This document shows, in pieces, positions 1 to 64,000 of a stretch of DNA of 64,000 nt. This stretch comes from an uncultured Clostridia bacterium (GTDB lineage: Bacteria > Bacillota > Clostridia > Oscillospirales > Ruminococcaceae): NCBI GenBank assembly GCA_946567425.1, contig CAMNXF010000005.1:62001-126000 (forward strand). Reading direction: 5' to 3'. How positions within the stretch are numbered: position 1 is the stretch's first letter; each line of letters begins with the position of its first letter. The position numbers and the translations under genes were made by a program. A model generated the notes under the pieces. The model made no database searches. It was not told where the DNA came from and saw nothing but the letters and a program-made list of their open reading frames with translations.

Positions 1-430
1 GAGCGCGGCGGGGGAGTACGCCGCCGAAATAAACGCGCTTGACGAGAAATTCACGGAGCTGCTGTCGGGCGAGGAGCGCTGTTTCGTTTTCGGCGACAGG
101 TTTCCGCTGCTGTACTTTTTCCGTGAGTACGGACTGAACTACACGGCGGCGTTCCCGGGGTGCGGCAGTGAGACAGAGCCGTCCGCGCAGACCATAGCGG
201 CACTTGCCGAAAGGCTCTCCGAGAGCGATACCGTGCCGACCGTGTTTTGTATCGAGCTGTCAAACCGCAAGCTCGCGGAAACTCTCGCGGACGAGAACGG
301 ACTGCCCGTAGCGGAATTTCACACCTGTCACAACATCACGGCAGACGATTTCGCGGCGGGGGAGAGCTATGTTTCACTTATGGAGCGGAACTACAAAATG
401 CTGCAAAACGCGCTGAAGAACGGAGGATAA
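1..430 (+). CDS. znuA: Zinc ABC transporter substrate-binding protein, C-terminal part (5' end outside window)
   Basis: Reading frame open from base 2 to a TAA at 428-430, giving the last 142 residues. The segment reads FGDRFPLLYFFREYGLNY, then AAFPGCGSETEPS, IELSNRK and FHTCHN, which match the C-terminal lobe of ZnuA/AdcA-type metal-binding lipoproteins; the family captures Zn or Mn outside the membrane for a ZnuB/ZnuC permease. The partner ATPase and permease genes lie 2.3 kb downstream, separated by unrelated genes and a relic that carries a second copy of this gene's 3' end. The N-terminus and any lipobox are outside the window. Confidence 0.88.
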   Translation, partial: SAAGEYAAEINALDEKFTELLSGEERCFVFGDRFPLLYFFREYGLNYTAAFPGCGSETEPSAQTIAALAERLSESDTVPTVFCIELSNRKLAETLADENGLPVAEFHTCHNITADDFAAGESYVSLMERNYKMLQNALKNGG

Positions 431-431
431 A

Positions 432-1121
432 ATGCACGATATTATACGGCAGTGGGATAATAGCGCGGCGGTATATACCGAGGAGCAGGAAAAATCGAAG
501 TTTGTCGGGAGCAACAAGGCTGTTATTGAGGCGCGCTTTAAGCATCTGAATGGAGAGCGCGTGCTTGATCTGGGTTGCGGTTACGGTTGGTATACGGATT
601 ATTTTGCGTACATCGGAGCTGATGCGATCGGCGTTGACGGTTCGGAAAAGATGGTTGCAATAGCGAGGGAAAGATATCCCGACTTGAAATTTTCCATCGC
701 GGATATCGAAAGGCCGCTGCCGTTTGCTGATAGTAGCTTTGATATCGTCTTTTCAAATCAAGTACTTATGGATATTGAAAACGCAGATTTTGTTATTTCG
801 GAATGTGAAAGGGTTCTCGGGAAAAGCGGCGTTTTTTATTTTGGAATAGTTCACCCGTGCTTCTACGACGGCAAATGGCTAACGGACGAAAACGGTTATC
901 GTTACTCAAAGGCGGTTGGCCGCTATTTAAGCCGTTACCGTCTGACGAATGAATTTTGGGGAGCAACCGTGCATTTTCACCGTCCGCTGTCTTTTTATCT
1001 GAATGCTGCGGCAAAGTGCGGATTTACGCTGAAAGAGGTCTGCGAACCTGTTACTTATGACGGCGTTACTCAAAACAACGACCTGCCCTTGTTTTTCTTT
1101 GCGGAATTTGTAAAAAAGTAA
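432..1121 (+). CDS. Class I SAM-dependent methyltransferase
   Basis: 229 residues; starts one base after znuA, whose terminal GGAGG acts as its ribosome binding site. SAM-binding motif I is VLDLGCGYGWYT near residue 38, with the acidic residue of motif II at GVDGSEKM and motif IV-like DIVFSNQVLMDI near residue 102. This is the methyltransf_11/UbiE-like fold; the substrate cannot be told from sequence. Position inside the zinc operon looks like an insertion, not a functional link, because the following relic is built from pieces of znuA and of the gene at 2305. Confidence 0.85.
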   Translation: MHDIIRQWDNSAAVYTEEQEKSKFVGSNKAVIEARFKHLNGERVLDLGCGYGWYTDYFAYIGADAIGVDGSEKMVAIARERYPDLKFSIADIERPLPFADSSFDIVFSNQVLMDIENADFVISECERVLGKSGVFYFGIVHPCFYDGKWLTDENGYRYSKAVGRYLSRYRLTNEFWGATVHFHRPLSFYLNAAAKCGFTLKEVCEPVTYDGVTQNNDLPLFFFAEFVKK

Positions 1122-1131
1122 AACCGTTTCA

Positions 1132-1160
1132 TTGCATTGTTGATAATAATGCGCTATAAT
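1132..1160 (+). promoter_or_regulatory. Sigma-A type promoter, duplicated copy
   Basis: TTGCAT, 17-base spacer, TATAAT, followed by GCGGAGGTGTTG. The same arrangement recurs at 2256-2297 in front of the intact gene at 2305, so this is a duplicated promoter now driving a relic. Confidence 0.6.
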
Positions 1161-1164
1161 AAGT

Positions 1165-1369
1165 GCGGAGGTGTTGCATTACCGCAAACGAAAAGGACTT
1201 CAACACAATGCCGAAAGACGGTAAGAGAAACGCACAAGGCTTATCATGGCGGGGAGACTTTGAGTACGGACTGAACACACGGCGGACGATTTCGAGGCAG
1301 GGGAGAGCTATGTTTCGCTTATGGAGCGGAATTACAAAATGCTGCATGACGCGTTGATGAGCGGAGGTT
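1165..1369 (+). pseudogene. Chimeric gene relic: head of the 2305 gene joined to tail of znuA
   Basis: The first ~85 bases copy the start of the gene at 2305 (GCGGAGGTGTTG, then GCAAACGAAAAGGACTTCAA). The last ~80 bases copy the znuA 3' end (encoding ADDFEAGESYVSLMERNYKML, then a Gly-Gly-stop). No intact product results. It records a recombination or duplication that broke the zinc operon apart. Confidence 0.7.
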
Positions 1370-1373
1370 AATT

Positions 1374-1631
1374 ATGGGACAGTTGGCAAATCTTCCAAAT
1401 ATAGGAAAAGTAGTTGAGGAACAGCTGAACGCCGTTGGTATCGAGACCACTGAACAGCTTGTTAAAACGGGCGCGGAAAACGCGTGGCTGAAAATACAGG
1501 CGATTGACAGCAGTGCTTGTATCCACCGACTTTTAGCTATAGAGGGGGCAATCCGCGGAATAAAGAAAACCGATATCCCCGCCGAGCGCAAGGCGGAGCT
1601 TAAGGCGTTTTATAATTTGCATAAGCCGTAA
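1374..1631 (+). CDS. TfoX C-terminal domain-like protein
   Basis: 85 residues; ribosome binding site GCGGAGG 6 bases upstream. The sequence LANLPNIGKVVEEQLNAVGIETTEQL followed by CIHRLLAIEGAIRG and a short helical end matches stand-alone TfoX_C domains, a helix-hairpin-helix-like fold. In Gamma-proteobacteria TfoX regulates competence; stand-alone Firmicutes copies have no assigned role. Intact, between two broken genes. Confidence 0.8.
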   Translation: MGQLANLPNIGKVVEEQLNAVGIETTEQLVKTGAENAWLKIQAIDSSACIHRLLAIEGAIRGIKKTDIPAERKAELKAFYNLHKP

Positions 1632-1654
1632 ACCTGAATTTAAAGGAGCAAACT

Positions 1655-2186
1655 ATGAAAATAATAGCGATCGGAGCTGTGACAGCAGGCGGGAAAACAA
1701 CAGTTGTAAATGCAATTAAAGATCGGCTGCCAAGAACAGCGTCACTTCACTTTGATGACTACTCATTTGAGGGAGAAGTCGAAGACTTTTCCAAATGGGT
1801 ATCAGAGGGTGCGGATGTTCATGTATGGGACTTATCTCCGTTAAAAGCGGATATTGAAAGAATCATCCGCAGCAGCGAATATGACTATCCTACTGTTGGA
1901 CTATCCATTTGCATACCAACATCAAATGATTAAGGATTATTTGGATTGCTGCATATTTATTGATACACCATTAGACATAGCAATGGCTTGAAGAGTTCTT
2001 AGAGATATGAAAGAGGCTACGGGAGATGAAATTCGTAGTGAGATGGAAACATATCTGAAATGTACAAGAGTTGCTTATGTTCAAATGTCGGAAGATACAA
2101 CTTCTGATTATGATTATGTGATTGACGGTGCAAAGGAACTTGATGAAATTATTAAAGAAGCTATGGAGATTGTTTTAAGATGCTAA
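1655..2186 (+). pseudogene. P-loop (uridine kinase-like) nucleotide kinase, frameshifted
   Basis: Begins well (GGAG binding site; MKIIAIGAVTAGGKTTVVNA with a GxxxxGGKTT P-loop) and runs to 1933. There a frameshift falls near CTACTGTTGGAC, because the downstream frame continues the protein: YPFAYQHQMIKDYLDCCIFIDTPLDIAMA. An in-frame TGA then interrupts before RVLRDMKEATGDEIRSEMETYL and the end at 2186. Two lesions make it a pseudogene. The family phosphorylates small nucleosides or related substrates. Confidence 0.75.
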
Positions 2187-2255
2187 ATTCTTATTTAGAG
2201 TAACATTTGACTTCAAAATTATCTTCAAATTGGCATAAAAATAAAAACTGTCTCA

Positions 2256-2284
2256 TTGCATTTCTGATAATAATACGTTATAAT
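2256..2284 (+). promoter_or_regulatory. Sigma-A type promoter for the 2305-znuC-znuB-ATPase operon
   Basis: TTGCAT, 17-base spacer, TATAAT; followed by GCGGAGGTGTTG and the ATG at 2305. Shares bases with the copy at 1132. No clear Zur-type palindrome was seen around it. Confidence 0.6.
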
Positions 2285-2304
2285 TAGCGCGGAGGTGTTG
2301 AAAT

Positions 2305-2784
2305 ATGGCAAACGAAAACAAAAAGGACTTCAACGCAATGCTGCGTGACGGCAAGGATATGCCGAAGATCGTCGAGATAACGGACGAAAAGAGTATCAAG
2401 AAGTACGGCGGCAGACGAATGTACTTTGCTCCGCCGCTCGACTACGACGCGGTAATGCGGCGTGTTCCCGATGGCAGTGTGATAACGGTCGGCGATATCC
2501 GCGCGTATTTCGCCGAGCGCAACAATGCGGACTTTACCGACCCGATAACGGCGGGGATATTCTGCTCGATAGCGGCATGGGCGAGCTTTCAGAGAACGGA
2601 CGACAAAACGCCGTACTGGAGAACGCTCAAAGCGAACGGCGAGCTTAACCCGAAATATCCCCTTGGCGTTGAGGAGCAGAAGCGGTTGCTCGAAAACGAG
2701 GGTCACACGGTCATTCAAAAGGGCAGAACTAATATCCGTTACTACGTCAAGGACTACGAGCAATACCTGTACAGATTGGACTGA
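2305..2784 (+). CDS. MGMT-fold (alkyltransferase-like) protein
   Basis: 159 residues. The core VITVGDIRAYFAERNNADFTD, ITAGIFCSIAAWAS, PYWRTLKANGELNPKYPLG and VEEQKRLLENEGH follows the DNA-binding half of O6-alkylguanine methyltransferases. There is no PCHR active-site motif, so it is more like the alkyltransferase-like group, which bind damaged DNA without repairing it themselves. Five bases separate it from znuC, so it is co-transcribed with the zinc transporter. Function inferred from fold only. Confidence 0.7.
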   Translation: MANENKKDFNAMLRDGKDMPKIVEITDEKSIKKYGGRRMYFAPPLDYDAVMRRVPDGSVITVGDIRAYFAERNNADFTDPITAGIFCSIAAWASFQRTDDKTPYWRTLKANGELNPKYPLGVEEQKRLLENEGHTVIQKGRTNIRYYVKDYEQYLYRLD

Positions 2785-2789
2785 AAGAA

Positions 2790-3494
2790 ATGGCACTTAT
2801 CAAAACGGAAAACTTAACGCTGTCATATGAAAATATGACGGTTATCAAGGGCTTGAGCTTTGAGGTGAACGCGGGCGATTATCTCTGCATAGTCGGCGAG
2901 AACGGCTCGGGAAAAAGCACGCTCGTCAAGGCGCTGCTGTCGCTGAAAAAGCCCGTCGACGGCACGATAACGTTTGACGGAATGCTCCGCCGCGAGATAG
3001 GCTATTTGCCGCAGCAGACCAACGCGCAGCGCGATTTCCCCGCGAGCGTATCCGAGGTGGTGATCTCGGGATGTCTGAACTCGCGCGGAACACGCCCGTT
3101 CTACTCGCTGAGGGAGCGCAAAATCGCCGCCGAAAATATGGAGCGGCTCGGGATAACGGAGCTGAAAAAACGCAGCTACCGCGAGCTTTCGGGCGGACAG
3201 CAGCAGCGCGTTCTCCTCGCGAGAGCGCTCTGCGCAACAAAAAAGCTGCTGTTGCTCGATGAACCCGTTTCGGGTCTTGACCCCATGGTGACGGCGGAGA
3301 TGTACGAGCTGATATCGCGTATCAACAAAGAGAACGTTACTGTAATAATGGTAACGCACGATATGTCGGCGGCGCTGAAATACGCGAGCCACGTGCTCTG
3401 CATGACCGAGGAAAGTCACTTTTTCGGCACTATTGACGAGTTTATAGCGAGCGATGCGGCGGACTTTATGAAAGGCGGTGCTGTCCGTGGATGA
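2790..3494 (+). CDS. znuC: Zinc ABC transporter ATP-binding protein
   Basis: 234 residues. Walker A GENGSGKST at about 36-44, Q-loop LPQQT, signature LSGGQQQR near 132, Walker B LLLLDEP and switch His in MVTHD. Length and sequence fit ZnuC/AdcC-type ATPases of the metal (type 9) importer family. Overlaps the permease gene by 8 bases. It would power import of Zn2+ (or Mn2+) captured by the upstream binding protein. Confidence 0.9.
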   Translation: MALIKTENLTLSYENMTVIKGLSFEVNAGDYLCIVGENGSGKSTLVKALLSLKKPVDGTITFDGMLRREIGYLPQQTNAQRDFPASVSEVVISGCLNSRGTRPFYSLRERKIAAENMERLGITELKKRSYRELSGGQQQRVLLARALCATKKLLLLDEPVSGLDPMVTAEMYELISRINKENVTVIMVTHDMSAALKYASHVLCMTEESHFFGTIDEFIASDAADFMKGGAVRG

Positions 3495-4317
3495 GATAAT
3501 AGCCGAGATGTTTTCAGCCCCGGTGCTCGTTAGGGCGCTGATAGTGGGCGTTCTGGTGTCGCTGTGCGCGGCACTGTTGGGTGTAAGCCTTGTGCTGAAG
3601 CGCTACTCGATGATCGGCGACGGGCTGTCGCATGTCGGTTTCGGTGCGCTCGCCGTCGCAACGGTGATGAACCTCGCGCCTATGGCGGTCGCGATTCCCG
3701 TAGTCATTCTGGCGGCGTTTCTGCTGCTGCGGCTGTCCTCGAACGGCAAGATAAAGGGCGACGCGGCGATAGCGCTCATTTCTACGTCCGCGCTCGCGAT
3801 AGGCGTTATGGCGGTCTCGATGTCAAGCGGAATGAACGTCGATATCAACAGCTATCTTTTCGGCAGCATAATCTCTGTGAGCAGCAGCGACGTTGTAACA
3901 AGCGTAATACTCGCGCTCGCGGTGTTGCTGATGTTCATTTTCTTCTACACCAAGATTTTCGCGATAACATTCGACGAGAGCTTCGCTAAAGCGACGGGCA
4001 CAAACGCCGATCTCTACAATATGCTTATAGCGCTGCTTACGGCAGTCACGATCGTTATCGGAATGCGGCTTATGGGCAGTATGCTGATATCGAGCCTTAT
4101 CATTTTCCCCGCGCTCTGCTCTATGAGAGTGTTCAAGAGCTTCAAATCGGTAACGGTTTGCTCAGCAGTCATTTCGGTGACTACGTTCGTTGTCGGAATG
4201 TTCATCTCTTACGTCGCAGACACTCCCTGCGGCGCGAGTATTGTCTGCGTGAACATCTTGTTTTTCGTGATTTTCTTCGTTATCGGGACGGTAATGTCAA
4301 GGAGCAGAAAAACATGA
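3487..4317 (+). CDS. znuB: Zinc ABC transporter permease
   Basis: 276 residues from the GTG at 3487, chosen because AAAGGCGG lies 8 bases upstream. Hydrophobic throughout with about eight or nine membrane segments. Family marks are LKRYSMIGDGLSHVGFGALA near the N-terminus and GMRLMGSMLISSLIIFPAL near residue 190, typical of ABC-3 family metal permeases. Translationally coupled to znuC (overlap) and to the next gene (ATG inside the stop region at 4314). Confidence 0.9.
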   Translation: MDEIIAEMFSAPVLVRALIVGVLVSLCAALLGVSLVLKRYSMIGDGLSHVGFGALAVATVMNLAPMAVAIPVVILAAFLLLRLSSNGKIKGDAAIALISTSALAIGVMAVSMSSGMNVDINSYLFGSIISVSSSDVVTSVILALAVLLMFIFFYTKIFAITFDESFAKATGTNADLYNMLIALLTAVTIVIGMRLMGSMLISSLIIFPALCSMRVFKSFKSVTVCSAVISVTTFVVGMFISYVADTPCGASIVCVNILFFVIFFVIGTVMSRSRKT

Positions 4318-5054
4318 AATACATTGAAAGCGTAAAATTTAGCGGGGAATTGCCCGAAAAAAGCTACCTCAACGATATCCCCGCCGTGGAGTGGCTCGCA
4401 GAGCGCGGCGAGCTGGAGTTTCGGTCGGCGGTGACGTTCTTCGTCGGCGAAAACGGGGCGGGGAAGTCGACGCTCCTTGAAGCGATAGCACTGGCGGCGG
4501 GCTTTAACGCGGAAGGCGGCTCGCGGAATTTCAGCTTTTCTACGCGCGACACGCACTCCGAGCTATACGAAAACATTACGCTCTCGCGCGGTATCGTCCG
4601 TCCCAAGGACGGCTTTTTCCTGCGCGCGGAGAGCCTGTACAATTCCGCGACCTATATTGAGGAGTTGGACGAGATACCGTGCGGCGCGCCTTTAATATCT
4701 GGAGGCTTCGGCGGCTCGCTGCACGCACGTTCACACGGCGAGAGCTTTATCGCGACTGTGCAGAACCGCTTTTTCGGGAACGGGCTGTATATCCTCGACG
4801 AGCCCGAAGCAGCGCTTTCACCTGCGCGACAATTGAACATGCTTGGGCTTATCAGGAGCTTGGCCGACGACAACTCGCAGTTTATAATCGCGACGCATTC
4901 GCCGATACTAATGGCATATCCAAATGCGGAGATACTCTGTTTTTCGGCGGACGGCATACGCTCCGTGAACTACAAGCAGACCGAGCATTATCAGATAACA
5001 AAGCAGTTTCTCGACAATCCCGACAGAATGCTGAAGATGATTTTCGGAGAATAG
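4314..5054 (+). CDS. AAA/ABC-type ATPase, AAA_23-like
   Basis: 246 residues, starting at the ATG overlapping the znuB stop. Walker A GENGAGKST at about 43-51, an ABC-like signature SHGESF, Walker B LYILDEPEAALSP and switch His in ATHSPIL. There are no membrane segments and no long coiled coil, so it belongs to the small stand-alone RecF/SMC-like ATPases often annotated as AAA family ATPases. It ends the zinc operon; a direct role in metal transport is not evident. Confidence 0.82.
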   Translation: MKYIESVKFSGELPEKSYLNDIPAVEWLAERGELEFRSAVTFFVGENGAGKSTLLEAIALAAGFNAEGGSRNFSFSTRDTHSELYENITLSRGIVRPKDGFFLRAESLYNSATYIEELDEIPCGAPLISGGFGGSLHARSHGESFIATVQNRFFGNGLYILDEPEAALSPARQLNMLGLIRSLADDNSQFIIATHSPILMAYPNAEILCFSADGIRSVNYKQTEHYQITKQFLDNPDRMLKMIFGE

Positions 5055-5060
5055 CAAGTG

Positions 5061-5097
5061 CGGCAAACCGTTCAAAAATAACGGTCTGCCGTTTTTT
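5061..5097 (+). terminator. Rho-independent terminator of the zinc operon
   Basis: GGCAAACCGTT and AACGGTCTGCC form an 11-base-pair stem (one mismatch) around CAAAAAT, followed by GTTTTTT. Confidence 0.85.
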
Positions 5098-5115
5098 AAA
5101 ATTTTTTGAAATGCC

Positions 5116-5141
5116 TGTAACGAAATCCCAAAAACGGGTAC
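5116..5141 (+). promoter_or_regulatory. Candidate ECF-type promoter in front of the sigma factor gene
   Basis: TGTAAC, about 16 bases, then GGTAC. The AAC of the -35 and the GTA of the -10 resemble promoters read by ECF sigma factors, which would fit autoregulation by the gene it precedes. Confidence 0.45.
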
Positions 5142-5168
5142 TAATTATACAGAAAGAGGGTGAAGCGT

Positions 5169-5678
5169 ATGTCGGTGATGGACGAATTGTTTTCCGCGTA
5201 CTACAAGGATATTTACCGCTACATATACGGTCTGTGCCGCAACGTTTCGCTCTCGGAGGACCTTACTTCGGACGTGTTTCTGGAGGTCGTAAAGTCGATA
5301 GGCGGTTTCAGAGCGGACTGCGACGTAAAAACCTGGCTGTTTTCGATCGCGCGTCACCGGTGGTTCAGTTACTTGCGCAAGAAAAAACGAACGATCGAAG
5401 CAACGGAGCTTTACGAGCTGACCGAGCTTGAACAACCGAACGGAAGATCGGCGGAGGACGCGTTCCTTGACCGCGAGCTTATCGACCGCATTTACGCGAT
5501 CATCGACGGCGAGCCCGAGCATTCGCGGAATGTCGCCCGTATGCGGATAGAGGGCTATTCGTTCTACGAGATCGGAAAGGCGCTCGGAATATCCGAAAGC
5601 TCTGCAAGAGTAACTTTTTTCAGGACAAAAGAGAAGATCCGCAAAATATTAAAAGGGGAGGGGTTTGATTATGAGTGA
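5169..5678 (+). CDS. ECF-family RNA polymerase sigma factor
   Basis: 169 residues from the ATG at 5169, preceded by AGAGGGTGAAG. Region 2 lies at about 5-75 (YYKDIYRYIYGLCRN, DLTSDVFLEVVKSIGGFR, WLFSIARHRWFSYLRKKKR) and region 4 at about 115-165 (ARMRIEGYSFYEIGKALGISESSARVTFFRTKEKIR). No extra domains, so a minimal ECF sigma. The next two genes overlap or touch and encode its anti-sigma factor and a membrane partner. Confidence 0.92.
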   Translation: MSVMDELFSAYYKDIYRYIYGLCRNVSLSEDLTSDVFLEVVKSIGGFRADCDVKTWLFSIARHRWFSYLRKKKRTIEATELYELTELEQPNGRSAEDAFLDRELIDRIYAIIDGEPEHSRNVARMRIEGYSFYEIGKALGISESSARVTFFRTKEKIRKILKGEGFDYE

Positions 5679-6222
5679 AAACAAAATATCTTGCGATGTT
5701 TGCCGTGATCTTTTGCCACTTGTCAAAGACGGCGTTGCGAGCGCCGACAGCGAAGCAGCGGTAAAGGAGCACATAGGCGGCTGCAGCGAATGTGAAATGC
5801 TATTTGACGGCAAATTCGTTCCCGCAGTCGAGCTGTCCGAAACGCCGAGACCGCTGCTGCGTGTAAAGCGTTGGCTTTCGATAATTTATGCGGTGCTGCT
5901 GATGCTGGGGCTTTACTTCGGATTGAGCCTGACGGCGAGCGATAATATGTTTTATAATTGTCTTATTATGCCTGTTGCGGGCATTCTCGGCTACCTTATT
6001 TTTAAGTTGAGGGCGTTTTTTTTCGTACCCGTTATTATGTTTGTCACGTTTATCCTTACAAATACGCTTGGTGTTTTTGACAGTGCTGAACGTATTGAAT
6101 TTCTCGGCTTGGTGAGCTTTACGTTCATTTACAGCCTGTTTACATGGGCGGGAATGCTTGTTGCTATGCTTTTACGCTTTGCGTTCAGCAAAAATGTTTT
6201 CGGAAAGGAGCGGAAAAAATGA
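5671..6222 (+). CDS. Membrane anti-sigma factor with zinc-finger (zf-HC2-like) domain
   Basis: 183 residues; overlaps the sigma gene by 8 bases. N-terminal Cys8, Cys11, His34, Cys38 and Cys41 form the zinc-binding anti-sigma pattern (H-x3-C-x2-C). Three or four hydrophobic membrane segments follow from about residue 67. Such proteins hold their cognate ECF sigma at the membrane until a signal arrives. The inducing signal is not visible. Confidence 0.85.
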   Translation: MSENKISCDVCRDLLPLVKDGVASADSEAAVKEHIGGCSECEMLFDGKFVPAVELSETPRPLLRVKRWLSIIYAVLLMLGLYFGLSLTASDNMFYNCLIMPVAGILGYLIFKLRAFFFVPVIMFVTFILTNTLGVFDSAERIEFLGLVSFTFIYSLFTWAGMLVAMLLRFAFSKNVFGKERKK

Positions 6223-7037
6223 GAATGTTCATATTAAAGCATCTGATAATATTCAGAGTGGTAGCGGCGGTTATCGCGTTCGGTATCATTGCGTGGCTTC
6301 TGGTGTTCACTAACGCGCTGGTGGGAAATCCCGTTTCATACTTTATTGTAAAGAATAACGCCGAAAAATACGTTGCGGAAAATTACGCCGATATGGGCTA
6401 CGTTCTCGAAAGGGTTGAATACAATTTTAAATTCGGAAATTATAATGCGCATTTCGTGAAACCGGGCAGCGAGGATTATCACTTTGTTGAGTCCTACGGC
6501 TTTGACGGAAAAAAAGTTCTCGACAACTATAAAACGGACGACCAGATAAAAAGAAACGTTCAACGTCGGCTTGAAACGCTCTATCGGGAGCTTGTCAACA
6601 GTGTTCTGGAAAGCCCCGCTTATCCGTATTCAACCGATATTGCGTTCGGAGAATTGATTTTCGAGAATTTCGATTTTGAAGGTCCTCTTGACGAAGAATA
6701 CGACTATGCGCTGCCGCTAAGCATACTTGTTCCTGACGGATTATACAATATTACCGAATTGGGCGCAAAGGCGGGACATCTTACGATATATGTAGATGCG
6801 GACGAGGCAACTCCCGAAAAAGCTGCCGAGGTGCTGCTTGAGATAAACTCCCTTATGGAGCGTGGAGGAGCGACGTTTTACGCTATTGACCTCAGGCTAG
6901 GATCCGACGAATATCTCTACATCAATAATTTCCGCCGTAGCGATTTTCACGAAGACGGGCTTGTCGAACACGTAAGGACGGTTGGGCTTACAGCGGAGGA
7001 GTACAACGCCAAGCTCGCGGAGAAGAAAGATTACTGA
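6219..7037 (+). CDS. YfjL-like membrane-anchored protein
   Basis: 272 residues; the ATG at 6219 overlaps the anti-sigma stop. One N-terminal membrane segment (about 9-31), then an extracellular domain with YFIVKNNAEKYVAENY and VEYNFKFGNYNAHFVKP, a pattern seen in YfjL-like proteins of Firmicutes. Third gene of the sigma operon, so probably part of its signalling or output; function unknown. Confidence 0.7.
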   Translation: MRMFILKHLIIFRVVAAVIAFGIIAWLLVFTNALVGNPVSYFIVKNNAEKYVAENYADMGYVLERVEYNFKFGNYNAHFVKPGSEDYHFVESYGFDGKKVLDNYKTDDQIKRNVQRRLETLYRELVNSVLESPAYPYSTDIAFGELIFENFDFEGPLDEEYDYALPLSILVPDGLYNITELGAKAGHLTIYVDADEATPEKAAEVLLEINSLMERGGATFYAIDLRLGSDEYLYINNFRRSDFHEDGLVEHVRTVGLTAEEYNAKLAEKKDY

Positions 7038-7048
7038 ATAGCGTAAAA

Positions 7049-7080
7049 AGCGGCAGACCGTATCAAATCGGTTTGCCGCT
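7049..7080 (+). terminator. Hairpin closing the sigma-factor operon
   Basis: AGCGGCAGACCG pairs with CGGTTTGCCGCT around TATCAAAT. The stem is strong but the T-rich tail is weak and late (AAAATTTTGTG), so termination efficiency is uncertain. Confidence 0.5.
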
Positions 7081-7094
7081 GGCAGTCCATAAAA

Positions 7095-7500
7095 TTTTGT
7101 GTAAAAGCAGATCTGATCAGGCAAGTCCGTCAACGCAGAACACATAAACATCTTTAACACCGCGATTTCTAAGGTCATTCATTAACGACAGTCAAAACTT
7201 TACACACTCAGTATTCCCAAACCTACATACACTGCCTATGTTGATATACTGATGATTTTCCTTGACCTTGTAATGGATCGCATCCATAAAAACGAACATA
7301 TAAACTTTACCATGCCGTGATCTCAGGTGTGATCTTCTCTGCGATCTTGCTGACCAAGCCGTCGGAAATTTCAACATTATTATGAAAATGTCCTCAACGC
7401 CGCAGTTTTTAAGGTTTGCGCAAATGCTCGCGTAGAAGCTTGGTCTGTCTGCCGTGTCGTTTGCTGCAATTGCATTTTGGTAAAAGGAGCATTTAACCAC
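7095..7500 (-). pseudogene. IS256-family transposase relic
   Basis: On the minus strand the broken frames spell, in the right order, NVEISDGLVSKIAEKITPEI, then FVFMDAIHYKVKEN, then MNDLRNRGVKDVYVFCVDGL. These are consecutive landmarks of IS256/Mutator transposases, including the Asp of FMDAIHY and of CVDGL. Frameshifts and an internal deletion of roughly 30 codons between the last two blocks make it non-functional. No terminal inverted repeats were found. Confidence 0.8.
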
Positions 7501-7605
7501 GCCCTTAACTTCCTTGGAGCAGCTTAGTAATTAAAATTCCCAACCTTCTTCATGTTGCCTGTTATGCTTATTGTATTATAAAAGTTGCTTTCTATCAAGC
7601 ATTAT

Positions 7606-7986
7606 TTATGCTTCTTTAGGTATACCTGTATATTTTATGTATTGCGGAATATTTGCAGACATTTTTGCAAAGTTTAATTCCGCTCGTCGTCCCTCGTCCG
7701 TTAATTTCCGAAATGCTGCCATAAACCGTTGTTCTTTAAAGAGTTTCTTTACTTCTTCGGCTGTTTTGTGTGAGCATACGCTGCTTGAACGTCCTAACAG
7801 AAAAAATCTACTAAACAGTCAAGATAATCTGCTATTTTGGCTAGATTGTCAGCCTTTGGTATTAAGTTTTTCATATTTGACATTGTGTTATATCCTAACC
7901 CCACCTCGTTCAACAGTTGTTTAACAGATGCTTTTCTTTCTTTAGCTACTTTTTTATCATTTCGGCTATATTGTTAGAATTGTATA
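7606..7986 (-). pseudogene. XRE-family phage-type repressor, pseudogene
   Basis: A good ribosome binding site (AAGGAGG, minus strand at 7995-8001) precedes a frame that lacks an ATG (ATA in its place). The text reads IAEMIKK, frameshift, VAKERKASVKQLLNEVGLGY, MSNMKNLIPKADNLAKIADYLD, frameshift at a T6 run, LLGRSSSV, then a helical tail ending NIPQYIKYTGIPKEA. NLAKIADYLDxxVDxLLGR is the classic helix-turn-helix of Cro/CI-like repressors. The opposite orientation to the leader copy at 8346 mirrors the layout of the intact inovirus. Confidence 0.8.
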
Positions 7987-8224
7987 TTTTTTATCCTCCT
8001 TATTTGACACATTTTACAAATATCTCTGAATTTATAACCACCCTATTAACAATCTATAAATTTATATATACTTGTAACTGAAAGAAATGTTATGTTACAG
8101 TCTATTCTGTCGCTTGTTTCTGTGGTTATTTAACTTAACGAATATTTCCGCATAGAAAATCAAATCCTTTTTGGTTACATAGGCTTCATTAATAGAGCCG
8201 TTGACCCATTCATTGGCTTAACAT
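7987..8224. other. Intergenic remnant, no intact gene
   Basis: AT-rich. On the minus strand one short frame reads NEWVNGSINEAYVTKKDLIF and continues AEIFVKLNN before a stop near 8120. It resembles a piece of a phage-type protein but is too short to assign. Confidence 0.3.
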
Positions 8225-8299
8225 GCTCAGATAACTCAAAAGGTAGAGCAGCAGTTTTACTCATCTGCGGGGATGTTGATTCGAATTCAACTCTGAGCC
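8225..8299 (+). tRNA. tRNA-like sequence with enlarged anticodon loop (probable tRNA relic)
   Basis: Perfect 7-pair acceptor stem GCTCAGA (8225-8231) with TCTGAGC (8292-8298). T-arm GTTGA/TCAAC (5 pairs) encloses TTCGAAT. The D-arm keeps CTC/GAG and GGTA. The anticodon arm is GCAG (8251-8254) with CTGC (8265-8268) enclosing ten bases, one more than the usual length, so the loop is 8 bases if T8255 and T8264 are counted as a mismatched fifth pair. No encoded CCA, and the anticodon cannot be assigned safely. Either a degraded tRNA or one with an expanded loop. Confidence 0.55.
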
Positions 8300-8345
8300 T
8301 CATAAACTAACTTATATTTTACCATAAACTTGGTGAAATTTCAAG

Positions 8346-8469
8346 CCCTTGGTCGTTAGGGAAAACGACCGCCAACCTCAAATTGAGAGTTAACTTTCAA
8401 AGGCGTAAAATAACGGACGTAAGGCTCAAAAAGTATTAGTGGGGGAAGCTCACGGAAAGTAGGTGTTTT
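8346..8469 (+). promoter_or_regulatory. Divergent, isolated copy of the inovirus leader RNA (copy L0)
   Basis: The end of the element, TCAAAAAGTATTAGTGGG through CTCACGGAAAGTAGG and TATG, closely follows the leaders at 12042, 13141 and 14035. GTGGG/CTCAC keeps the last hairpin, including its G-U pair, with a different loop. Upstream, CCCT (8346-8349) with AGGG (8358-8361) interleaves with GGTCGTT (8351-8357) and AACGACC (8364-8370), a possible pseudoknot. It precedes only a 26-codon ORF. It lies 3 kb outside the intact phage and so suggests a second, decayed inovirus. Confidence 0.65.
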
Positions 8470-8550
8470 ATGTTTAAAAATAATCAAATGCTTGATGTTT
8501 TATTAAACTGCTTGCGCGGCAGTATTATCAAACTGTTTCTTCGCTCATAA
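8470..8550 (+). CDS. 26-residue ORF behind the lone leader copy
   Basis: ATG at the exact position expected from the other leaders (GGAAAGTAGGTGTTTTATG), encoding a 26-residue peptide starting MFKNNQMLDVLLN and ending at a TAA. It may be the truncated first gene of a lost phage. No homology recognised. Confidence 0.4.
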   Translation: MFKNNQMLDVLLNCLRGSIIKLFLRS

Positions 8551-9252
8551 AATAAAAAGTTAATCTGAGCAATCTACTCGACCAAATATTACATAAAGCT
8601 TTTATTCTCCTCGATACGCTCCCAAATTTTGGAAAGGGGATAGCAGAAGAAAAAAAGTGAAAACAGCATTTCTTTTGCCAAGCTTTTCTTTGCCTGTCAA
8701 AGAAAAGCGGACTTTTGTTTTGTATGCTCTGCAGAAGCGCGAGGGAAGTTCAGCGGTTGGAAACTCCGTTCTTCCGTCTTGCAGCTCCTACGGTAGAGGT
8801 CAGTTTTCAATACTCGTAGGCAAAAAATGCGAGGAACGAGTATTTTTTCGCCGGAGAGTGTTGGAAACTGACTGCTCTGTCAATCTGCCGCCGCTGATGT
8901 AGAGGTAAGGAGTTTTCAACGGCTGAAACCTCCGCGCGGTTCGCTGCTCCTTTTAATCCAATCGTCTTAGATCTGGACGATAACATATATATAAACGCTG
9001 CCGCTCCAATTAGCAGCCATAAAAAAACGCCCGACGAAATTCGGGCTATTCGTGTTTGTCGAGAAAAAAGACGGCTCGCCGACGCGCCGAGGCTTCAGCC
9101 GCGCGGCGGCGGAGCCGCCCCGGGAAGTCCGCTTGGTAATACGGACTTCCTATTACAGGGTTATCTAATTTCATAAAATTAGCATTTTATGAAATATTTT
9201 CAATTATCAATACTATAAAAAAATCCCCCGAAAACGGGGGAAGTAAATCATT
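8551..9252. repeat. Hairpin-rich non-coding region, possible structured repeat or miniature element
   Basis: No convincing gene. Nested inverted repeats: GCTTTTCTTTG/CAAAGAAAAGC at 8682-8708 (11 perfect pairs); an outer imperfect pair 8743-8768 with 8908-8933; an inner pair 8799-8815 with 8856-8872, itself enclosing ACTCGT/ACGAGT. Further right, GGAAGTCCG/CGGACTTCC at 9123-9150 and ATTTCATAAAAT/ATTTTATGAAAT at 9168-9195 around TAGC. The nested organisation suggests a dispersed repeat family or a non-coding RNA. Confidence 0.5.
9216..9240 (-). terminator. Terminator of the toxin-antitoxin operon
   Basis: Minus strand CCCCCG TTTT CGGGGG followed by an uninterrupted T run; twelve bases downstream of the toxin stop codon. 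Confidence 0.9.
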
Positions 9253-9519
9253 TTATTTGTCATCATAATGTCCTTTACATTGAATTATTTCAATTCTATC
9301 CTCGACAATTCTGTAAACGATCCTGTTGGTGTCGTCTATCCGTCTGCTCCAGAAGCCTTTAAGGTTTTCTTTAAGCGGTTCCGGCTTGGCAATACCGTCA
9401 TAACCGTTTCTAATAATGTCCTGCAGTATTAAATTTATCCTCTTAAGTGTCTTTTTATCTTGAGATTGCCAGTAAATATAATCTTGCCAAGCTCTTTCTG
9501 AGAAAACAATGTTACTCAT
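9253..9519 (-). CDS. yoeB: YoeB/Txe-family mRNA interferase toxin
   Basis: 88 residues. SERAWQDYIYWQSQDKKTLKRIN, KPEPLKENLKGFWSRRIDDTNRIVYRI and a C-terminal QCKGHYDDK are the hallmarks of YoeB. The conserved Glu, Arg and the C-terminal His-Tyr of this RelE-superfamily, ribosome-dependent RNase are present. Overlaps the antitoxin gene by 8 bases. It sits downstream of the inovirus minus-strand cluster and could stabilise the provirus, which is inference. Confidence 0.92.
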   Translation of the reverse strand: MSNIVFSERAWQDYIYWQSQDKKTLKRINLILQDIIRNGYDGIAKPEPLKENLKGFWSRRIDDTNRIVYRIVEDRIEIIQCKGHYDDK

Positions 9520-9784
9520 CTGTCATTCCCTCTAATTCGTCAATGGACTTGATAACGACCTTTCCGCTTTTAAGCTGATCAAGACTTTCCGACAAGGCTT
9601 TCAGATTGCTGTCTGTGTAGAACGGGTCAACGGAAACATCAAAGGGAATACGTTTTTCACGGCTCATCTTCTTAGCAAAGATCGTGATCGCGGTCGTCAT
9701 ACTCATTCCAAGCTCGTTGCACACATTGTCGAAGTCGCGCTTGAGTTCTTCGTCCATTCTGATATTAACTAATGCTTGTGCCAT
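9512..9784 (-). CDS. RelB/DinJ-family antitoxin
   Basis: 90 residues from the ATG at 9784, which has AAAGGAGG 8 bases upstream; the GTG three codons earlier lies inside that binding site and was rejected. The ribbon-helix-helix N-terminus ALVNIRMDEELKRDFDNVCNELGMSMTTAITIF is typical of DinJ. The acidic tail wraps the toxin in this family. The complex normally represses its own promoter. Confidence 0.9.
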   Translation of the reverse strand: MAQALVNIRMDEELKRDFDNVCNELGMSMTTAITIFAKKMSREKRIPFDVSVDPFYTDSNLKALSESLDQLKSGKVVIKSIDELEGMTDE

Positions 9785-9856
9785 TTTATGCACCTCCTTT
9801 AGTATATTATATCACATTGTGTATATTTTGTCAACACATTGTATTTGTTCAAGTAA

Positions 9857-9884
9857 AAAAGAGGGCTTTTCAGTCCTCTTTTTT
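9857..9884. terminator. Bidirectional terminator
   Basis: AAAAGAGG and CCTCTTTT flank GCTTTTCAGT with A and T runs on both sides. It separates the toxin-antitoxin operon from the small membrane protein genes. Confidence 0.75.
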
Positions 9885-10155
9885 ATTCACCTCTGAAATG
9901 TGCGTCTAAAACCGCTATTTTTATTTTTTGAATTTTCTGCGCCATAACAAGTATTACTATGTAAAGAATTGTTGTTGCAATATCAGCTTTTGTAAAACTG
10001 CTTTCCGCTATCTTGAACAGTATACCTAAAAATTTTAATGAACACTCTATTATTGAAACTATTTTTACCGATCTGGTTATTGTTTCGTCATCAATTCCGT
10101 ACTTTGCTTTTACCAGACAAATTATAATTAAAATCACTGTTAGCATTTTCTTCAC
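9883..10155 (-). CDS. Small membrane protein of the provirus minus-strand cluster
   Basis: 90 residues. Two or three hydrophobic stretches: MLTVILIIICLVKAKYG at the N-terminus, SLKFLGILFKIA in the middle and IATTILYIVILVMA near the C-terminus. GAGGTGAAGAAAATG gives the start. No family recognised. One of three small membrane proteins transcribed away from the phage operon behind the repressor gene, a position often used for superinfection-exclusion proteins; that role is inference. Confidence 0.6.
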   Translation of the reverse strand: MKKMLTVILIIICLVKAKYGIDDETITRSVKIVSIIECSLKFLGILFKIAESSFTKADIATTILYIVILVMAQKIQKIKIAVLDAHFRGE

Positions 10156-10191
10156 CTCAAGTACATTATATCCTATTCTTGGAAAAAAGTC

Positions 10192-10213
10192 AAGAGGACG
10201 TTTCAGTCCTCTT
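10192..10213. terminator. Hairpin AAGAGGAC/GTCCTCTT
   Basis: Eight-pair stem with T and A runs on the two sides, overlapping the stop of the 64-residue gene. Nearly the same stem as the terminator at 9857. Confidence 0.65.
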
Positions 10214-10397
10214 TTCTTGTATTGGTTTTTATTTGTTTTAGTTCTTCCTCGATCCTTGCTTGCTGCTGGGTCATTAATAAAATGTTATGTTCCATTCCAC
10301 CTAAAATCTTTTCAAATCTTTTTAGATAAGTAAATAGACCTATTAAGCATGCTACTCCGAGTGCCGATACAATTGCTTGTGCTAATTCCATATTCAA
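10203..10397 (-). CDS. Small membrane protein with coiled-coil tail
   Basis: 64 residues. One membrane segment (LAQAIVSALGVACLIGLFTYL, residues about 5-25) then a charged helix with heptad-like spacing (LLMTQQQARIEEELKQIKTN). AGGAGG precedes the ATG. Same architecture as the 87-residue neighbour upstream, so the two may interact. No family recognised. Confidence 0.55.
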   Translation of the reverse strand: MNMELAQAIVSALGVACLIGLFTYLKRFEKILGGMEHNILLMTQQQARIEEELKQIKTNTRKED

Positions 10398-10405
10398 TTC
10401 CTCCT

Positions 10406-10669
10406 TTACAATTTATTTCTCATTTTGTTCAATATATCGTTTTTGTCTATCCTTGCTTCTTCATCTAAGCTCTTGACTTGTTCGGATTCTTTAAGATTTT
10501 TGTCTTTAATCAGCTGTTCCGAGATGAAAACCTTTTGATTTTGCGTGAGTATCTCAAGATTTTTGGCTATACTTCTAAGACTTACATCAACACTATTTAT
10601 CTTTGCTATAAACCAACAAATTATAATAAGATTAATTATTCCTATAATTACATAACCTATGTCATTCAT
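10406..10669 (-). CDS. Small membrane protein with coiled-coil tail
   Basis: 87 residues from the ATG at 10669, preceded by GAGGTGATAGGA; an upstream ATG at 10696 lacks a binding site. N-terminal membrane segment (IGYVIIGIINLIIICWFIA) and a long charged C-terminal helix. Nine bases separate it from the next gene. Function unknown; possibly phage immunity. Confidence 0.55.
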   Translation of the reverse strand: MNDIGYVIIGIINLIIICWFIAKINSVDVSLRSIAKNLEILTQNQKVFISEQLIKDKNLKESEQVKSLDEEARIDKNDILNKMRNKL

Positions 10670-10721
10670 TCCTATCACCTCATACATATTATACAATATT
10701 GAGGAACATTTTGCAATAGTT

Positions 10722-10940
10722 TTACCAAAATTTTCTTTTATCGTTTGTCAATCCAGCTAGATAATCAAGAGAAACATTGTAGTATTTTGCTAGTTTTATA
10801 AACAAATGCATAGGAAGTTCTCGATCTCCTCTTTCGTATTTACTGTAATGCGTTTGAAATGTTTCAAGTATTTCTGCAACTTGTTGTTGATTTAAATCTT
10901 TATCTTCTCTGCAGTCTCTTAGTCTTTGGTAATAATACAT
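10722..10940 (-). CDS. XRE-family phage repressor
   Basis: 72 residues, a minimal Cro/CI helix-turn-helix: LNQQQVAEILETFQTHYSKYERGDRELPMHLFIKLAKYYNVSLDYLAGL. It is transcribed away from the phage operon and sits 60 bases from two copies of a palindromic operator that overlap the rightward promoter, so it probably maintains lysogeny by shutting that promoter. The decayed XRE gene at 7606 holds the same position relative to the lone leader copy. Confidence 0.85.
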   Translation of the reverse strand: MYYYQRLRDCREDKDLNQQQVAEILETFQTHYSKYERGDRELPMHLFIKLAKYYNVSLDYLAGLTNDKRKFW

Positions 10941-10983
10941 AATTTTTCCTTTCCTTTTTGTTTATTGTGCTGATTTTATCATA

Positions 10984-11028
10984 AATACGTTTGTATCTAT
11001 TGACTTTAGATACGTTTGTATCTATTAT
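10984..11028 (+). promoter_or_regulatory. Rightward phage promoter with two overlapping operators
   Basis: TTGACT (11000-11005), 17-base spacer, TATTAT (11023-11028). Operator copy 2 is the palindrome AGATAC GTTT GTATCT at 11008-11023, filling the spacer; copy 1 (AATACGTTTGTATCT) lies at about 10984-10998, 23 bases upstream. The arrangement fits cooperative repressor binding that blocks RNA polymerase. Confidence 0.75.
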
Positions 11029-11076
11029 ACACTTTTTGTCTTTGCGAGAAAAAACTCCCCATATAGGGTGTGGTCA

Positions 11077-11165
11077 AGCCGTTTGGTCGTTGCGGCTTTA
11101 AACTAACGACTACCAGCCCGAGAGGGCAAAAAAATCCCCGACCCAGTAGGGCAGGGGAAAGGATC
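11077..11165 (+). promoter_or_regulatory. Leader-type structured RNA, divergent class (copy R1)
   Basis: AGCCG (11077-11081) with CGGCT (11093-11097), interleaved with GTCGTT (11086-11091) and AACGAC (11105-11110): an H-type pseudoknot. Then GCCC-GAGA-GGGC (11116-11127, a GNRA tetraloop), an A-rich linker, and CCCC...GGGG (11136-11157), followed by AAAGG. Same order of parts as the L leaders but with different stem sequences. It lies about 50 bases inside the transcript from the promoter at 11000 and has no gene immediately after it on this strand. Confidence 0.65.
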
Positions 11166-11170
11166 GGCTG

Positions 11171-11284
11171 TTATCTGCCTTTCAGCTTCCGTTTAATTGC
11201 TTTTACTGTTTCTTCTATGGCAACATAAACGGCAGCAGCATCGAATGCCCATACAATGGCGAGTATTTTGTGATAGTTCATCAT
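11171..11284 (-). CDS. Possible 37-residue membrane peptide
   Basis: ORF MMNYHKILAIVWAFDAAAVY followed by VAIEETVKAIKRKLKGR: one hydrophobic segment and a basic tail, like inovirus minor coat proteins. It is on the minus strand between the two R leader copies. The ribosome binding site is poor (CGGAG far upstream). May be spurious. Confidence 0.3.
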   Translation of the reverse strand: MMNYHKILAIVWAFDAAAVYVAIEETVKAIKRKLKGR

Positions 11285-11319
11285 TAGGTAAAAAGATACT
11301 CCGATGTACGGCAAGTTCA

Positions 11320-11379
11320 AGCCGTTTGGTCGTTGCGGCTCTAAACTAACGACTACCACCAGTAGGGCAGGGGAGAAAG
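11320..11379 (+). promoter_or_regulatory. Leader-type structured RNA, divergent class (copy R2)
   Basis: Repeats R1 over about 40 bases. AGCCG (11320-11324)/CGGCT (11336-11340) interleaves with GTCGTT (11329-11334)/AACGAC (11348-11353). It lacks the GAGA hairpin but keeps CCAGTAGGGCAGGGGA and AAAG. It is followed at 11411 by leader L1. Confidence 0.6.
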
Positions 11380-11410
11380 CGGCATTATCTAGGCATTGTT
11401 TTTCTTTAAC

Positions 11411-11506
11411 GTCCGTTAGCGGTTCGGACGAAAAACCAACCGCTACAAGCCCTTAGGGGTCAAAAAATAAAACAGTGGCTTCGGTCACGGAAAGAAGGTA
11501 CTTAAA
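11411..11506 (+). promoter_or_regulatory. Inovirus leader RNA copy L1
   Basis: GTCCG (11411-11415) pairs with CGGAC (11425-11429). GCGGTT (11419-11424), in the loop of that stem, pairs with AACCGC (11438-11443): an H-type pseudoknot with loops of 3, 0 and 8 bases, the last A-rich. Then CCC-TTAG-GGG (11450-11459), an A-rich linker, GTGGC-TTCG-GTCAC (11475-11488), GGAAAGAAGGT and the ATG at 11507. No T run follows either hairpin, so it is not a simple terminator. Nearly identical to L2-L4. Confidence 0.8.
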
Positions 11507-11737
11507 ATGCGTGCACCAATGAATTTAAATTTTAATGCTACGACATCAGATTTATTGTTTCTTGTTAAGGCAATGGAATCGGCGCATAGATCGGCTCTAT
11601 CTTTAGGTGGTTGTTATTTTAGTAAAGATAAAGTTGAACCTGTGTTTAATGTATTAATCATTGTTGATTCTGAGGGCAGTTCTACGGTAGGAGTTCGAAT
11701 TTTGGATAATGACGTTGAGGAGAGCGGAACGCGATGA
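11507..11737 (+). CDS. Phage early protein, unknown
   Basis: 76 residues, MRAPMNLNFNATTSDLLFLV onward; no signal peptide, one Cys, acidic end. First gene behind a leader copy; its 3' end overlaps the next gene by 4 bases. No family recognised. Confidence 0.6.
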   Translation: MRAPMNLNFNATTSDLLFLVKAMESAHRSALSLGGCYFSKDKVEPVFNVLIIVDSEGSSTVGVRILDNDVEESGTR

Positions 11738-12039
11738 ACGATTACGGCAAATTAGGTATATCGACTTTTGCCCCAAATTTATTTGCGATGTTTATTCTGT
11801 TATCAATTCTTCCGTTTTATGAAGCCAACGGCAGTTTACCGGTTGAGGGTATGACAGATCTTCAGATATCGGAGATTGTATTCTGGGCTGGTTTTTTTGC
11901 ATTTATTCTTGGCTCTTTTTACGCTTTATCTTATATTATATCATTCGTTGGTCATTATCTTGTTTATTTCGTTCAACGTTACTGGTACTTGCGAAAGCTG
12001 CGCAAGCCGGAGCGAATATATACCGGAGACCCCCTGTGA
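11734..12039 (+). CDS. Phage two-span membrane protein
   Basis: 101 residues. Hydrophobic segments at about 11-30 (FAPNLFAMFILLSILPF) and 46-85 (IVFWAGFFAFILGSFYALSYIISFVGHY), then a basic tail (RYWYLRKLRKPERIY). Overlaps the preceding gene (GATGA). The basic C-terminus after a membrane span recalls inovirus assembly or minor coat proteins, but the early position argues against a firm role. Confidence 0.6.
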   Translation: MNDYGKLGISTFAPNLFAMFILLSILPFYEANGSLPVEGMTDLQISEIVFWAGFFAFILGSFYALSYIISFVGHYLVYFVQRYWYLRKLRKPERIYTGDPL

Positions 12040-12041
12040 AC

Positions 12042-12135
12042 GTCCGTTAGCGGTTCGGACGAAAAACCAACCGCCGCCAACCCTTCGGGGCAGAAAAATA
12101 AAAAAGTGGCTTCGGTCACGGAAAGTAGGTATTTT
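12042..12135 (+). promoter_or_regulatory. Inovirus leader RNA copy L2
   Basis: Same pseudoknot as L1 (GTCCG/CGGAC with GCGGTT/AACCGC). The middle hairpin is CCC-TTCG-GGG where other copies have CCC-TTAG-GGG, so the change is confined to the tetraloop. Ends GTGGCTTCGGTCACGGAAAG then TAGGTATTTT and the ATG at 12136. Confidence 0.8.
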
Positions 12136-12348
12136 ATGGAAAAAACGGTTCAATTATCTTTAACGCTTGAACAGCTTCAAACGGTTCACCGCTTAGTTTC
12201 CAATAAAATTGATTTTTACAGAGATGTTTTATCTCGTTGTAAAAATGAAAATCGTAAAAAGTTTTATTTGGAAATTCTATCGGAATGTGTTCATATTCGA
12301 GAGAACATTGTAGAATCTCTGAAAGGTGGTGAAGCAGATGAAAAGTGA
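12136..12348 (+). CDS. Phage early protein, unknown, helical
   Basis: 70 residues from the ATG placed as in the other leaders. A GTG 30 bases upstream inside the UUCG hairpin is in frame but was rejected, because that frame is not kept behind L1 or L4. Mostly helical and charged (LEQLQTVHRLVSNKIDFYRD). Overlaps the next gene by 11 bases. No family recognised. Confidence 0.6.
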   Translation: MEKTVQLSLTLEQLQTVHRLVSNKIDFYRDVLSRCKNENRKKFYLEILSECVHIRENIVESLKGGEADEK

Positions 12349-12499
12349 GTATTTCCTTTTGCTCGGTGCGGCAGTTGCCTATTTTTTCGGTCGTTTTATT
12401 ATGCGTGGTCTGCTTAAACGCCGACACACGGGCGGCAGCTTCCGCGAGCTTTACAGAGACAACGCCGAAGCTCTGAAAGGCGGTGATGAAGATGAATAA
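12338..12499 (+). CDS. Phage small membrane protein (53 residues)
   Basis: MKSEYFLLLGAAVAYFFGRF followed by IMRGLLKRRHTGGSFRELYRD: one membrane segment then a basic, then acidic, tail. GAAAGGTGGTGAAGC precedes the ATG. The same GAAAGGCGGTGA motif ends this gene and leads into the next. Confidence 0.6.
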   Translation: MKSEYFLLLGAAVAYFFGRFIMRGLLKRRHTGGSFRELYRDNAEALKGGDEDE

Positions 12500-12779
12500 A
12501 TTTATAAATCTCACGCTTGAGGGTATGAATTGCAAGCAGCTTGCCATTCTTCAAGCTGCTATAAAACTTGCTGGAGACAATTTTACTACATACGGAGATT
12601 TTTTTAAAAATCTTGACAATAAGCTTACAAATGTAGATGAATTTATTTTTGAGTATAATCATTGTACTAACTTTAATCTTTCTATAGATTTTCGTCAGTT
12701 TTCCGTTGGTGGTCCGTTTGATTGCGATCCTGTTGACGATCCCGATTTTCTTAAAGGCGGTGACAAGGAATGCGAGTAA
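12492..12779 (+). CDS. Phage early protein, unknown
   Basis: 95 residues from the ATG at 12492 (AAAGGCGGTGATGAAG upstream). Contains LEGMNCKQLAILQAAIKLAG and an acidic C-terminus with FDCDPVDDPDFLKGGDKECE. Its frame overlaps the previous stop and the next start. No family recognised. Confidence 0.55.
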   Translation: MNKFINLTLEGMNCKQLAILQAAIKLAGDNFTTYGDFFKNLDNKLTNVDEFIFEYNHCTNFNLSIDFRQFSVGGPFDCDPVDDPDFLKGGDKECE

Positions 12780-13135
12780 TTCTGAAACGCCCGGGAGAGG
12801 TTGCCACTGTGGGCGATCTCGCCGACTATGAGGCAATGCGTGAATACATAGAGGGTCATTTTGAAACCGTTCCGCTCCTCGCACCGGACTACTGTAAATA
12901 TCTTATCGTGTGTAACGATAATTTCCTTTATAACGGCAGCGAGTTCAATTTGTTTCTTGGCGGCGTGGAGTTCTACGGCAATATATTCATCTGCAATGTC
13001 GGCAAGGTAAAGGGCGAAATGGACTTTGTAGGGCTTGATTGCCCGGATATACTCAGCATAGCGCGCAATCTGTGTTGGTCTGAGAGTGATAAACGGTCGC
13101 TTATGGTTCACGCCCTCGCGGTCAATTCTCTTTAA
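12770..13135 (+). CDS. DUF3846-like phage protein
   Basis: 121 residues. MRVILKRPGEVATVGDLADYEAMREYIEG, then FLGGVEFYGNIFICNVGKVKGEMDFVGL: the order of a short N-terminal strand, a residue block ending in GG-type turns and a final Gly-Asp/Glu-hydrophobic stretch resembles DUF3846 proteins common in Firmicutes mobile DNA. Function of that family unknown. Last gene of the L2 cassette. Confidence 0.55.
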   Translation: MRVILKRPGEVATVGDLADYEAMREYIEGHFETVPLLAPDYCKYLIVCNDNFLYNGSEFNLFLGGVEFYGNIFICNVGKVKGEMDFVGLDCPDILSIARNLCWSESDKRSLMVHALAVNSL

Positions 13136-13140
13136 ATTCA

Positions 13141-13234
13141 GTCCGTTAGCGGTTCGGACGATAAACCAACCGCCACAAGCCCTTAGGGGTCAAAAAATAA
13201 AACAGTGGCTTCGGTCACGGAAAGCAGGTTAGAT
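13141..13234 (+). promoter_or_regulatory. Inovirus leader RNA copy L3
   Basis: Almost base-for-base the same as L1 and L4. Pseudoknot GTCCG/CGGAC with GCGGTT/AACCGC, loop GATAAACC, CCC-TTAG-GGG, A-rich linker, GTGGC-TTCG-GTCAC, GGAAAGCAGGT, ATG at 13235. Confidence 0.8.
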
Positions 13235-14029
13235 ATGTTCAATAAAACGGAAATCGTTCCGAAACGTTCGGATACAATGACATACTTTGAAGCTGCATTT
13301 GCTTCAATCAAATCCGATCTTTGCGATATAGCGGATACTTATCTTTGCATAGCTTATAAGGTTCATGAAATAGACGTGCGTATCCGTAAGGACGGCAAAA
13401 AGTGCAAGTACAAGAACATTGTCGAAGCCTGTGAAACCGAGCTTGGTTTTAAGAAGTCCACTACTTACAATATGCTTAATATCGTTAAGACTTACGGTGT
13501 TGACGATAAAGGCAGAATTTCTTATCAGCAGCTTTGCACATATTCTCATTATTCATATAGTCAGCTTGTGGAAATGCTGTCGCTCGGATCTGCTCAACGT
13601 TCCGAAATCAAACCCGATACGTCCGTATCCGCTATCCGTATGTTGAAGAAGTCCAACGAAAAGGACGAGCCGAAAACTTTCCAGACGTCTGGAAAATCTG
13701 ACACATCTGTTGAGAAAACAGAAACTTTCCGAACGTTCGGAAACTCCGATCACGTTTATGAGATCAAGAGCTTTTTCGAGGACGGCGAGTTGTTCATCGA
13801 GGTTGATGATGAATTTACCGAAGAGGTAGATGTGTTTACTGATGATTTGTGCGACTTTTATTCTGCACTTGGTACAGCTTCGTCTCAACACTATTTGACA
13901 GGTGCTGACTTTGAAAGTTTTCCTCCCGATAAGCTCGAGGAGCGCTTTAAAACCATTATGGCGGTTTACAGACAAGCATATAACAGCTATTACAATCAGC
14001 TTGAGCGTGAAAATAAATCCGCTGTATGA
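13235..14029 (+). CDS. Mobile-element regulatory or replication protein, unknown
   Basis: 264 residues from the ATG at 13235. The N-terminal 130 residues (IADTYLCIAYKVHEIDVRIR, YKNIVEACETELGFKKSTTYNMLNI, YSYSQLVEMLSLG, KPDTSVSAIRMLKKS) match a helix-turn-helix-like domain seen in Firmicutes ICE and plasmid proteins. The middle is low-complexity with repeated KTFQTSG/ETFRTFG, and the C-terminus is acidic. Sole gene of its leader cassette; likely DNA-binding. Confidence 0.6.
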   Translation: MFNKTEIVPKRSDTMTYFEAAFASIKSDLCDIADTYLCIAYKVHEIDVRIRKDGKKCKYKNIVEACETELGFKKSTTYNMLNIVKTYGVDDKGRISYQQLCTYSHYSYSQLVEMLSLGSAQRSEIKPDTSVSAIRMLKKSNEKDEPKTFQTSGKSDTSVEKTETFRTFGNSDHVYEIKSFFEDGELFIEVDDEFTEEVDVFTDDLCDFYSALGTASSQHYLTGADFESFPPDKLEERFKTIMAVYRQAYNSYYNQLERENKSAV

Positions 14030-14034
14030 TAATA

Positions 14035-14128
14035 GTCCGTTAGCGGTTCGGACGATAAACCAACCGCTACAAGCCCTTAGGGGTCAAAAAATAAAACAGT
14101 GGCTTCGGTCACGGAAAGCAGGTAAAAA
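14035..14128 (+). promoter_or_regulatory. Inovirus leader RNA copy L4
   Basis: Same structure as L1 and L3, ending GGAAAGCAGGTAAAAA and the ATG at 14129. It begins 5 bases after the previous stop codon and leads the whole structural and replication block. Confidence 0.8.
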
Positions 14129-14425
14129 ATGGCTACAAAGTACCAAGTAATCAACGTAAAAGAGAGTAAAGGCAATATAGAGGGCAATCCGTTCGACAAT
14201 CGAATGATCCTTTGCTATTCCACGGAAAGCAGTAAATACCTTGTATGCGGCGAGTACACCGAAAATCTGAAAATGAAAACGAACGATTTTAATTACGCAG
14301 TCCGCCACCACGGCTACGATCTGAGCGATCTCCCCGGGAAGATCATCAGCCCCGTTTTCGGTCGTAACGACTACATCACGGATTTCACGCTCTCCGATCC
14401 CGAGTCGGGCGAGGTGGTGGAGTAA
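14129..14425 (+). CDS. Putative phage ssDNA-binding protein (by synteny)
   Basis: 98 residues, soluble, mixed beta-like composition (MATKYQVINVKESKGNIEGN; KYLVCGEYTENLKMKTNDF). No family recognised. Size (M13 pV is 87 residues) and place, directly before two tiny membrane proteins and the coat gene, match M13 gene V. If so it would coat single-stranded phage DNA and might bind the leader RNAs; both points are inference. Confidence 0.45.
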   Translation: MATKYQVINVKESKGNIEGNPFDNRMILCYSTESSKYLVCGEYTENLKMKTNDFNYAVRHHGYDLSDLPGKIISPVFGRNDYITDFTLSDPESGEVVE

Positions 14426-14523
14426 TGCTTGGATTTCTTCAAGTATTGTGTATCATAGCGATCGTTTGTTTTATCGGCTCGGTCATATTCGGCATTGTCT
14501 TCAAAGGTCGCGGAGGTAAGTAA
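14425..14523 (+). CDS. pVII/pIX-like minor coat protein (32 residues)
   Basis: MLGFLQVLCIIAIVCFIGSV then IFGIVFKGRGGK: a single membrane segment with a basic tail, the size of M13 pVII and pIX (33 and 32). GAGGTGGTGGAG precedes the ATG. Overlaps the preceding and following genes by one base each (TAATG). Confidence 0.65.
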   Translation: MLGFLQVLCIIAIVCFIGSVIFGIVFKGRGGK

Positions 14524-14789
14524 TGAGTATAACAGATATGGCGTGTTACATAACGGTCGGCGAAGCTGCCGAGGATATGCGCAGCTTTGAGGAGCTGGAG
14601 CAGGCAATGTATCAATCTTTTAATGATCTGGCGGACGGTTTCTTCTCCAACGTTGCTGAGAACATAACCGAAACGCTTCGGCTCGCCGCTGAAAATCCGT
14701 TGTGTATAGCGTTTGTGTCCTGTCTGTTCGTTGTTCTTGCGTTTCATCTTGTACCCTCGTTTATCGGGATATTCAGGGGGAGGGGGTGA
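14523..14789 (+). CDS. Inovirus coat-like membrane protein (88 residues)
   Basis: Acidic, helical N-terminus (residues 1-60, EAAEDMRSFEELEQAMYQSF), one membrane span (PLCIAFVSCLFVVLAFHLVP, about 60-79), then FIGIFRGRG. This acidic-span-basic layout is that of filamentous phage coat proteins. It could be a minor or the major coat protein. Confidence 0.65.
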   Translation: MSITDMACYITVGEAAEDMRSFEELEQAMYQSFNDLADGFFSNVAENITETLRLAAENPLCIAFVSCLFVVLAFHLVPSFIGIFRGRG

Positions 14790-14793
14790 TATT

Positions 14794-15039
14794 ATGTTAA
14801 ATCCCTTGGCATTAGCCGCCAGCTCGGGCGGCGATCAGATCATGTTACCGGGAGGAGGTGATAGTATGTGGAAAACAATAACAAGCGGCGTAGGTGACTT
14901 TATAACGGGAGTATTCACGCCTGTTATGAACGCTGTTGCCGAAAGTGAAATCGCGTTGGCGTTCTTGTCCGTATCGTTCTTTTTCCTTGCGATCCGCGGT
15001 GTTCGCCGCACTGTCGGCGCTTTCGGTCGCGGCAGATAA
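14794..15039 (+). CDS. Putative major coat protein (two in-frame starts)
   Basis: Two starts share a frame. The ATG at 14794 (after AGGGGGTGATATT) gives 81 residues; the ATG at 14866 has the best binding site in the operon, GGGAGGAGGTGATAGT, and gives 57. The 57-residue product has an amphipathic N-terminus (MWKTITSGVGDFITGVF), a membrane span (ALAFLSVSFFFLAI) and a basic tail (RGVRRTVGAFGRGR), like M13 pVIII. A strong terminator follows directly. Confidence 0.65.
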   Translation: MLNPLALAASSGGDQIMLPGGGDSMWKTITSGVGDFITGVFTPVMNAVAESEIALAFLSVSFFFLAIRGVRRTVGAFGRGR

Positions 15040-15043
15040 TGAA

Positions 15044-15147
15044 CCACGTCGGGAGACGTTGTGGCGGCATTTCGGTAGATTTGCCGCCATTATTTGTTTG
15101 TTTTGTATATATTGCCTTGTTCATCACTGCCCGATCGGCAAGGCAAT
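15044..15147 (+). terminator. Central terminator and hairpins after the coat gene
   Basis: Three hairpins follow the coat stop: CCACGTC-GGGA-GACGTTGTGG (15044-15064); GGCGGCA/TGCCGCC (15063-15088) followed by ATTATTTGTTTGTTTT, a rho-independent terminator; and ATTGCCTTG/CAAGGCAAT (15111-15147). In M13 the only strong terminator lies at this same place, between gene VIII and gene III, and keeps coat transcripts abundant. Confidence 0.8.
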
Positions 15148-15182
15148 GTATACAAATTGCACAAAAAAACGGAGGTTTTATT

Positions 15183-17006
15183 ATGTTCAAGCATTTTCGT
15201 GTTGTTCTGCGGATAACTCCGCGCGATATAGGCAGGGCTTTCAAAGCTGCCGGACGGTTTCTCTTGCGCATTCTTCCTGCGCTTGTGTTCTTCTCATCTT
15301 TGATGTTTACATATTCCGCGCCTGTTTATGCTTCGACTTCTGGGGGATTGGTTGAGACTAAGCCTACTGTAGGCACTTTGGTTAAAAGTCAGCAGTATTC
15401 TTATAAACTTTATAAGGATTTATTTAATGATTTTGTTGATGCTATAGATCAAAATAGTCGACGTTTACAAAAGATTTCTTTTTTGAACCGTATGTATTAT
15501 TTTTCTCTTATGCTCGATAATTCTTTGAATTGTTCCAGTGATATTTCATCGGGCAATACTTTCACCAATGATTATTTGTGGTTTTATTTTGACTTTTATA
15601 TGTCTCATGTTAATTGGTCGGATAATTCTTCTATTGCATTTTTTACTGTAGCAAATGATGATGGCATTATAACTGATGTTGATGATTTAAAATTTGATAT
15701 AGAAAAGCTTTCTTTTTTCCCTTCAAATTGGAATGGTCGTCTTATTCATTGGACGCTTTCCGATCCGCCAGAGTATTTTAGCGATTTTAAGAATTTTTTT
15801 AATTATCTTTATAATGTTTATATTACTGAGGGTTCGCTTTCTCCGGGTGAGCTTACGGGAATTGCTGACCCTATTTTTTCAGCTTCTGATTTCAAAGACC
15901 ATATTAAAACCACCAACGCATGGTACTATCCCAAGAACACAACAGACCGCATATCATACCGCACCGACGAGTTTTACAAAACAAGCTCGGGTCGCGGACT
16001 TAACGGCGATCTGACCTTGTACACACTTGACGGCGGTTTCTGTAATGCGGGTTTAGGCTACGATCGCGAGGTCTGGCTGTGCCCGTTTTATACGAACGGA
16101 ACGGATACATATTACGGACAAGAGCAGATACATATTTATCTTGAATTGAGCACAGATGATGACGGAAATTCCTGTACGTTCGTAAAATTCGATATGTACA
16201 ATGTTTTTAACAACCCGTCCGAGCCGCAGCTTATGGGCAATTATACCTTTACTAATTTGTATTCTCCGTCTTTTTTGTTAATACAGTTTGATTATGGAAA
16301 TTGTGAAATTTATTCTTATACTTCGCGTTCAGATTTTCTATCTCGTAAAAACGGCTCTCTTTCAAAAGGTTATTTCAATTTTTCTTATGATCTATATAGC
16401 GTTACTAACGCTCAAAAGTCATATCGTTATGATAGTTCTCAAAAGTATGTTCATTTTTTCTGGAACACTTGGGAAAGTCACGATGGATTTTGCAGTTACG
16501 GTGCACTTGAAGATATAGGCTACATTTTCAGCAATAAAATGATCGAGTTCAATTACTCTATCGATGTTCCACAGATCCCGAACAATTACTACATCACGGT
16601 AAGCGGCGATACGATCTATGACTACAGCATAACGAATCCCGAGACGGGGCAAAAGGACACTATCCGGAACTTCATAACCAACAATTACACGTTCACGACC
16701 AACAATAACGGCGATACAAACATAGACAACGGTAATCATAACACCAGTATAGCCGGCAGCGGAAACGGCGGTAACGGCGACGTAAACGTAAACGTGACCG
16801 TAAATAACAATATCGGCGGCGGTGGCGGCAGCTATGATATGCCCGACACCAGCTTCTTTGACGATTACCTTGACGACGCATTGAAAGAAAGTTCGGGTAT
16901 CCGTAAGTTTATAGCGGATTTCTTTGACAGTATGCCGGGTCAGATCACCAAGCTGATATGTATCGGCTTGGTACTCGCGATCCTGTGCCGATTGATAGGA
17001 CGGTGA
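15183..17006 (+). CDS. pIII-like adsorption protein
   Basis: 607 residues from the ATG at 15183 (ACGGAGG, 7 bases upstream). Signal peptide: basic start, RFLLRILPALVFFSSLMF core, likely cleavage after VYA near residue 45. Long aromatic- and Asn-rich middle. Gly/Asn linkers near 515-550 (AGSGNGGNGDVNVNVTVNNN, then NIGGGGGSY). C-terminal anchor ITKLICIGLVLAILCRLIGR. This is the layout of the receptor-binding tip protein of filamentous phages. Base composition switches sharply inside the gene. Confidence 0.8.
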   Translation: MFKHFRVVLRITPRDIGRAFKAAGRFLLRILPALVFFSSLMFTYSAPVYASTSGGLVETKPTVGTLVKSQQYSYKLYKDLFNDFVDAIDQNSRRLQKISFLNRMYYFSLMLDNSLNCSSDISSGNTFTNDYLWFYFDFYMSHVNWSDNSSIAFFTVANDDGIITDVDDLKFDIEKLSFFPSNWNGRLIHWTLSDPPEYFSDFKNFFNYLYNVYITEGSLSPGELTGIADPIFSASDFKDHIKTTNAWYYPKNTTDRISYRTDEFYKTSSGRGLNGDLTLYTLDGGFCNAGLGYDREVWLCPFYTNGTDTYYGQEQIHIYLELSTDDDGNSCTFVKFDMYNVFNNPSEPQLMGNYTFTNLYSPSFLLIQFDYGNCEIYSYTSRSDFLSRKNGSLSKGYFNFSYDLYSVTNAQKSYRYDSSQKYVHFFWNTWESHDGFCSYGALEDIGYIFSNKMIEFNYSIDVPQIPNNYYITVSGDTIYDYSITNPETGQKDTIRNFITNNYTFTTNNNGDTNIDNGNHNTSIAGSGNGGNGDVNVNVTVNNNIGGGGGSYDMPDTSFFDDYLDDALKESSGIRKFIADFFDSMPGQITKLICIGLVLAILCRLIGR

Positions 17007-17011
17007 TATTT

Positions 17012-17224
17012 ATGCCCTCGATTTTCCCCGATCTTCCCGTTAAGATACATTTTGACCTGTCGGCTTTTACTTCGATCTCCGCTTGGCTTTTCGAAGTCGG
17101 AAAGTACATTTTTGAGCTTTTGCATTTTGATTTCTTCGGCTATACTCTGAACGGCTGGGCTATCTTGATAGGCGTAGCGATCGTTCTTATGGTAGTAAAC
17201 TTTATAGCTCGTATTTTACAGTGA
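17012..17224 (+). CDS. pVI-like minor coat protein
   Basis: 70 residues from the ATG at 17012 (ACGGTGATATTT upstream). Two hydrophobic segments (SISAWLFEVGKYIFELLHF and GWAILIGVAIVLMVVNFIA). Directly after the pIII-like gene, as gene VI in M13. Assigned by size, membrane content and place. Confidence 0.6.
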   Translation: MPSIFPDLPVKIHFDLSAFTSISAWLFEVGKYIFELLHFDFFGYTLNGWAILIGVAIVLMVVNFIARILQ

Positions 17225-17233
17225 GGTGATATT

Positions 17234-17686
17234 ATGTCTGATTTTATTGATAACAGCGCGGTTTCGGAAAGTTCTCCGATCGCAGATACTTCCCCCGGAG
17301 ATGTTTCTTTTCCCGTTGATGATCCAAGCCCTTTTCCCGAAGCCGCTGATAGTGCGGTCTCCGAGGTTACTCCCGGTAACACTCGCGCTGATGAAACGCC
17401 AAGCGCCGAGAGCGAGCCTGTAACATCAAGCCTTCCGACGCTTACGGAGCGCGGCGAATTGCGTATAGTTATAATCAGCCCGGACGGTACAATGACGTAT
17501 TATGACGAGGGCGGCAATCTGACCGCCGAGGTTGCGGACACTGCCTACAGCCTGTGGCTCTCGGAGAATGCCGCATTAGAAAAGCCGTTCGCAAATTATT
17601 CGGTTTCAGAAGCTCTGCTGCTGTTTATAGCTATCGGGTCTGTCATAGGTCTGATAAGTAAGGTGTTTAAAAGGAGGAAGTTATAA
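17234..17686 (+). CDS. Phage protein with disordered N-terminus and C-terminal membrane anchor
   Basis: 150 residues. Residues 1-70 are Ser/Pro/Asp/Glu-rich and probably disordered, with the near-repeat SPIADTSPGDVSFPVDDPSP. A short beta-rich domain follows (LRIVIISPDGTMTYYDEGGN), then a membrane span (ALLLFIAIGSVIGLI) and basic tail (SKVFKRRKL). A virion or assembly protein is likely; no family recognised. Confidence 0.55.
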   Translation: MSDFIDNSAVSESSPIADTSPGDVSFPVDDPSPFPEAADSAVSEVTPGNTRADETPSAESEPVTSSLPTLTERGELRIVIISPDGTMTYYDEGGNLTAEVADTAYSLWLSENAALEKPFANYSVSEALLLFIAIGSVIGLISKVFKRRKL

Positions 17687-17847
17687 TGGAGCTGTTCAAG
17701 CTGTTCGGCAATATCTATTTTGGCGATTTGCAAAATGTTGTGGAGTTCCTGTGCGGCAGCGCTCCGATGTGGCTTTTGACGGTGTTCGCCGTGAATTGCC
17801 TGTTTGCGATCTTCAAGGATATATCAAGTTTAGGGGGTAAGCGGTAA
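17686..17847 (+). CDS. Phage small membrane protein (53 residues)
   Basis: MELFKLFGNIYFGDLQNVVE followed by the span MWLLTVFAVNCLFAIF and a basic end. AAAAGGAGG precedes the ATG, which overlaps the previous stop by one base. Probably a minor virion component. Confidence 0.6.
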   Translation: MELFKLFGNIYFGDLQNVVEFLCGSAPMWLLTVFAVNCLFAIFKDISSLGGKR

Positions 17848-17969
17848 TGTTTGTTCATCTGGAGAATTTGCGCGATCTGCTGTTCTGGTCGTCGGGCTGG
17901 CTGCCGTTCGTGCTGTTTCTGTACATTCTCGACGGTATTATGCGCTTGTTCAGAAAGGACGGTAAGTAA
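17847..17969 (+). CDS. Phage small membrane protein (40 residues)
   Basis: MFVHLENLRDLLFWSSGWLP then FVLFLYILDGIMRLFRKDGK: single span and basic tail, the standard inovirus minor coat pattern. Starts and ends in TAATG overlaps. Preceded by TAGGGGGTAAGC. Confidence 0.6.
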   Translation: MFVHLENLRDLLFWSSGWLPFVLFLYILDGIMRLFRKDGK

Positions 17970-18781
17970 TGTTAAGACCTATCTTTTGCGCGTTGAAATG
18001 CGCTACGTTGTTCTGGTTCTATGTCTTTAAAGACCTCGCCAAATACATACAGCGTAAAGGCTGGCACGACTTCAATTATTGGGGGCTGCATTTGTTCCAA
18101 GGCAAGTTCGGCAGCGGTAAAACTATCTCAATGGTTCGCCGTGCTTATAACATCTGCAAAACACATCACGGCGTAACTATTCTTACAAACCTTACTCTTA
18201 CGGGCTTTCCAAAGGACACAAAGATCATTAAGCTCGTCAATTCCGAGCAGATCAGAGAGCTCCCGGATAAGTCTATCGTGCTTATAGACGAGATCGGCAC
18301 GATCTTCAATTCCCGTGATTTCGCAAGCTCTAAGAAGTCCGTGCCTAAGCCAGTATATCAAGTGATATTGCAGTGCCGACACCGCCGTGTAATGCTCTTG
18401 GGCAGTGTTCAGCGCTGGAATTTGCTTGATAAGCAGCTCCGCGATATAGCCGACAGCGTGACCGAGTGCCACAGCTTCTTCGGCGATCCGTTCAGCAGAT
18501 ACACGACGTGCGCAGAGTACGACGCGCAGCAGTATGATAAATGGTTCACTAATCCGCTGTTGCCTATACGCCAGATCGGCTATTACGGATATGTCCAGAC
18601 GGACGAGCTGCGGAGCAAATATGATACTATGGAAATGGTCGAAGGTATGCTCGACGCAGAATATATTCCGGACAGTGAGATCCTCGCCAACCGAGCCGGA
18701 GCGGACTTTAATCCCGATCCCGTCCTCGGCACGGATAAAAAGGGTAAAAAAGCTATGGGAAAGGTGGTTCGTAAGCTGTGA
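17969..18781 (+). CDS. Zot/pI-family phage assembly ATPase
   Basis: 270 residues. P-loop GKFGSGKT near residue 50, Walker B SIVLIDEIGTIF near 105, and QCRHRRVMLLGSVQRW, all diagnostic of Zot-domain (M13 gpI) proteins. gpI powers extrusion of the filament through the cell envelope. There is a hydrophobic stretch near residues 10-22 but no obvious span at the C-terminus, so membrane topology differs from M13 gpI. Its TGA overlaps the GTG of the next gene. Confidence 0.9.
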   Translation: MLRPIFCALKCATLFWFYVFKDLAKYIQRKGWHDFNYWGLHLFQGKFGSGKTISMVRRAYNICKTHHGVTILTNLTLTGFPKDTKIIKLVNSEQIRELPDKSIVLIDEIGTIFNSRDFASSKKSVPKPVYQVILQCRHRRVMLLGSVQRWNLLDKQLRDIADSVTECHSFFGDPFSRYTTCAEYDAQQYDKWFTNPLLPIRQIGYYGYVQTDELRSKYDTMEMVEGMLDAEYIPDSEILANRAGADFNPDPVLGTDKKGKKAMGKVVRKL

Positions 18782-20106
18782 TAACCTGTAAAGTAAGCGA
18801 CTATTTGACAATATCGCTTTTGCCCGGAGACGTAGATATAACAGTCGACGCTCTTCTCCAAAAGGGGCTTGAAGCGCTTTATCTTGACGAGCTTTGGGCA
18901 AAGGAGCTTTTTGTCTGTAAGTGTCAAAGTCAGTATTTTTCCGCGATATACCGTTTCGGAGATATTCAAATCAAGCTGCCCTACGATCATAATTATAAGC
19001 GTAACGGCATTTGTTTTGAGTTCTCGGGTCAAGGCTTGGATTATTATAGGGAATTTCTTCGGCGTGACCGCATAGGCGTTGATTTGCGCAACGTCTCCGC
19101 ACGTTTTGTTGCTTTGACAAAAGTCGGTTTCAAGACCACATCAAGCCGTTTTGATGTTGCTTTCGACGAGATCATCAAGAAGGGCGAGCTTGTAGAACCT
19201 TGCCTTGATCTGGATCGGATCACTGAGACACTCGGTCGGCGCGCTTTTGTTTCAAAGTTCCGTAAGTCTGACGGTGTTCCCGGCAGCGGCGAGATCAAGC
19301 CGTTTTTCAATGAGCTTGACAAATCACAGAAGTTTGATGAAGCATTACCGTACAGGTTCATCACGTCGACCGACTTGTGTACGGGTCTTGTCGGTAAGAC
19401 TATCGAGCTCGGCAAGCGTAAAGGAAACAGCTTTGTCCGCTTTTATGATAAGCTGGTCGAGCAGTCTGCAAAGGGCTTTGAAGTGCCCGAGAATTACGTC
19501 TCTTGGGTTCGTTTTGAAATGGAGTTCAAGAAAACCAACGCTTCATCTGTCTTTCTACTGTACGCAATGTCTAAGGACGATAAGGAGTTTGTACGGAAAA
19601 TGCGCGGCGAAGCATACAATCTTATCCGCTTTGTAGATCTGGATCACAGCCGCCGCTATAATTGCAGTGTGTGTAAATGGTGGCTTGACTTTCTGGATCA
19701 CGCTGCCGTGTACGTTCTTCCTGTAAACCGTCCTAAGTATAATAAGTACGTCCGCGCTCTGGCAGCCCAGAAACGTCAGAACGCTTCAAGCCTTTCAACG
19801 TTGGTTATGTGCCGCCCCGGTAATCTTAAGTCCATACTTCTTGAGGGAGCCAAGAAGTCAAGCAAGACTGCCCAAGCCATAGCAGCGGACTTTGAAGCGG
19901 TGCGGTACTTGTCGCCCGAGGAGTTCGATCGGGTGTATGAAGAGAATACAAAGGAGCTCACGGGTCTTGAATATTGGCAACAGTTCCTACACCTTAAAAA
20001 CTCCACTCTTGAGGAGTTTGAAGCGTTCCTTGATAAAGCCTTTGACGATCTTTGTAATAACGTTCTCGGCGCTCTCGGCATTGATAATGTTCAGCACGTA
20101 CACTGA
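18778..20106 (+). CDS. Rolling-circle replication initiator, Rep_trans family
   Basis: 442 residues from the GTG overlapping the Zot stop. KVGFKTTSSRFDVAFDE near 115, then TIELGKRKGNSFVRFYDKLVEQ and WVRFEMEFKK near 200-245, are the conserved blocks of Rep_trans proteins; the YDK tyrosine is a candidate for the DNA-linking residue. It would nick the double-strand origin of the circular phage genome; the nick site is not evident. C-terminal 150 residues are helical with no known domain. Confidence 0.88.
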   Translation: MITCKVSDYLTISLLPGDVDITVDALLQKGLEALYLDELWAKELFVCKCQSQYFSAIYRFGDIQIKLPYDHNYKRNGICFEFSGQGLDYYREFLRRDRIGVDLRNVSARFVALTKVGFKTTSSRFDVAFDEIIKKGELVEPCLDLDRITETLGRRAFVSKFRKSDGVPGSGEIKPFFNELDKSQKFDEALPYRFITSTDLCTGLVGKTIELGKRKGNSFVRFYDKLVEQSAKGFEVPENYVSWVRFEMEFKKTNASSVFLLYAMSKDDKEFVRKMRGEAYNLIRFVDLDHSRRYNCSVCKWWLDFLDHAAVYVLPVNRPKYNKYVRALAAQKRQNASSLSTLVMCRPGNLKSILLEGAKKSSKTAQAIAADFEAVRYLSPEEFDRVYEENTKELTGLEYWQQFLHLKNSTLEEFEAFLDKAFDDLCNNVLGALGIDNVQHVH

Positions 20107-20142
20107 AAAAGTGAACAAAAACGGCAGGGGAGAGGGTAAAGA

Positions 20143-20607
20143 GTGATAACATACGAGATACCGCGCCCGTGTTACAAGTGCTTGTGCCGAGTATGCGGTC
20201 AAGCAGGCTGTCCGCATTGGAATAACCTTTATAGAAAGCGCTGTAATGATTGTTGGTATAATCACAAATACCGCCCGATCCTCGATTGCGAGAACTTTTA
20301 CTTCAAATTCTTCAAGCGTTACCGCATTCGGAGAATATGCAGCCGTCCAAAGGTTCGGTACGTCGATAAGACCAACGCCGACGATATCCGGGTAATGCTT
20401 AAGGAGATACTCGAGCTTTTGCATTCCGGATCACCGAGCTCTCCGGTCACGGACGTTAATTGCATAAAAAACAATTGTCTGTGCCTTAAATGTGATTATT
20501 TCGCGCGCTGTGATATCCGTTGTAAGTTGTGTACCGAGTATAAAGGCGAGTCACCGGTGAGAATGTGCGGCGTGAAGTATATGCGAGACCGCGGAAAATT
20601 TTCTTGA
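20143..20607 (+). CDS. Cys-rich phage protein, probable zinc-binding
   Basis: 154 residues from a GTG preceded by GGGGAGAGGGTAAAG. Two Cys clusters: CYKCLCRVCGQAGC...CNDCW (about 9-40) and CIKNNCLCLKCDYFARC, then DIRCKLC (about 107-132), each able to bind metal. Basic (RRICSRPKVRY). No family recognised; last phage gene, and its stop codon lies inside the -35 box of a strong promoter. Confidence 0.6.
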   Translation: MITYEIPRPCYKCLCRVCGQAGCPHWNNLYRKRCNDCWYNHKYRPILDCENFYFKFFKRYRIRRICSRPKVRYVDKTNADDIRVMLKEILELLHSGSPSSPVTDVNCIKNNCLCLKCDYFARCDIRCKLCTEYKGESPVRMCGVKYMRDRGKFS

Positions 20608-20632
20608 CAACAAAAAACAAATGATGTATAAT
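20604..20632 (+). promoter_or_regulatory. Perfect consensus sigma-A promoter at the provirus right end
   Basis: TTGACA, exactly 17 bases, TATAAT. It points rightward, out of the integrated phage. In the circular phage it would read across the join into the early region; in the chromosome it faces the decayed IS110 gene, which is on the other strand. Confidence 0.75.
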
Positions 20633-20655
20633 GTAGTTGTTTGGAAAAAACTTCC

Positions 20656-20695
20656 ACCCAATTGCGTAAAACTTTTATTTTACGCAATTGGGTGA
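20656..20695. repeat. Perfect 17-base inverted repeat
   Basis: CACCCAATTGCGTAAAA, six bases, then its exact reverse complement. On the minus strand it is followed by GAAGTTTTTT, so it may terminate the IS110-type transposase transcript. It falls where the transposase would normally end. It could alternatively be a phage origin or packaging hairpin. Confidence 0.55.
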
Positions 20696-20699
20696 GGAA

Positions 20700-21618
20700 C
20701 TTGTGCACGGTGGCGATCATGTATACTTTGTACGGCTTACCCTCGGGGCGCTTGCGGTCAAGGAATTGGTAAACAGGCTCATTGGCGGGTTGCTTTTGAA
20801 GAATCACCTGCGTGATCTGAAACAAGGTTTTACGCAGCAGTGGAAATCTGCGCTTGGAAATGCTTCGGGAATTAGCGTCGAACTTCCCCGACTGATTAGG
20901 CGGAGGGTCAATACCTGCAATCGCTACGAGCGATTCTGAGTGTTTAAAGCGTCTGACATCTCCAACCTCCGCAATCAGCCGTGAACACATAATACGTCCT
21001 ACGCCATATAAGCTCATAACGGTTTCGTATTCGGAAAGCGCAGACGAAGGCTTGTCCATTTCGGTTCTGATCGCGGCGAGCGTTTCGAGCACAGAATTTA
21101 TATGGGAAAATTTAAGCACGAAATCAACCCATTTTTGTGACCGTCAGATGCATTACAAGCAATTTGTTGTGCTGAGTATACCGCCGATTGAGGATTTTAA
21201 GCATTTTGCGCGTATTCTCGTCGGGTATGTATTCGCGGAGTTCAAGCCATTTACTAAGGGCGTAATTAGCGATTTTAAACGCGTCCCTTTTATCGGTCTT
21301 GACCTTTCGTACACAGTTTGTATCAAAGTCGTTGATAAGTAAAGGATTGACTGCCGAAACAAATATACCGGCGTTATATAGTGCGTTGGCAATTGGTTCA
21401 TAATATGCGCCGGTGTACTCCATGACCGCCCTGGTTTCACCGACAAGGAGCTTCATCTCGCCAGGAAACGCTTCGCATATTCCCTCACGAGCTCCGCTCA
21501 GCGCTTGCCCATCGTGTGAAACCCCAAAGGGTTCTGCCACGACAACTCCAAAGGGCTGCACGATCACAACCATGCTTTTACCTTTGGATACGTCGATACC
21601 TACTGCGTTTATATACAT
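20700..21618 (-). pseudogene. IS110-family transposase, decayed
   Basis: N-terminal RuvC-like part: GIDVSKGKSMVVI, VMEYTGAYYEPI and VKTDKRDAFKIA (the DEDD pattern). C-terminal Transposase_20 part: SLYGVGRIMCSRLIAEVGDV then FKHSESLVAIAGIDPPPNQSG. A frameshift near 21120 and an apparent internal deletion of about 35 codons separate them. The usual Gly-Ser of the KRGS catalytic motif reads KRRF, so the nucleophile is lost. It abuts the phage end. Confidence 0.8.
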
Positions 21619-21860
21619 CTCTCCTATTATAGAATTTGTGATCGGAGTGTTCCACACTTTGCTCATTACCTATTCTGTCTACAGAGTAATGCGAGCGTAT
21701 GGTCGCAGCAAGGTCAACGGTAATAATTGCCATCAATCAAAAGCGACAAGCTCTATCTGCAAAATCGAACTCCGTAATGAAATCATGGATGACAGTCTCG
21801 GAAGCGGGCGTGGTGTCCCAAGAAAAAATTCGTCAGTCCAATCACTGATTTAATTATAGC
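21619..21860 (-). other. Non-coding end of the IS110-type element (possible bridge RNA locus)
   Basis: About 240 bases upstream of the transposase start, without genes. On the minus strand CATTACTCTG and CAGAATAGGTAATG can pair around TAGA with an internal bulge. In IS110-group elements this end encodes the bridge RNA that guides insertion; that assignment here is by position only, and the ends of the element are not defined. Confidence 0.35.
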
Positions 21861-21893
21861 TTAAGTAAAAAGCACGTGTAAACCATAGATGGT

Positions 21894-21922
21894 TTGTTAT
21901 GAATTTACCCGACAAATATATT
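21894..21922 (+). promoter_or_regulatory. Promoter of the tyrosine recombinase gene
   Basis: TTGTTA, 17 bases, TATATT, 38 bases before the ATG at 21961, with AAAGGAGG in between. A small palindrome AAACCAT-AG-ATGGTTT lies at its upstream edge. Confidence 0.5.
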
Positions 21923-21960
21923 ATAGTAGAAAAGTTTAACGGAATTTAAAGGAGGCAAAT

Positions 21961-23004
21961 ATGAACAAAAAATATTACGATACAGCACCGCAGTCCATAA
22001 AAGATTTCATTTACTATGAGCAGATCGTCAAGGGGCGTTCCGAACTCACGGTAAAAAATTATTACAACGATCTGCGTACATTTTTCAGATTTTATAAAAT
22101 GAGAAACGGACGCGCCACCTCAGTGCCCGAGGATTTCGGAACGATTGACATTTCCGATATTTCGGACGATGACATTAAATCGGTTGATTTGCAGCTAGCA
22201 CAGGAATTTCTCGTGTATATGAAAACCGAGAAAAACAACGAGCAGAAAGCGCGTTACCGAAAAGGAGTTTCACTGCGGCAGTTCTACAAGTTCCTTACAA
22301 ACAACAAGGGTATGTTCGAGGTGAGCCCCATGGCCAATCTGGAATTGCCCACGCCAAAACCCGCGCTGCCGAAGCATCTGACATTTGAACAGGCGCTTGA
22401 AATGCTTACGCACATTGACACGCCCGACCGTAAGCGGGATTATTGTATCGTTGTGTTCTTCCTTAACTGCGGAATGCGTTTAAGCGAGCTTGTGGGCATT
22501 AACATAAAAGATATACGCAGTACTCATGATGCCGACGGAAATGAAATTTACACGTTAAAGGTGCTTGGAAAAGGCAGCAAAGAACGTATCATCTATCTCA
22601 ACAGCGCGTGCGTAAACGCGTATATGGATTATGCTGCGCCTGACGAGACCGATCCCGATATAAGAAAGTCCTCCGGTATGCGCGACAGCACGGTCAAGAC
22701 CGACGCGCTTTTCCTCAGCAGACGCGGAACACGGATATCAAACCGCCGCGTTCAGCAGATCGTCGAGGAATGCTTCAGGAGCTGCGGACTTGCGAATATG
22801 GGCTTTTCGGTTCACAAACTCCGGCACACCGCCGCGACTTTAATGTATCAGAACGGTGTCGACGTTCGGGTTCTGAAAGACGTGCTCGGTCACGAAAATC
22901 TGAACACTACCCAGATATACACTCACGTTTCAGATTCACAGCTTGAAAAAGCGATGAATAAAAACCCGCTCTCAAATGTGAGATTCGAGAATAACAAAAA
23001 CTAA
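21961..23004 (+). CDS. XerC/XerD-like tyrosine recombinase
   Basis: 347 residues. N-terminal SAM-like core-binding domain (YYNDLRTFFRFYKMRNG) and C-terminal catalytic domain with Arg in NCGMRLSEL, KLRHTAATLMYQNG (H-x-x-R), LGHENLNTTQIYTH and the nucleophile Tyr of IYTH. Length and sequence fit host Xer proteins of this bacterial group, which resolve chromosome dimers at dif. Standing next to an inovirus is notable since many inoviruses use host Xer, but no dif-like site was found with confidence; it could also be an element integrase. Confidence 0.85.
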   Translation: MNKKYYDTAPQSIKDFIYYEQIVKGRSELTVKNYYNDLRTFFRFYKMRNGRATSVPEDFGTIDISDISDDDIKSVDLQLAQEFLVYMKTEKNNEQKARYRKGVSLRQFYKFLTNNKGMFEVSPMANLELPTPKPALPKHLTFEQALEMLTHIDTPDRKRDYCIVVFFLNCGMRLSELVGINIKDIRSTHDADGNEIYTLKVLGKGSKERIIYLNSACVNAYMDYAAPDETDPDIRKSSGMRDSTVKTDALFLSRRGTRISNRRVQQIVEECFRSCGLANMGFSVHKLRHTAATLMYQNGVDVRVLKDVLGHENLNTTQIYTHVSDSQLEKAMNKNPLSNVRFENNKN

Positions 23005-23504
23005 CTTCATATTCTTTTTCTGTAAATTTTGTACAAACAACGCTAAAGGTTCCACCGCAAATTATACAATATGATGAAAAATGTGCAAACTTTATTTACA
23101 TTTATTTTGCTGATTAAGAGTACTGTATGTTATGAACAAAATTAGACACAAAGCGTTATCTTTGTGAATTTTTCAGAAAAAGGAAATGAGTGTAAAAATG
23201 TTCAACACGATAAGCTCTAACCGGATACCCAATGGAGTTGCTCTCCCTGCGGCGGGAACGCCGAGGCGCTGTACACACAAACAACGGAACTTCAGGTACT
23301 CACAAGAAAATTTGTGTTTAATAAGATTTGGTCAATAGGTCCACTATCGGGTCAAGAAATTGCCCCGATACTTTTTAATATAAAACTGTAAATAAAATAC
23401 ATTTCTTACATATTTTACATCCAATATTTATGAAATTTATACATTTGTGCAATTTAAAAGTTCAAAAAGTTCAAAAAATTATGGATATTTATCAATAAAA
23501 TGAC
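23005..23504. other. Intergenic region with a possible 46-residue ORF and a terminator
   Basis: A possible ORF at 23198-23338 (MFNTISSNRIPNGVALPAAG onward) follows AAGGAAATGAGTGTAAAA, nearly the same leader as the chemoreceptor gene downstream. It contains a hairpin CGGCG-GGAA-CGCCG (about 23250-23263). A terminator, TATCGGG/CCCGATA with ACTTTTT, lies at about 23345-23375. This could be a small RNA or peptide transcript, or a truncated duplicate of the receptor start. Confidence 0.35.
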
Positions 23505-23533
23505 TTGACGAGAAAATTATTTTGTGATATAAT
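23505..23533 (+). promoter_or_regulatory. Promoter of the chemoreceptor gene
   Basis: TTGACG, exactly 17 bases, TATAAT, 73 bases before the start codon. Confidence 0.75.
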
Positions 23534-23605
23534 CTTAATATGCACCAAGTGAATATTGTTTAGGGTGTAAATATCAATGGGTAAAAGGAAATGAGGTTTA
23601 GCAGT

Positions 23606-25603
23606 ATGTTTAAATCGCTTAAGGCTAAGATTCTTTCGAGAATGTTAGCACTGGTTGTTGCAGGAATTGCTGTGATTGGTGTTGTAAGCAGTGTATTGAG
23701 TTACACAAGTACCTACAATACGATGAAAGAAATGCTTGGTGAGCTTGCCGTTCAGTCCGGAGTTCGCATTTCAAACCGTTTGGATAAAAGCACGGCAATC
23801 GTCAGAGAGCTGGGTATGAATACTATATTAAGTAGTCCGGAAAGTACAGATGAACAGAAGTTTGAATTTCTGCGCAGAAGAGCTGAAACTTATTCGCTTG
23901 TCGATTATGGTTATATTACTGCCGACGGTGTAAATCACAGTGAAATCCATGGAGACGGCTCAAGTTTTTCGGGTGCTGCCATGTTCACTGTGGCTATGAG
24001 TGGCGAGGTTTATATTCAAGAACCTGCCGCTGTTGATGATACGTGGATGATTTATTTCGCGGGTCCAATAAAAGAGGGCGGTTTCAATACCGGTAACGTC
24101 ATCGGTGTTGTTTATGTCGGACTTGACGCATCGTTCCTTTCCGATATCTCAAACGCAATCAAAGTTGGCGAGAGCGAAGATGCAAGCGTATATATGCTTG
24201 ACAGCAAGGGTACATATATTGGAAGCAAAAACTATGAGCGTGTAACATCGCAGCTCAACAACATTACGGAAAATGGCGATACAACTCATACGAGTGGTCG
24301 TAAGGACTTTGAGTCAAAGGGACTTGCACTGACCGACCCTTCGAAATACGTTTTTGAAAGTTTCACCAACGACAAAATTGCAAGATTTGGTGCGGCGGCT
24401 ATGATCCCCAATACCGATGGTTGGATCGTGGGCATGACCACCCCGCAGCAGGAATGGCTCCAAGATTGCTATAATTCTATTATAATCACGGTTATAGTTG
24501 CGATTGTTATGGTAATTCTCGGTGTTATTTTAAGTATCTTTACCGCAAACAATATTGTCAACCCGATTTTGAAGACCGTTGCTGTTATGGACGCAGTATC
24601 CGAGGGTAATCTCAGCGTTTCCATTGACCATGTTTCTCATGATGAAACAGGTCACCTTGCAAACACAATAAACGGAACCATCAACGCGTTGAGTAGTTAT
24701 GTAAACGAAATTTCCAGAATATGTCAAGAGGTCTCCAACGGTAACTTTGATGTTCATAAGCAGATAGACTTTAAGGGCGACTTTTCTCAAATTGTCGAGG
24801 CTCTGGACGTGACTACCGAACAGCTCAGCGAAACCATGGAGCAGATCGATATCGCGGCTTCTCAGGTAAATCAGGGCGCTACTCAGATAGCGGACGGCGC
24901 GACTTCCCTTGCGTCAGGTACTACCGAGCAGGCATCGTCCATTCAGGAGTTGGCAAGTATTATCGCGACCTTGAACGATAAGGTTGCCTCAAACGCGGCA
25001 AACGCAGCGGATGCAAGTCACAAGGCTGATGTCGCGGGCGAGAAGATTGAGCTTTCCAACCAGCACATGCAGGACATGATCAAGGCAATGAACAATATCT
25101 CCGAAAAGTCCAACGAAATCAGCAACATCATCAAGACTATCGAAGACATTTCGTTCCAGACAAATATACTCGCGCTCAACGCGGCTATCGAAGCAGCGAG
25201 AGCGGGCGCGTCGGGCAAGGGCTTCGCAGTCGTAGCCGACGAGGTACGCAACCTTGCTTCCAAGAGCGCAGAGGCGGCACAGAGCACCACGGAGCTTATC
25301 CAACAGTCTATCCAGGCAGTTGAGAGCGGTTCTAACATTGCGAACGATACCGCGGACGCACTTAGCGCTTCCGTTGAGGTAACACGTCAGACAGTAGCGC
25401 TTATTGAAGAGATCTCCACTGCTTCCAAGGAGCAAGCTTCGATGATCGAACAGGTAAACGTTGGCGTAGATCAGATTTCCTCTGTTGTACAAACAAACGC
25501 TGCTACTGCAGAGCAGTCTGCGGCATCGAGCGAGGAGTTGAATGGTCAGGCTGCTGAACTTCAGAACCTTACCAACAAGTTTGTTCTTAAGCAGAGAAAG
25601 TAA
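23606..25603 (+). CDS. Methyl-accepting chemotaxis protein with sCache-like sensor
   Basis: 665 residues from the ATG at 23606 (ATGAGG 9 bases upstream). Membrane span 1 at about 10-32, an extracellular Cache-type domain ([18 protein letters not shown] region), span 2 at about 290-312 ([21 protein letters not shown]), HAMP, then the cytoplasmic signalling hairpin with [20 protein letters not shown]-type core (residues near 525). It should signal through CheA/CheW. Ligand unknown. No other chemotaxis gene is adjacent. Confidence 0.93.
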
Positions 25604-25626
25604 TTTCAAAGTTTCCTTGATGACCG

Positions 25627-25655
25627 GGTCAGCGATGATCCGGTCATTTTTATAA
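25627..25655 (+). terminator. Terminator after the chemoreceptor
   Basis: TGACCGG and CCGGTCA around a short loop, followed by TTTTTA. Confidence 0.85.
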
Positions 25656-25735
25656 AAAAACACCTTTTCCACTTGAATTTTATATGGCTTTGTGGTAAAA
25701 TATAGTAGGCAATTAAATTGAATGCGGAGGGCAAA

Positions 25736-26785
25736 ATGGAAAAAGTTACCGTAAACACAGGCACGAAATACGACATTCTGATTGACAAAGGTATTCTCGA
25801 CAAATCGGGAGAGCTGATATCACATGTAATAAAAAAAGGCAAGGCGTTGGTCGTTACCGATGACAATGTGGACGGATTTTACGGGGAGAGAATGATGAAG
25901 TCGCTGTCCGACGCGGGTATCGAAGCAAAGAAATTCGTGTTCCCGCACGGCGAAGCCTCCAAGAACCACTCTACCTTGCTGAATATCTACGAGTTTATGG
26001 CAGAAAACGGCTACACACGTTCGGACTTTATTGTTGCGCTAGGCGGCGGCGTTGTCGGTGATACGGCGGGCTACGCTGCGGCGACTTATATGCGCGGCAT
26101 TGATTTCGTTCAAGTGCCGACAACAGCACTCTCGCAGGCGGACAGCTCAGTCGGCGGCAAGACAGCGGTCAACATCAACAGTGGCAAGAACCTTGTCGGC
26201 GCGTTTCATCAGCCACGTTTGGTAATTTGCGACACTGACACGCTAAATACGCTCACACCAGAGTTCTTCTCGGACGGACTGGCGGAGGTCGTCAAGCACG
26301 GTATGATAAAGTCTTGTGAGCTGTTTGACATTCTCACGAACAAGGATATCAAGGAAAATATCGTTGACATCATGAAGCGCAACGTTACGATAAAGGGGCA
26401 GGTCGTAGAGAACGACGAGCGCGAAAAGGGTGAGCGTATGCTGCTGAATTTTGGTCACACTTTGGCTCACGCACTGGAAAAATATTACAACTTCACGGGA
26501 TTAACTCACGGCTGCGCGATTGCTGTTGGAATGAGCACGTTCACTCACATTGCGGAAAGATGCGGAATGTGCAAGACAGGCGTAGCCGACAAGCTGGACG
26601 CGCTGCTCGAAAAATGCGGACTTCCGCTCACCGACCCCGCCCCGCTTCACGAACTGTACACGCTCTCGCTCCGCGACAAAAAGCACCTAGCGAACGGTAT
26701 GAATATCATCATTTGCTCCGATATTGGACAAAGCGGGGTTGTCAAGATGTCAATCGACGAATACGCGCAGTTCCTTAAAAGTTAG
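25736..26785 (+). CDS. aroB: 3-dehydroquinate synthase
   Basis: 349 residues from the ATG at 25736 (GCGGAGGGCAAA upstream; an earlier ATG at 25718 lies before that site). NAD-binding GGGVVGDTAGYAAATYMRG, substrate and metal motifs VPTTALSQADSSVGGKTAVN, DGLAEVVKHGMI and LNFGHTLAHALE. Second step of the shikimate pathway, converting DAHP to 3-dehydroquinate in the cytoplasm. First gene of an aro operon with aroA 8 bases downstream. Confidence 0.96.
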   Translation: MEKVTVNTGTKYDILIDKGILDKSGELISHVIKKGKALVVTDDNVDGFYGERMMKSLSDAGIEAKKFVFPHGEASKNHSTLLNIYEFMAENGYTRSDFIVALGGGVVGDTAGYAAATYMRGIDFVQVPTTALSQADSSVGGKTAVNINSGKNLVGAFHQPRLVICDTDTLNTLTPEFFSDGLAEVVKHGMIKSCELFDILTNKDIKENIVDIMKRNVTIKGQVVENDEREKGERMLLNFGHTLAHALEKYYNFTGLTHGCAIAVGMSTFTHIAERCGMCKTGVADKLDALLEKCGLPLTDPAPLHELYTLSLRDKKHLANGMNIIICSDIGQSGVVKMSIDEYAQFLKS

Positions 26786-26793
26786 GAGTACTT

Positions 26794-28023
26794 ATGGATA
26801 TAAAAATCACACCGAAAAAGCTTCATGGTGCAGTCACCGTGCCGCCGTCCAAGAGTGTTGCGCACCGAATGATAATTGCGGCGGCGCTTGCTGACGGCGT
26901 TTCGGAAATATCAAACCTCTACCCTTCCGTTGATATTCTCGCGACTATGGACTGTATGAGAGCGCTCGGCGCAAGTATCGAATTTGACGGCGATAAGGCG
27001 GTAATTGAAGGGGTCAAAAAGCTCCCCGATAAAGCTGTTCTGAATTGCCGCGAATCCGGCTCGACTATGCGGTTCCTCATTCCGATTGCGTGTGCGCTCG
27101 GCGTAAACACGGAATTTCTTGGCAGAGCAAAACTGCCGCAGCGCCCGATAACACCGTTCACCGACGAGTTCCCAAAGCATGGTATCACGTTCGATTTCAG
27201 CAAAGCGGAAAGCGGCTTCACACTCCCCTGCTCCGTCTCGGGCAGGCTCACGGCAGGTCGTTTCGAGATCGACGGCGAGCTGTCGTCGCAGTTCATTACG
27301 GGGCTGATGCTAGCGCTGCCGCTGCTTGACGGCGACAGCGAAATAGTACTCACCTCGCGCCTCAACTCAAAGCCGTATATCGACATCACTCTCGGCGTTC
27401 TGCGCGACTTCGGCTGTTCAATTTCCGAGACCTCAACGGGCTATTTCATTAAAGGAAACAGTCGTTTCAGACCATTTTCGGGCGGTGTCGAGGGAGATTA
27501 CTCACAGGCGGCTTTTTTCCGCGTGGCAAATTCACTCGGGTCAGAACTGGAGATACTCGGTTTGGACGAGAACTCGCTACAAGGCGACAGGAGAATAATG
27601 GAAATATGTGATGCTTTCGACAGGAGCGGCGCGGCGTTTGAAATAGACGGCGCGGATATTCCCGATCTGGTGCCGATTTTGACTGTGTTGGCGTGCTTTG
27701 CAAAGGGAACGAGCAGGATAGCAAACGTTGCGCGTCTGCGGTTCAAGGAGTGTGACAGGCTGAACGTTACTGCGGAATGCCTGAACGCCATAGGCGGCAA
27801 AGTGACCGTTCGCGAGGACAGTCTCGAGATCGAGGGCATAAGCGAGCTACACGGCGGCATGATCGACGGACATGACGACCATCGCATACCTATGTCAATG
27901 GCGGTCGCGGCAACACGCTGCACTTCCCCGCTCGTAATTCGCGGCGCGGAATGTGTGAAGAAGTCGTTCCCGAATTACTTTGAGGTGTACAAGCAGCTCG
28001 GCGGGGAGGTCGATGTATTATGA
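26794..28023 (+). CDS. aroA: 3-phosphoshikimate 1-carboxyvinyltransferase (EPSP synthase)
   Basis: 409 residues. PPSKSVAHRMIIAAALADG near the start, CRESGSTMRFLIPIA, SSQFITGLMLALPLL, and HDDHRIPMSMAVAA near residue 365 are the conserved substrate-binding segments. It adds phosphoenolpyruvate to shikimate 3-phosphate. Its stop overlaps the start of the acetyltransferase gene (TTATGAG). Length is slightly short of the usual 420-430 but no segment is missing. Confidence 0.96.
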   Translation: MDIKITPKKLHGAVTVPPSKSVAHRMIIAAALADGVSEISNLYPSVDILATMDCMRALGASIEFDGDKAVIEGVKKLPDKAVLNCRESGSTMRFLIPIACALGVNTEFLGRAKLPQRPITPFTDEFPKHGITFDFSKAESGFTLPCSVSGRLTAGRFEIDGELSSQFITGLMLALPLLDGDSEIVLTSRLNSKPYIDITLGVLRDFGCSISETSTGYFIKGNSRFRPFSGGVEGDYSQAAFFRVANSLGSELEILGLDENSLQGDRRIMEICDAFDRSGAAFEIDGADIPDLVPILTVLACFAKGTSRIANVARLRFKECDRLNVTAECLNAIGGKVTVREDSLEIEGISELHGGMIDGHDDHRIPMSMAVAATRCTSPLVIRGAECVKKSFPNYFEVYKQLGGEVDVL

Positions 28024-28454
28024 GCGAAACGGGGTATCACTTATTTCGTCTCCAAGACGCAGATGGGCTGTACGAGCTTATCCGCAATGAACTTGGTTAC
28101 ACGGAAGTAACTCTTGACGAAGTGCGTTCATCGTTGGAAAAAATGCTTTCGTCCGACAACTATTACAATCTCATAGTCGGAACGGACAGCAAGGTGTACG
28201 GTTATATTTCGACAATCCGCGAGGTTTCGCTTGAAGCGGGAGAATATTACCGTGTGATCGGGCTTGCTGTAAAACAAGAGTACCAAGGCAAGGGTTTTGG
28301 AACCGCGCTTCTCACTCTTGCCGAAGCAAACGCCAAGGTAAACGGAGCAAAGCTGATAACGCTCAGCAGTTCGTTTAAACGCACGGAGGCTCACCAATTC
28401 TACGAAAAATTGGGTTACGAAAAAACTTCCTATGCTTTCAAAAAACATTTATGA
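28020..28454 (+). CDS. GNAT-family N-acetyltransferase
   Basis: 144 residues. Acetyl-CoA loop VIGLAVKQEYQGKGFGTALL near residue 80 and the terminal FYEKLGYEKTSYAFKK are standard GNAT motifs. Translationally coupled to aroA, so co-transcribed; the substrate is unknown and a link to aromatic synthesis is not implied. Confidence 0.9.
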   Translation: MSETGYHLFRLQDADGLYELIRNELGYTEVTLDEVRSSLEKMLSSDNYYNLIVGTDSKVYGYISTIREVSLEAGEYYRVIGLAVKQEYQGKGFGTALLTLAEANAKVNGAKLITLSSSFKRTEAHQFYEKLGYEKTSYAFKKHL

Positions 28455-28465
28455 GGTGGTAAATT

Positions 28466-28921
28466 ATGGCAATCGACAGAGCGGACTGGCACTGGGATAG
28501 CGCAGAAAAAGCATTTCGTGAGCGCACGGGCAAGCAAGGTGAGCTTACTATGGAGCAGCAGGACGAAATCTGGCATTATGCTGCCGATCACATAGGATTG
28601 TTTCTGCGATGGATAATCGATAACGGTTACGAGGGCACTGACGAGGAGATAGTAGATCAAGAGGAATGCGACCGCGTCCGCCGAGGAGAACTTTCGGGCG
28701 TTGATTATCTGATGAACAGCTGTGACGGAAAGCTTTGTGAAGGTGATCTCTGCGAGGAGATGATCCCGTTTGTCAATGGCTATTACGAGCAATATTTAAA
28801 GGATTACACCAACGTTGCCGCGGAAGGCAAATTTTACAGTCTGATCTCGGGTGATAAAGAATACAACAAAATACGCCCGATTATTGACAAAGCGTATGAA
28901 AATTTCACAAATAAAAAATAG
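28466..28921 (+). CDS. DUF7832-like cytoplasmic protein
   Basis: 151 residues. Begins IDRADWHWDSAEKAF and has HIGLFLRWIIDNGYEGTD, the DRADWHY...HIGMFLAW pattern of DUF7832 proteins, often immunity or housekeeping proteins of unknown function. GAGGTGGTAAATT precedes the ATG. Acidic, no membrane segment. Inside the aro operon. Confidence 0.65.
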   Translation: MAIDRADWHWDSAEKAFRERTGKQGELTMEQQDEIWHYAADHIGLFLRWIIDNGYEGTDEEIVDQEECDRVRRGELSGVDYLMNSCDGKLCEGDLCEEMIPFVNGYYEQYLKDYTNVAAEGKFYSLISGDKEYNKIRPIIDKAYENFTNKK

Positions 28922-28930
28922 GAGAAAAAT

Positions 28931-30025
28931 ATGTCGTCATGTTTTAACGGCGGGATCACGGTCTCGCTTTTTGGGGAAAGCCACGGCAAGGGGATAGGCG
29001 TGGTTCTGGATAATCTGCCGTCGGGTGAAATTATTGATTTGGAGAGGATTGGAGCGTTTATGGCGCGCCGCGCTCCTAAAAAGGACGGCACATCAACAAC
29101 GCGCAGCGAAAAGGATATTCCCGAGATACTTTCGGGATTGTATGAGGGAAAGACTACAGGCACTCCGCTTGCGGCGGTGATAATGAACACTGATCAGCAC
29201 TCGGGCGACTATGGGAATATTTCCCATATAGCGCGCCCGGCTCACGCTGATTACACGGGGTTTCTGCGCTATGACGACGCGAACGACCCGCGCGGCGGCG
29301 GTCACTTTTCCGGGAGGATAACCGCGCCGCTTTGCTTTGCCGGAGCGGTCTGTGGTCAAATCCTTGAGCACCAAGGAATAACCACGGGAGCGCATATTCT
29401 GTCGATAAAGGGCATTTCGGACGAGCATTTTGACCCCGTAAACGTCACGGCAGAACAGCTTGAGCTTGTCAAAAGCCGCCCCTTCCCTACCCTGTCCGAA
29501 TTTACCGAGACAGAAATGCGTGAGGTAATTAACGCGGCACGAATGGATTTGAACAGCGTCGGCGGCATTGTGGAATGCGCGGCTGTTGGATTTCCCGCGG
29601 GGATAGGTTCGCCCATGCTGGACGGACTGGAGAATATCATTTCGCGGATTGTGTTCGCAATACCCGCTGTTAAGGGCATTGAGTTCGGGAACGGCTTCGG
29701 GTGCGCAGATATGTTTGGCAGCGAAAATAACGACGAGTTCACAATAAAGGACGGCAAAGTCATCACAAAAACCAACAATCACGGCGGTATCCTCGGCGGG
29801 ATAAGTTCGGGTATGCCGATTATTTTCCGCGCCGCGTTCAAGCCCACGCCGTCGATCTTACGGCCGCAGAACAGCGTCGATTTCAAGTCCATGACCGAAC
29901 AGGAGCTTATAATAAAGGGCAGACACGACCCGTGCGTTGTACCGAGAGCCGTGCCATGTGTTGAAGCAGCGTTGAATATCGCGCTGGTCTCTGCTTTGCT
30001 CGAAGACCCGCGTATAAGAAGGTGA
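28931..30025 (+). CDS. aroC: Chorismate synthase
   Basis: 364 residues. LFGESHGKGIGVVLDNLPSG at the N-terminus, RPAHADYTGFLRY, GGGHFSGRITAPL, and NNHGGILGGISSGMPI: the FMN- and EPSP-binding motifs of chorismate synthase. Completes the shikimate pathway with aroB and aroA. AGGAGAAAAAT precedes the ATG. Followed 4 bases on by the next gene. Confidence 0.96.
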   Translation: MSSCFNGGITVSLFGESHGKGIGVVLDNLPSGEIIDLERIGAFMARRAPKKDGTSTTRSEKDIPEILSGLYEGKTTGTPLAAVIMNTDQHSGDYGNISHIARPAHADYTGFLRYDDANDPRGGGHFSGRITAPLCFAGAVCGQILEHQGITTGAHILSIKGISDEHFDPVNVTAEQLELVKSRPFPTLSEFTETEMREVINAARMDLNSVGGIVECAAVGFPAGIGSPMLDGLENIISRIVFAIPAVKGIEFGNGFGCADMFGSENNDEFTIKDGKVITKTNNHGGILGGISSGMPIIFRAAFKPTPSILRPQNSVDFKSMTEQELIIKGRHDPCVVPRAVPCVEAALNIALVSALLEDPRIRR

Positions 30026-30029
30026 TTTT

Positions 30030-30575
30030 GTGGAAACTCCAAGAATTCGCATTGAAGAGGTTGACGACATTTGTGTGCTGATATGCTATCTGATATACTC
30101 GCTGGGCTGTCCGTTGTCTAAGGAACAGCTTATCGAAATAACTTCCCTCGAGGACGCGGTGAATTATTTCAGCCTTACACAAGCGCTTGAAAAGGTAAGC
30201 GGTCATCTATGTGAGGAGAACGACGTTGATGGCGACATATTCTACAACAACACGCCAAACGGTATCAAGGCAGCTCGCGATCTTGGCGCTACCTTGCCGC
30301 TTTCGGTACGCGACAAAATGTTCAGTGAAGCGGTGCGCATCTACACCCGCGACGCAATGAAGAAAAAAGGCTCGTTTCTTTCGGTACGCTACATAAAGAA
30401 TGCCGACAAGACTTGCACTGTCGGCATTACGGTAATGGACGAGTCCACTTCAAGACAAAAATACTACACAGAGGTCACGGTTGAAAATGACGAACGCGCG
30501 GATAAGATTAAGCAAAAGGTAAAGTCCGACCCCGCCGCGTTCGCAAAATATCTTGACAGCTTTTTCGGAGGATAG
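30030..30575 (+). CDS. DUF4364-family protein
   Basis: 181 residues. An N-terminal winged-helix-like part (VCVLICYLIYSLGCPLSKEQLIEI; LTQALEKVSGHL) and a beta-rich C-terminal half, matching DUF4364 proteins of Clostridia. Probably DNA-binding; function unknown. Starts at GTG/TTG-rich region with GAAGGTGATTTT upstream of ATG-type start as called. Confidence 0.75.
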   Translation: METPRIRIEEVDDICVLICYLIYSLGCPLSKEQLIEITSLEDAVNYFSLTQALEKVSGHLCEENDVDGDIFYNNTPNGIKAARDLGATLPLSVRDKMFSEAVRIYTRDAMKKKGSFLSVRYIKNADKTCTVGITVMDESTSRQKYYTEVTVENDERADKIKQKVKSDPAAFAKYLDSFFGG

Positions 30576-30576
30576 C

Positions 30577-30909
30577 TTGTACACCTTAAAAAAGACACAA
30601 GATCAGCAGTCGCTGGAAATTCGCTTTGATTATTTTGAATCAATCAATCCTTTAGGACCATTCGGCGATATTATTGTTGAATATTACAAAATATCCGGTG
30701 TTGAGCCGCAGGAAGTGGATTTTCTGTTCAACTACAAGTTTCTTGAGGACGGACATAAAATTCAGTTTTACTGGAACAACGGATTTACAATTTATGTTAT
30801 TTTTTTCGGCAAAACGCAATATCAACTTGTTTACGAAAGACTCTCCCGAATATGCTTCGAGCTGAACAGAAAACTCGCGGAAAGAAAATACTCATCAAAA
30901 TACAAATAG
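30577..30909 (+). CDS. Conserved-looking hypothetical protein
   Basis: 110 residues from the TTG at 30577, chosen because CGGAGG lies 5 bases upstream (inside the previous gene's end). Aromatic-rich, beta-like (IQFYWNNGFTIYVIFFGKTQ). No family recognised. Last gene of the aro operon. Confidence 0.6.
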   Translation: MYTLKKTQDQQSLEIRFDYFESINPLGPFGDIIVEYYKISGVEPQEVDFLFNYKFLEDGHKIQFYWNNGFTIYVIFFGKTQYQLVYERLSRICFELNRKLAERKYSSKYK

Positions 30910-30940
30910 TCTGTTCGTTAAATTCCCGAACAGACTATTT
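30908..30940. terminator. Terminator after the aro operon
   Basis: AGTCTGTTCG and CGAACAGACT around TTAAATTCC, followed by ATTTGTT. Confidence 0.75.
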
Positions 30941-30984
30941 GTTGTAAGTTAATTTATTTATAAAACTTTTCGCTTTCACCGCGC

Positions 30985-32280
30985 CTATGCGTTTACTTTG
31001 CGGCTCACACAATTATCCTCAATTTCCACACTAATATCCAACAGCCTTAAATTCTCAAAAAACAGTTTCTCCAGCTCGGATTCCCTGATGTTTCTGATGA
31101 TATTGATATACAGGTGGTCGCGGTAGGAGATGATACCGCAGTTGTTGTGGGATCTGGACTGCACTCCAAGTGTGAAATCGAACCGCTCCACAAATTTATC
31201 CATTTGTTCGGGCAGCTTTACCCTGCCGAGGTTTGACATTGAGATACAGGATTTCTTCTCGCCAATCATCGAATACGCCGCTTTCATGCCGATATTCTTC
31301 ATAAACAGCGGCAGTACTCTGAGAAACATATTCTGCTCCGCTTTGACGTTGGCGGTGACTTTTGCTTTCATCTGTTTTTCTGTAAGCTGAATTTTCATCT
31401 GGTGGTGAATTATCTGAATTATTTCCTCAAGCGTGTAATCGCCCATGCTTGCGTTTATCCCAGGGGTAATGTAAAGCACGAAATTGCGGAATGACGAGCT
31501 CTTGAAATACTTGCGAAGATTTACGGGAACGAGCACTTTAACGGGTTTCTGCTTGGACTTTTTGGGTATCTCCCTGTTTTGTATCTCCATTATCGAATAT
31601 ATCATCACGGAAACCAGAAGCGTAGTCAGGCTCACACTGTGCAACTTTGAAGCCGCGAGCGCGTCGTTTAAATTCACGATACCAGTAATGATGTTGTGAA
31701 ATCCGTCCGGCTCTCTCGTGCCGGAAATATGATACGCGGTCTCCTCTTTTCTCGAACCAGACACCGTTCCGTGATATTTGAGAAAGCTGTCCTCCGATTC
31801 TTTTTTATCGGGCTTCCCTGCCCTGTCGAGAACGCCGTCGATAAACGGTACCTCGACGTGCTCCTTTTGAAGAAGATACTCGGCGGTCAATGTCTTAAGG
31901 AAGATAAGTCCCCCGTTGCCGTCTGTTATCGAATGGAAAAACTCGACCGCAATACTTTTTCCGTTGTACAAAACCCGAAACGCGCACGTCTTTATTTCGG
32001 ATAATTTCATAATACTGCATGGCGACGGCGAATCCTGACGCACCTTGGGCACAACGCTTATTTCCTCCAGGTAATACCAGAAAAAATTCTTGTCGAGCTT
32101 CATCGCCATTGACGGAAAACGCTTTATTGTCACCGCGAGAGACGATTGCAGAATTATCGGATTGATCTCCTCCGTAAGCGTTACCGACAAGCGGAAAACG
32201 TTGCTCCACTTTCTGTTGCGCACTGCAGGATATATTTTTGCCGCATTATCCAACGGCAATCTGAAACGTTTATTACTCAT
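30985..32280 (-). CDS. Condensation-domain-like acyltransferase
   Basis: 431 residues. HSITDG near residue 117 is the HxxxDG active site of the chloramphenicol-acetyltransferase/condensation superfamily; SNLGRVKLPEQM and FTLGVQSRSHN match alcohol acetyltransferase-like members. It overlaps the end of an esterase/lipase gene transcribed with it, an arrangement suggesting synthesis or turnover of an esterified lipid. Substrate unknown. Confidence 0.75.
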   Translation of the reverse strand: MSNKRFRLPLDNAAKIYPAVRNRKWSNVFRLSVTLTEEINPIILQSSLAVTIKRFPSMAMKLDKNFFWYYLEEISVVPKVRQDSPSPCSIMKLSEIKTCAFRVLYNGKSIAVEFFHSITDGNGGLIFLKTLTAEYLLQKEHVEVPFIDGVLDRAGKPDKKESEDSFLKYHGTVSGSRKEETAYHISGTREPDGFHNIITGIVNLNDALAASKLHSVSLTTLLVSVMIYSIMEIQNREIPKKSKQKPVKVLVPVNLRKYFKSSSFRNFVLYITPGINASMGDYTLEEIIQIIHHQMKIQLTEKQMKAKVTANVKAEQNMFLRVLPLFMKNIGMKAAYSMIGEKKSCISMSNLGRVKLPEQMDKFVERFDFTLGVQSRSHNNCGIISYRDHLYINIIRNIRESELEKLFFENLRLLDISVEIEDNCVSRKVNA

Positions 32281-33157
32281 TAAAAAGCTCCTTTATAAAG
32301 CTGTTTATTTTTTTGAAACCGTCTTTTGCTTCGACAATATTGTACATAAGGTAAACGTGCCACATTTCGGGCGCGATGTCAAGCTCGGAGCGGCAACCGC
32401 AAGACAGCAGCTTTTCGTGAAGCGACGTCGAATCGCTCAGCATTATTTCATGACCGCCCACAAGTATCAGCGACGGCGGAAGTCCCGTCAGATTGCCGAA
32501 CAGCGGCGAGACATACGGGGCTTGGGGTAGTTTAGCGTAGCTCTCCGAATAGAACCGCAGCCGCCTTTCGGACATTGACGGATCGTTATGGCGGTTGAAC
32601 TCATATGAGCTTCCGGACAACGTGAGATCGCTCCACGGCGACAGTGCGATAATTCCGCGCGGCAGCGGACAGCCCTCCGCTTTCAGCTTCAAGGACAAGG
32701 CGTAAATGAGACCACCGCCTGCCGACTCTCCGCAAAGAACAATCTTATCCGACGAAAAGCCGTTCCGTATAAGAAAACGGTATGTATCGAACGCGTCGTC
32801 AAGAGCAGCGGGAAATCTGTGCTCGGGTGCTAAACGGTATTCGAGACAGCACACAGTAATACCCGTTTCGGCGGCGATAAGCGTACCGAAACCCTCCGCG
32901 TATTCCATTCCTCCCAGAACATAACCGCCGCCGTGAAGATACAATATAAGCGCGTCACGGCTCAGGCTGACGGGCATAATGTACTTCGCGTTGAACTCCG
33001 CCTTGATGTTACTGCTGTTGACACATTTTCTGTGACGAAACCTCAGTGCGCGTCCCATTTTGTCCATAGCTATGCGGCTTTTATCGAGTGGGCAAACGTC
33101 CGATATTTTGCTGATAAGCGAAAGTTCCGATCTTAACAATTTAGTGTATAATTTCAT
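32273..33157 (-). CDS. Alpha/beta hydrolase, HSL-type esterase/lipase
   Basis: 294 residues. Oxyanion motif YLHGGGYVLGG, nucleophile elbow GESAGGGL, late Asp in SDSTSLHEKL and His in PEMWHVYL: a complete catalytic set of the hormone-sensitive-lipase family. Overlaps the acyltransferase gene by 8 bases. Cytoplasmic (no signal peptide). Confidence 0.88.
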   Translation of the reverse strand: MKLYTKLLRSELSLISKISDVCPLDKSRIAMDKMGRALRFRHRKCVNSSNIKAEFNAKYIMPVSLSRDALILYLHGGGYVLGGMEYAEGFGTLIAAETGITVCCLEYRLAPEHRFPAALDDAFDTYRFLIRNGFSSDKIVLCGESAGGGLIYALSLKLKAEGCPLPRGIIALSPWSDLTLSGSSYEFNRHNDPSMSERRLRFYSESYAKLPQAPYVSPLFGNLTGLPPSLILVGGHEIMLSDSTSLHEKLLSCGCRSELDIAPEMWHVYLMYNIVEAKDGFKKINSFIKELFNE

Positions 33158-33363
33158 TTAAATTCCGATCTTGTTCTAAATTTTAAGCCTAATTATATTA
33201 TAACATATTTTATCATATAAATCTATACTTTTTGAAAAGTTTTAGGCGATGTCGGCACACAGAAAGTCGGAAACCGTATTCCAACGTACCTGATCGGCAT
33301 AAAAGAATAAGGGGCGTATATTGCTGCCTCCATAAATTGTCAAGAAAATTTTTTAAATTTCTC

Positions 33364-33392
33364 TTGACAGTTTTGTTCACTTGTGCTATAAT
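33364..33392 (+). promoter_or_regulatory. Consensus promoter of the Y-family polymerase operon
   Basis: TTGACA, 17 bases, TATAAT. Just downstream ATGAACATTCGGAGG holds a GAAC half-site that could be part of a LexA-type operator, but no second half-site is clear. Confidence 0.8.
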
Positions 33393-33424
33393 ATATGCAT
33401 AAATGAACATTCGGAGGTGAGAGT

Positions 33425-34918
33425 ATGCCTGAAGATAAAACATATATCGCGATAGACCTGAAGTCGTTCTACGCCTCGGTGGAGTGTGTTGAGCGCGGAC
33501 TTGATCCACTGACGACAAACCTTGTGGTAGCCGATGAAAGTCGCACCGAAAAGACGATCTGCCTTGCGGTGACACCATCACTTAAGGCGCTCGGTACGGG
33601 CGGCAGACCGCGCCTTTTCGAGATCGTTCAGCGCGTCCGCGAGGTCAACAGGGAGCGCAGACTGAAATCGCCAGGACGTATGCTGGGCATTAAATCCGTC
33701 AATTCCGAGGAACTGAAAAACCACCCGACATATGCGGTCGACTACATTGTCGCGCCGCCGCAGATGGCAAAGTATATGGAGATAAGCTCGCGTATTTACG
33801 GGATATATCTGAAATACGTCGCGCCCGAGGATATTCATGTTTACTCGATAGACGAGGTGTTTATTGATGCGACGGGTTATCTCAAAACCTACGGGCTGAC
33901 ACCGAGGGAGTTAGCCTCGACGATGATACTTGACGTACTGAATACTACGGGAATTACCGCTACAGGGGGTATCGGAACGAATTTATACCTCTGCAAGATC
34001 GCCATGGATATTGTCGCAAAGCATATTCCTGCAGATAAAAACGGCGTGCGTATCGCAAAACTTGACGAGACGTCGTATCGGCGTATGCTGTGGGAACACC
34101 GTCCGCTGACGGATTTCTGGCGCATCGGCAGAGGTTATTCAAAGACGCTGGAAAAAAACGGAATGTTCACAATGGGCGACGTTGCAAGATGCTCGCTCGA
34201 AAACGATGAGCTGCTGTACAATTTGTTCGGGGTAAACGCAGAGCTGCTGATAGATCACGCGTGGGGCTGGGAGCCATGCACTATCGCGGATATCAAGGCC
34301 TACCGCCCCGAAAGTCACAGTCTGAGCACGGGGCAGGTGCTGCAGGAGGCGTACAGCTTTGAAAAGGGGCTGCTTATCGTCCGCGAAATGGCGGATCTGC
34401 TGTCGCTCGATTTGGTGGAGAAACTGCTTGTGACTGATCAGATAGTGCTTACGGTCGGCTACGACATCGAAAATCTGGCAAACACAGAAAAGCTGCTAGA
34501 CTACAATGGCGAGGTCAAAAAGGATCATTACGGACGCGCCGTTCCGAAGTCCGCCCACGGCTCGATAAACCTCGGCTGCGCCACTGCCTCCACCAAAATG
34601 ATAGTCGAAGCGGTGACGGAGCTTTACGAAAAGATAGTGCTGAAAAATTTCACCGTGCGGAGAATGTACATCGTGGCAAATCATGTCGTAAGCGAGGATA
34701 ACGCCGCTGACAGTGAACCTGAGCAGCTCGATCTTTTCACCGATTATGATCGGCTTGAAAATGAACGGAAAATGATTTCGCGTGAAAAGGAATTGCAGAG
34801 AGCGGTACTCAGGATAAAACACAGATTTGGCAAGAACGCGATATTAAAGGGAATGAATTTCGAGGAGGGCACGACAACGATCGCGCGCAACGGACAAGTC
34901 GGAGGGCACAGAGCATGA
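33425..34918 (+). CDS. Y-family DNA polymerase (UmuC/DinB-like, UvrX type)
   Basis: 497 residues. Catalytic Asp in IDLKSFYASVECVERGL, the DE pair in YSIDEVFIDATGY, then TGGIGTNLYLCKIAMDIVAKH and a little-finger domain. C-terminal extension with PEQLDLFTDYDR, a beta-clamp-like QLDLF motif. Longer than DinB and typical of Firmicutes UvrX-type polymerases, which are paired with YolD. Translesion synthesis after DNA damage. Confidence 0.92.
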   Translation: MPEDKTYIAIDLKSFYASVECVERGLDPLTTNLVVADESRTEKTICLAVTPSLKALGTGGRPRLFEIVQRVREVNRERRLKSPGRMLGIKSVNSEELKNHPTYAVDYIVAPPQMAKYMEISSRIYGIYLKYVAPEDIHVYSIDEVFIDATGYLKTYGLTPRELASTMILDVLNTTGITATGGIGTNLYLCKIAMDIVAKHIPADKNGVRIAKLDETSYRRMLWEHRPLTDFWRIGRGYSKTLEKNGMFTMGDVARCSLENDELLYNLFGVNAELLIDHAWGWEPCTIADIKAYRPESHSLSTGQVLQEAYSFEKGLLIVREMADLLSLDLVEKLLVTDQIVLTVGYDIENLANTEKLLDYNGEVKKDHYGRAVPKSAHGSINLGCATASTKMIVEAVTELYEKIVLKNFTVRRMYIVANHVVSEDNAADSEPEQLDLFTDYDRLENERKMISREKELQRAVLRIKHRFGKNAILKGMNFEEGTTTIARNGQVGGHRA

Positions 34919-35340
34919 ACGGATATTGTGATATGATCGGACTTCCGCACCCGGTTTCGACTACAAGAAAGCGAATGTCGCGGTATGACAGGGCGGCACA
35001 GTTCTCGCCGTTCGCGGCACTTACGGGATTTGAGGACGTTATCGGGGAATCCGCGAGACTTACCAAAGAGCGTTTGGAGCTATCGAAGGAGCAGCAGTCG
35101 CGGATAAACGAGCGGCTGTTGTTCATACTCGAAAACATTTCCGCAAGACCTGAGGTGAAAATAACGTTTTTCGTTCCCGACAAGCGGAAAAGCGGCGGTG
35201 CGTATGAGGTCGCAGTCGGCTGCGTAAGGCGCATTGACGAGTACAGCGGTTCTGTTATATTTACCGATCACAGAGCCGTTCCCATCGCGGATATTTACGA
35301 TATCGAGAGCGATTTATTCCGTGATACCGAGGACGTTTAA
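34915..35340 (+). CDS. YolD-like protein
   Basis: 141 residues; ATGA overlap with the polymerase. RMSRYDRAAQFSPFAALTGFEDVI is the signature of YolD-like proteins, which accompany UvrX-type polymerases. The partner is thought to control polymerase activity. Confidence 0.88.
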   Translation: MNGYCDMIGLPHPVSTTRKRMSRYDRAAQFSPFAALTGFEDVIGESARLTKERLELSKEQQSRINERLLFILENISARPEVKITFFVPDKRKSGGAYEVAVGCVRRIDEYSGSVIFTDHRAVPIADIYDIESDLFRDTEDV

Positions 35341-35342
35341 TA

Positions 35343-35373
35343 AAAAGCTGCGCTATTTCTGCGCAGCTTTTTC
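35343..35373. terminator. Bidirectional terminator
   Basis: AAAAAGCTGCGC and GCGCAGCTTTTT, 12 perfect pairs around TATTTCT. Confidence 0.9.
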
Positions 35374-35393
35374 AATAAACTATTATTAAAATA

Positions 35394-35939
35394 TCAATAT
35401 TCCCTATTGTCCTTAATAAGCCGGCGAATATAGGCGAACGTTTCGTCCTCGCCTTTTTCGGAGAGCATTACAAGCAACTTTTCCAACAGCGCTGAAGTTT
35501 CAGGGTGAATTTTACGGTGTGTTTTTCCGCGGTAGAAATATTGCAGCGCGGAATCATCGGTATAATTTTCCCCCTGATATGTTTTACCCGCAGCAACCCT
35601 ATCGCAGAACATCTCAACGACATAGCGCAGCGGCATTTTCACAGGCTCGACCTGACGCGTTTTCGGATTGTAATCCGTCCAGTACTCGAAGTGGTGACGG
35701 TTGCGCCCCTTGTGGTGCATCCACGCAAGCGAGTAGCCGTAAGCCTCACGCTCGCCCTCGTTCGGGGAACGCGTTCCGAGATAAAACCGCGCTCCGGGCA
35801 GAAATTCCGTCGGCGAATATTTCGACAGATCGTGCCGAAGCCCCTGCCACAGTATCCCCGCCCTTGCGCAGTGCGCTATCACCTTATGGCGGTGCTTGGT
35901 TATCGTACAAAAATGCAGAAAAGCTGATTTCAGCGACAT
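35394..35939 (-). CDS. DUF5662-family protein
   Basis: 181 residues. HRHKVIAHCARAGILWQGLRHD then LSKYSPTEF, and WMHHKGRNRHHFEYW: a His/Asp-rich pattern reminiscent of metal-dependent HD-type proteins, found in DUF5662. Overlaps the start of nothing but follows ribU by overlap (10 bases), so it shares its transcript and riboswitch control. Function unknown. Confidence 0.75.
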   Translation of the reverse strand: MSLKSAFLHFCTITKHRHKVIAHCARAGILWQGLRHDLSKYSPTEFLPGARFYLGTRSPNEGEREAYGYSLAWMHHKGRNRHHFEYWTDYNPKTRQVEPVKMPLRYVVEMFCDRVAAGKTYQGENYTDDSALQYFYRGKTHRKIHPETSALLEKLLVMLSEKGEDETFAYIRRLIKDNREY

Positions 35940-36556
35940 AAATTACTCCTGTAAATTGAGTTAAAAATCGGGCGCAGATGTTTATACAAAACCAGAGAAA
36001 ACGCGGCAGCGATCGCGCCTTTAACGAAAGTAAAGGGCACGTTGAATATCAGCAGACATTCCGCCAGACTGTCAACACTCGGAAGAATTTCCTGATACAT
36101 TCCGACGACCGTTTCCGTACTCCAGCCTATCATACCGTAAAGCGGATAAATAAGCAGGTAATTTGAAACGAACCCCATAATCGCCATAACCGCCGTACCG
36201 ACGATACCCGCAATGACCGCCCTTGAAAATTTCCCGCACTTGTGTGCAATAATTCCCGCAGGGATCACCAGCGATATACCCAGAATAAAATTTGAAAGTT
36301 CACCGATGCACATTGTTTTTGAAGTTATGCAGCCCAACAGATTTTTGATAAGGCACACAAAAACACCCGACACGGGTCCCATTGTAAAAGCCGCCAGCAT
36401 TGCGGGCGCGTCCGAAAAATCGAAGCTTATAAAGCTCGGCATAATCGGGATCCTAAAGCTCAAAAACTCCGCCAGAACATACGACAGCGCCGCCATAAGC
36501 GCCGTGAACACCAACCGCCGCACGTCAAATTTCTTTGCCTTTTTTACGTTTTCCAT
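35930..36556 (-). CDS. ribU: Riboflavin ECF transporter S component
   Basis: 208 residues, five or six membrane segments. FTALMAALSYVLAEF, FSDAPAMLAAFTMGPVSGVF and VCLIKNLLGC match RibU-type S components. AAAAGGAGTACTGTA precedes the ATG. An FMN riboswitch lies directly upstream, which strengthens the riboflavin assignment. The shared energising module (EcfA/T) is not in this window. Confidence 0.9.
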   Translation of the reverse strand: MENVKKAKKFDVRRLVFTALMAALSYVLAEFLSFRIPIMPSFISFDFSDAPAMLAAFTMGPVSGVFVCLIKNLLGCITSKTMCIGELSNFILGISLVIPAGIIAHKCGKFSRAVIAGIVGTAVMAIMGFVSNYLLIYPLYGMIGWSTETVVGMYQEILPSVDSLAECLLIFNVPFTFVKGAIAAAFSLVLYKHLRPIFNSIYRSNLCR

Positions 36557-36667
36557 TACAGTACTCCTTTTCCTCGGGGAAAAAGAAAGCCCTTTTTAAG
36601 GTCGCCGCACAGACAAAACGCTGCCCAAAAACCTCTTAAAGGGGACGCAGAATATAAAATTCTTCTG

Positions 36668-36788
<121 letters not shown>

Positions 36789-36825
36789 ACAGATTAAATT
36801 TTCGTAAGCCTTCACTTACATTTAC

Positions 36826-36854
36826 ATTATATTACTTTTACCTCGATTTGTCAA
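36826..36854 (-). promoter_or_regulatory. Consensus promoter of the ribU operon
   Basis: Minus strand TTGACA, 17 bases, TATAAT, about 40 bases before the riboswitch. Confidence 0.85.
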
Positions 36855-36898
36855 TAGCTTTTTTTATTTTTTCCAAAGTATTGACGGCACGCTCTCCG

Positions 36899-37777
36899 TC
36901 ACTCGATATTCTGTATCTGCTCGCGTATCTTCTCAATTTCGCTCTTCTGGTCGACGACGATCTTCGTGACTTCGATATCCTGAACCTTTGAGCCGATAGT
37001 GTTGGTCTCTCGGTTCATCTCCTGGACAAGGAAGTCGAGCTTTCTGCCTATAGGCTCGGTGCTTTCAAGCATTTCGCGGAACTGCGCGATATGCGAGCGC
37101 AGCCGCACCGTTTCCTCGTCGACGGCTGTTTTTTCGGAGAATATCCCCGCTTCGAGCAATATGCGGTTTTCGTCGATGTTCTTGCCCTCAAGAACATCGC
37201 ACATCTTGTCGTACAGGCGCTTGCGGTAATTCTCGACAATAACCGGAGAACGCCCCTCAACAAAGCTCACATTGCCCTCGATAGCCGTCAGACGCGCCAA
37301 GATGTCCGTTTTCATACGCTCACCCTCGGTCTCGCGCATACGAATAAAATTCGTGAGAGCCTGCTCGGCGACCGTTTTTAAGTCCTCCCAGAGCTGCTCC
37401 TCGTCGGCCTCTGCCTTTACGACCGTGAACGCATCGGGCAGCCTCATTACCGCCGACAGCGAAAGATCATCTGTCAGCGCAAGCTCCTCCTGTATCTCAC
37501 GCAGCGCCATAACGTATTCCGAGATGACTTCCCTATTTGCGGTTATTTTTTCGGAGACGGTGGTAACGTTCTGCACCTGTACCGACACCTCGACCTTGCC
37601 GCGTGATATTTTTCCCTGTAAAAGCGATTTCAGCTTTTCCTCCGTGAACGTATACGCGCGCGGAAGTCTGCTTGAAAACTCGTAATAGCGGTGATTTACG
37701 GCGCGTATCTCGACCGTGATATCCCGTCCGTTAAGTACCTCATGACTTCTTCCGAAGCCTGTCATGCTCTTTATCAT
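36899..37777 (-). CDS. YicC/YloC-family endoribonuclease
   Basis: 292 residues from the ATG at 37777 (TTGGAGGAAATT upstream; an earlier in-frame start has none). N-terminus MIKSMTGFGRSHEVLNGRDI and C-terminus PIGRKLDFLVQEMNRETNTI-type block ending KVQDIEVTKIVVDQKSEIEK are strictly conserved in YicC. E. coli YicC is an endoribonuclease involved in sRNA decay. Confidence 0.93.
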   Translation of the reverse strand: MIKSMTGFGRSHEVLNGRDITVEIRAVNHRYYEFSSRLPRAYTFTEEKLKSLLQGKISRGKVEVSVQVQNVTTVSEKITANREVISEYVMALREIQEELALTDDLSLSAVMRLPDAFTVVKAEADEEQLWEDLKTVAEQALTNFIRMRETEGERMKTDILARLTAIEGNVSFVEGRSPVIVENYRKRLYDKMCDVLEGKNIDENRILLEAGIFSEKTAVDEETVRLRSHIAQFREMLESTEPIGRKLDFLVQEMNRETNTIGSKVQDIEVTKIVVDQKSEIEKIREQIQNIE

Positions 37778-37800
37778 AATTTCCTCCAAATTTAAATCGT

Positions 37801-38286
37801 TCAGAGCTTTTGCTCGTAAAAATACCAATGCGTATCATATAAGACTCCGTCGCCGCAACGGCGGAAGCCGATTTTCTCATACAGCGACATTGCGCCGAAG
37901 TTTTCCGTTCCGACCAGCAGCGCCAAGCCGTCGTAGCCCAGCTTTACCGCTTCGTCCAACAACGCTCTCAGCAGACGTTCGGCATACCCTTTTCGGTGAT
38001 GATCGCGGCGAACTCCCACACGCGAGAACTCGCCGAGACGTTTCAACGACTTGTCAAAGCAATCGGGGCGCTCTTTCTCCTCGAAATCGCCGAGATACGC
38101 CGCCGCGATTATAACACCGTCCTCGGTGAGCTTGTACAGCGAATTCCGCTCCTCAATATCATAGCGGACAAATTCGAGCGTCGGGTATTCGTCGTCCCAT
38201 GTGCAGCCCGGCGAACCTTTCAGTGATTCGTATATCGAGTAAATTTCCTCCGCGTCGCACGGGAGCGCTTTTGTTATTTCGATCAT
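37801..38286 (-). CDS. GNAT-family N-acetyltransferase
   Basis: 161 residues. FSRVGVRRDHHRKGYAERLL is the acetyl-CoA loop; MSLYEKIGFRRCGDG follows. Starts overlapping the preceding gene's stop (ATGA). Substrate unknown. Confidence 0.9.
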   Translation of the reverse strand: MIEITKALPCDAEEIYSIYESLKGSPGCTWDDEYPTLEFVRYDIEERNSLYKLTEDGVIIAAAYLGDFEEKERPDCFDKSLKRLGEFSRVGVRRDHHRKGYAERLLRALLDEAVKLGYDGLALLVGTENFGAMSLYEKIGFRRCGDGVLYDTHWYFYEQKL

Positions 38287-38828
38287 TTGTTTCTCCTTTT
38301 CAGCGACTTTAACAGACGCGGACGGTTATACCGCTGCATAATGACGAACATAATGTCGGGTATAGCACCGAGTGCGGAAGTAATGAGAAACACCCATAAC
38401 TCGCCGAACGGTATTGTGAACAATATCGCGGCAAGGCTTGCTATCACGTCAAGCTCGTGGACTATCTCGGATTGACAGGTCGCGCCGATAACGCGCTCTA
38501 TCGGCTGCCTTTCAATTGAGAAAACGCTCTCGTTGAAAGTCGGCATTCGATCCTTCCAACGCTTTACCTTAAGCCTTTTATACAGCTTTTCCTCAAATTT
38601 GCGCTCACGGAACCACGGCTTGCGCCAATCCGCTTCGTTGCGCATCACCGCGTCAACTAAATTGCCTATGACAAGCCTTATCGTAAAGTGATAACATACG
38701 GTCATAGCCGTAATGCCCAGCGTTGTAAAAACGCGTGCGTCCGACAGCCTGTAGATGCCGAAAAATACGAACATCAGCACAAGAGATACCAACGAAATCA
38801 TGTACATTATGCGCTTTAATCTGCTCAT
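38283..38828 (-). CDS. CrtO-like glycosyl-diaponeurosporenoate acyltransferase family protein
   Basis: 181 residues from the ATG overlapping the previous stop (CTATGA). Two N-terminal and two C-terminal membrane segments. Ends DIMFVIMQRYNRPRLLKSLK, the QRYNRPRL signature of the CrtO acyltransferase-like family. No carotenoid genes are nearby, so the substrate is probably another lipid. Confidence 0.7.
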   Translation of the reverse strand: MSRLKRIMYMISLVSLVLMFVFFGIYRLSDARVFTTLGITAMTVCYHFTIRLVIGNLVDAVMRNEADWRKPWFRERKFEEKLYKRLKVKRWKDRMPTFNESVFSIERQPIERVIGATCQSEIVHELDVIASLAAILFTIPFGELWVFLITSALGAIPDIMFVIMQRYNRPRLLKSLKRRNK

Positions 38829-40075
38829 AGCAGCCCCTTTTCGGTCATTCTCTGCGCGGCGAGCATAATGCCTGTTTTCCCCGTCGGGAACGTCAGACCG
38901 CCTTGTAACCATACCGCGTATGGTTCGCGGAGCGGAGCGTCCGCGGACAGTTCGATCGACGCGCCCATTGTGAACGCGCCCGCCGCCATTATCACCTTGC
39001 TGTCATAGCCGGGCATATCCCAAGGCTCGGGACTTGCGAAGCTGTCTATCGGCGAACCGCTCTGTATTCCCTCGCAGAAAGCAATCAGCTTTTCGGGAGT
39101 GCCCAATTTAAGCGCGGCAATTATATCCGTGCGCTTTTCGTTGTATTTCGGGAACGCTTCAAATCCTAACTGCTCAAAGAACGCCGCTGCGAAAACCGAT
39201 GTTTTCAGAGCCGCGCACACCGCCTCGGGAGCGTGGAACAATCCCATATACAACCCGCGCAGTTGGTTCAGCGAACAGCCGACCTCCTTGCCCGCGCCGG
39301 GACAGGTCAGCCGATAGCTGCACTGCTCTATGAGGTCGGATCTTCCCGCTATGTAGCCGCCCGTTTCGGCAATGCCGCCGCCTAAATTCTTAATAAGGCT
39401 GCCAACTATAAGATTCGCTCCGACCGCAGTGGGCTCTTTATCCTCGACAAGTTCACCGTAACAGTTGTCGACCATAATTATGCATTCGCGGTTGCTGCTG
39501 CGTATCGCTTGAATTATCTTGGATATTGTCGAAATGTCGAACGACGGGCGCAACGAGTAGCCGCGCGAGCGTTGAATATAGGCGAGCTTCGCCTCAGGAG
39601 CGTGCCGCGCTATCTCTGCGTAATCAGGCATTCCGTCTGCGAGCAGCGGAATCATCGCGAAATTTACGCCGAAATCGCGCAAAGAACCGCAATTATCGCC
39701 GAGAATGACCTCCTGCATTGTGTCGTAGGGCATTCCCGTAGCGGACAGCAGCGTATCCCTCGGACGCAGCACCCCGAAAAGCGCGGTGGTGAGCGCGTGC
39801 GTGCCGTTCACGAAATTGTGACGTACAAGAGCATCCTCCGCGCCGAGAACCTGCGCAAATACCTTGTCGAGTTTGTCGCGTCCCTCGTCATCGTAGCCGT
39901 ACCCCGTTGTACCTTTTAGGTGAATCTCACTCACGCGGTTATCGATAAATGCTTTCAGAACGCGCTGCCCGTTGTATTCACAAAGTCTGTCCAGCTCGGC
40001 AAATTTCCCCTTGCATTTATGCGTTGCCGCTTCGGCAGCGGATATTATCTTTTCCGAAAACTCAAAAAATCCCAT
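38825..40075 (-). CDS. Methionine gamma-lyase-family (aluminum resistance) protein
   Basis: 416 residues. HLKGTTGYGYDDEGRDKLDK, LVRHNFVNGTHALTTALFG, MVDNCYGELVEDKEPT and LIKNLGGGIAETGGYIAG (with the PLP lysine) match the Met_gamma_lyase family, fold type I PLP enzymes. True reaction not settled for most members. First of a three-gene overlapping set. Confidence 0.88.
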   Translation of the reverse strand: MGFFEFSEKIISAAEAATHKCKGKFAELDRLCEYNGQRVLKAFIDNRVSEIHLKGTTGYGYDDEGRDKLDKVFAQVLGAEDALVRHNFVNGTHALTTALFGVLRPRDTLLSATGMPYDTMQEVILGDNCGSLRDFGVNFAMIPLLADGMPDYAEIARHAPEAKLAYIQRSRGYSLRPSFDISTISKIIQAIRSSNRECIIMVDNCYGELVEDKEPTAVGANLIVGSLIKNLGGGIAETGGYIAGRSDLIEQCSYRLTCPGAGKEVGCSLNQLRGLYMGLFHAPEAVCAALKTSVFAAAFFEQLGFEAFPKYNEKRTDIIAALKLGTPEKLIAFCEGIQSGSPIDSFASPEPWDMPGYDSKVIMAAGAFTMGASIELSADAPLREPYAVWLQGGLTFPTGKTGIMLAAQRMTEKGLL

Positions 40076-40276
40076 ATTCTACCTCTTAGTATATAACATT
40101 TTAAAACGCCGTTAAAACAAAAAACGACGCACAACTATACATTACAATTATACCTCTTTTCCCTTTTATTGTCAAGGTGTGATTTTATTTTCCGAAGAAT
40201 TTGTCCGCAATCATAAACCGCGGTTTGTCAACATAATATTTAATGTCGGAAATAACACGGTTAGGGGGGAAAATCT

Positions 40277-40558
40277 TTGAAGCAATGTAATGACAGTAAT
40301 CAGGAAAGATGTGTTATACTTGGGAAATTTATTGTTGAAAATAACGCTACGGTGCGCGCTGCCGCCCGCCAGTTCGGGATCAGCAAGAGCACCGTTCATC
40401 AGGATATTACCGTAAAGCTCGAGAAAGCGAACAAGGCTCTGTATGAGGAAGTCAAAACCGTTCTCGATAAAAACAAACAGGAGCGCCATATTCGCGGTGG
40501 AGAGGCAACAAAGAAAAAATACAGTGAATTATCAAAAAAGAAGTTTGCGAGTACATAA
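40277..40558 (+). CDS. spoIIID: Stage III sporulation transcriptional regulator SpoIIID
   Basis: 93 residues from a TTG with AGGGGGGAAAATC upstream. RCVILGKFIVENNATVRAAARQFGISKSTVHQDIT is the SpoIIID helix-turn-helix, and the basic C-terminus is present. In Bacillus it switches mother-cell transcription from sigma-E to sigma-K. Indicates an endospore-forming lineage. Confidence 0.93.
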   Translation: MKQCNDSNQERCVILGKFIVENNATVRAAARQFGISKSTVHQDITVKLEKANKALYEEVKTVLDKNKQERHIRGGEATKKKYSELSKKKFAST

Positions 40559-40562
40559 TAAA

Positions 40563-40605
40563 AACGCGGTGCCGAATGTTTTTCGACACCGCAAAATTTT
40601 TATAC
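40563..40605. terminator. Terminator between spoIIID and GH127
   Basis: GCGGTGCCGA and TCGACACCGC around ATGTTTT, A and T runs on either side, serving both converging genes. Confidence 0.8.
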
Positions 40606-40623
40606 CGCATTTTTTCGGAAACG

Positions 40624-42405
40624 TTACTTTACAGTAAAATAGACCGTGTATTCCTCGTCGGTTATGTCGTACAGCGGAACAAAGCTGAAATTCTCTGGCT
40701 GACCGACCGTGCGGTAGGTGCTCTGCTGCCACGGGAACGTACTGTAGGTGTGTTCGGTAACGTTTACGAGCGCGCTTTCGGGAGCGCAGCCCTGTTTCGG
40801 CGTTATCCCGCAATCGCCGCCGCGCAGTCCCGCCAGCACGACAGGTCCCTCAAGAAACGCAGTAAGCTCGGGGAAATCGGGCAGCGCGTCTGTTGACAGC
40901 TTAACGGGGAAATATATGTTCACCGTATTGTCGCTCCACACCCGCCGTATATCGCAATAGCCGCTGCCGTCAACCAATTTGATTTCCTCGCCGTCAACGG
41001 AAATAACAGGCTCTCCGCTCACCCAGTCGGGGATACGCAGCGACAGCGTAAACTCCTCGGGAGTTTTCACCCGGACATTGATCTTCAGATACCACCGAGA
41101 CATACGGCTGTTGTCGTTCTCGTCAAAAAGCGCCCCGCTGCCGTAATATTTCATATCGACATTTTGGGTTATCGTAACGTTTTCGCTGCGGTCATACCGC
41201 GAGTTGATGTACTGCGAAACGATCACCCGTTCCCCGTCCTCGTACCAACAAAGAAATGGGTAGATTGCTTGCGCCTGAACCGTCGTTCCGTGGCAGCACC
41301 AGAAATCGTGCTTGCGGCTGCCCCACTTCTTTCGGCTACCCGCTTTCAGCGGCAGAAAGTACGTCGGCATACCCGTGAATTTATTCTGCTGCGCAAGAAA
41401 ACCGTTGTAGAGATTTTTCTCAATATAGTCGGCATAGCGCTTTTCGCCCGTAAACCGAAACAGATAGTCCGCCAAACGCACCATATTGTAAACCGTGCAG
41501 AACTCCTGTGTGCGTTCACCTATAAACGCGCCGAGACGTTTTGGAGCGATCCAGTACTCCCCAGAGTTTTGACCGCCTGTGCAGAACGATTCCCTGTCCT
41601 CGACCGCGCATTTCCAGAACGCCTTTACAAGCCCGAGCCACTTTTCGTCGCCCGTGACCTCGTACATTGCTGCCGCGCCGTGCGCCCACGGTATACTGGC
41701 GTTCGCGTGACAGTCGGAGAGAGCGTCCTCGCCGTTTTCGAGCTTTTTGAAGATCGACGGGTGCGAGTATCTCTCCGCAAGCGTAAGATATTTCTCCTCC
41801 CCTGTAAGGCGGTACATTCCCGCCCAGACCTCCAGCATTCCGCCCTCCTCACCGCTGTATACGGCATGAGGGTTCACCGTCTGGATTTTCTCTGTCCAGC
41901 GCATATACCAGTCGGCGGCGCAGCTCATTATTTCCGCTGCCTTTCGGTTTTCCGCGTATAAGGCGCTGTGATAAAGCCCCAGCAGCGTTTTATGCATGGT
42001 GTACTGCGGCGACCATATATATTCGTCAGCGGTGAGTTTTTCAAAATACTTTTCGGGTATCGAGCCTACCCACTCGCCGCCGTTAAGCTTCTGACATCTT
42101 TCCAGTTCGTCGATAACGATATCGAGTTTCGCCTTAAGCTCAATATCGTTATTTTGCGCGGAAAGCATTGCGGCCGCAGACATCCAATGTCCCAAGAAAT
42201 GCCCTCTCAGCTGACACGCGGGCGATTCCCACCCGAGGTGCATATCCTCTAAATTACGATCGATGCGTACCGCGGCTTCAAGATAGAAATTCTGAAGCAG
42301 CGATTCGGTCTCAAGCTCCATAAGATACGCGCGGTTGATGTCGGCGCGCTCCTTGAACAAACCCGGCAGCAGCCGTGCTTTATTCGGTTGTATCCGTTGT
42401 ATCAT
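40624..42405 (-). CDS. Glycoside hydrolase family 127, beta-L-arabinofuranosidase-like
   Basis: 593 residues from the ATG at 42405 (GCGGAGGAGACAA upstream). Alpha/alpha-barrel; the Glu-x-Cys of QEFCTVYNMVRLADYLF and the Cys-Cys of FWCCHGTTVQAQAI correspond to the zinc-cysteine catalytic site known for GH127. No signal peptide, so intracellular. It overlaps the membrane protein gene upstream by 26 bases. Would release L-arabinose from imported arabino-oligosaccharides. Confidence 0.9.
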   Translation of the reverse strand: MIQRIQPNKARLLPGLFKERADINRAYLMELETESLLQNFYLEAAVRIDRNLEDMHLGWESPACQLRGHFLGHWMSAAAMLSAQNNDIELKAKLDIVIDELERCQKLNGGEWVGSIPEKYFEKLTADEYIWSPQYTMHKTLLGLYHSALYAENRKAAEIMSCAADWYMRWTEKIQTVNPHAVYSGEEGGMLEVWAGMYRLTGEEKYLTLAERYSHPSIFKKLENGEDALSDCHANASIPWAHGAAAMYEVTGDEKWLGLVKAFWKCAVEDRESFCTGGQNSGEYWIAPKRLGAFIGERTQEFCTVYNMVRLADYLFRFTGEKRYADYIEKNLYNGFLAQQNKFTGMPTYFLPLKAGSRKKWGSRKHDFWCCHGTTVQAQAIYPFLCWYEDGERVIVSQYINSRYDRSENVTITQNVDMKYYGSGALFDENDNSRMSRWYLKINVRVKTPEEFTLSLRIPDWVSGEPVISVDGEEIKLVDGSGYCDIRRVWSDNTVNIYFPVKLSTDALPDFPELTAFLEGPVVLAGLRGGDCGITPKQGCAPESALVNVTEHTYSTFPWQQSTYRTVGQPENFSFVPLYDITDEEYTVYFTVK

Positions 42406-43660
42406 TTGTCTCCTCCGCAGTCGGTTCTTCCGTTGTCGGCTCGTTCGATGAGGTTGTAGAGGTATCGGACGTTGAGGAAGATTCACCCGGCTTTTTTATT
42501 GAAATTCTGTTGCAGGTGTATTGGAATGCGTATTCAATGACCTTGTCCGTTGACAGCTCCGTAAACCAATACTCGTTTAAGCCTTCCTCAAGAATTTCTC
42601 TGAACTCCGCTGCCAGCTTTTCGGCATTTGCTCCCGAATAGTAAACGGTGTAGCCGATGTCCTTGGTGCTCTCTTTTTCGGCGAAGTACATCAGCAAAAA
42701 AGTATCCTCGTCGGCTATATGCAACTTGTACCAGTCAACGCAGAACTGAACCTTATCCGCGTCGGTCTTAAGGCTGTCATCGTACTTCCTGAACACGACG
42801 TACGGCTGTATCCCGAGCTTGTCGTACACGAATTTAAGGCTTTCGCCCGCCACTTTCACATCTTTGAACCAGCCAAGCTCGTCCGTAACGCACTCAGACT
42901 TGAACGCGTTTTCGGGCGTGTTGCGCTCCAGCGAAATGCGCGGAGCGGCAGGCGCAGGCGGCGGTGTAACTACTGTGCTGCTCGAGCTTTCCAAACCGCT
43001 TGAGCCGTTCTGCGAATTTCCCGAGGGATGCAAACTACTGCTCGTACCGCTGCTTATCGAGGACGTTGACGTGCTGTTCCCCCCGCCGCTTGAAGTATCG
43101 CCCGAACAACCCATGCAGCTGTTCCGCAGAACGTTCAGCAGCACGATAAACAGAACTATTGCGACAACAGCGCCGCCGATCAGCATATTCACGCAGCCGG
43201 TGTTTCTCCCGTAACTCCTCGGACGCTTGGGCGAGGGCGGAGGCGGCGCGTATCTGCTTCTGTTGGGTCTCGGCGGAGGAGGCGGCAAGCGCCGTCCGTT
43301 ACTCGGTGGCGGCGCACCGCGTCCCGGAGGAACGTTCCGCCCCATGGGCACGCTCGGTCTGCCGCCGTTCGGACGCATTCCGCCGCTTGGCGGACGGTTA
43401 TTGCCGGACGGGCGCATTTCTCCCGAACCGCCGTTCGGACGCGGCGCACTATTGGGTCGTGGAGCGCTGCTTTGGCGCTGCGTTCCTGTTACATTTCCTG
43501 ATGGCGGCATCGGACGAAAACCGTTTCCGCTAGTGCCGCCCGAACTGCCCGCGCCCGGTCTCCTTTGAGCGCCCGCTCTTCCTTGGACTCCGTTTCCCCC
43601 GTTGGACGGAGATGGTCGAAATCCTCCCGTACCCCCGTTACCTTCTCCGGGTCTGCCCAT
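42380..43660 (-). CDS. Membrane protein: Gly/Pro/Arg-rich N-terminus, one span, TPM-like domain
   Basis: 426 residues. Residues 1-150 are low-complexity Gly/Pro/Arg/Asn with PPPPP runs; a membrane span (NMLIGGAVVAIVLFIVLLNVL, about 160-180); a Ser/Thr linker; then a domain with YDKLGIQPYVVFRKYDDSL, DTFLLMYFAEKES and YYSGANAEKLAAEFREIL, which follows the order of TPM (YgcG-like) domains; Thr/Glu tail. Cytoplasmic disordered tail and extracellular domain inferred. Confidence 0.65.
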   Translation of the reverse strand: MGRPGEGNGGTGGFRPSPSNGGNGVQGRAGAQRRPGAGSSGGTSGNGFRPMPPSGNVTGTQRQSSAPRPNSAPRPNGGSGEMRPSGNNRPPSGGMRPNGGRPSVPMGRNVPPGRGAPPPSNGRRLPPPPPRPNRSRYAPPPPSPKRPRSYGRNTGCVNMLIGGAVVAIVLFIVLLNVLRNSCMGCSGDTSSGGGNSTSTSSISSGTSSSLHPSGNSQNGSSGLESSSSTVVTPPPAPAAPRISLERNTPENAFKSECVTDELGWFKDVKVAGESLKFVYDKLGIQPYVVFRKYDDSLKTDADKVQFCVDWYKLHIADEDTFLLMYFAEKESTKDIGYTVYYSGANAEKLAAEFREILEEGLNEYWFTELSTDKVIEYAFQYTCNRISIKKPGESSSTSDTSTTSSNEPTTEEPTAEETNDTTDTTE

Positions 43661-43674
43661 TACACTTCCCCCTT

Positions 43675-44238
43675 TTATTGACGATCAAAATAATCTTTTC
43701 CCCTGTCGGGATTAAAATATGTTCTCAGATATCCGTCCGTTGAGACCACAACGAACTCATTCGTGCGCTCAATATAGTACACGTCGTCGCCGTCCTCAGC
43801 TTCGATCTTGTGGAGCGCTTCAGGATTCGACACCACGGCAGAGGCAGATTTTTCATACTCCTCCGCCGAACCGAAGCCCATATCAATACCGTGTTTTTGG
43901 TAATGCTGCTCCAACAATTTATTGCTCCTGAAATGCAGCTCCGCCGTTTCGGAAACGTCGTCGGAAACCATGCTCTCGGAGTTTGCGTCACTGCTATTCA
44001 AATTATATGCACTGTCGTCACTGTTCGGAACGCTTTCGGTTATACCGCTGCTGTTCACCGTTTCAACGCTGTCGGAAACGCCTTGTGAATAATTATCGTC
44101 GTAAATCAATTCATCTGCGGAGAAAAAGCCGTCGGGTCTGCCTGTTGCAAACAGTATCAGCACCACAACCGCAAGCGCCGCCACCGCGCCGAAAATTACG
44201 TTCCGTGCGGTACTCTGTCCGTTTTTACCGGAATTCAT
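43675..44238 (-). CDS. Membrane-anchored protein with BECR-like (polymorphic-toxin type) nuclease domain
   Basis: 187 residues. One N-terminal span (NVIFGAVAALAVVVLILFAT), Ser/Asp-rich linker, then LLEQHYQKHGIDMGFGSAEE, ALHKIEAEDGDDVYYIERTN and EFVVVSTDGYLRTYFNPDRG to the end. This HxxKHG...NEFVVVSxDGxxRTYF pattern is one I recognise from C-terminal toxin domains of the barnase/EndoU/colicin/RelE-like superfamily. 15 bases before the TPM-like gene. No immunity gene is obvious. Confidence 0.55.
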   Translation of the reverse strand: MNSGKNGQSTARNVIFGAVAALAVVVLILFATGRPDGFFSADELIYDDNYSQGVSDSVETVNSSGITESVPNSDDSAYNLNSSDANSESMVSDDVSETAELHFRSNKLLEQHYQKHGIDMGFGSAEEYEKSASAVVSNPEALHKIEAEDGDDVYYIERTNEFVVVSTDGYLRTYFNPDRGKDYFDRQ

Positions 44239-44373
44239 AAAAACACCCCTGTTATGTATTCTTTATATATTATAACTCATTCGACAAATTTTTGCAAGTG
44301 GTTATTGAAAACATAATAAAATCGTAATAAAAAGCGGTGATCGGGCATCAGCCTTTCTGCCGCTTTATTACTA

Positions 44374-44875
44374 GTCAACCGTTTTTGCGGCAAGCTCCAG
44401 CATTATTTCCGCAACGCGCTTTTCCGCGCTTGCAGGAACATAATACTTCACCAGATCCGTTGATTTCACATAGACAAAGGCTTCGTCCTCCGCGCCGCTT
44501 AAGCAGCGAAAACAGCTCCTTGACAAGTTCGTCCTCCGTATCATTTTTGTATATGTTGATCTCCAGCCCGAAATCGTTGTTGTTAGGATAGACATATCCA
44601 CGCGAAAGGCTGAGTGAAAGATAATCGCCGTTGTCCGCGCCGCTGTCAAGCGCTCTGAAAAATCTGACGGTTTTGGCATATTTTTTCTGAACGGATACTT
44701 TTATCAAACGGCTGCCGTTTTTCCCGTCTGCCCTTACAATAGATACGCTGCAGCACTTCTCGGCGCGCGGTCTGCGTATGATCTCGAACACCGTCGTCAC
44801 TACCACGCCTATCGCCGCACTGAAAAGAAAACCCGATAAAAATTTATTGTCACCGCGAACAAATATCGCAATCAT
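44374..44875 (-). pseudogene. Membrane protein with +1 frameshift
   Basis: Frame one runs from 44875 with a span (FLSGFLFSAAIGVVVTTVF) to ELFSLLKRR near 44510. A second frame then continues sensibly as GAEDEAFVYVKSTDLVKYYVP to a stop at 44374. The shift lies at CTTAAGCGGCGCGG. Probably decayed like the genes upstream. No family recognised. Confidence 0.6.
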
Positions 44876-45078
44876 TACCGCTGCTGCGCCGGAAAAAACT
44901 CCAGTCCGCAGAACGCCGCGCCGTGAACCATTATCTTCCCAACGCGCTCCTGCCTGCGCGACTTTGAGATATAATATGCAAGAACAGTAAGCGCCGATGT
45001 AGTAGCAATAAAAAATATAGTATTAAGCGGCTTTAGCATAATGAAATCCCCGTAAGGCTTCATATCGCCTCCGTGCAT
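44875..45078 (-). CDS. Small membrane protein, possibly part of the decayed operon
   Basis: 67 residues, one span (TIFFIATTSALTVLAYYIS). Touches the frameshifted gene downstream. No family recognised; could itself be a truncated fragment. Confidence 0.4.
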   Translation of the reverse strand: MHGGDMKPYGDFIMLKPLNTIFFIATTSALTVLAYYISKSRRQERVGKIMVHGAAFCGLEFFPAQQR

Positions 45079-45090
45079 AGCGCTGATCGC

Positions 45091-45548
45091 TCACACAGCG
45101 GAAAGGCTTTGGGCAATTTCGCCGAAAAGCAGACCCAACGGCATTGCGTAAAGCAGATGAGCACCGTAGGAGGGCACACCCGGCATTTCGTAAAGAAGTA
45201 TATTCGAAACGCTCACTATCAGCACCATGGAAACGACCGACCCGATCACCGAGAACATCTCCGCAAACATAAATCGACCGAATATCGACGTAACAAGCGC
45301 CGAAATAACGTAAGCGAACGTATACACAAACAGCAGCGAAAGCGACAATCCGACACATCACATAATTCTCCGTAGAAGTCTCTGTAAGCTGCGCGGCGGA
45401 CATGTGCAGATGCCCCAGAGCGAAAAACGGAAGTCCGAGCAGGTTCAGCACAAGGCAGATAAGCAGATTGCCTTTCATCGTGCCTATTCGGTACAGCAGA
45501 TATTTTCCGAAAAATCTGCGTTTACATGAGCTTTGTTCTGTCATACCC
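45091..45548 (-). pseudogene. ABC transporter permease-like membrane protein, frameshifted
   Basis: First part MTEQSSCKRRFFGKYLLYRI, LICLVLNLLGLPFFALG to about 45355; the rest in another frame: FVYTFAYVISALVTSIFGRF, VVSMVLIVSVSNILLYEMPG. Consecutive hydrophobic spans and position behind a GntR/ABC remnant suggest the permease of a YtrABC-like exporter. Confidence 0.6.
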
Positions 45549-45752
45549 CAACGTCTCAATTTCATAGATGAATATTTCCTCAAGCGAAAGCGGGATAATG
45601 TCGCAGAAGTCGGGCTCTTTGGCGCGGACCACCTCGCGGACTGCAGGGAGCTTTTCGCCCTCCGCCATTTCTCCGTTGAGAATAAGCTCCGTTATCCGCC
45701 GTTCGAGCTGTTCATAAATAGGCTCTCCGCCCGCCAATAGCATTGTAAACAT
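45522..45752 (-). pseudogene. GntR-regulator start fused to ABC-ATPase end (deletion remnant)
   Basis: Residues 1-45 read LLAGGEPIYEQLERRITELI and GEKLPAVREV, a YtrA-type GntR N-terminus. Residues 46-76 read EPDFCDIIPLSLEEIFIYEIE, the C-terminus of bacitracin/YtrB-type ABC ATPases. A deletion of about 300 codons joined two neighbouring genes in frame. Confidence 0.75.
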
Positions 45753-45776
45753 AAGTTTTACCTCATTTATTGCAAA

Positions 45777-45955
45777 GGTAGCACCTCACAATTATCGGCT
45801 AACGCCTTTGCCGTTCGCTTGCATATTTTCCGTCATAGGATTGACTTTTGGTCAATTCGTCCTAGCAATGCATACAGCCTTGCGTCGCCCTCATTGTACA
45901 ATCTGCCGAAAAATCTGACTGCGCAATCGAACGACAATAATTGTGCGTTGTTGCC
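45777..45955. repeat. Miniature inverted-repeat element (179 bp)
   Basis: Ends GGTAGCACCTCACAATTATC and its partner GGCAACAACGCACAATTATT (reverse strand) match at 17 of 23 bases. Inside is a second palindrome AGGATTGACTTTTGGTCAATTCGTCCT at about 45837-45863. No coding capacity. No clear target duplication. Confidence 0.65.
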
Positions 45956-46038
45956 TTAAGTACATGTACATAATATCTGTATCATCCGTTGTAATACAGC
46001 TATTTCAACACAGTTCTTGGTTTTTCAATAGGTCTGCG
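45956..46038. other. Short spacer without recognisable features
   Basis: AT-rich, no gene, promoter or repeat seen beyond the element to the left and the terminator to the right. Confidence 0.4.
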
Positions 46039-46071
46039 AAAAAAATCTGCAAGAGCGGAAAGCTCTTGCAG
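46039..46071 (-). terminator. Terminator of the SGNH lipoprotein gene
   Basis: Minus strand CTGCAAGAGC and GCTCTTGCAG around TTTCC, followed by ATTTTTTT. Confidence 0.9.
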
Positions 46072-46090
46072 ATCATAATTAAATTGAACG

Positions 46091-47383
46091 TTAATCGCAG
46101 TAGCCGAAACCGAGTACCGCGAAATAATACGGATCGCCGCCCTCAACCTTGATCTCGACCGTATGCTCAGCGACCTCGTCATTGTCGATTATCAGCGCGG
46201 TTACGGGATTGTTCCAGCCGTCGGATTGATTGGAATTTACCGCCGCTTTCTTCTCGCCGTCAACATAAATATCCGCCATCGCATACGACGCCAGATTGTT
46301 CGCCTTGTAGATCAGCTCCAGCGACTTGCAGTTTATCGTGAACTTCAGCGAAGCGCCGTCGCTGCCGCGGTACATCCAGCCGTTGTGGAACGCGGAATGT
46401 GTATCGTTCTTCACAAAACCGACAAGCTCGGGTTCAAGCGTTTCGCTATCAGCAAAATGCATATTGACAAATCTGTCGCTGTATTTCGGTGCGGGGAGCG
46501 TTCTGCCGACCGTTCCGACGTTTTCGTCGAGCTTCTCCATTACTGCTTCAAAGTAATGCGCTACAAAATCGCGGACTATCTCGTGACCGCGCACGTTGGG
46601 GTGGCTTTCGTCGTCAGAATAATCCTCCCATGCCATTCTTCCCTCCGCAAACTCAACGCCGAGCGAATCAGGTTCACTTATCATCGGCAGCCCGTAATTA
46701 TTACCGATCTCACTCATGTGCGGCTGGCAGGTGTGACCGCTCTTTATCACCGTAAACAGCAGCACGACTGCCATATCGTTCTCCTGCGAAAGCAGTGTGC
46801 GCACAAGGCTCTCGTAGCTGTTGCGGTACTTGCTCTCCATGCCGTCGTTTACCGCGAATTCCACGAAACAAATATCGGGGTTATGCGCGAGAATATCGCG
46901 CTCCAGACGAACATTGCCGAGTATGGACGGAGTACCGGAAAGCCCCGCATTCACATAGTTTATTTTAGTGTTCGGGTACTTTTTGCACAGCCACTCATAG
47001 GACAAATTAGCCCAACAAAGTTCGGGATTTGCGGGAGCGACGGTAAGACCCTCGGTTATCGAACCGCCGATATACGCGACAGTAATCTCCTCGCCGCTTT
47101 CCGCTTTTTTAAGGATGTTCGCCATTCGCGTCATATCGCCCGTTGTCATCAAAGAACGTTCTACCATTAAATTGTAAATCTCCTCCTCCGAGAGCTTGGA
47201 ATAGTCGATCTCGGAATTTTCAGGTTCGCTCGGAGCATAGCTGTCCTCCGTGTCGCTGTCGGTGTCGTTGATTATGCTTGTTGCTTCGCCCGGCAAAGTG
47301 TTATCGGACGTTCCGCCGTTGCCGCAAGCCGTAAGTGACAGAACCAAAGCCGCCGCAAGCACCGCTGAAAGTATTTTCTTCAT
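46091..47383 (-). CDS. SGNH/GDSL-family lipoprotein esterase
   Basis: 430 residues from the second ATG (AAGGAGAATGACT upstream). Lipobox SLTAC near residue 20, Ser/Asp-rich linker, then block I YIGGSITEGL (catalytic Ser in GGSIT), NAGLSGTPS, VEFAVNDG and DESHPNVRGHE (catalytic Asp-x-x-His). C-terminal 120 residues form a beta-rich accessory domain. Probably a secreted carbohydrate esterase, in keeping with the arabinofuranosidase nearby. Confidence 0.85.
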   Translation of the reverse strand: MKKILSAVLAAALVLSLTACGNGGTSDNTLPGEATSIINDTDSDTEDSYAPSEPENSEIDYSKLSEEEIYNLMVERSLMTTGDMTRMANILKKAESGEEITVAYIGGSITEGLTVAPANPELCWANLSYEWLCKKYPNTKINYVNAGLSGTPSILGNVRLERDILAHNPDICFVEFAVNDGMESKYRNSYESLVRTLLSQENDMAVVLLFTVIKSGHTCQPHMSEIGNNYGLPMISEPDSLGVEFAEGRMAWEDYSDDESHPNVRGHEIVRDFVAHYFEAVMEKLDENVGTVGRTLPAPKYSDRFVNMHFADSETLEPELVGFVKNDTHSAFHNGWMYRGSDGASLKFTINCKSLELIYKANNLASYAMADIYVDGEKKAAVNSNQSDGWNNPVTALIIDNDEVAEHTVEIKVEGGDPYYFAVLGFGYCD

Positions 47384-47410
47384 AGTCATTCTCCTTTATA
47401 TTGATTTTAA

Positions 47411-48484
47411 TTACTCGCCCGCAAAAATCTGCGTCCAGTAAAGTTTGCCGTTGTATTCATAGCAGCCAACACCTATCATGGTGAAATCCGATTTTAAAAT
47501 ATTCTCGCGGTGTCCCTCCGAGTTCATCCACGCGTTCATGACATCCTCGGGAGAAGCCTGACCCATTGCGATATTCTCACCCGCTCTGTGTACGCCGTCC
47601 ATTCCCATAACATAGTCGAGCGGTTTTGAACCGTCGGGACGCTTATGCGCGAAATCGCTCACCAGCTCGCTGCTGCGAAGCTGCGCAAAATCGTTCAAGC
47701 TGTCGTTTTTGGCAAGCGGCGATAATCCCGCTTTTGCACGCTCGGCGTTCACAAGTTCCACAACAACGGAAGCATATGAGCTGAAGTCATTAAGCTTTGG
47801 AATTGAGCGTCGCTGCTCCTCGCCGCACACGGAGCACACCGACACCTCCTCGCCCTCGGCGGATGTTGTGGGTTCCGTGCGTATTGCCCAATTACCCCAG
47901 CTGTGCCCCCTCGCAGCAGTCTCGTCGGCTGTATACTGCAAATCGCAGTGCAGACAGGTATATCGGGTGTATCCGTCAACGGTGCAGGTCGGGTCAACAA
48001 CGGTCTGCTCGAGGTCGTGCCCCGTAGCCGAAACATAGTCGTCGGTGTAGGAATCTCCGCAAGAACAGGTGTAAAGAGTGTAGCCGCCCTCCTCACAAGA
48101 GGGGGCAAACGTCCGAGTTTCGTATTTGTGCTCGTGAACCTCGGGAGGCGACGGAACTGTCGATGTCGTTTCAGATGAGGAAACCGCGCTCATCTGTTCG
48201 GTGTCCGAGCTGCTTGGAACAGTCGAGCTGCCGCTTTCGGAATTTGAGGACGTTGTGCTCACCGATGATGTTGAAGCCGACGCGGACGACGAAATCCCCG
48301 AGTAAACGGGCGGCGTAACGTTCGAGGAACTGACGTCCGAACTCTTCGGCACACTCGTCGTTTGCTCAGAAGAAACATCGCTGTCAGTCGCGGAAGATTC
48401 GCTGCTTACACTTTCCTCGCTGTTGCAGCCCGCAGCCGAAAAAACAACAATTGCCGAAAGCAACGCCGCAAGTATTTTTTTCAT
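47411..48484 (-). CDS. CAP-domain (SCP/PR1-like) lipoprotein
   Basis: 357 residues from MKKILAAL. Lipobox FSAAGC near residue 20; Ser/Thr-rich stretch to about 115; two Cys-rich segments (CEEGGYTLYTCSCGDSYTDD; CTVDGYTRYTCLHCDLQYT), then CSVCGEEQ; CAP domain in the last 130 residues with VELVNAERAKAGLSPL, HRAGENIAMG and WMNSEGHRENIL. Cell-surface protein; CAP function in bacteria mostly unknown. Confidence 0.87.
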   Translation of the reverse strand: MKKILAALLSAIVVFSAAGCNSEESVSSESSATDSDVSSEQTTSVPKSSDVSSSNVTPPVYSGISSSASASTSSVSTTSSNSESGSSTVPSSSDTEQMSAVSSSETTSTVPSPPEVHEHKYETRTFAPSCEEGGYTLYTCSCGDSYTDDYVSATGHDLEQTVVDPTCTVDGYTRYTCLHCDLQYTADETAARGHSWGNWAIRTEPTTSAEGEEVSVCSVCGEEQRRSIPKLNDFSSYASVVVELVNAERAKAGLSPLAKNDSLNDFAQLRSSELVSDFAHKRPDGSKPLDYVMGMDGVHRAGENIAMGQASPEDVMNAWMNSEGHRENILKSDFTMIGVGCYEYNGKLYWTQIFAGE

Positions 48485-48525
48485 AGTAATTCTCCTTAAC
48501 AACAGATAAAACAAGTTATAACTTT

Positions 48526-48554
48526 ATTATAACATATAAAATCCGATTTGTAAA
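48526..48554 (-). promoter_or_regulatory. Promoter of the CAP lipoprotein gene
   Basis: Minus strand TTTACA, 17 bases, TATAAT, about 40 bases before the start codon. Confidence 0.65.
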
Positions 48555-48569
48555 TATCTAAAAAATCCC

Positions 48570-48975
48570 TTAAATCGAAAACGGCAGAAAAGCCGCGCCC
48601 GCCGCAATCGGAATTGCCAGCAGCATATTCACCACGCGCACCTTTTTCCCCACACAAGATTAACGCCCACATAGAATATAAGTATCGAACCGACAAGGGA
48701 AATGTTGTTCTGCGCCGTTTCGATGACAGCGGGAGCTATCAGATTTGTGAGGAGCGTTATCGCTCCCTTGAACACAAACACGGGTGTCGCCAAAAAAATA
48801 CACCCTTTTCAAAGCCAACAGGTCATCACTATAATAATTATCAGGTCGAGTATCGCCTTTGTCGCGAGTATTAAAAAGTCTCCCGACAACCCGTCCTGTA
48901 TCGTGCCGACAATCACCATTGCGCCTATACACACGGTGAGCGATGCGGTTACAAACGCTGTTTTTATTAAAACGT
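48570..48975 (-). pseudogene. DUF554 (YdfK-like) membrane protein, 3' remnant
   Basis: Minus strand: KTAFVTASLTVCIGAMVIVG, TIQDGLSGDFLILATKAILD, an in-frame TGA, FVFKGAITLLTNLIAPAV, SLVGSILIFYVGVNLVWGK, a frameshift, then VRVVNMLLAIPIAAG. Clear DUF554 order, but the N-terminal half is missing and two lesions follow. Confidence 0.75.
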
Positions 48976-48980
48976 ATTTT

Positions 48981-50075
48981 TCACGTTTTGTTCTGCGGTT
49001 GACCGCCGCAGAAATCGTTTACAAGCCGCTCAACTTTTTCCATAAGCTCGGGAATATGGAGCCGCATCGGACAATTGTTTTCACAAACGCGGGTTTCACA
49101 GCGCAAACAGCATTCGGCCGCGTACTTGATATTTAAGCCGAGCTTCTTAAGCGCCCAGAAATTTTTACCGAGAAAATAATAATTGTACTGCCTGAAAATT
49201 GTATGTATCTCTGTGCCGAACGGACATTTACAGCGCTGACAGCGGTCGCACGGTATCGGCTCAAAACTCTCGGTCAGACGCTTCACAACTTCTTCAAAAG
49301 AATAATATCGCGGCTCGGGCTCTTGCTTAAACGCCGCCTCTGCCTGCTCAAAAGTTCCTATTCCTATAAGCGCGGAGGAAAAGGGGTAATTTAAAATGCC
49401 GCCAATAAGTTCTTCAACAGTAAACGCGCCTATTAAAATCCCCGCTGCATAAACCTTATTGAGAATAAAGCCCTTTCCGCGAAACGCGGCTTCGTTTTTG
49501 ATGCGCTCCAACATTCCGCGCTCGAAAATATTCCCGCTTCCCTGCAGAACGTCAACGCGCGGGTCTTTCGCACCGCGCAGCAAAATGTCGTAATAATGCG
49601 AGGCAATCCCCGTGAAGCCGATCTTTCCCTCGGCTTTTAAGTCGCTTAAAGCGTCCAGCGCCCCGTATTTTTCAAAAACCCTATCATCGTTTTTAAAATC
49701 GACTTGATGAACAAAATAAACATCGGGAGCAGTTCCGAGATTTTCACGGCTTTTTATTACGGCGCTGTACATATCGTTTCCGTCGTAAAACCGCGCCTTA
49801 TCCGAAATAATTATTTTTTCGCGTCCGAGCTTCTCGGTAATTTTCCGCGCGAAAATTCCCAGTTTAAACTCCGCGTCGCCGTATTCATCGGGAACTGCCG
49901 TATCGTATAAATTGCAGCCGAGCTCAAATGCGCTTCTCATAATGTTTACGGCGGTTTCCGTGTCGGGACTGAAATATTCAGGCAATACGGGAACATTTCC
50001 GCTTAGTATCGGGATTGTTCCAAAACCAAACTCCGAAACGACAAGCCCCGTTTTTCCGAGTTTTCTGTATCTCAT
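48981..50075 (-). CDS. Aldo/keto reductase with C-terminal ferredoxin-like domain
   Basis: 364 residues from the ATG overlapping the LRR gene's stop (TAATG). MRYRKLGKTGLVVSEFGFGT at the start, DVYFVHQVD and the AKR barrel; then CDRCQRCKCPFG near 275 and CCLRCETRVCENNCP near 325, the two Cys clusters of 4Fe-4S-carrying aldo/keto reductases common in anaerobes. Substrate unknown. Confidence 0.88.
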   Translation of the reverse strand: MRYRKLGKTGLVVSEFGFGTIPILSGNVPVLPEYFSPDTETAVNIMRSAFELGCNLYDTAVPDEYGDAEFKLGIFARKITEKLGREKIIISDKARFYDGNDMYSAVIKSRENLGTAPDVYFVHQVDFKNDDRVFEKYGALDALSDLKAEGKIGFTGIASHYYDILLRGAKDPRVDVLQGSGNIFERGMLERIKNEAAFRGKGFILNKVYAAGILIGAFTVEELIGGILNYPFSSALIGIGTFEQAEAAFKQEPEPRYYSFEEVVKRLTESFEPIPCDRCQRCKCPFGTEIHTIFRQYNYYFLGKNFWALKKLGLNIKYAAECCLRCETRVCENNCPMRLHIPELMEKVERLVNDFCGGQPQNKT

Positions 50076-53000
50076 TATTCCCCACCGCCCTCTAAAGCGT
50101 TTTCGGCAATTATAACATTCTGCGGAGTTTTCCGTGATAATTTCGGACAAAACGCAAACGCGCGGATGTCTATGCTCTTTAATCCCGAGGGGAAGATCAC
50201 TTCTTCAAGCTCCGAGCAAAAAGCGAACGCTTCCTTTTCAATAATTTCAAGTGTGGACGGGAGAACGATTTTTTTCAGACTTTTGCAGCGGAAAAAACTC
50301 CGCTCGTATATCACGCTTACCCCCTCGGGAATGACGATCCCGCGCAAATTACAGCAGTGCTCGAACGCGCGCTTCCCGATATATTGCAGCGAATTTGAAA
50401 GCTCTATTTCCTCCAAGTTTTGACAGCCGCAAAACGCGAGGGCTTCAATTTTTTTAACGCCGATTGCGTTGCCGACTTTTTTCAGCCATTTACTGTTTTC
50501 AAACGCGCTTTCGCCGATGCTCCCTGTCTCGTCGCAAAGTCTTATTTCACACAGCAGATTGCAGTCCTTGTAAACGCGCTCACCTACAGCCTTTATTCCG
50601 TTTACAAAGGCAAGGTTTTTTATGTTTCCCGTACTTTCAAAAAGCACTCCGTTTTTGTCGACCTTAAAGCAATTCACGCATTCCGCGAATATCTTGCGGA
50701 CAGATTCGGGCAAGGCGGGATCGTCCTTTGAGGATATCCCCGTCATTTCATAAACGCTATCGTTTTCATCGATTATTCTTTGCAACCCGACGCAGTTTCT
50801 AAACGCGTACTCGTCAATAATCGTTCTGCCGCTGTAAAATTTCACCTCGCGCAGTTCAACGTTCCCCGCGAAAGACCAACTGCAAACGTGCTCGATATTT
50901 GCGGGTATCTCGGCGGAGCTTCCGCAATTAAAAGCGTCAATTATCATATCGTTGATAACCGTGATTTTATTTTCGGCTCTCATTTTATCAAGCCACCCCG
51001 ACCCCGCGAAAGTCAGCTTGCCGACGCTGCTTACGCTTTCGGGAATATCAATTTCCACCGTCCGTATGCAGTTTCTGAAAGCCTCGTCGCCGAGCGCGGT
51101 AACGTCTCTCGGTATTCTCACACAAACCGCGTTCCCATAATATTTTTTCAGCGTAAGATCCTCGGTTATTTCAAAGCAGGAGTACATACTTGCAATTATT
51201 TCCCGAACTCTTTCGGGAAGATGATTTTCAAAGCCGTTTACGCTCTGGGAAAATAAATTCGGGAAAAAAGAGACCCCGTCAAGAACTATCTCGTTTACGT
51301 TTGTGCAGCCGAAAAAAGCTCCGCTTTTAAGCACTGTGTCGGATGAAATTATTATTTTGTTCAATAAACAGCAATCCTCAAAAGCATGCCGACCGGCGCA
51401 AACGTCCGAAAGAGCGATCTCGCAAAGTCCGTCACAGCGCGAAAAGGTTCTCTCGCCAATCGTTTTTATGCTGCGGAGATCAATGCTTTGCAGCGAAACG
51501 CATTCGTCAAAGCACCGCTCCCCAAGCTCTGTCACACGTTCTGAAAGCGCAACGGACCACAGTTTTTCACAGCCCATAAAAGCGCGATCTCCGATTTTTT
51601 CCGCGCTGTCTATCTCTATTTTTTCAAGCGCTTTGCAAAAAGAAAACGCTCCCTTGCCAACGCTTTCAACGTTCAACTTTACGGTTTTCAGCTTTGCGCA
51701 CTTTTCAAAAGCGCGCTCGCCGATAACGCAGCCTGGCGCGTCAATAACAACCTCGCGAAGCTCTGTACAGCCCGAAAAAGCGTATTTCCCGATATAGTCC
51801 TTGTCGATAATTTTGAGAGAGGTGATTTCCTTATTTTTACAAAACTCATACGGAGAGACCGCGTTTTCAAAATGCTCTTCCTCGTTGGTCTCCGCCAATT
51901 TAAACGAATGATTTATCCCGCTGTTAAAGAAAACAAGGCTGCCTTTATTTTCCGTTTTTTCGGAGATTGTGATATTACTAAGCGACTTGCAGCCGTAAAA
52001 TGCCATATCGCCGATCTCCTCAAGAGCATTGTTTACGGTAAAAGAATTAAGTTTAAAGCAGCGCTTGAACGCACATTCACCGAGAACCTTAACACTCTCG
52101 GGAAGAGATATTTTTATCAGCTTTTTGCAGTTTTCAAACGCGCTTTTTTCTATAATTTCAAGTGTTTCGGAAAGCTCTGCTGTCTGCAATGAAACACAAT
52201 TTTTAAACGCCCTTTCGCATATTTCCCTTACGCTGTTCGGCAATACAACTCTGCCAAGAACGTCGTTGTTCTCAAAGCAGCCCTCGCTGATAACCTCCAC
52301 TCCGTCGGGAACGCAAACGCGCTCCTCTCTACCTCGGTATTTCATCAGTATTTTTCCGCTAATGTAAAAGTCGCTCAAAACCTGCTCGCCAATCTTGCGG
52401 ACAATATCAGGAAGAGTACTGTCTGTCATAAAGTTTTTCGGATAATAGGTCTCGCTTCCGATAACAACGCGGGAGAGGTTGTTACAACCCTTGAACGCTC
52501 TGTTGTCCGTTAAAATTTCATCATTTTGAAAAACGACCTCCTCAAGATTGATGCAGTTGCCGAAAGCATTTGCCTTTATTTCGCGCAGACTTTTCGGGAG
52601 CGTTATCCTCACAATTCCTTTTTTGTTGTAGAAACAGCTTTTTCCGATCTGCACAATGCCCTCGGGAATATCGAAGCATTTAAGGTTCACTGCCAACTTG
52701 TACAGAATACCGTTTTCAAGCTTCATCGTCTGATAAACGCTCCCTGCGACAGCCTGAGCTATTCTGTCGGCGTCCGTGCCGATGATTGCCGCTAGGTTTT
52801 CAAATTCAAAGGTTTGCCCGTCGGTAAGACTGATTTTTTTGATATTTACGCAGCCCGTGAAAATATCGTCGCCGAGATTATCCGTCTCCAAAGCGCTGTT
52901 GAGCGTTATATTCCGCAGACTTGTGCAGTTCGCGAACGTCTGCCGCTTAAGTCTTTTTATTCCCCCGACAGAAACGGTTTCCATTCCGTCGCAGTATAAA

Positions 53001-53383
53001 AAAGCGCAGCTGCCGAGAGACGTCACGCTTTCGGGCAGGTTCGCCGCTTTCAGCGAATGACAGCGGTGAAAAGCGTAATCGCCAATCTTTATGAGCGAAC
53101 TCGGAAACACGATCTCCTCAAGCGATTTACAGCCTTTAAATGCGTCGTTGCCTATCTCCTCAAGACCCTCGGGGAGATTTATTTTTGTGAGCGCCGTGCA
53201 GCCCTTAAACGCTTCCTCCGCAATTATTTTTACGGAACCCGGGAGCGTGATTTTTTTTATTTTTCTGTTCCCCTTAAAAACATGGTCTCCCACTGTCCTT
53301 ACATTTTGGAATATTTCAATTTCCGTTTCATCGGTGAGGCAATGTTTAAGTATCCCATTTTCGATTTCAAAAGAAGTGCTCAC
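50075..53383 (-). CDS. Giant BspA-type (LRR_5) leucine-rich repeat protein, no export signal
   Basis: 1102 residues from a GTG with GGGAGGAAAAA upstream. Built almost wholly of ~23-residue units with consensus I-x-x-x-A-F-x-x-C-x-x-L-x-x-I-x-L-P (for example IGNDAFKGCKSLEEIVFP), about forty copies. N-terminus MSTSFEIENGILKHC has no signal peptide or lipobox, and no anchor follows, unlike surface BspA proteins. Tightly coupled to dus upstream and the reductase downstream. Confidence 0.88.
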   Translation of the reverse strand: MSTSFEIENGILKHCLTDETEIEIFQNVRTVGDHVFKGNRKIKKITLPGSVKIIAEEAFKGCTALTKINLPEGLEEIGNDAFKGCKSLEEIVFPSSLIKIGDYAFHRCHSLKAANLPESVTSLGSCAFLYCDGMETVSVGGIKRLKRQTFANCTSLRNITLNSALETDNLGDDIFTGCVNIKKISLTDGQTFEFENLAAIIGTDADRIAQAVAGSVYQTMKLENGILYKLAVNLKCFDIPEGIVQIGKSCFYNKKGIVRITLPKSLREIKANAFGNCINLEEVVFQNDEILTDNRAFKGCNNLSRVVIGSETYYPKNFMTDSTLPDIVRKIGEQVLSDFYISGKILMKYRGREERVCVPDGVEVISEGCFENNDVLGRVVLPNSVREICERAFKNCVSLQTAELSETLEIIEKSAFENCKKLIKISLPESVKVLGECAFKRCFKLNSFTVNNALEEIGDMAFYGCKSLSNITISEKTENKGSLVFFNSGINHSFKLAETNEEEHFENAVSPYEFCKNKEITSLKIIDKDYIGKYAFSGCTELREVVIDAPGCVIGERAFEKCAKLKTVKLNVESVGKGAFSFCKALEKIEIDSAEKIGDRAFMGCEKLWSVALSERVTELGERCFDECVSLQSIDLRSIKTIGERTFSRCDGLCEIALSDVCAGRHAFEDCCLLNKIIISSDTVLKSGAFFGCTNVNEIVLDGVSFFPNLFSQSVNGFENHLPERVREIIASMYSCFEITEDLTLKKYYGNAVCVRIPRDVTALGDEAFRNCIRTVEIDIPESVSSVGKLTFAGSGWLDKMRAENKITVINDMIIDAFNCGSSAEIPANIEHVCSWSFAGNVELREVKFYSGRTIIDEYAFRNCVGLQRIIDENDSVYEMTGISSKDDPALPESVRKIFAECVNCFKVDKNGVLFESTGNIKNLAFVNGIKAVGERVYKDCNLLCEIRLCDETGSIGESAFENSKWLKKVGNAIGVKKIEALAFCGCQNLEEIELSNSLQYIGKRAFEHCCNLRGIVIPEGVSVIYERSFFRCKSLKKIVLPSTLEIIEKEAFAFCSELEEVIFPSGLKSIDIRAFAFCPKLSRKTPQNVIIAENALEGGGE

Positions 53384-53395
53384 TTTTTCCTCCCG

Positions 53396-54364
53396 TTATG
53401 CTCCCTCGAAAAATATTTTTTCGACTGTCCGCTTCAGATCCTCAACGTCGCCGCACGCGTAAAGCTCCTGTTTATACCGCTTTGTACCACGCAGCTTCTT
53501 CATAAAATAAGAAGTCAGCTTTTTTATATATGTAAGCAAAAAAAGTTCGTCATAATATTCCCGTGTAATTTCAATTTGTTCAAATACCAGATCGCGTTTT
53601 GAAAGATTGACAGGTTTTCCCGAAAGTTCGGAAAATATAAGCGGATTTTCAAAACCGTATCGGGCAAGCATAACGCCGTCCGCGCCTGTTTTCCGCATCA
53701 TCTCAACGGCATCGTTCTCCGAAAATATACCGCCGTTTGCAATCACGGGGATTTTAACTGCCGCTTTTGCCTCGGCGATATGCTCATAAAGCGGCTCTCC
53801 GCTGTACATCATATTTCTCGTTCTTCCGTGGATCGTTATCATATCCGCGCCGGAGTTTTCGCAGAGCTTCGAAAACTCCACCGCGACAATATCATTTTCC
53901 GTCATCCCGATGCGGAATTTTACAGTAACGATCTTCCCACTCCTTTTGCACGCTTCTATAATTTTTGCGGCGACAGCGGGCTTTGCGACAAGCGCGCACC
54001 CCTCGCCGCTTTTTATGACGTTCGGAACGGGACAGCCCATATTGATGTCTACGATATCGAACGGCTCGATAAAGCCGCTTCTGCATGCGTGTTCAAACAC
54101 ATTAGGTTCAGCGCCGAGAAGCTGAACGGCTTTGGGAGTTTCAAGCTCGTTTGTAAACAGCAGCTTGCGCGTTGCCGCGTCGCTGTACTTCAAGCCATCG
54201 GCGCTTGTCATTTCGGTAAAGGCGAGCGCCGCTCCGAGCCTGCGCGCCATAAGTCGGAACGGGAAGCAAGTGTAGCCTGCGAGCGGTGCCATAAGCACGT
54301 TTCCATAAAGCGTAATGTTTCCGATTTTCAGCGGTCTGAAAAATTTTTCAGAAAACTCTCCCAA
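53396..54364 (-). CDS. dus: tRNA-dihydrouridine synthase
   Basis: 322 residues from the TTG at 54364, which has GGGGGAGGTGC 3 bases upstream; a longer frame would place that site inside the gene. MAPLAGYTCFPFRLMARRLGA, DINMGCPVPNVIKSGEGCAL (catalytic Cys in MGCP), TIHGRTRNMMYSG and VIANGGIFSENDA are Dus motifs. FMN enzyme reducing uridines in the tRNA D-loop. Confidence 0.92.
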   Translation of the reverse strand: MGEFSEKFFRPLKIGNITLYGNVLMAPLAGYTCFPFRLMARRLGAALAFTEMTSADGLKYSDAATRKLLFTNELETPKAVQLLGAEPNVFEHACRSGFIEPFDIVDINMGCPVPNVIKSGEGCALVAKPAVAAKIIEACKRSGKIVTVKFRIGMTENDIVAVEFSKLCENSGADMITIHGRTRNMMYSGEPLYEHIAEAKAAVKIPVIANGGIFSENDAVEMMRKTGADGVMLARYGFENPLIFSELSGKPVNLSKRDLVFEQIEITREYYDELFLLTYIKKLTSYFMKKLRGTKRYKQELYACGDVEDLKRTVEKIFFEGA

Positions 54365-54528
54365 GCGAGCACCTCCCCCTTCATAAATTTTTGCATTTTT
54401 CAACAATGTGCATCTATCATTAACCCCATTCTATTAATGTACGTCAACAGAATGGAGCAGTAAAAAAGGTGCTGTATTATTGAACTGTTTATTTTGTTGC
54501 CGTATAAAGGCATTTCGCATTCTGAACG

Positions 54529-55675
54529 TCAGACCGTTTCTTTGGTGATAAGCTCTTTCCGCTCGTTCAAAACCTCGACGCATTTGTCGATATCGCCGTT
54601 TTTGGCGGCGGATTTCAGTTCCTCGAAGAATTTCATATTCTTGCCGCTGTACCGGAATTTCTCCATTACCTCTATTACTTCGTCGATCTGCAGCGTGTCA
54701 AAATTATCCAGTGCGCTGTGCATCTGCTCCAGAAGAGACACTATATCCTCAAATTCCGCTGTGCGTTCTTCGTTCTCATCATAGAAATACTTTTTTAGAA
54801 CAGTTTAAGATGACGGTATTCCTTTATCATATCGTCGTTTTTTCGTTGATGAGCACGGTATTTTGCTCGTTGCCCGTTTTTTTTCATTTCGGCTGCAACA
54901 TAGGCGATATAGTCTGCGCCAATCTTCCGCGTCTTTATGATCGGTATCGTTTGCAATTTTTGTCGATCGCGTAATAATTCTCCTTAAGCACTGTTCAGAA
55001 GAGCTTTTCACTGTTGAGCATCGACAACGTTTTTTCCACATTAAGCTCGTGAATATCAAAGGCGCTGTGATTTTCGGACTGCTGCTCGGTGGGCTGTTCA
55101 AAGCTTGCCTTGAGACTGCCGTAACGCTGTCGTCCAGAAAGATAATTTATCCCTTTGGCAGCCACTTGTGGAACTTCGCGAGCGCGTCATTTATGTCTAT
55201 CGGTTTGGCGATAAAATCGTTCATTTCCTAGCGGATAAACATTTCTCTCGCACCGCCTATCGCGTTAGCCGTAAGCGCGATTATGGGCACGTCGTTGTAG
55301 CTCGGAACGAGTAGCTTTATGATATGCGCAGCCTCAACGCCGTCCACCTCTGGCATAATGTGATCCATAAAGATAATATCGTACTTGACGTGATGTATCT
55401 TTTCAATAGCCTCGGCGGCGCTTTTGACAATGTCTATCTTCATTTTCAGCGGCATTATACACGACGCCTGTTTTCAGCGCGCTAATCTGTTTAACGTTTT
55501 TGTAATCGGATTCAACAAAGCAAACGAACGCCTGTGGATCGAATTTTTTGAAATGTCCCACCATATCCTGCCAGCATTCCAAGGTGCTAAGCGCATCGAA
55601 AAACATCTCCGCGCGCTGAATAAAATCAACCGCCAATCCATTGTTTCTGCCGCTTATGAGTATTTTGTATTTCAT
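54529..55675 (-). pseudogene. Hybrid histidine kinase, fragmented
   Basis: From the 5' end: a receiver-like N-terminus MKYKILISGRNNGLAVDFIQ, a junction where the kinase core is deleted, then a receiver domain YDIIFMDHIMPEVDGVEAAH...VPIIALTANAIGGAREMFI cut by TAG, its end NDFIAKPID in frame again, several frameshifts, and a C-terminal Hpt-like helix bundle (LLEQMHSALDNFDTLQIDEV...). Same order as intact sensor hybrids, so one gene decayed in place. Confidence 0.75.
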
Positions 55676-55835
55676 AGCATTCTACTTTCGACACCTTGCC
55701 AATTTTTTTAATTATATCATATATAAATTATTTTGTCAAGAGCAAAGGCGCTTTCCAAAAAACAGCTCGTTTTATTTCATAAAACTCCGCGATTTTATGT
55801 TCAAATACTCGAATACATTTACGGCAAAAATCTAA

Positions 55836-55921
55836 TTAGAGCCTGTTCAGTATCTCTCAACGTGCCGCCTGCACCCACGTTTTGGCACATTCGGCACATT
55901 TCGAAATACTGAACAGGCTCT
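55836..55921. repeat. Inverted-repeat element (86 bp)
   Basis: AGAGCCTGTTCAGTAT and its exact reverse complement flank about 54 bases. A miniature element or the remains of an IS. The preceding 55676-55835 holds no gene. Confidence 0.55.
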
Positions 55922-55980
55922 TAGATAATTCGGCAATTCTACAAAATCGTTATTTGGCAAAACAGAAATGCTCGTTTAAC

Positions 55981-56862
55981 TAAGAGATTATTCAACAATA
56001 GCTACCGATGAACCTGCAGCAATCTGCGCCAAACAATAACGGCACAGGCAAAGCAAAGCAGACCCCAGTAATTGTCAGCCTTCTTCTCAAAACGAACAGA
56101 AAGCTTTTAAACCTGTTTATCCGGAAATGCACAACCTCCACGATCCGGCAGCGAGCTTTAAAATTTGAATTGATTTCAATTTCTTTTTTCTCCTCGCCGC
56201 GCGGTCTGATATGGACAACATACCCATACTTTGCACACTCATCGTAATATCCTGTATAACCCGCGTCAAGACATGAATTTTGAACATATTCGTTAAAATC
56301 CGGGCGTTCAGTCACTATATTATCAAGCGTTATTTGAAGAAGCTGAGTAGCGTGGACATTGGCTCCCGAAACTGCGACTGCAATCGGCAAACCGTGTCCA
56401 ACAACAAGCATACTTCTTTTAACCCCGTTTTTTTCTCCTGTCCGTAGGATTCTTTCCAACAAGCTCCCTCCAAGAGGTGCTTTTGTCATACAGCTGCCCA
56501 AACTCTGCCAATCCCATTGCAGACCGTATCGCAAAAAATCCGTCATTTGTGAGGATTTGAAAATACCGATGAATATTACTTGCACTTGCGTATTCTTTTT
56601 GTACTGCTTTCCATTGGCACCCTGTTCTCAGAACGTAAAATATGCCTTCAAGTATCTTTCTCATATCCGGCGGTTTTCTTCCACCTCCGGGTTTCCTTTT
56701 GCATTCCTTGTTTGGGTCAAGCTCATATACTGATATCTCGTCCTTTATCGCTTTTCGGATCTCATCTGTTATTGTCCATGATTTATAGCTTTTCACCATT
56801 TTTATCACCCTTTATATTCATCGTCTGATATTTGAAAATCTTTATTGTTGGATAGGTTCTAA
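55981..56862 (-). mobile_element. IS5-family insertion sequence, decayed
   Basis: About 882 bp. Ends TAAGAGATTATTCAACAATA and (reverse strand) TTAGAACCTATCCAACAATA share CAACAATA and other bases as terminal inverted repeats. Contains one transposase in two frames plus a further frameshift near the C-terminus. Inserted 60 bases from the 86-bp inverted repeat. Confidence 0.75.
55992..56808 (-). pseudogene. IS5-family transposase (ORFA/ORFB with A7 slip site, C-terminal frameshift)
   Basis: ORFA (56808-56419): PGGGRKPPDMRKILEGIFYVLRTGCQWKAV. ORFB continues in the -1 frame at AGAAAAAAACGG (A7 at 56428-56434), giving NGVKRSMLVVGHGLPIAV, VSGANVHATQLL and CLDAGYTGYYDE. The A7 junction has the form used for programmed -1 frameshifting in many IS. 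A later frameshift, after RINRFKS, displaces RFEKKADNYWGLL, so the enzyme is probably dead. Confidence 0.8.
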
Positions 56863-57097
56863 ATTAAAATGTGCTTAACTTTATAAATAATCTATGTTTT
56901 GCTTTTGCATCATATCGTGTTTTTTTCGTTTAAATTTGTTTTGTTTAATTAAATTTTCGCATGAAAAATAAGAAAATAAACAAATAAAATATTTTATGTA
57001 AAAAAACTGTTGAAATTTTTATTATAATATGCTATTATATAAATATCAAGGAATTTTCCTGTTATTTTGCAGGATATCCAAATGAAAGGAAAACATT

Positions 57098-57847
57098 ATG
57101 AACAACGCAAAAAAGCCAGAGAAAAAAAAGGCTGTTGCGCAGGCAGCCGCAGAAAATAAATCGGTTGTAAACGAAGCGCCTGCTACCGAAGTTAAGACAG
57201 AAACAAAAACTACATCTGTTCCCTTCGCTGCAAAGCCTGCTGCTAAGACCACAACCAAGAAAGCAGCTTCCAAGACCGAAGCGGTTAAGAAAACCGCCGC
57301 TAAGCCTGCTGCGAAGAAAGCAGTTGTTAACACTGCTAAAGCGCCTAAGGCTGCCGCAAAAACCACCACAAAGGCAGCTGAAAAGACGAACTTGAAGTCA
57401 ACTGAAAAAGCTGCTGCAAAGACGGCTTCAAAAACAACCGCTAAATCCGCTGCTAATAAGACAGCCAAGACCGAAACAGCTAAAGCTCCCGCTAAAAGAG
57501 GCGGCAGAAAGCCGGCTCCAGTGACGATCGATACGATCTGCGCTAAGTTGGAGAAAAAGATTGACAAGAGAAAAGTTTCCTCGATCAAGGAGAAGATCGC
57601 TGTCGAGATTGAGGTGTGGGGATTTGAGGACGGCTCGAATTCTTTTATGTACGTTGAAGTCGACAACGGAAAGGTAACCGTTTCGCCGCACAATTACGAG
57701 ACTAAAAACTTCAGAGTTTCTTTGAGCTGTGCGAATGCGGTTGCATTTATTAACGGCAACATTGCTTTGAAGAAGTTGATCGAATCCGACGAATTCTATG
57801 CTGAGGGCAATATTGTTTCAGCGGTCAAATTAGCCGCGCTTTTATGA
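57098..57847 (+). CDS. Histone H1-like Lys/Ala-rich tail fused to an SCP2-like domain
   Basis: 249 residues. Residues 1-140 are Lys/Ala/Thr with AAKPAAKK and TTKAA repeats, like histone H1 tails and bacterial H1-like proteins. Residues 145-249 form a domain (CAKLEKKIDKRKVSSIKEKI, VEIEVWGFEDGSNSFMYVEV, then ALKKLIESDEFYAEGNIVSA) like a small SCP2 lipid/sterol-carrier fold. AAAGGAAAACATT precedes the ATG. Confidence 0.7.
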   Translation: MNNAKKPEKKKAVAQAAAENKSVVNEAPATEVKTETKTTSVPFAAKPAAKTTTKKAASKTEAVKKTAAKPAAKKAVVNTAKAPKAAAKTTTKAAEKTNLKSTEKAAAKTASKTTAKSAANKTAKTETAKAPAKRGGRKPAPVTIDTICAKLEKKIDKRKVSSIKEKIAVEIEVWGFEDGSNSFMYVEVDNGKVTVSPHNYETKNFRVSLSCANAVAFINGNIALKKLIESDEFYAEGNIVSAVKLAALL

Positions 57848-57860
57848 TTTGTTAAAACAA

Positions 57861-57907
57861 CACTATGTCCGCTCTTTTTTGGGAGCGGACATTTGTTTTG
57901 CTTTTTT
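57861..57907 (+). terminator. Terminator of the H1-like gene
   Basis: GTCCGCTC and GAGCGGAC around TTTTTTGG, followed by ATTTGTTTTGCTTTTTT. Confidence 0.88.
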
Positions 57908-57964
57908 AATTACAAATCGTCAAAATGCACAATTTTTGCCAAAGATTATCGTTAAAACAAACAA

Positions 57965-57993
57965 TTGATTTCGCCATGAAATAGATTTATAAT
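57965..57993 (+). promoter_or_regulatory. Promoter of the hydrogenase-like chemoreceptor
   Basis: TTGATT, 17 bases, TATAAT, 41 bases before the ATG; AGGAGG follows at the usual distance. Confidence 0.75.
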
Positions 57994-58033
57994 ATAATTG
58001 TAAATTTCTGTTCTTTTTTAGGAGGAAAAAAAT

Positions 58034-59905
58034 ATGGTTCACGTAAGAGAAGACAAATGTATCGGCTGCAATGCATGTATCCGCGCTTGTCCGATACCTA
58101 ACGCAAACCTGTATGACGGCGATTCCGTAAAAATCAACAATACAGAATGTATCCAATGCGGCGAATGCATTAAATCCTGCCCTCACGGCGCAAGATATTA
58201 TGATGACGATCTTGAGACTGTTCTCGAAATTATAAAGTCACAGAAGGTTTCGTTTATCGTCGCGCCCGCCATAAAAGCGTCAATGGACGGTATATGGCGG
58301 CACGTTCTTCAATGGTTCAAGGAACAAGGAGTACATGAGATTTACGACGGCTCGTTTGGCGCGGACATCTGTACATATATGCACATCGAATACCTTAGAC
58401 ACCACGTGGGAGATAAGGTCATTTCACAGCCGTGCGCGGCTATTGTAAATTATGCCGAAAAGCACAAACCCGAGCTTCTTCCACACCTCTCCCCCGTTCA
58501 TTCTCCGCTGCTTTGTTCGGGAGTATATGTGCGCAAATATCTGAAAAACAATGACGTTCTGGTCGGAATAACGCCCTGCATCGCAAAGTCCGATGAGTTT
58601 CACAATACGGGAATTATCAGCTATAACATAACCTTTAAGAGCATTACAAAGTATCTGAAAAGGAACAACGTGGTGCTTTCTCACGGACGCAGCCCGTTTG
58701 AGTTTTCGGCTGCGCGCGGCTTTGACGGAGCGTTCTACCCTATCCCCGGCGGCTTGAAGGAGTGTCTGCACGCGTACGATCCCGAATTGCTCATAAGCAA
58801 TTCAGAGGGTACGGAAAAGGTTTATGAGGATCTCGACGCATATCTTAAGACTGACAGAAACCACTTGCCTGTAGTATACGACGTTCTGAACTGCGAATTC
58901 GGGTGCAGCGCGGGCGTCGGCGCACGTGAGGACGTAAACAACTTCAACGCTTATGATATTATGATTCACGCCAGAAAATGGGCTCACAAGACCAAAGCCT
59001 CGGAGCGTTTCCACAGGGCGATATTCAAGTCACTGAACCTTGAGGATTTTATCAGGAAGTACGAAAACAGGTGTGTTTCCGTCAATCCTACCGAAAAAGA
59101 ACTCGACGCGATATTCAACTCCATGGGCAAGTATTCCGAGGCAGACAGACAAATCAACTGCCATGCGTGCGGATTCAAAACTTGCCGCGATATGGCGACT
59201 ACGATATTCTACGGCAACAACCACCCGAATAACTGTATCGTCTTTGAGAAGAACCAAATGCGCGAAATGGCTAAACAGATCGAAGCGCAGAACGGCAAGC
59301 TCGCGGGCGTTGTCGCGGACATCCACCAGGCAATGGAAACGCTTTCCGATAAGATACAGCCCATCCACGATCAGGCAGAGGACAACTCTAGCAAGAATAT
59401 GAACATAAAATCCGATATGAATATGATCAGCAGCGACATAGACGGCATTCTCAGCCGCACGAACGATATCGCGCAGTTCGTTTCAAAGATCAGCGTAAGT
59501 ATCGGAGAATACAGCCGTATTCTTGAAAAAATCAAGGGCATTTCCGAGCAGACGAATATCCTCGCTATAAACGCTTCTATCGAAGCGGCAAGCGCGGGAC
59601 AGTTCGGAAAAGGCTTCGCGGTAGTCGCAGGCGAGATAAGAACACTTGCTGTGAAGTCCGCCGACACGCTTAAAGCCGCCGAGCAGCACACCAACGAAAT
59701 ACTCAACAACATTGATGGCATCAAGGATTCATCGGCGAGCATTATGTCCGATGTTGACGGAACAAAGGAGAACGTTCACAACACTGATCGGGCAGTCGAT
59801 GATCTTAACGAAAGCCTGCGGTTTATCAGTAGCAGCGTTTCAGAAATCACCGATATCATCGGACAGGTCACCGAGCTTGCCTCCAGTCTTGAGATCAACA
59901 GATAA
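58034..59905 (+). CDS. FeFe-hydrogenase-like sensor fused to a chemoreceptor signalling domain
   Basis: 623 residues. Two 4Fe-4S ferredoxin motifs (CIGCNACIRACP; CIQCGECIKSCP); a hydrogenase large-subunit domain keeping H-cluster-type Cys as SQPCAAIV (L1), ITPCIAKSDEF (L2) and NCEFGCSAG (L3), all altered from the catalytic consensus; a further Cys cluster CHACGFKTCRDMAT; then a methyl-accepting domain (LAINASIEAASAGQFGKGFA near 515). No membrane span, so cytoplasmic. Resembles sensory group C FeFe hydrogenases linked to chemotaxis. Confidence 0.88.
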   Translation: MVHVREDKCIGCNACIRACPIPNANLYDGDSVKINNTECIQCGECIKSCPHGARYYDDDLETVLEIIKSQKVSFIVAPAIKASMDGIWRHVLQWFKEQGVHEIYDGSFGADICTYMHIEYLRHHVGDKVISQPCAAIVNYAEKHKPELLPHLSPVHSPLLCSGVYVRKYLKNNDVLVGITPCIAKSDEFHNTGIISYNITFKSITKYLKRNNVVLSHGRSPFEFSAARGFDGAFYPIPGGLKECLHAYDPELLISNSEGTEKVYEDLDAYLKTDRNHLPVVYDVLNCEFGCSAGVGAREDVNNFNAYDIMIHARKWAHKTKASERFHRAIFKSLNLEDFIRKYENRCVSVNPTEKELDAIFNSMGKYSEADRQINCHACGFKTCRDMATTIFYGNNHPNNCIVFEKNQMREMAKQIEAQNGKLAGVVADIHQAMETLSDKIQPIHDQAEDNSSKNMNIKSDMNMISSDIDGILSRTNDIAQFVSKISVSIGEYSRILEKIKGISEQTNILAINASIEAASAGQFGKGFAVVAGEIRTLAVKSADTLKAAEQHTNEILNNIDGIKDSSASIMSDVDGTKENVHNTDRAVDDLNESLRFISSSVSEITDIIGQVTELASSLEINR

Positions 59906-59953
59906 TTCATAACCAAAGCGTGTTTGCTTTAACCGAAGAACGGACATTTAGCG

Positions 59954-60172
59954 TTACAGAATAGCAATCCGCAGCTTGTCCGTAAGATTTTTCAGTACTG
60001 ACAGTTCTTTGTAATTGGAAGCGTAACTCCTATCGTCGCCCGAACGAATTTTTTGTAGGGTATCAATGATAATAATTTTGAGATCCGCGTGCTTTGATTT
60101 GAATTGCTCAATCTGCTTTTCAACCAAAAGTCCGTTCGACAATCTACCAAATTGACTGTACCTCAAAGTCAT
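59954..60172 (-). pseudogene. AAA_25/RepA-like ATPase fragment
   Basis: DLKIIIIDTLQKIRSGDDRS then YASNYKELSVLKNLTDKLRI: the Walker B segment of RecA-like helicases of mobile elements. Both ends are missing. Confidence 0.7.
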
Positions 60173-60480
60173 TTTTTATACGCGGAAATATATCAATTCT
60201 GATATTTTGGAAAATTTCAAAGGTGTTTTTGAAGGTTCCTTTATAGCCCTGATCGGCACAGCCGGCAATAATGGTTGTGTATCTGAAAAGAGCCTTTTCA
60301 AAAGCAAATGCTCTGCTTTTTGTACCATGAATATTTGCTGCTTGAATATGTACACACAAAAGATTGCCCATAGTGTCAGTAACTATGTGTCACTTACAGA
60401 GATGGTTTTTACGGATTGCAAGTCTTTTAATGCGTATGTAGGATTTTTTTCCACTTTTGGGTACGGACTTTTTTAATAAC
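60144..60480 (-). pseudogene. IS5-family transposase fragment
   Basis: HIVTDTMGNLLCVHIQAANI, then AGCADQGYKGTFKN and DIFPRIKNDFEV: the DDE core of an IS5/IS1031-type transposase, cut at both ends. It overlaps the ATPase fragment, so the IS probably inserted into that gene. Confidence 0.7.
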
Positions 60481-60985
60481 ATACGCTTCACCTTAATTCC
60501 ATGTTCCATTCTTTCTTGGTAATAAAACATTGATACTGATTTCCATTTCGGAAAATCAGTCGGCAGATTTCTCCATTTTCAAGAATAAGACGCGCTTTAT
60601 TTAACAACAATTACCTATATATTCTGCATATAGACGCCCTATAATTTTCTGTGATGTCGCAATCCGCTCACTTTCCTGGCTTGAATTGCTTTTGGTAAAT
60701 TCAAAATTATGACATTCATATCATTTATTTTAACATTTTGTCAAATAAATGTCAAGAGTGCTTCTGTAGAACTTGTTTTTATAACAAAAACCAACAACAT
60801 GCACAAAAATGACATATCTGTTTTAGTCAACAATAACAATTAAAAAAAAGAATTAAATATGTTAAAATTAAAAGTTATCTATTAAACAAATATAAAATGT
60901 CCAAGATGTAACTTTGCGAAAAATGCCAAGTTTCATTCCATATCCTTGTAGCTCATATAACGTGTCGACGAGCGTATCTTATGAA
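60481..60985. other. AT-rich region without gene
   Basis: Only short interrupted frames on both strands; no promoter, terminator or repeat that I can support. Confidence 0.4.
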
Positions 60986-61338
60986 TTATGCAGCGCTGAA
61001 TTTGTGACTTTTGAAACGCCGCGTTAATAGTCTCACAGAAACTCGCGAAATTTCATAGAACACGAACTGCTCAAATTTCTCCGCTTGCGGCAGTTTGGAG
61101 CTGACGATCAAGCGGCAAAGGTATTCCTCAAGGAAAAATTTTGTTTTCTTAACCCCTCCAGCCGAAGGGATTGGCAAAACGCAGACCCATTTGTAATGCG
61201 CTGATATTGCATCAGCGTTACGTGCATACCATAAAATCTTCGCGTACTGTGTAGCAGGAAAGTACCACTTGCCGTCAATAAGCATAACCCCGAGTTAGCT
61301 GAACCTGATGTTGCTGAATACCTTTAATTCATTCATAA
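60986..61338 (-). pseudogene. BRO-N (phage antirepressor-like) gene with early stop
   Basis: MNELKVFSNIRFS, TAA, then LIDGKWYFPATQYAKILWYA, VKKTKFFLEEYLCRLIVSSK, LPQAEKFEQFVFYEISR: an ordinary BRO-N domain except for the stop at codon 14 and a frameshift at the end. Phage remnant. Confidence 0.75.
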
Positions 61339-61406
61339 AAGACCTCCTGGCTGTTGATTTTCATCGCCCCTTATGGTATAGTGTGGTAAGAGGGGAACTG
61401 TTGAGG

Positions 61407-61595
61407 ATGAGTGATAAAGAAATAGCCATGCAAATAACACTGAAAGCAATGGAAACAGGCTTTATTAAAGCAGGAAAACCCGAAGCTCATCATAATGAAA
61501 ATTATGATATTTCCAATGATTTCAGTGTGAAGCAAGTGTGTGAATTTTACGAAACGGTGCTTGAAGCTGTTATATCTGGCAGTAAAAAAGATTGA
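61407..61595 (+). CDS. Small hypothetical protein (62 residues)
   Basis: MSDKEIAMQITLKAMETGFI and VKQVCEFYETVLEAVI. AGAGGGGAACTGTTGAGG precedes the ATG. Soluble, helical; similar small proteins occur in Firmicutes mobile regions, function unknown. Confidence 0.55.
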   Translation: MSDKEIAMQITLKAMETGFIKAGKPEAHHNENYDISNDFSVKQVCEFYETVLEAVISGSKKD

Positions 61596-62235
61596 GAACG
61601 ATCATAATACGAGTTAATGCGGGAAGAGGCTGTATAAGATGTACATCTGACACGCAAAACTCACTTGCTTCGGAAAGTATCTTCATATGCTTCTCAAAAA
61701 TTTCTTGATTTGTCTTTTGCTTCTCAGTTTCCGTCTGTGGAGCGTTTTCTTTGTCCGTGTGCGGACATTGACCGATGATTTCTTGTATCCCCTGTTGCCG
61801 GTATTTCTGCCACAACGCGGTTTATCGATAAGCTCCGTCAAAAGCGGCAGAAAACCCGCCTTTTTCTTTTAAGTGGATTACTATGCCTTTCAATACCCCT
61901 TGCGGGCATCTTATAGTTCGAAAGAATCTTACTGTCAAGTCTTTCGCTTATAAAAGTAAATTTTTTTCAAACTTTGTAAAATTAGTATAAGTTAGGAGGT
62001 TTTTTGAACATTTAAAATAGAATAATCAGTTTGCTAGGTACTGCTGATCAAAAACGACTTACTGATTATTTAATACTGAAGAAAACGGCATTTTCTGATT
62101 GGAAAAGCGGTAAGAGTAATTCGTACCGAAATATTTGATGGAAATAGCAGATTACTTTAGTGTTTCTTTGGATTATTGGTTTATAGTAAAGTGAATTGTT
62201 ATTTGACGATGTCAAGGATCTTTTAGAGTACTACA
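61596..62235. other. Region without intact gene
   Basis: Short fragments only. A possible promoter-like AT-rich stretch lies around 61950-62000, with AGGAGG at 61996, but no frame follows for more than a few codons. Confidence 0.35.
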
Positions 62236-62648
62236 ACTGAGCACTCCAACGCCGAACCCGACGAGCCGGAACAGGAGGAAGATATCTACATAGACCTCTG
62301 TTCCCTGCCAGCGCCGGAGAGGGCGTGCAGCTTGACGAGGGCAACACAGGACCTATACAGATCAGGCACTCCTATATTGCGAAACGCGCCAATTATGCCG
62401 TCCGCGTATCCGGCGACAGCATGGAAACGGAATATTCTGACGGTGATATCGTGCTTGTCGAGGTCTGTCCAGACGTGGCGGTCGGCAAAATCGGCATTTT
62501 TATTGTAAATGATCAAGGCTATATCAAAAAGCGCGGAGAAAATCACTTGATTTCGCTCAATCCCGAACGTGACGATGTGCATATAAAAGAGGGAGACGTT
62601 GTGTTCTTCCGAGGACGCGTTTTCAGCAAAGCCGAGCTCGTCAAGTAA
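62236..62648 (+). pseudogene. S24/LexA-like phage repressor, C-terminal remnant
   Basis: AEPDEPEQEEDIYIDL in one frame, then QIRHSYIAKRANYAVRVSGD, SMETEYSDGDIVLVE, VGKIGIFIVNDQGYIKKRGE in another. The Ser of SGDSM and Lys of GKIGIF are the S24 peptidase dyad. The DNA-binding half is absent and a frameshift separates the two parts. Confidence 0.75.
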
Positions 62649-64000
62649 GCCTTACTAGCGGCTTATCCAACGAGCAACGCACAAATAAATACAAAAACGA
62701 CACTGCAAAAATGCCGCTTTTTTCTTAACTCAAAAGAACTGTTTCCTTTCCTCAAAAAAATACATTTTAATTAGGTATAAAAAATGCACAAAGAAGTAAA
62801 AATAATTAATATTTTTTATAGTTTTTTTCTTGACAAGGACAATTTCCGTGAGAATACAAAAAATGTCTTTGATCTCCTTGCTAAAATATGGGAAGATATT
62901 AATGTTAGCAGCGCTCTTTTTAAAATACAATTTTTCTTAAAACGCTCTATAAGATCATTTAAATAAAATTTGAACGGTCTGAAACGTTTTTTTTAAATTT
63001 TCTCAAAAGCCTCGCATTTTCCCAAAATGATAAAAAAATGCCCAAAAAGTTTTGACAAAATCCTCGGGCATATCTTTTATAAAATGTTGCGATCATGCAA
63101 GAAAATTCGGCACGGTTAAGCCAAAAATTTAGGATTTTCGTATATTTTGCGGCTTTTTTCGGCATACATCAGATACTCAGCATCTGTCAGTTAGTGCTGT
63201 ATAAAGACAGAAAGGCAGTCTGTGCTGTTCTGAAGAAAATATACGGCGCAGTAAATCATGATGACGCATAATACACAAAAGAAGAATTCCGCGAAAAATG
63301 GGCCGAGAAATATCAGAATATTTTGAAATCAGGAACAAAAATTGGTATGAAAAATAATATACACGACGAATGCCGTTGAGGGTTACCACATAATGGTAAA
63401 AAAAATACAAAATCCAAAGGGATTATCCCGACGGACGACTTAATACGTAAGATAATTTATATGAGCGCTGCCGAAATTTCAAAGAAATGGACTATGCCTG
63501 TTCGTGATTAGGGTTTGGCATATCCGTAGCCTACGATCTTTTTCTAGGATAGATCTATAGCACAATTTCCGTGGCTCTGCTCCGAACCACGAGGTTTATC
63601 CGCTTAGAGATTACTGGTGAAGAACAACAGTCAAATATCACCAGTAATCTCACAGCCTGCGTCGGGTTAATCCTCAACGTTGCACTGTTTTGTTGCATTT
63701 CTAGTTTCGACATTGTTTATAATAATTCCATTTACACAGTTCATTTTTCAAACCGCTCTATTGTGACGCTCCCCCCAGGAGACAGTAAGAATAATTTTTT
63801 ATTATTTGGCGATGCTACTATACAAAACGGCGTATCCGATTGGATACGCCGATCTTCTATCCTATTCGGTTTTTGGTGATTTCTCCGTTAAGGATACCAC
63901 CCACTAACGGCGTGGCGATTTTTATTGCTTGGGTTTGGCTGTAATAAAGCGTTTGGTGTGTGGGGGCTTTTGCGGCTCTTCCTGAGAGGCAACGTACTCG
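62649..64000. other. Region without recognisable gene; two strong hairpins
   Basis: Frames up to about 100 codons exist but show no family resemblance or ribosome binding sites. Inverted repeats: GAGATTACTGGTGA with TCACCAGTAATCTC (63607-63651, 14 pairs) and GGCGTATCC-GATT-GGATACGCC (about 63829-63850) with a later T-rich stretch. These may be terminators or mobile-element ends. Confidence 0.45.

Follow-up and report, generated by a model that had tools for sequence, protein, structure and literature searches.

Four near-identical leaders in an inovirus prophage of an uncultured Clostridia bacterium belong to one family of H-type pseudoknots, 36 aligned members of which show covariation of both helices. 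Read from its sequence, the element is a modular leader with a 5′ knot module, a variable middle and a 3′ module that joins a hairpin to the Shine-Dalgarno (SD) sequence. We are nearly certain that this RNA family and its anatomy are real, and a cis-acting, post-transcriptional role on the following cistron is probable. The knotted element has the look of a tag common to phage messages, serving either their control or their protection, and our leading explanation, to which we assign a probability of a little over one in three, is that of a post-transcriptional operator bound by the phage’s own OB-fold ssDNA-binding protein, by analogy with T4 gene 32 and M13 gene V.

Leaders in the window and their phage context

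The window, the whole 64,000-nucleotide stretch of DNA analysed here, contains four ungapped 98-nt copies of the leader (11410, 12041, 13140 and 14034) with 85-96% identity to the reference copy. Over 86 nt, copies 1, 3 and 4 are mutually 97-99% identical, and copy 2 is 87-88% identical to these. As an initial sequence-only reading had described, each precedes a separate gene, and its parts are all in place: interlocking GTCCG/CGGAC and GCGGTT/AACCGC, then CCC-TTNG-GGG, a linker rich in A, GTGGC-TTCG-GTCAC, and an SD-like AGGT ahead of the ATG (11507, 12136, 13235 and 14129); for copies 2-4, the preceding stop codon ends 1-5 nt upstream. Its count of four stands for this type, but three more divergent members, with different sequence and compensated stems, had been missed (8346-8370, 11076-11118 and 11319-11361; Table 1). 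The leader at 8346 continues to a terminal hairpin, GTGGG/CTCAC, and from there to a 26-codon ORF that was read by eye and has its ATG at 8470. Reuse before several genes likewise holds: the main phage of the window has six knot copies, and a different gene follows each of four.

Table 1. Positions of leader elements, associated genes and phage hallmarks in the window
Feature	Position	Strand	Remarks
tRNA-like gene immediately preceding the most divergent copy	8225..8299	+	Rfam tRNA model 40.6 bits
Divergent pseudoknot, S1 CCCT/AGGG, S2 GGTCGTT/AACGACC	8346..8370	+	descriptor; R1 31.9 bits
Best promoter-like site, TTGACT-17-TATTAT	11000..11028	+	10/12 matches; upstream of main copies
Type B pseudoknot, S1 AAGCCGT/GCGGCTT, S2 GTCGTT/AACGAC	11076..11118	+	R1 52.7 bits (in training set)
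Type B pseudoknot, second copy	11319..11361	+	R1 51.7 bits (in training set)
Type A pseudoknot, leader 1	11411..11443	+	R1 56.6 bits (in training set)
Terminal hairpin GTGGC-TTCG-GTCAC, leader 1	11475..11488	+	abuts GGAAAGAAGGT
76-aa ORF behind leader 1	11507..11737	+	no Pfam or PHROGs match
101-aa ORF upstream of leader 2	11734..12039	+	kept in L021 and L023
Type A pseudoknot, leader 2	12042..12074	+	R1 58.6 bits (in training set)
Terminal hairpin, leader 2	12106..12119	+	
70-aa ORF behind leader 2	12136..12348	+	
Type A pseudoknot, leader 3	13141..13173	+	R1 54.3 bits (in training set)
Terminal hairpin, leader 3	13205..13218	+	
264-aa ORF behind leader 3	13235..14029	+	DUF3102 below cut-off; phrog_15077 (unknown function)
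Type A pseudoknot, leader 4	14035..14067	+	R1 56.4 bits (in training set)
Terminal hairpin, leader 4	14099..14112	+	
98-aa protein, predicted OB fold, possibly ssDNA-binding	14129..14425	+	behind leader 4
Zot-family (pI-like) inovirus assembly ATPase	17969..18781	+	Pfam PF05707; Zot relatives in phage records
Rep_trans replication initiator	18778..20106	+	Pfam PF02486
Tyrosine integrase	21961..23004	+	Pfam PF00589

The inovirus context proposed earlier is borne out by a Zot/pI ATPase and a rolling-circle Rep in a single compact operon, along with an integrase. Relatives of the Zot protein occur in 13 phage records, 6 of them named Inovirus and all less than 60% identical. Promoter-like sites in the region number 10, against 8.0 in shuffles. 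A consensus scan of 10900-14600 yielded three terminator-like sites, all on the minus strand (4.1 in shuffles), and no intrinsic terminator (GC-rich hairpin plus T run) on the plus strand, consistent with the original judgement that the leaders are not terminators. The 264-aa ORF is missing from the corresponding place in the relative L021, and the tRNA-like gene at 8225..8299 shows an acceptor and a T arm in its fold, with no call by ARAGORN.

A covarying RNA family and the genes behind it

Covariation in relatives confirms the H-type pseudoknot first proposed from the window copies. Across the 36-member alignment, 96.6% of cells are paired and covariation scores 0.527 (shuffles, 0.170; slid controls, no more than 0.100), figures to be read in light of mixed ascertainment: L088 and L091 were found by an S2-fixing pattern and 11 extra genus members by model R1, which scores S1 pairs, so that selection favours S1 pairing in some rows and S2 in others. 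S2 pairs at 100% although models R1 and R2 imposed no S2 pairs, and an earlier 20-member alignment likewise displayed covariation of both helices. All rows were kept (36/36), including L021 2096 with its broken S1, as were two type C members that are weak R1 matches (14.8 and 13.3 bits), since their sequence pairs and a gene follows. A descriptor scan returned 25 matches, 16 from the family and nine from other sequence, and the real-sequence background (0.08 per kb) therefore exceeds the shuffle background. Eight G-U versus two A-C combinations in the 20-member alignment favour the gene-sense strand, and loops of the forms C(UUCG)G, C(UACG)G or C(UCCG)G speak for RNA.

The 5′ module is a compact pseudoknot in which S1 is mostly 4-7 bp, L1 mostly UUR and S2 6 bp, with a short or A-rich L3 that is usually followed by NNCCA. 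The 3′ module is a short hairpin directly abutting RGAAAG and the SD sequence; this hairpin covaries separately and is found with or without the knot. Pseudoknot-free folding of the four main leaders gave z scores of -2.61, 0.10, -0.97 and -2.63.

The family had gone unrecognised in the sequence-only reading, and at the gathering threshold of Rfam 15 no leader was matched, the window’s matches (FMN riboswitch and tRNA) both lying outside the leaders. Relaxing to E up to 10 over 11000-14500 gave six matches, the best at 12465-12567 (E 0.4, 25.8 of 80 bits); the single one overlapping a leader (leader 1) was mir-2767 on the minus strand (18 of 69 bits, E 9.1). No earlier description of this pseudoknot family was found in the literature searched or in Rfam. 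Conservation through coding, raised at the outset as a possible refutation, fails: a frame (AVRTxNQP...) is open through the type A leaders in the window, yet by eye it meets stops in L023, L041 and L042, and the variable L3 length and covarying stems also oppose it. A switch in which the S1 5′ strand UCCG pairs with CGGA before the SD appeared in 2 of 4 MFE folds, and is not general because CGGA is missing in L022, L023, L041 and L042. The leaders of L021 and L022 contain tRNA-like inserts with acceptor and T-arm folds (z -0.70 and -1.57, not significant), which are a lead only, since ARAGORN and the Rfam tRNA model both leave them uncalled.

Strong members were detected in prophages of one genus (12 of 43 genomes with a score of at least 27 bits) and in two IMG/VR contigs. 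An accessory operon next to two prophages also contains them, with three knot copies on the opposite strand. Among 394 genomes of the order (three of the genus, own one included), 51 passed E 0.05, the maximum outside the own genome being 23.8 bits, and these matches were treated as noise as a group. Within the class (391 genomes in each search), the type A pattern retrieved, besides the own genome, only G620 (L200), which failed a loose check, and R2 retrieved six other genomes at E 0.001 (at most 29.9 bits) that were judged by eye to be other sequence. The viral-contig set gave no match to the S1-S2-S1′ pattern and 37 stretches with the type B pattern, of which L088 (two knots) and L091 are convincing; L114 passed with a 4-bp S1 on the descriptor alone, and 18 stretches matching the GCGGTTCGGAC pattern had a descriptor match at the matched place in 0 of 18. 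Type B searching of the genome-contig set yielded 57 stretches, with five genus contigs passing the loose check; 13 other loci that passed it, with an S1 of 3-5 bp, were judged chance. Seven loci carry IMG/VR Zot relatives: L236 (the contig of L088) has knots, while the other six had none at E 0.5 with R1 and nothing convincing with R2 filters off (one match, 8.1 bits, E 0.92). Phage records contained no match to the leader DNA or the 98-aa protein, and a 21-nt match at the shared hairpin in G040 was judged chance on reading.

In 11 of 36 cases, more than for any other single target, the gene behind the knot encodes an SSB-like protein with a predicted OB fold, which comes in two sequence families. 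Its genes lie behind window leader 4 and 10 of 29 aligned copies outside the window, which lends support to the analogy with M13 pV drawn at the start. These 98-aa and 85-aa families do not align (hhalign of A4 against the two-sequence A5, probability 0.1%). Models of both are confident and share an OB topology with a beta-beta-beta-alpha-beta-beta order, and of the 50 PDB neighbours listed for each, 27 and 44, respectively, are SSB, mtSSB/Rim1 or PriB. The 98-aa protein matches phrog_4994 (function unknown in PHROGs), and Pfam, PHROGs and PDB sequences gave no known ssDNA-binding function for either family at the limits used. A protein-first search of the 43 genus genomes identified 13 genes, 5 from the 98-aa and 8 from the 85-aa family, and 10 of the 13 carry a knot in the leader. 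The three without are G061 C2 (L043), G063 (L044, with a transposase-like ORF upstream) and G018 (L255), and the hairpin-SD module is present in knotless L043 and L255. Other genes with a knot in front are, to judge by their position, coat-like, pIII-like and 101-aa genes.

Candidate functions of the knotted leader

If the leader is an operator for the phage’s own protein, it would act after transcription on the cistron behind it, with the knot as the recognition site for the OB-fold ssDNA-binding protein. Protein in excess over the ssDNA to be coated would bind the leaders, and thereby lower its own synthesis along with that of other phage genes under the same leader (coat-like, pIII-like and accessory). 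Such a logic would combine the autogenous pseudoknot control of T4 gp32 with the repression of another phage mRNA by M13 pV. Homology between phages stops at the knot and the next gene differs; repeated leaders may thus double as homology anchors for gene exchange, placing arriving genes under the same control. A more speculative extension, which we hold only tentatively, is a mobile regulon in which the leader is both the operator for phage-wide autogenous control and the gene-swap anchor, so that any gene behind a copy would join the regulon and leaders with tRNA-like inserts would be variants adding processing. This would represent a second, independent origin of pseudoknot-based feedback by an ssDNA-binding protein, built as a multi-gene system. 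Were the effector confirmed, covarying pseudoknots before predicted SSB-like proteins of unrelated phages would constitute an independent case, and we know of no earlier one in which a single small genome reuses such a leader many times. For the filamentous phages of Clostridia, which have been little studied, gene control becomes testable with simple reporters, and the arrangement suggests how these phages may gain new genes yet keep control over them.

Nearly as likely as an operator, though doubtful in itself, is a structural mRNA boundary, in which a stable knot would cap the 5′ end of a cistron after processing, block 5′-3′ decay (carried out in Firmicutes by RNase J) and shield it from the cistron before it. 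The hairpin-SD module would supply autonomous initiation, and a dedicated effector would be unnecessary. Consistent with this, 25 of 36 knots start -4 to +30 nt from where an ORF of 35 codons or more ends, versus 14.6% of random positions, although this closeness is partly due to compact phage genomes. By eye, other knots directly follow a terminator-like hairpin with a T run (L042 5438, L057), or lie about 45 nt past a tRNA or tRNA-like 3′ end (window 8346, L091) or downstream of a promoter-like site (window 11076, L230). The varying distance from knot to start codon, the independence of knot type from the protein family behind it, the A-richness of L3 (59% A in alignment columns 24-31) and the correlation of S1 and L3 lengths (rho 0.46, p 0.004, relatedness ignored) also fit a boundary. 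However, L1, S2 and NNCCA are conserved beyond the needs of a pure roadblock, and we know of no simple H-type knots that serve as general exonuclease blocks.

It is unlikely that the operator answers instead to another trans-acting factor, be it a protein of the host (RNA-binding or ribosomal) or a small ligand sensed at the switch to phage production. The same knot does occur in phages with different ssDNA-binding-type proteins and before accessory genes on the opposite strand, and conserved S2 and L1 suggest specific recognition; yet in the sampled order and class, strong members were confined to the genus and the two IMG/VR contigs, and none of the members examined precedes a host housekeeping gene. 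Nascent-RNA antitermination or polarity suppression, also floated in the sequence-only reading, would let polymerase read through the long phage operon and its antisense genes. The first main knot lies 48 nt past the -10 hexamer of the best promoter-like site, and by eye knots adjoin antisense small genes in the window, L021, L056 and L042, but the proposal gained no specific support and appears improbable, given a gene strand lacking intrinsic terminator-like sites across the leader region, copies tied to ribosome-binding sites, and two knots that come after, not before, a terminator-like hairpin. Least probable of all is an element folded in the phage’s single-stranded DNA rather than in RNA, with a role in packaging, as minus-strand origin or in loading protein. 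Such an element would suit an ssDNA phage whose copies in examined inovirus operons lie on the gene-sense strand, but it sits poorly with the UNCG loops, with a hairpin placed right against the SD, with the six copies in the main phage (four of which precede different genes) and with the three opposite-strand copies of the accessory operon.

Comparison with known leader pseudoknots

Compact leader pseudoknots such as the Rfam preQ1, SAM-II, EAR and ribosomal protein leaders resemble the present element in form, from which it differs in giving no Rfam match at the gathering threshold. Viral exonuclease-resistant RNAs place a pseudoknot at a 5′ boundary, as the boundary explanation proposes here, but their ring-forming three-way junction is not seen in these leaders. 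M13/Ff gene V offers a parallel, since the present phages too are inoviruses, with a predicted OB-fold protein and a leader element common to several phage genes; to our knowledge, the targets of M13 gene V protein do not form a repeated pseudoknot family.

Gene 32 offers another close likeness. T4 and RB69 gp32 have pseudoknot operators and M13 gp5 acts on the gp2 message (PMC535899, PMC3014915). As described there for T4, T2 and RB69, an H-type pseudoknot precedes a phage ssDNA-binding (here, SSB-like) gene, at a distance of tens of nucleotides from its start codon, and the structure is kept while the sequence drifts (PMC535899, PMC3014915). In the present family the knot is supported by covariation; the protein behind it, putatively ssDNA-binding, has a predicted OB fold and SSB-like neighbours, and 10 of the 13 genes from the protein-first search carry the knot. 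The contiguous, less structured A/U-rich UUAAA/UAAA tract that runs from knot to ribosome-binding site in T4 gene 32 is replaced here by hairpins between the knot and the SD. Unlike gene 32, the leader belongs to filamentous phages of Clostridia hosts, carries a hairpin that abuts the SD, and is reused before many genes.

Structure and distribution of the leader pseudoknots

The four type A leaders that the sequence-only reading had described before different inovirus genes (11411, 12042, 13141 and 14035) are present in the window as described. They lie in an inovirus prophage encoding a Zot/pI ATPase, a Rep_trans initiator, and an integrase, with Zot relatives found in 13 phage records (6 named Inovirus, all <60% identical). 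Three additional H-type pseudoknots ("knots", the 5' module of the leader) occur at 8346, 11076 and 11319, and no Rfam match was found for the leader RNA family.

An H-type knot descriptor matched 25 places in 114.8 kb (nine sequences), i.e. ~0.22 per kb vs 0.009 per kb for mononucleotide-shuffled sequence; the knot family accounts for 16 of the places, and nine are other sequence. Across 43 genomes of the genus, the exact type A pattern matched four genomes, the type B pattern six and a reversed control pattern none, and covariance model R1, which scores only helix S1 as pairs, yielded 34 matches at E <=0.01 spread over 14 genomes. Thirty-one of these, in 12/43 genomes, reached at least 27.1 bits (the remaining three, at most 20.8 bits), including 11 absent from the training set. 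Strong members were detected only in the genus, on two IMG/VR contigs (L088, L091), and in an accessory operon beside two prophages (L041, L042), with no convincing member outside the genus in the order sample (394 genomes) or class samples (391 genomes each), and no knot in six further inoviruses from IMG/VR that encode a related Zot. A descriptor scan also detected a type B-like knot on IMG/VR contig L114 (S1 GCAG/CTGC, S2 TGGTCGTT/AACGACCA), a possible third member outside the genus.

In a 20-member alignment, 93.7% of cells were paired, with both-side changes at 8/12 pairs and a covariation score of 0.482 vs 0.177 in shuffles. The 36-member alignment has 96.6% of its 410 cells paired (100% in helix S2), and its score was 0.527 vs 0.170 (sd 0.017) in shuffles and <=0.100 in slid controls; double-change pairs (8 vs 6.9, reached by 128/500 shuffles) and further pair types (20 vs 18.9, reached by 170/500) were not above shuffles, and relatedness alone can, per the tool's warning, raise the other covariation measures. 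S2 takes the forms GCGGTT, GTCGTT, GCGGTC, GTCGTC, GCCGTT, GTGGTT and GGGGTC, each with a matching partner strand, and G-U pairs occur once in the GGGGTC form and once in locus L044. Loop L3 is 59% A and lengthens with S1 (rho 0.46, p 0.004, relatedness ignored).

Leader modules and their position

The pattern RGAAAG..AGG..start was found at 24 sites in 18 sequences, 19 of them immediately abutted by a hairpin of at least 4 bp vs 18% of random positions, with stems including GTGGC/GTCAC, GCGGC/GTCGC, GTGGG/CTCAC, GCCC/GGGC, GCTCT/AGAGC, TGTCC/GGACA and CTGC/GCAG, and with UNCG loops frequent in window and L021 leaders. The middle hairpin varies in sequence and keeps its pairing (CCC-UUCG-GGG, GGGC-AAUAAC-GCCC, CGGC-AAUAAC-GCCG, GAGC-AAUAAC-GCUC; by eye). 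In L021 and L022, acceptor/T-arm folds resembling part of a tRNA lie between knot and terminal hairpin, the L022 acceptor being followed by TCCA; neither ARAGORN nor Rfam called a tRNA there. Two SSB-like genes (L043, L255) lack the knot and keep the hairpin-SD module, and the modules are thus separable.

Knots begin from 4 nt before to 30 nt after the end of an ORF (mechanically called, at least 35 codons) in 25/36 cases vs 14.6% of random positions. By eye, the other 11 are preceded by a terminator-like hairpin and T run (L042 5438, L057), a tRNA or tRNA-like 3' end (window 8346, L091) or a promoter-like site (window 11076, L230), adjoin a contig end (L232), or have none of these nearby (window 11319 and 11410, L042 3601, L088 8690). 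In the window, the main copies lie downstream of the best promoter-like site, and scanning 10900-14600 with a consensus revealed no terminator-like sequence on the strand of the genes, so that a single transcript probably carries the main leaders at internal positions. Half-palindromes around this promoter-like site and an adjoining divergent HTH repressor-like ORF likely represent a lysogeny switch (by eye).

Features associated with the leaders and their surroundings
Feature	Sequence	Position (strand)	Remark
Promoter-like site	window	11000-11028	TTGACT-17-TATTAT
Repeated half-palindromes	window	10975-11030	ATACGTTTGTAT; by eye
tRNA or tRNA-like gene near knot	window	8225-8299	
tRNA or tRNA-like gene near knot	L042	3784-3857	tRNA-Phe (ARAGORN)
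tRNA or tRNA-like gene near knot	L091	about 8100	by eye
Acceptor/T-arm fold	L021	3480-3552	
Acceptor/T-arm fold	L022	893-945	
Variant knot before small gene, opposite-strand accessory operon beside inovirus genes	L041	978-1014 (-)	
Same	L042	976-1016 (-), 576-612 (-)	
Type B-like knot	L114	5684-5719	
Hairpin-SD module, knot missing	L043	7568	
Same	L255	about 1755-1790 (-)	
Palindrome close to TTGAAAGTTAACTTTCAA, after knot	window	8383-8401	by eye
Same	L041, L042, L044, L088	near 4400, 4690, 12790, 7805	by eye
Small antisense gene within operon, 3' end adjoined by opposite-strand knot	window	11171-11359 (-)	by eye
Same	L021	about 2780-2940 (-)	by eye
Same	L056	about 9360-9570 (-)	by eye
RelE/RelB-like toxin-antitoxin pair	window, left flank	9253-9793 (-)	by eye
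Toxin-antitoxin pair	L021	about 350-870	
FMN riboswitch	window	36662-36795 (-)	118 bits

Putative gene exchange and control

The window, L021 and L023 have a 101-aa gene in common (46-62% identity at the amino-acid level), and in all three a knot follows it. DNA similarity ends 9 nt past the knot between window and L023 and at the knot end between L021 and L023, and the genes that follow differ (70, 105 and 158 aa), even if the 70-aa and 105-aa products may be distantly related (E 0.009); between window and L021, the match resumes past the tRNA-like insert and runs through the remaining leader. A 264-aa window gene is moreover flanked by two leader copies, 99% identical, at a place where L021 has a single leader. 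The leader thus appears to be a point at which genes are exchanged.

The most frequent target of the leader encodes predicted SSB-like proteins (98 and 85 aa). Besides this target, the comparisons establish the structure, modularity and position of the leader, from which we infer a role at the RNA level. The link with SSB-like proteins has precedents in T4 gp32, whose own gene is preceded by a knot, and in M13 gp5, which represses another phage mRNA (PMC535899 and PMC3014915), and it makes autogenous and regulon-wide translational control our first choice, at a probability of 0.37. Against translational control, the distance from knot to start codon is variable, hairpins intervene between the two, and knot type shows no link with protein family. 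A knot acting as a structural boundary element would fit these three features nearly as well, and we rate this alternative only a little less likely than translational control. Overall, the leaders make up a genuine RNA family that covaries and is strikingly reused. As leader pseudoknots presumed to exert control, they are of a kind already known; what is new is their repeated, exchange-linked use in filamentous phages.
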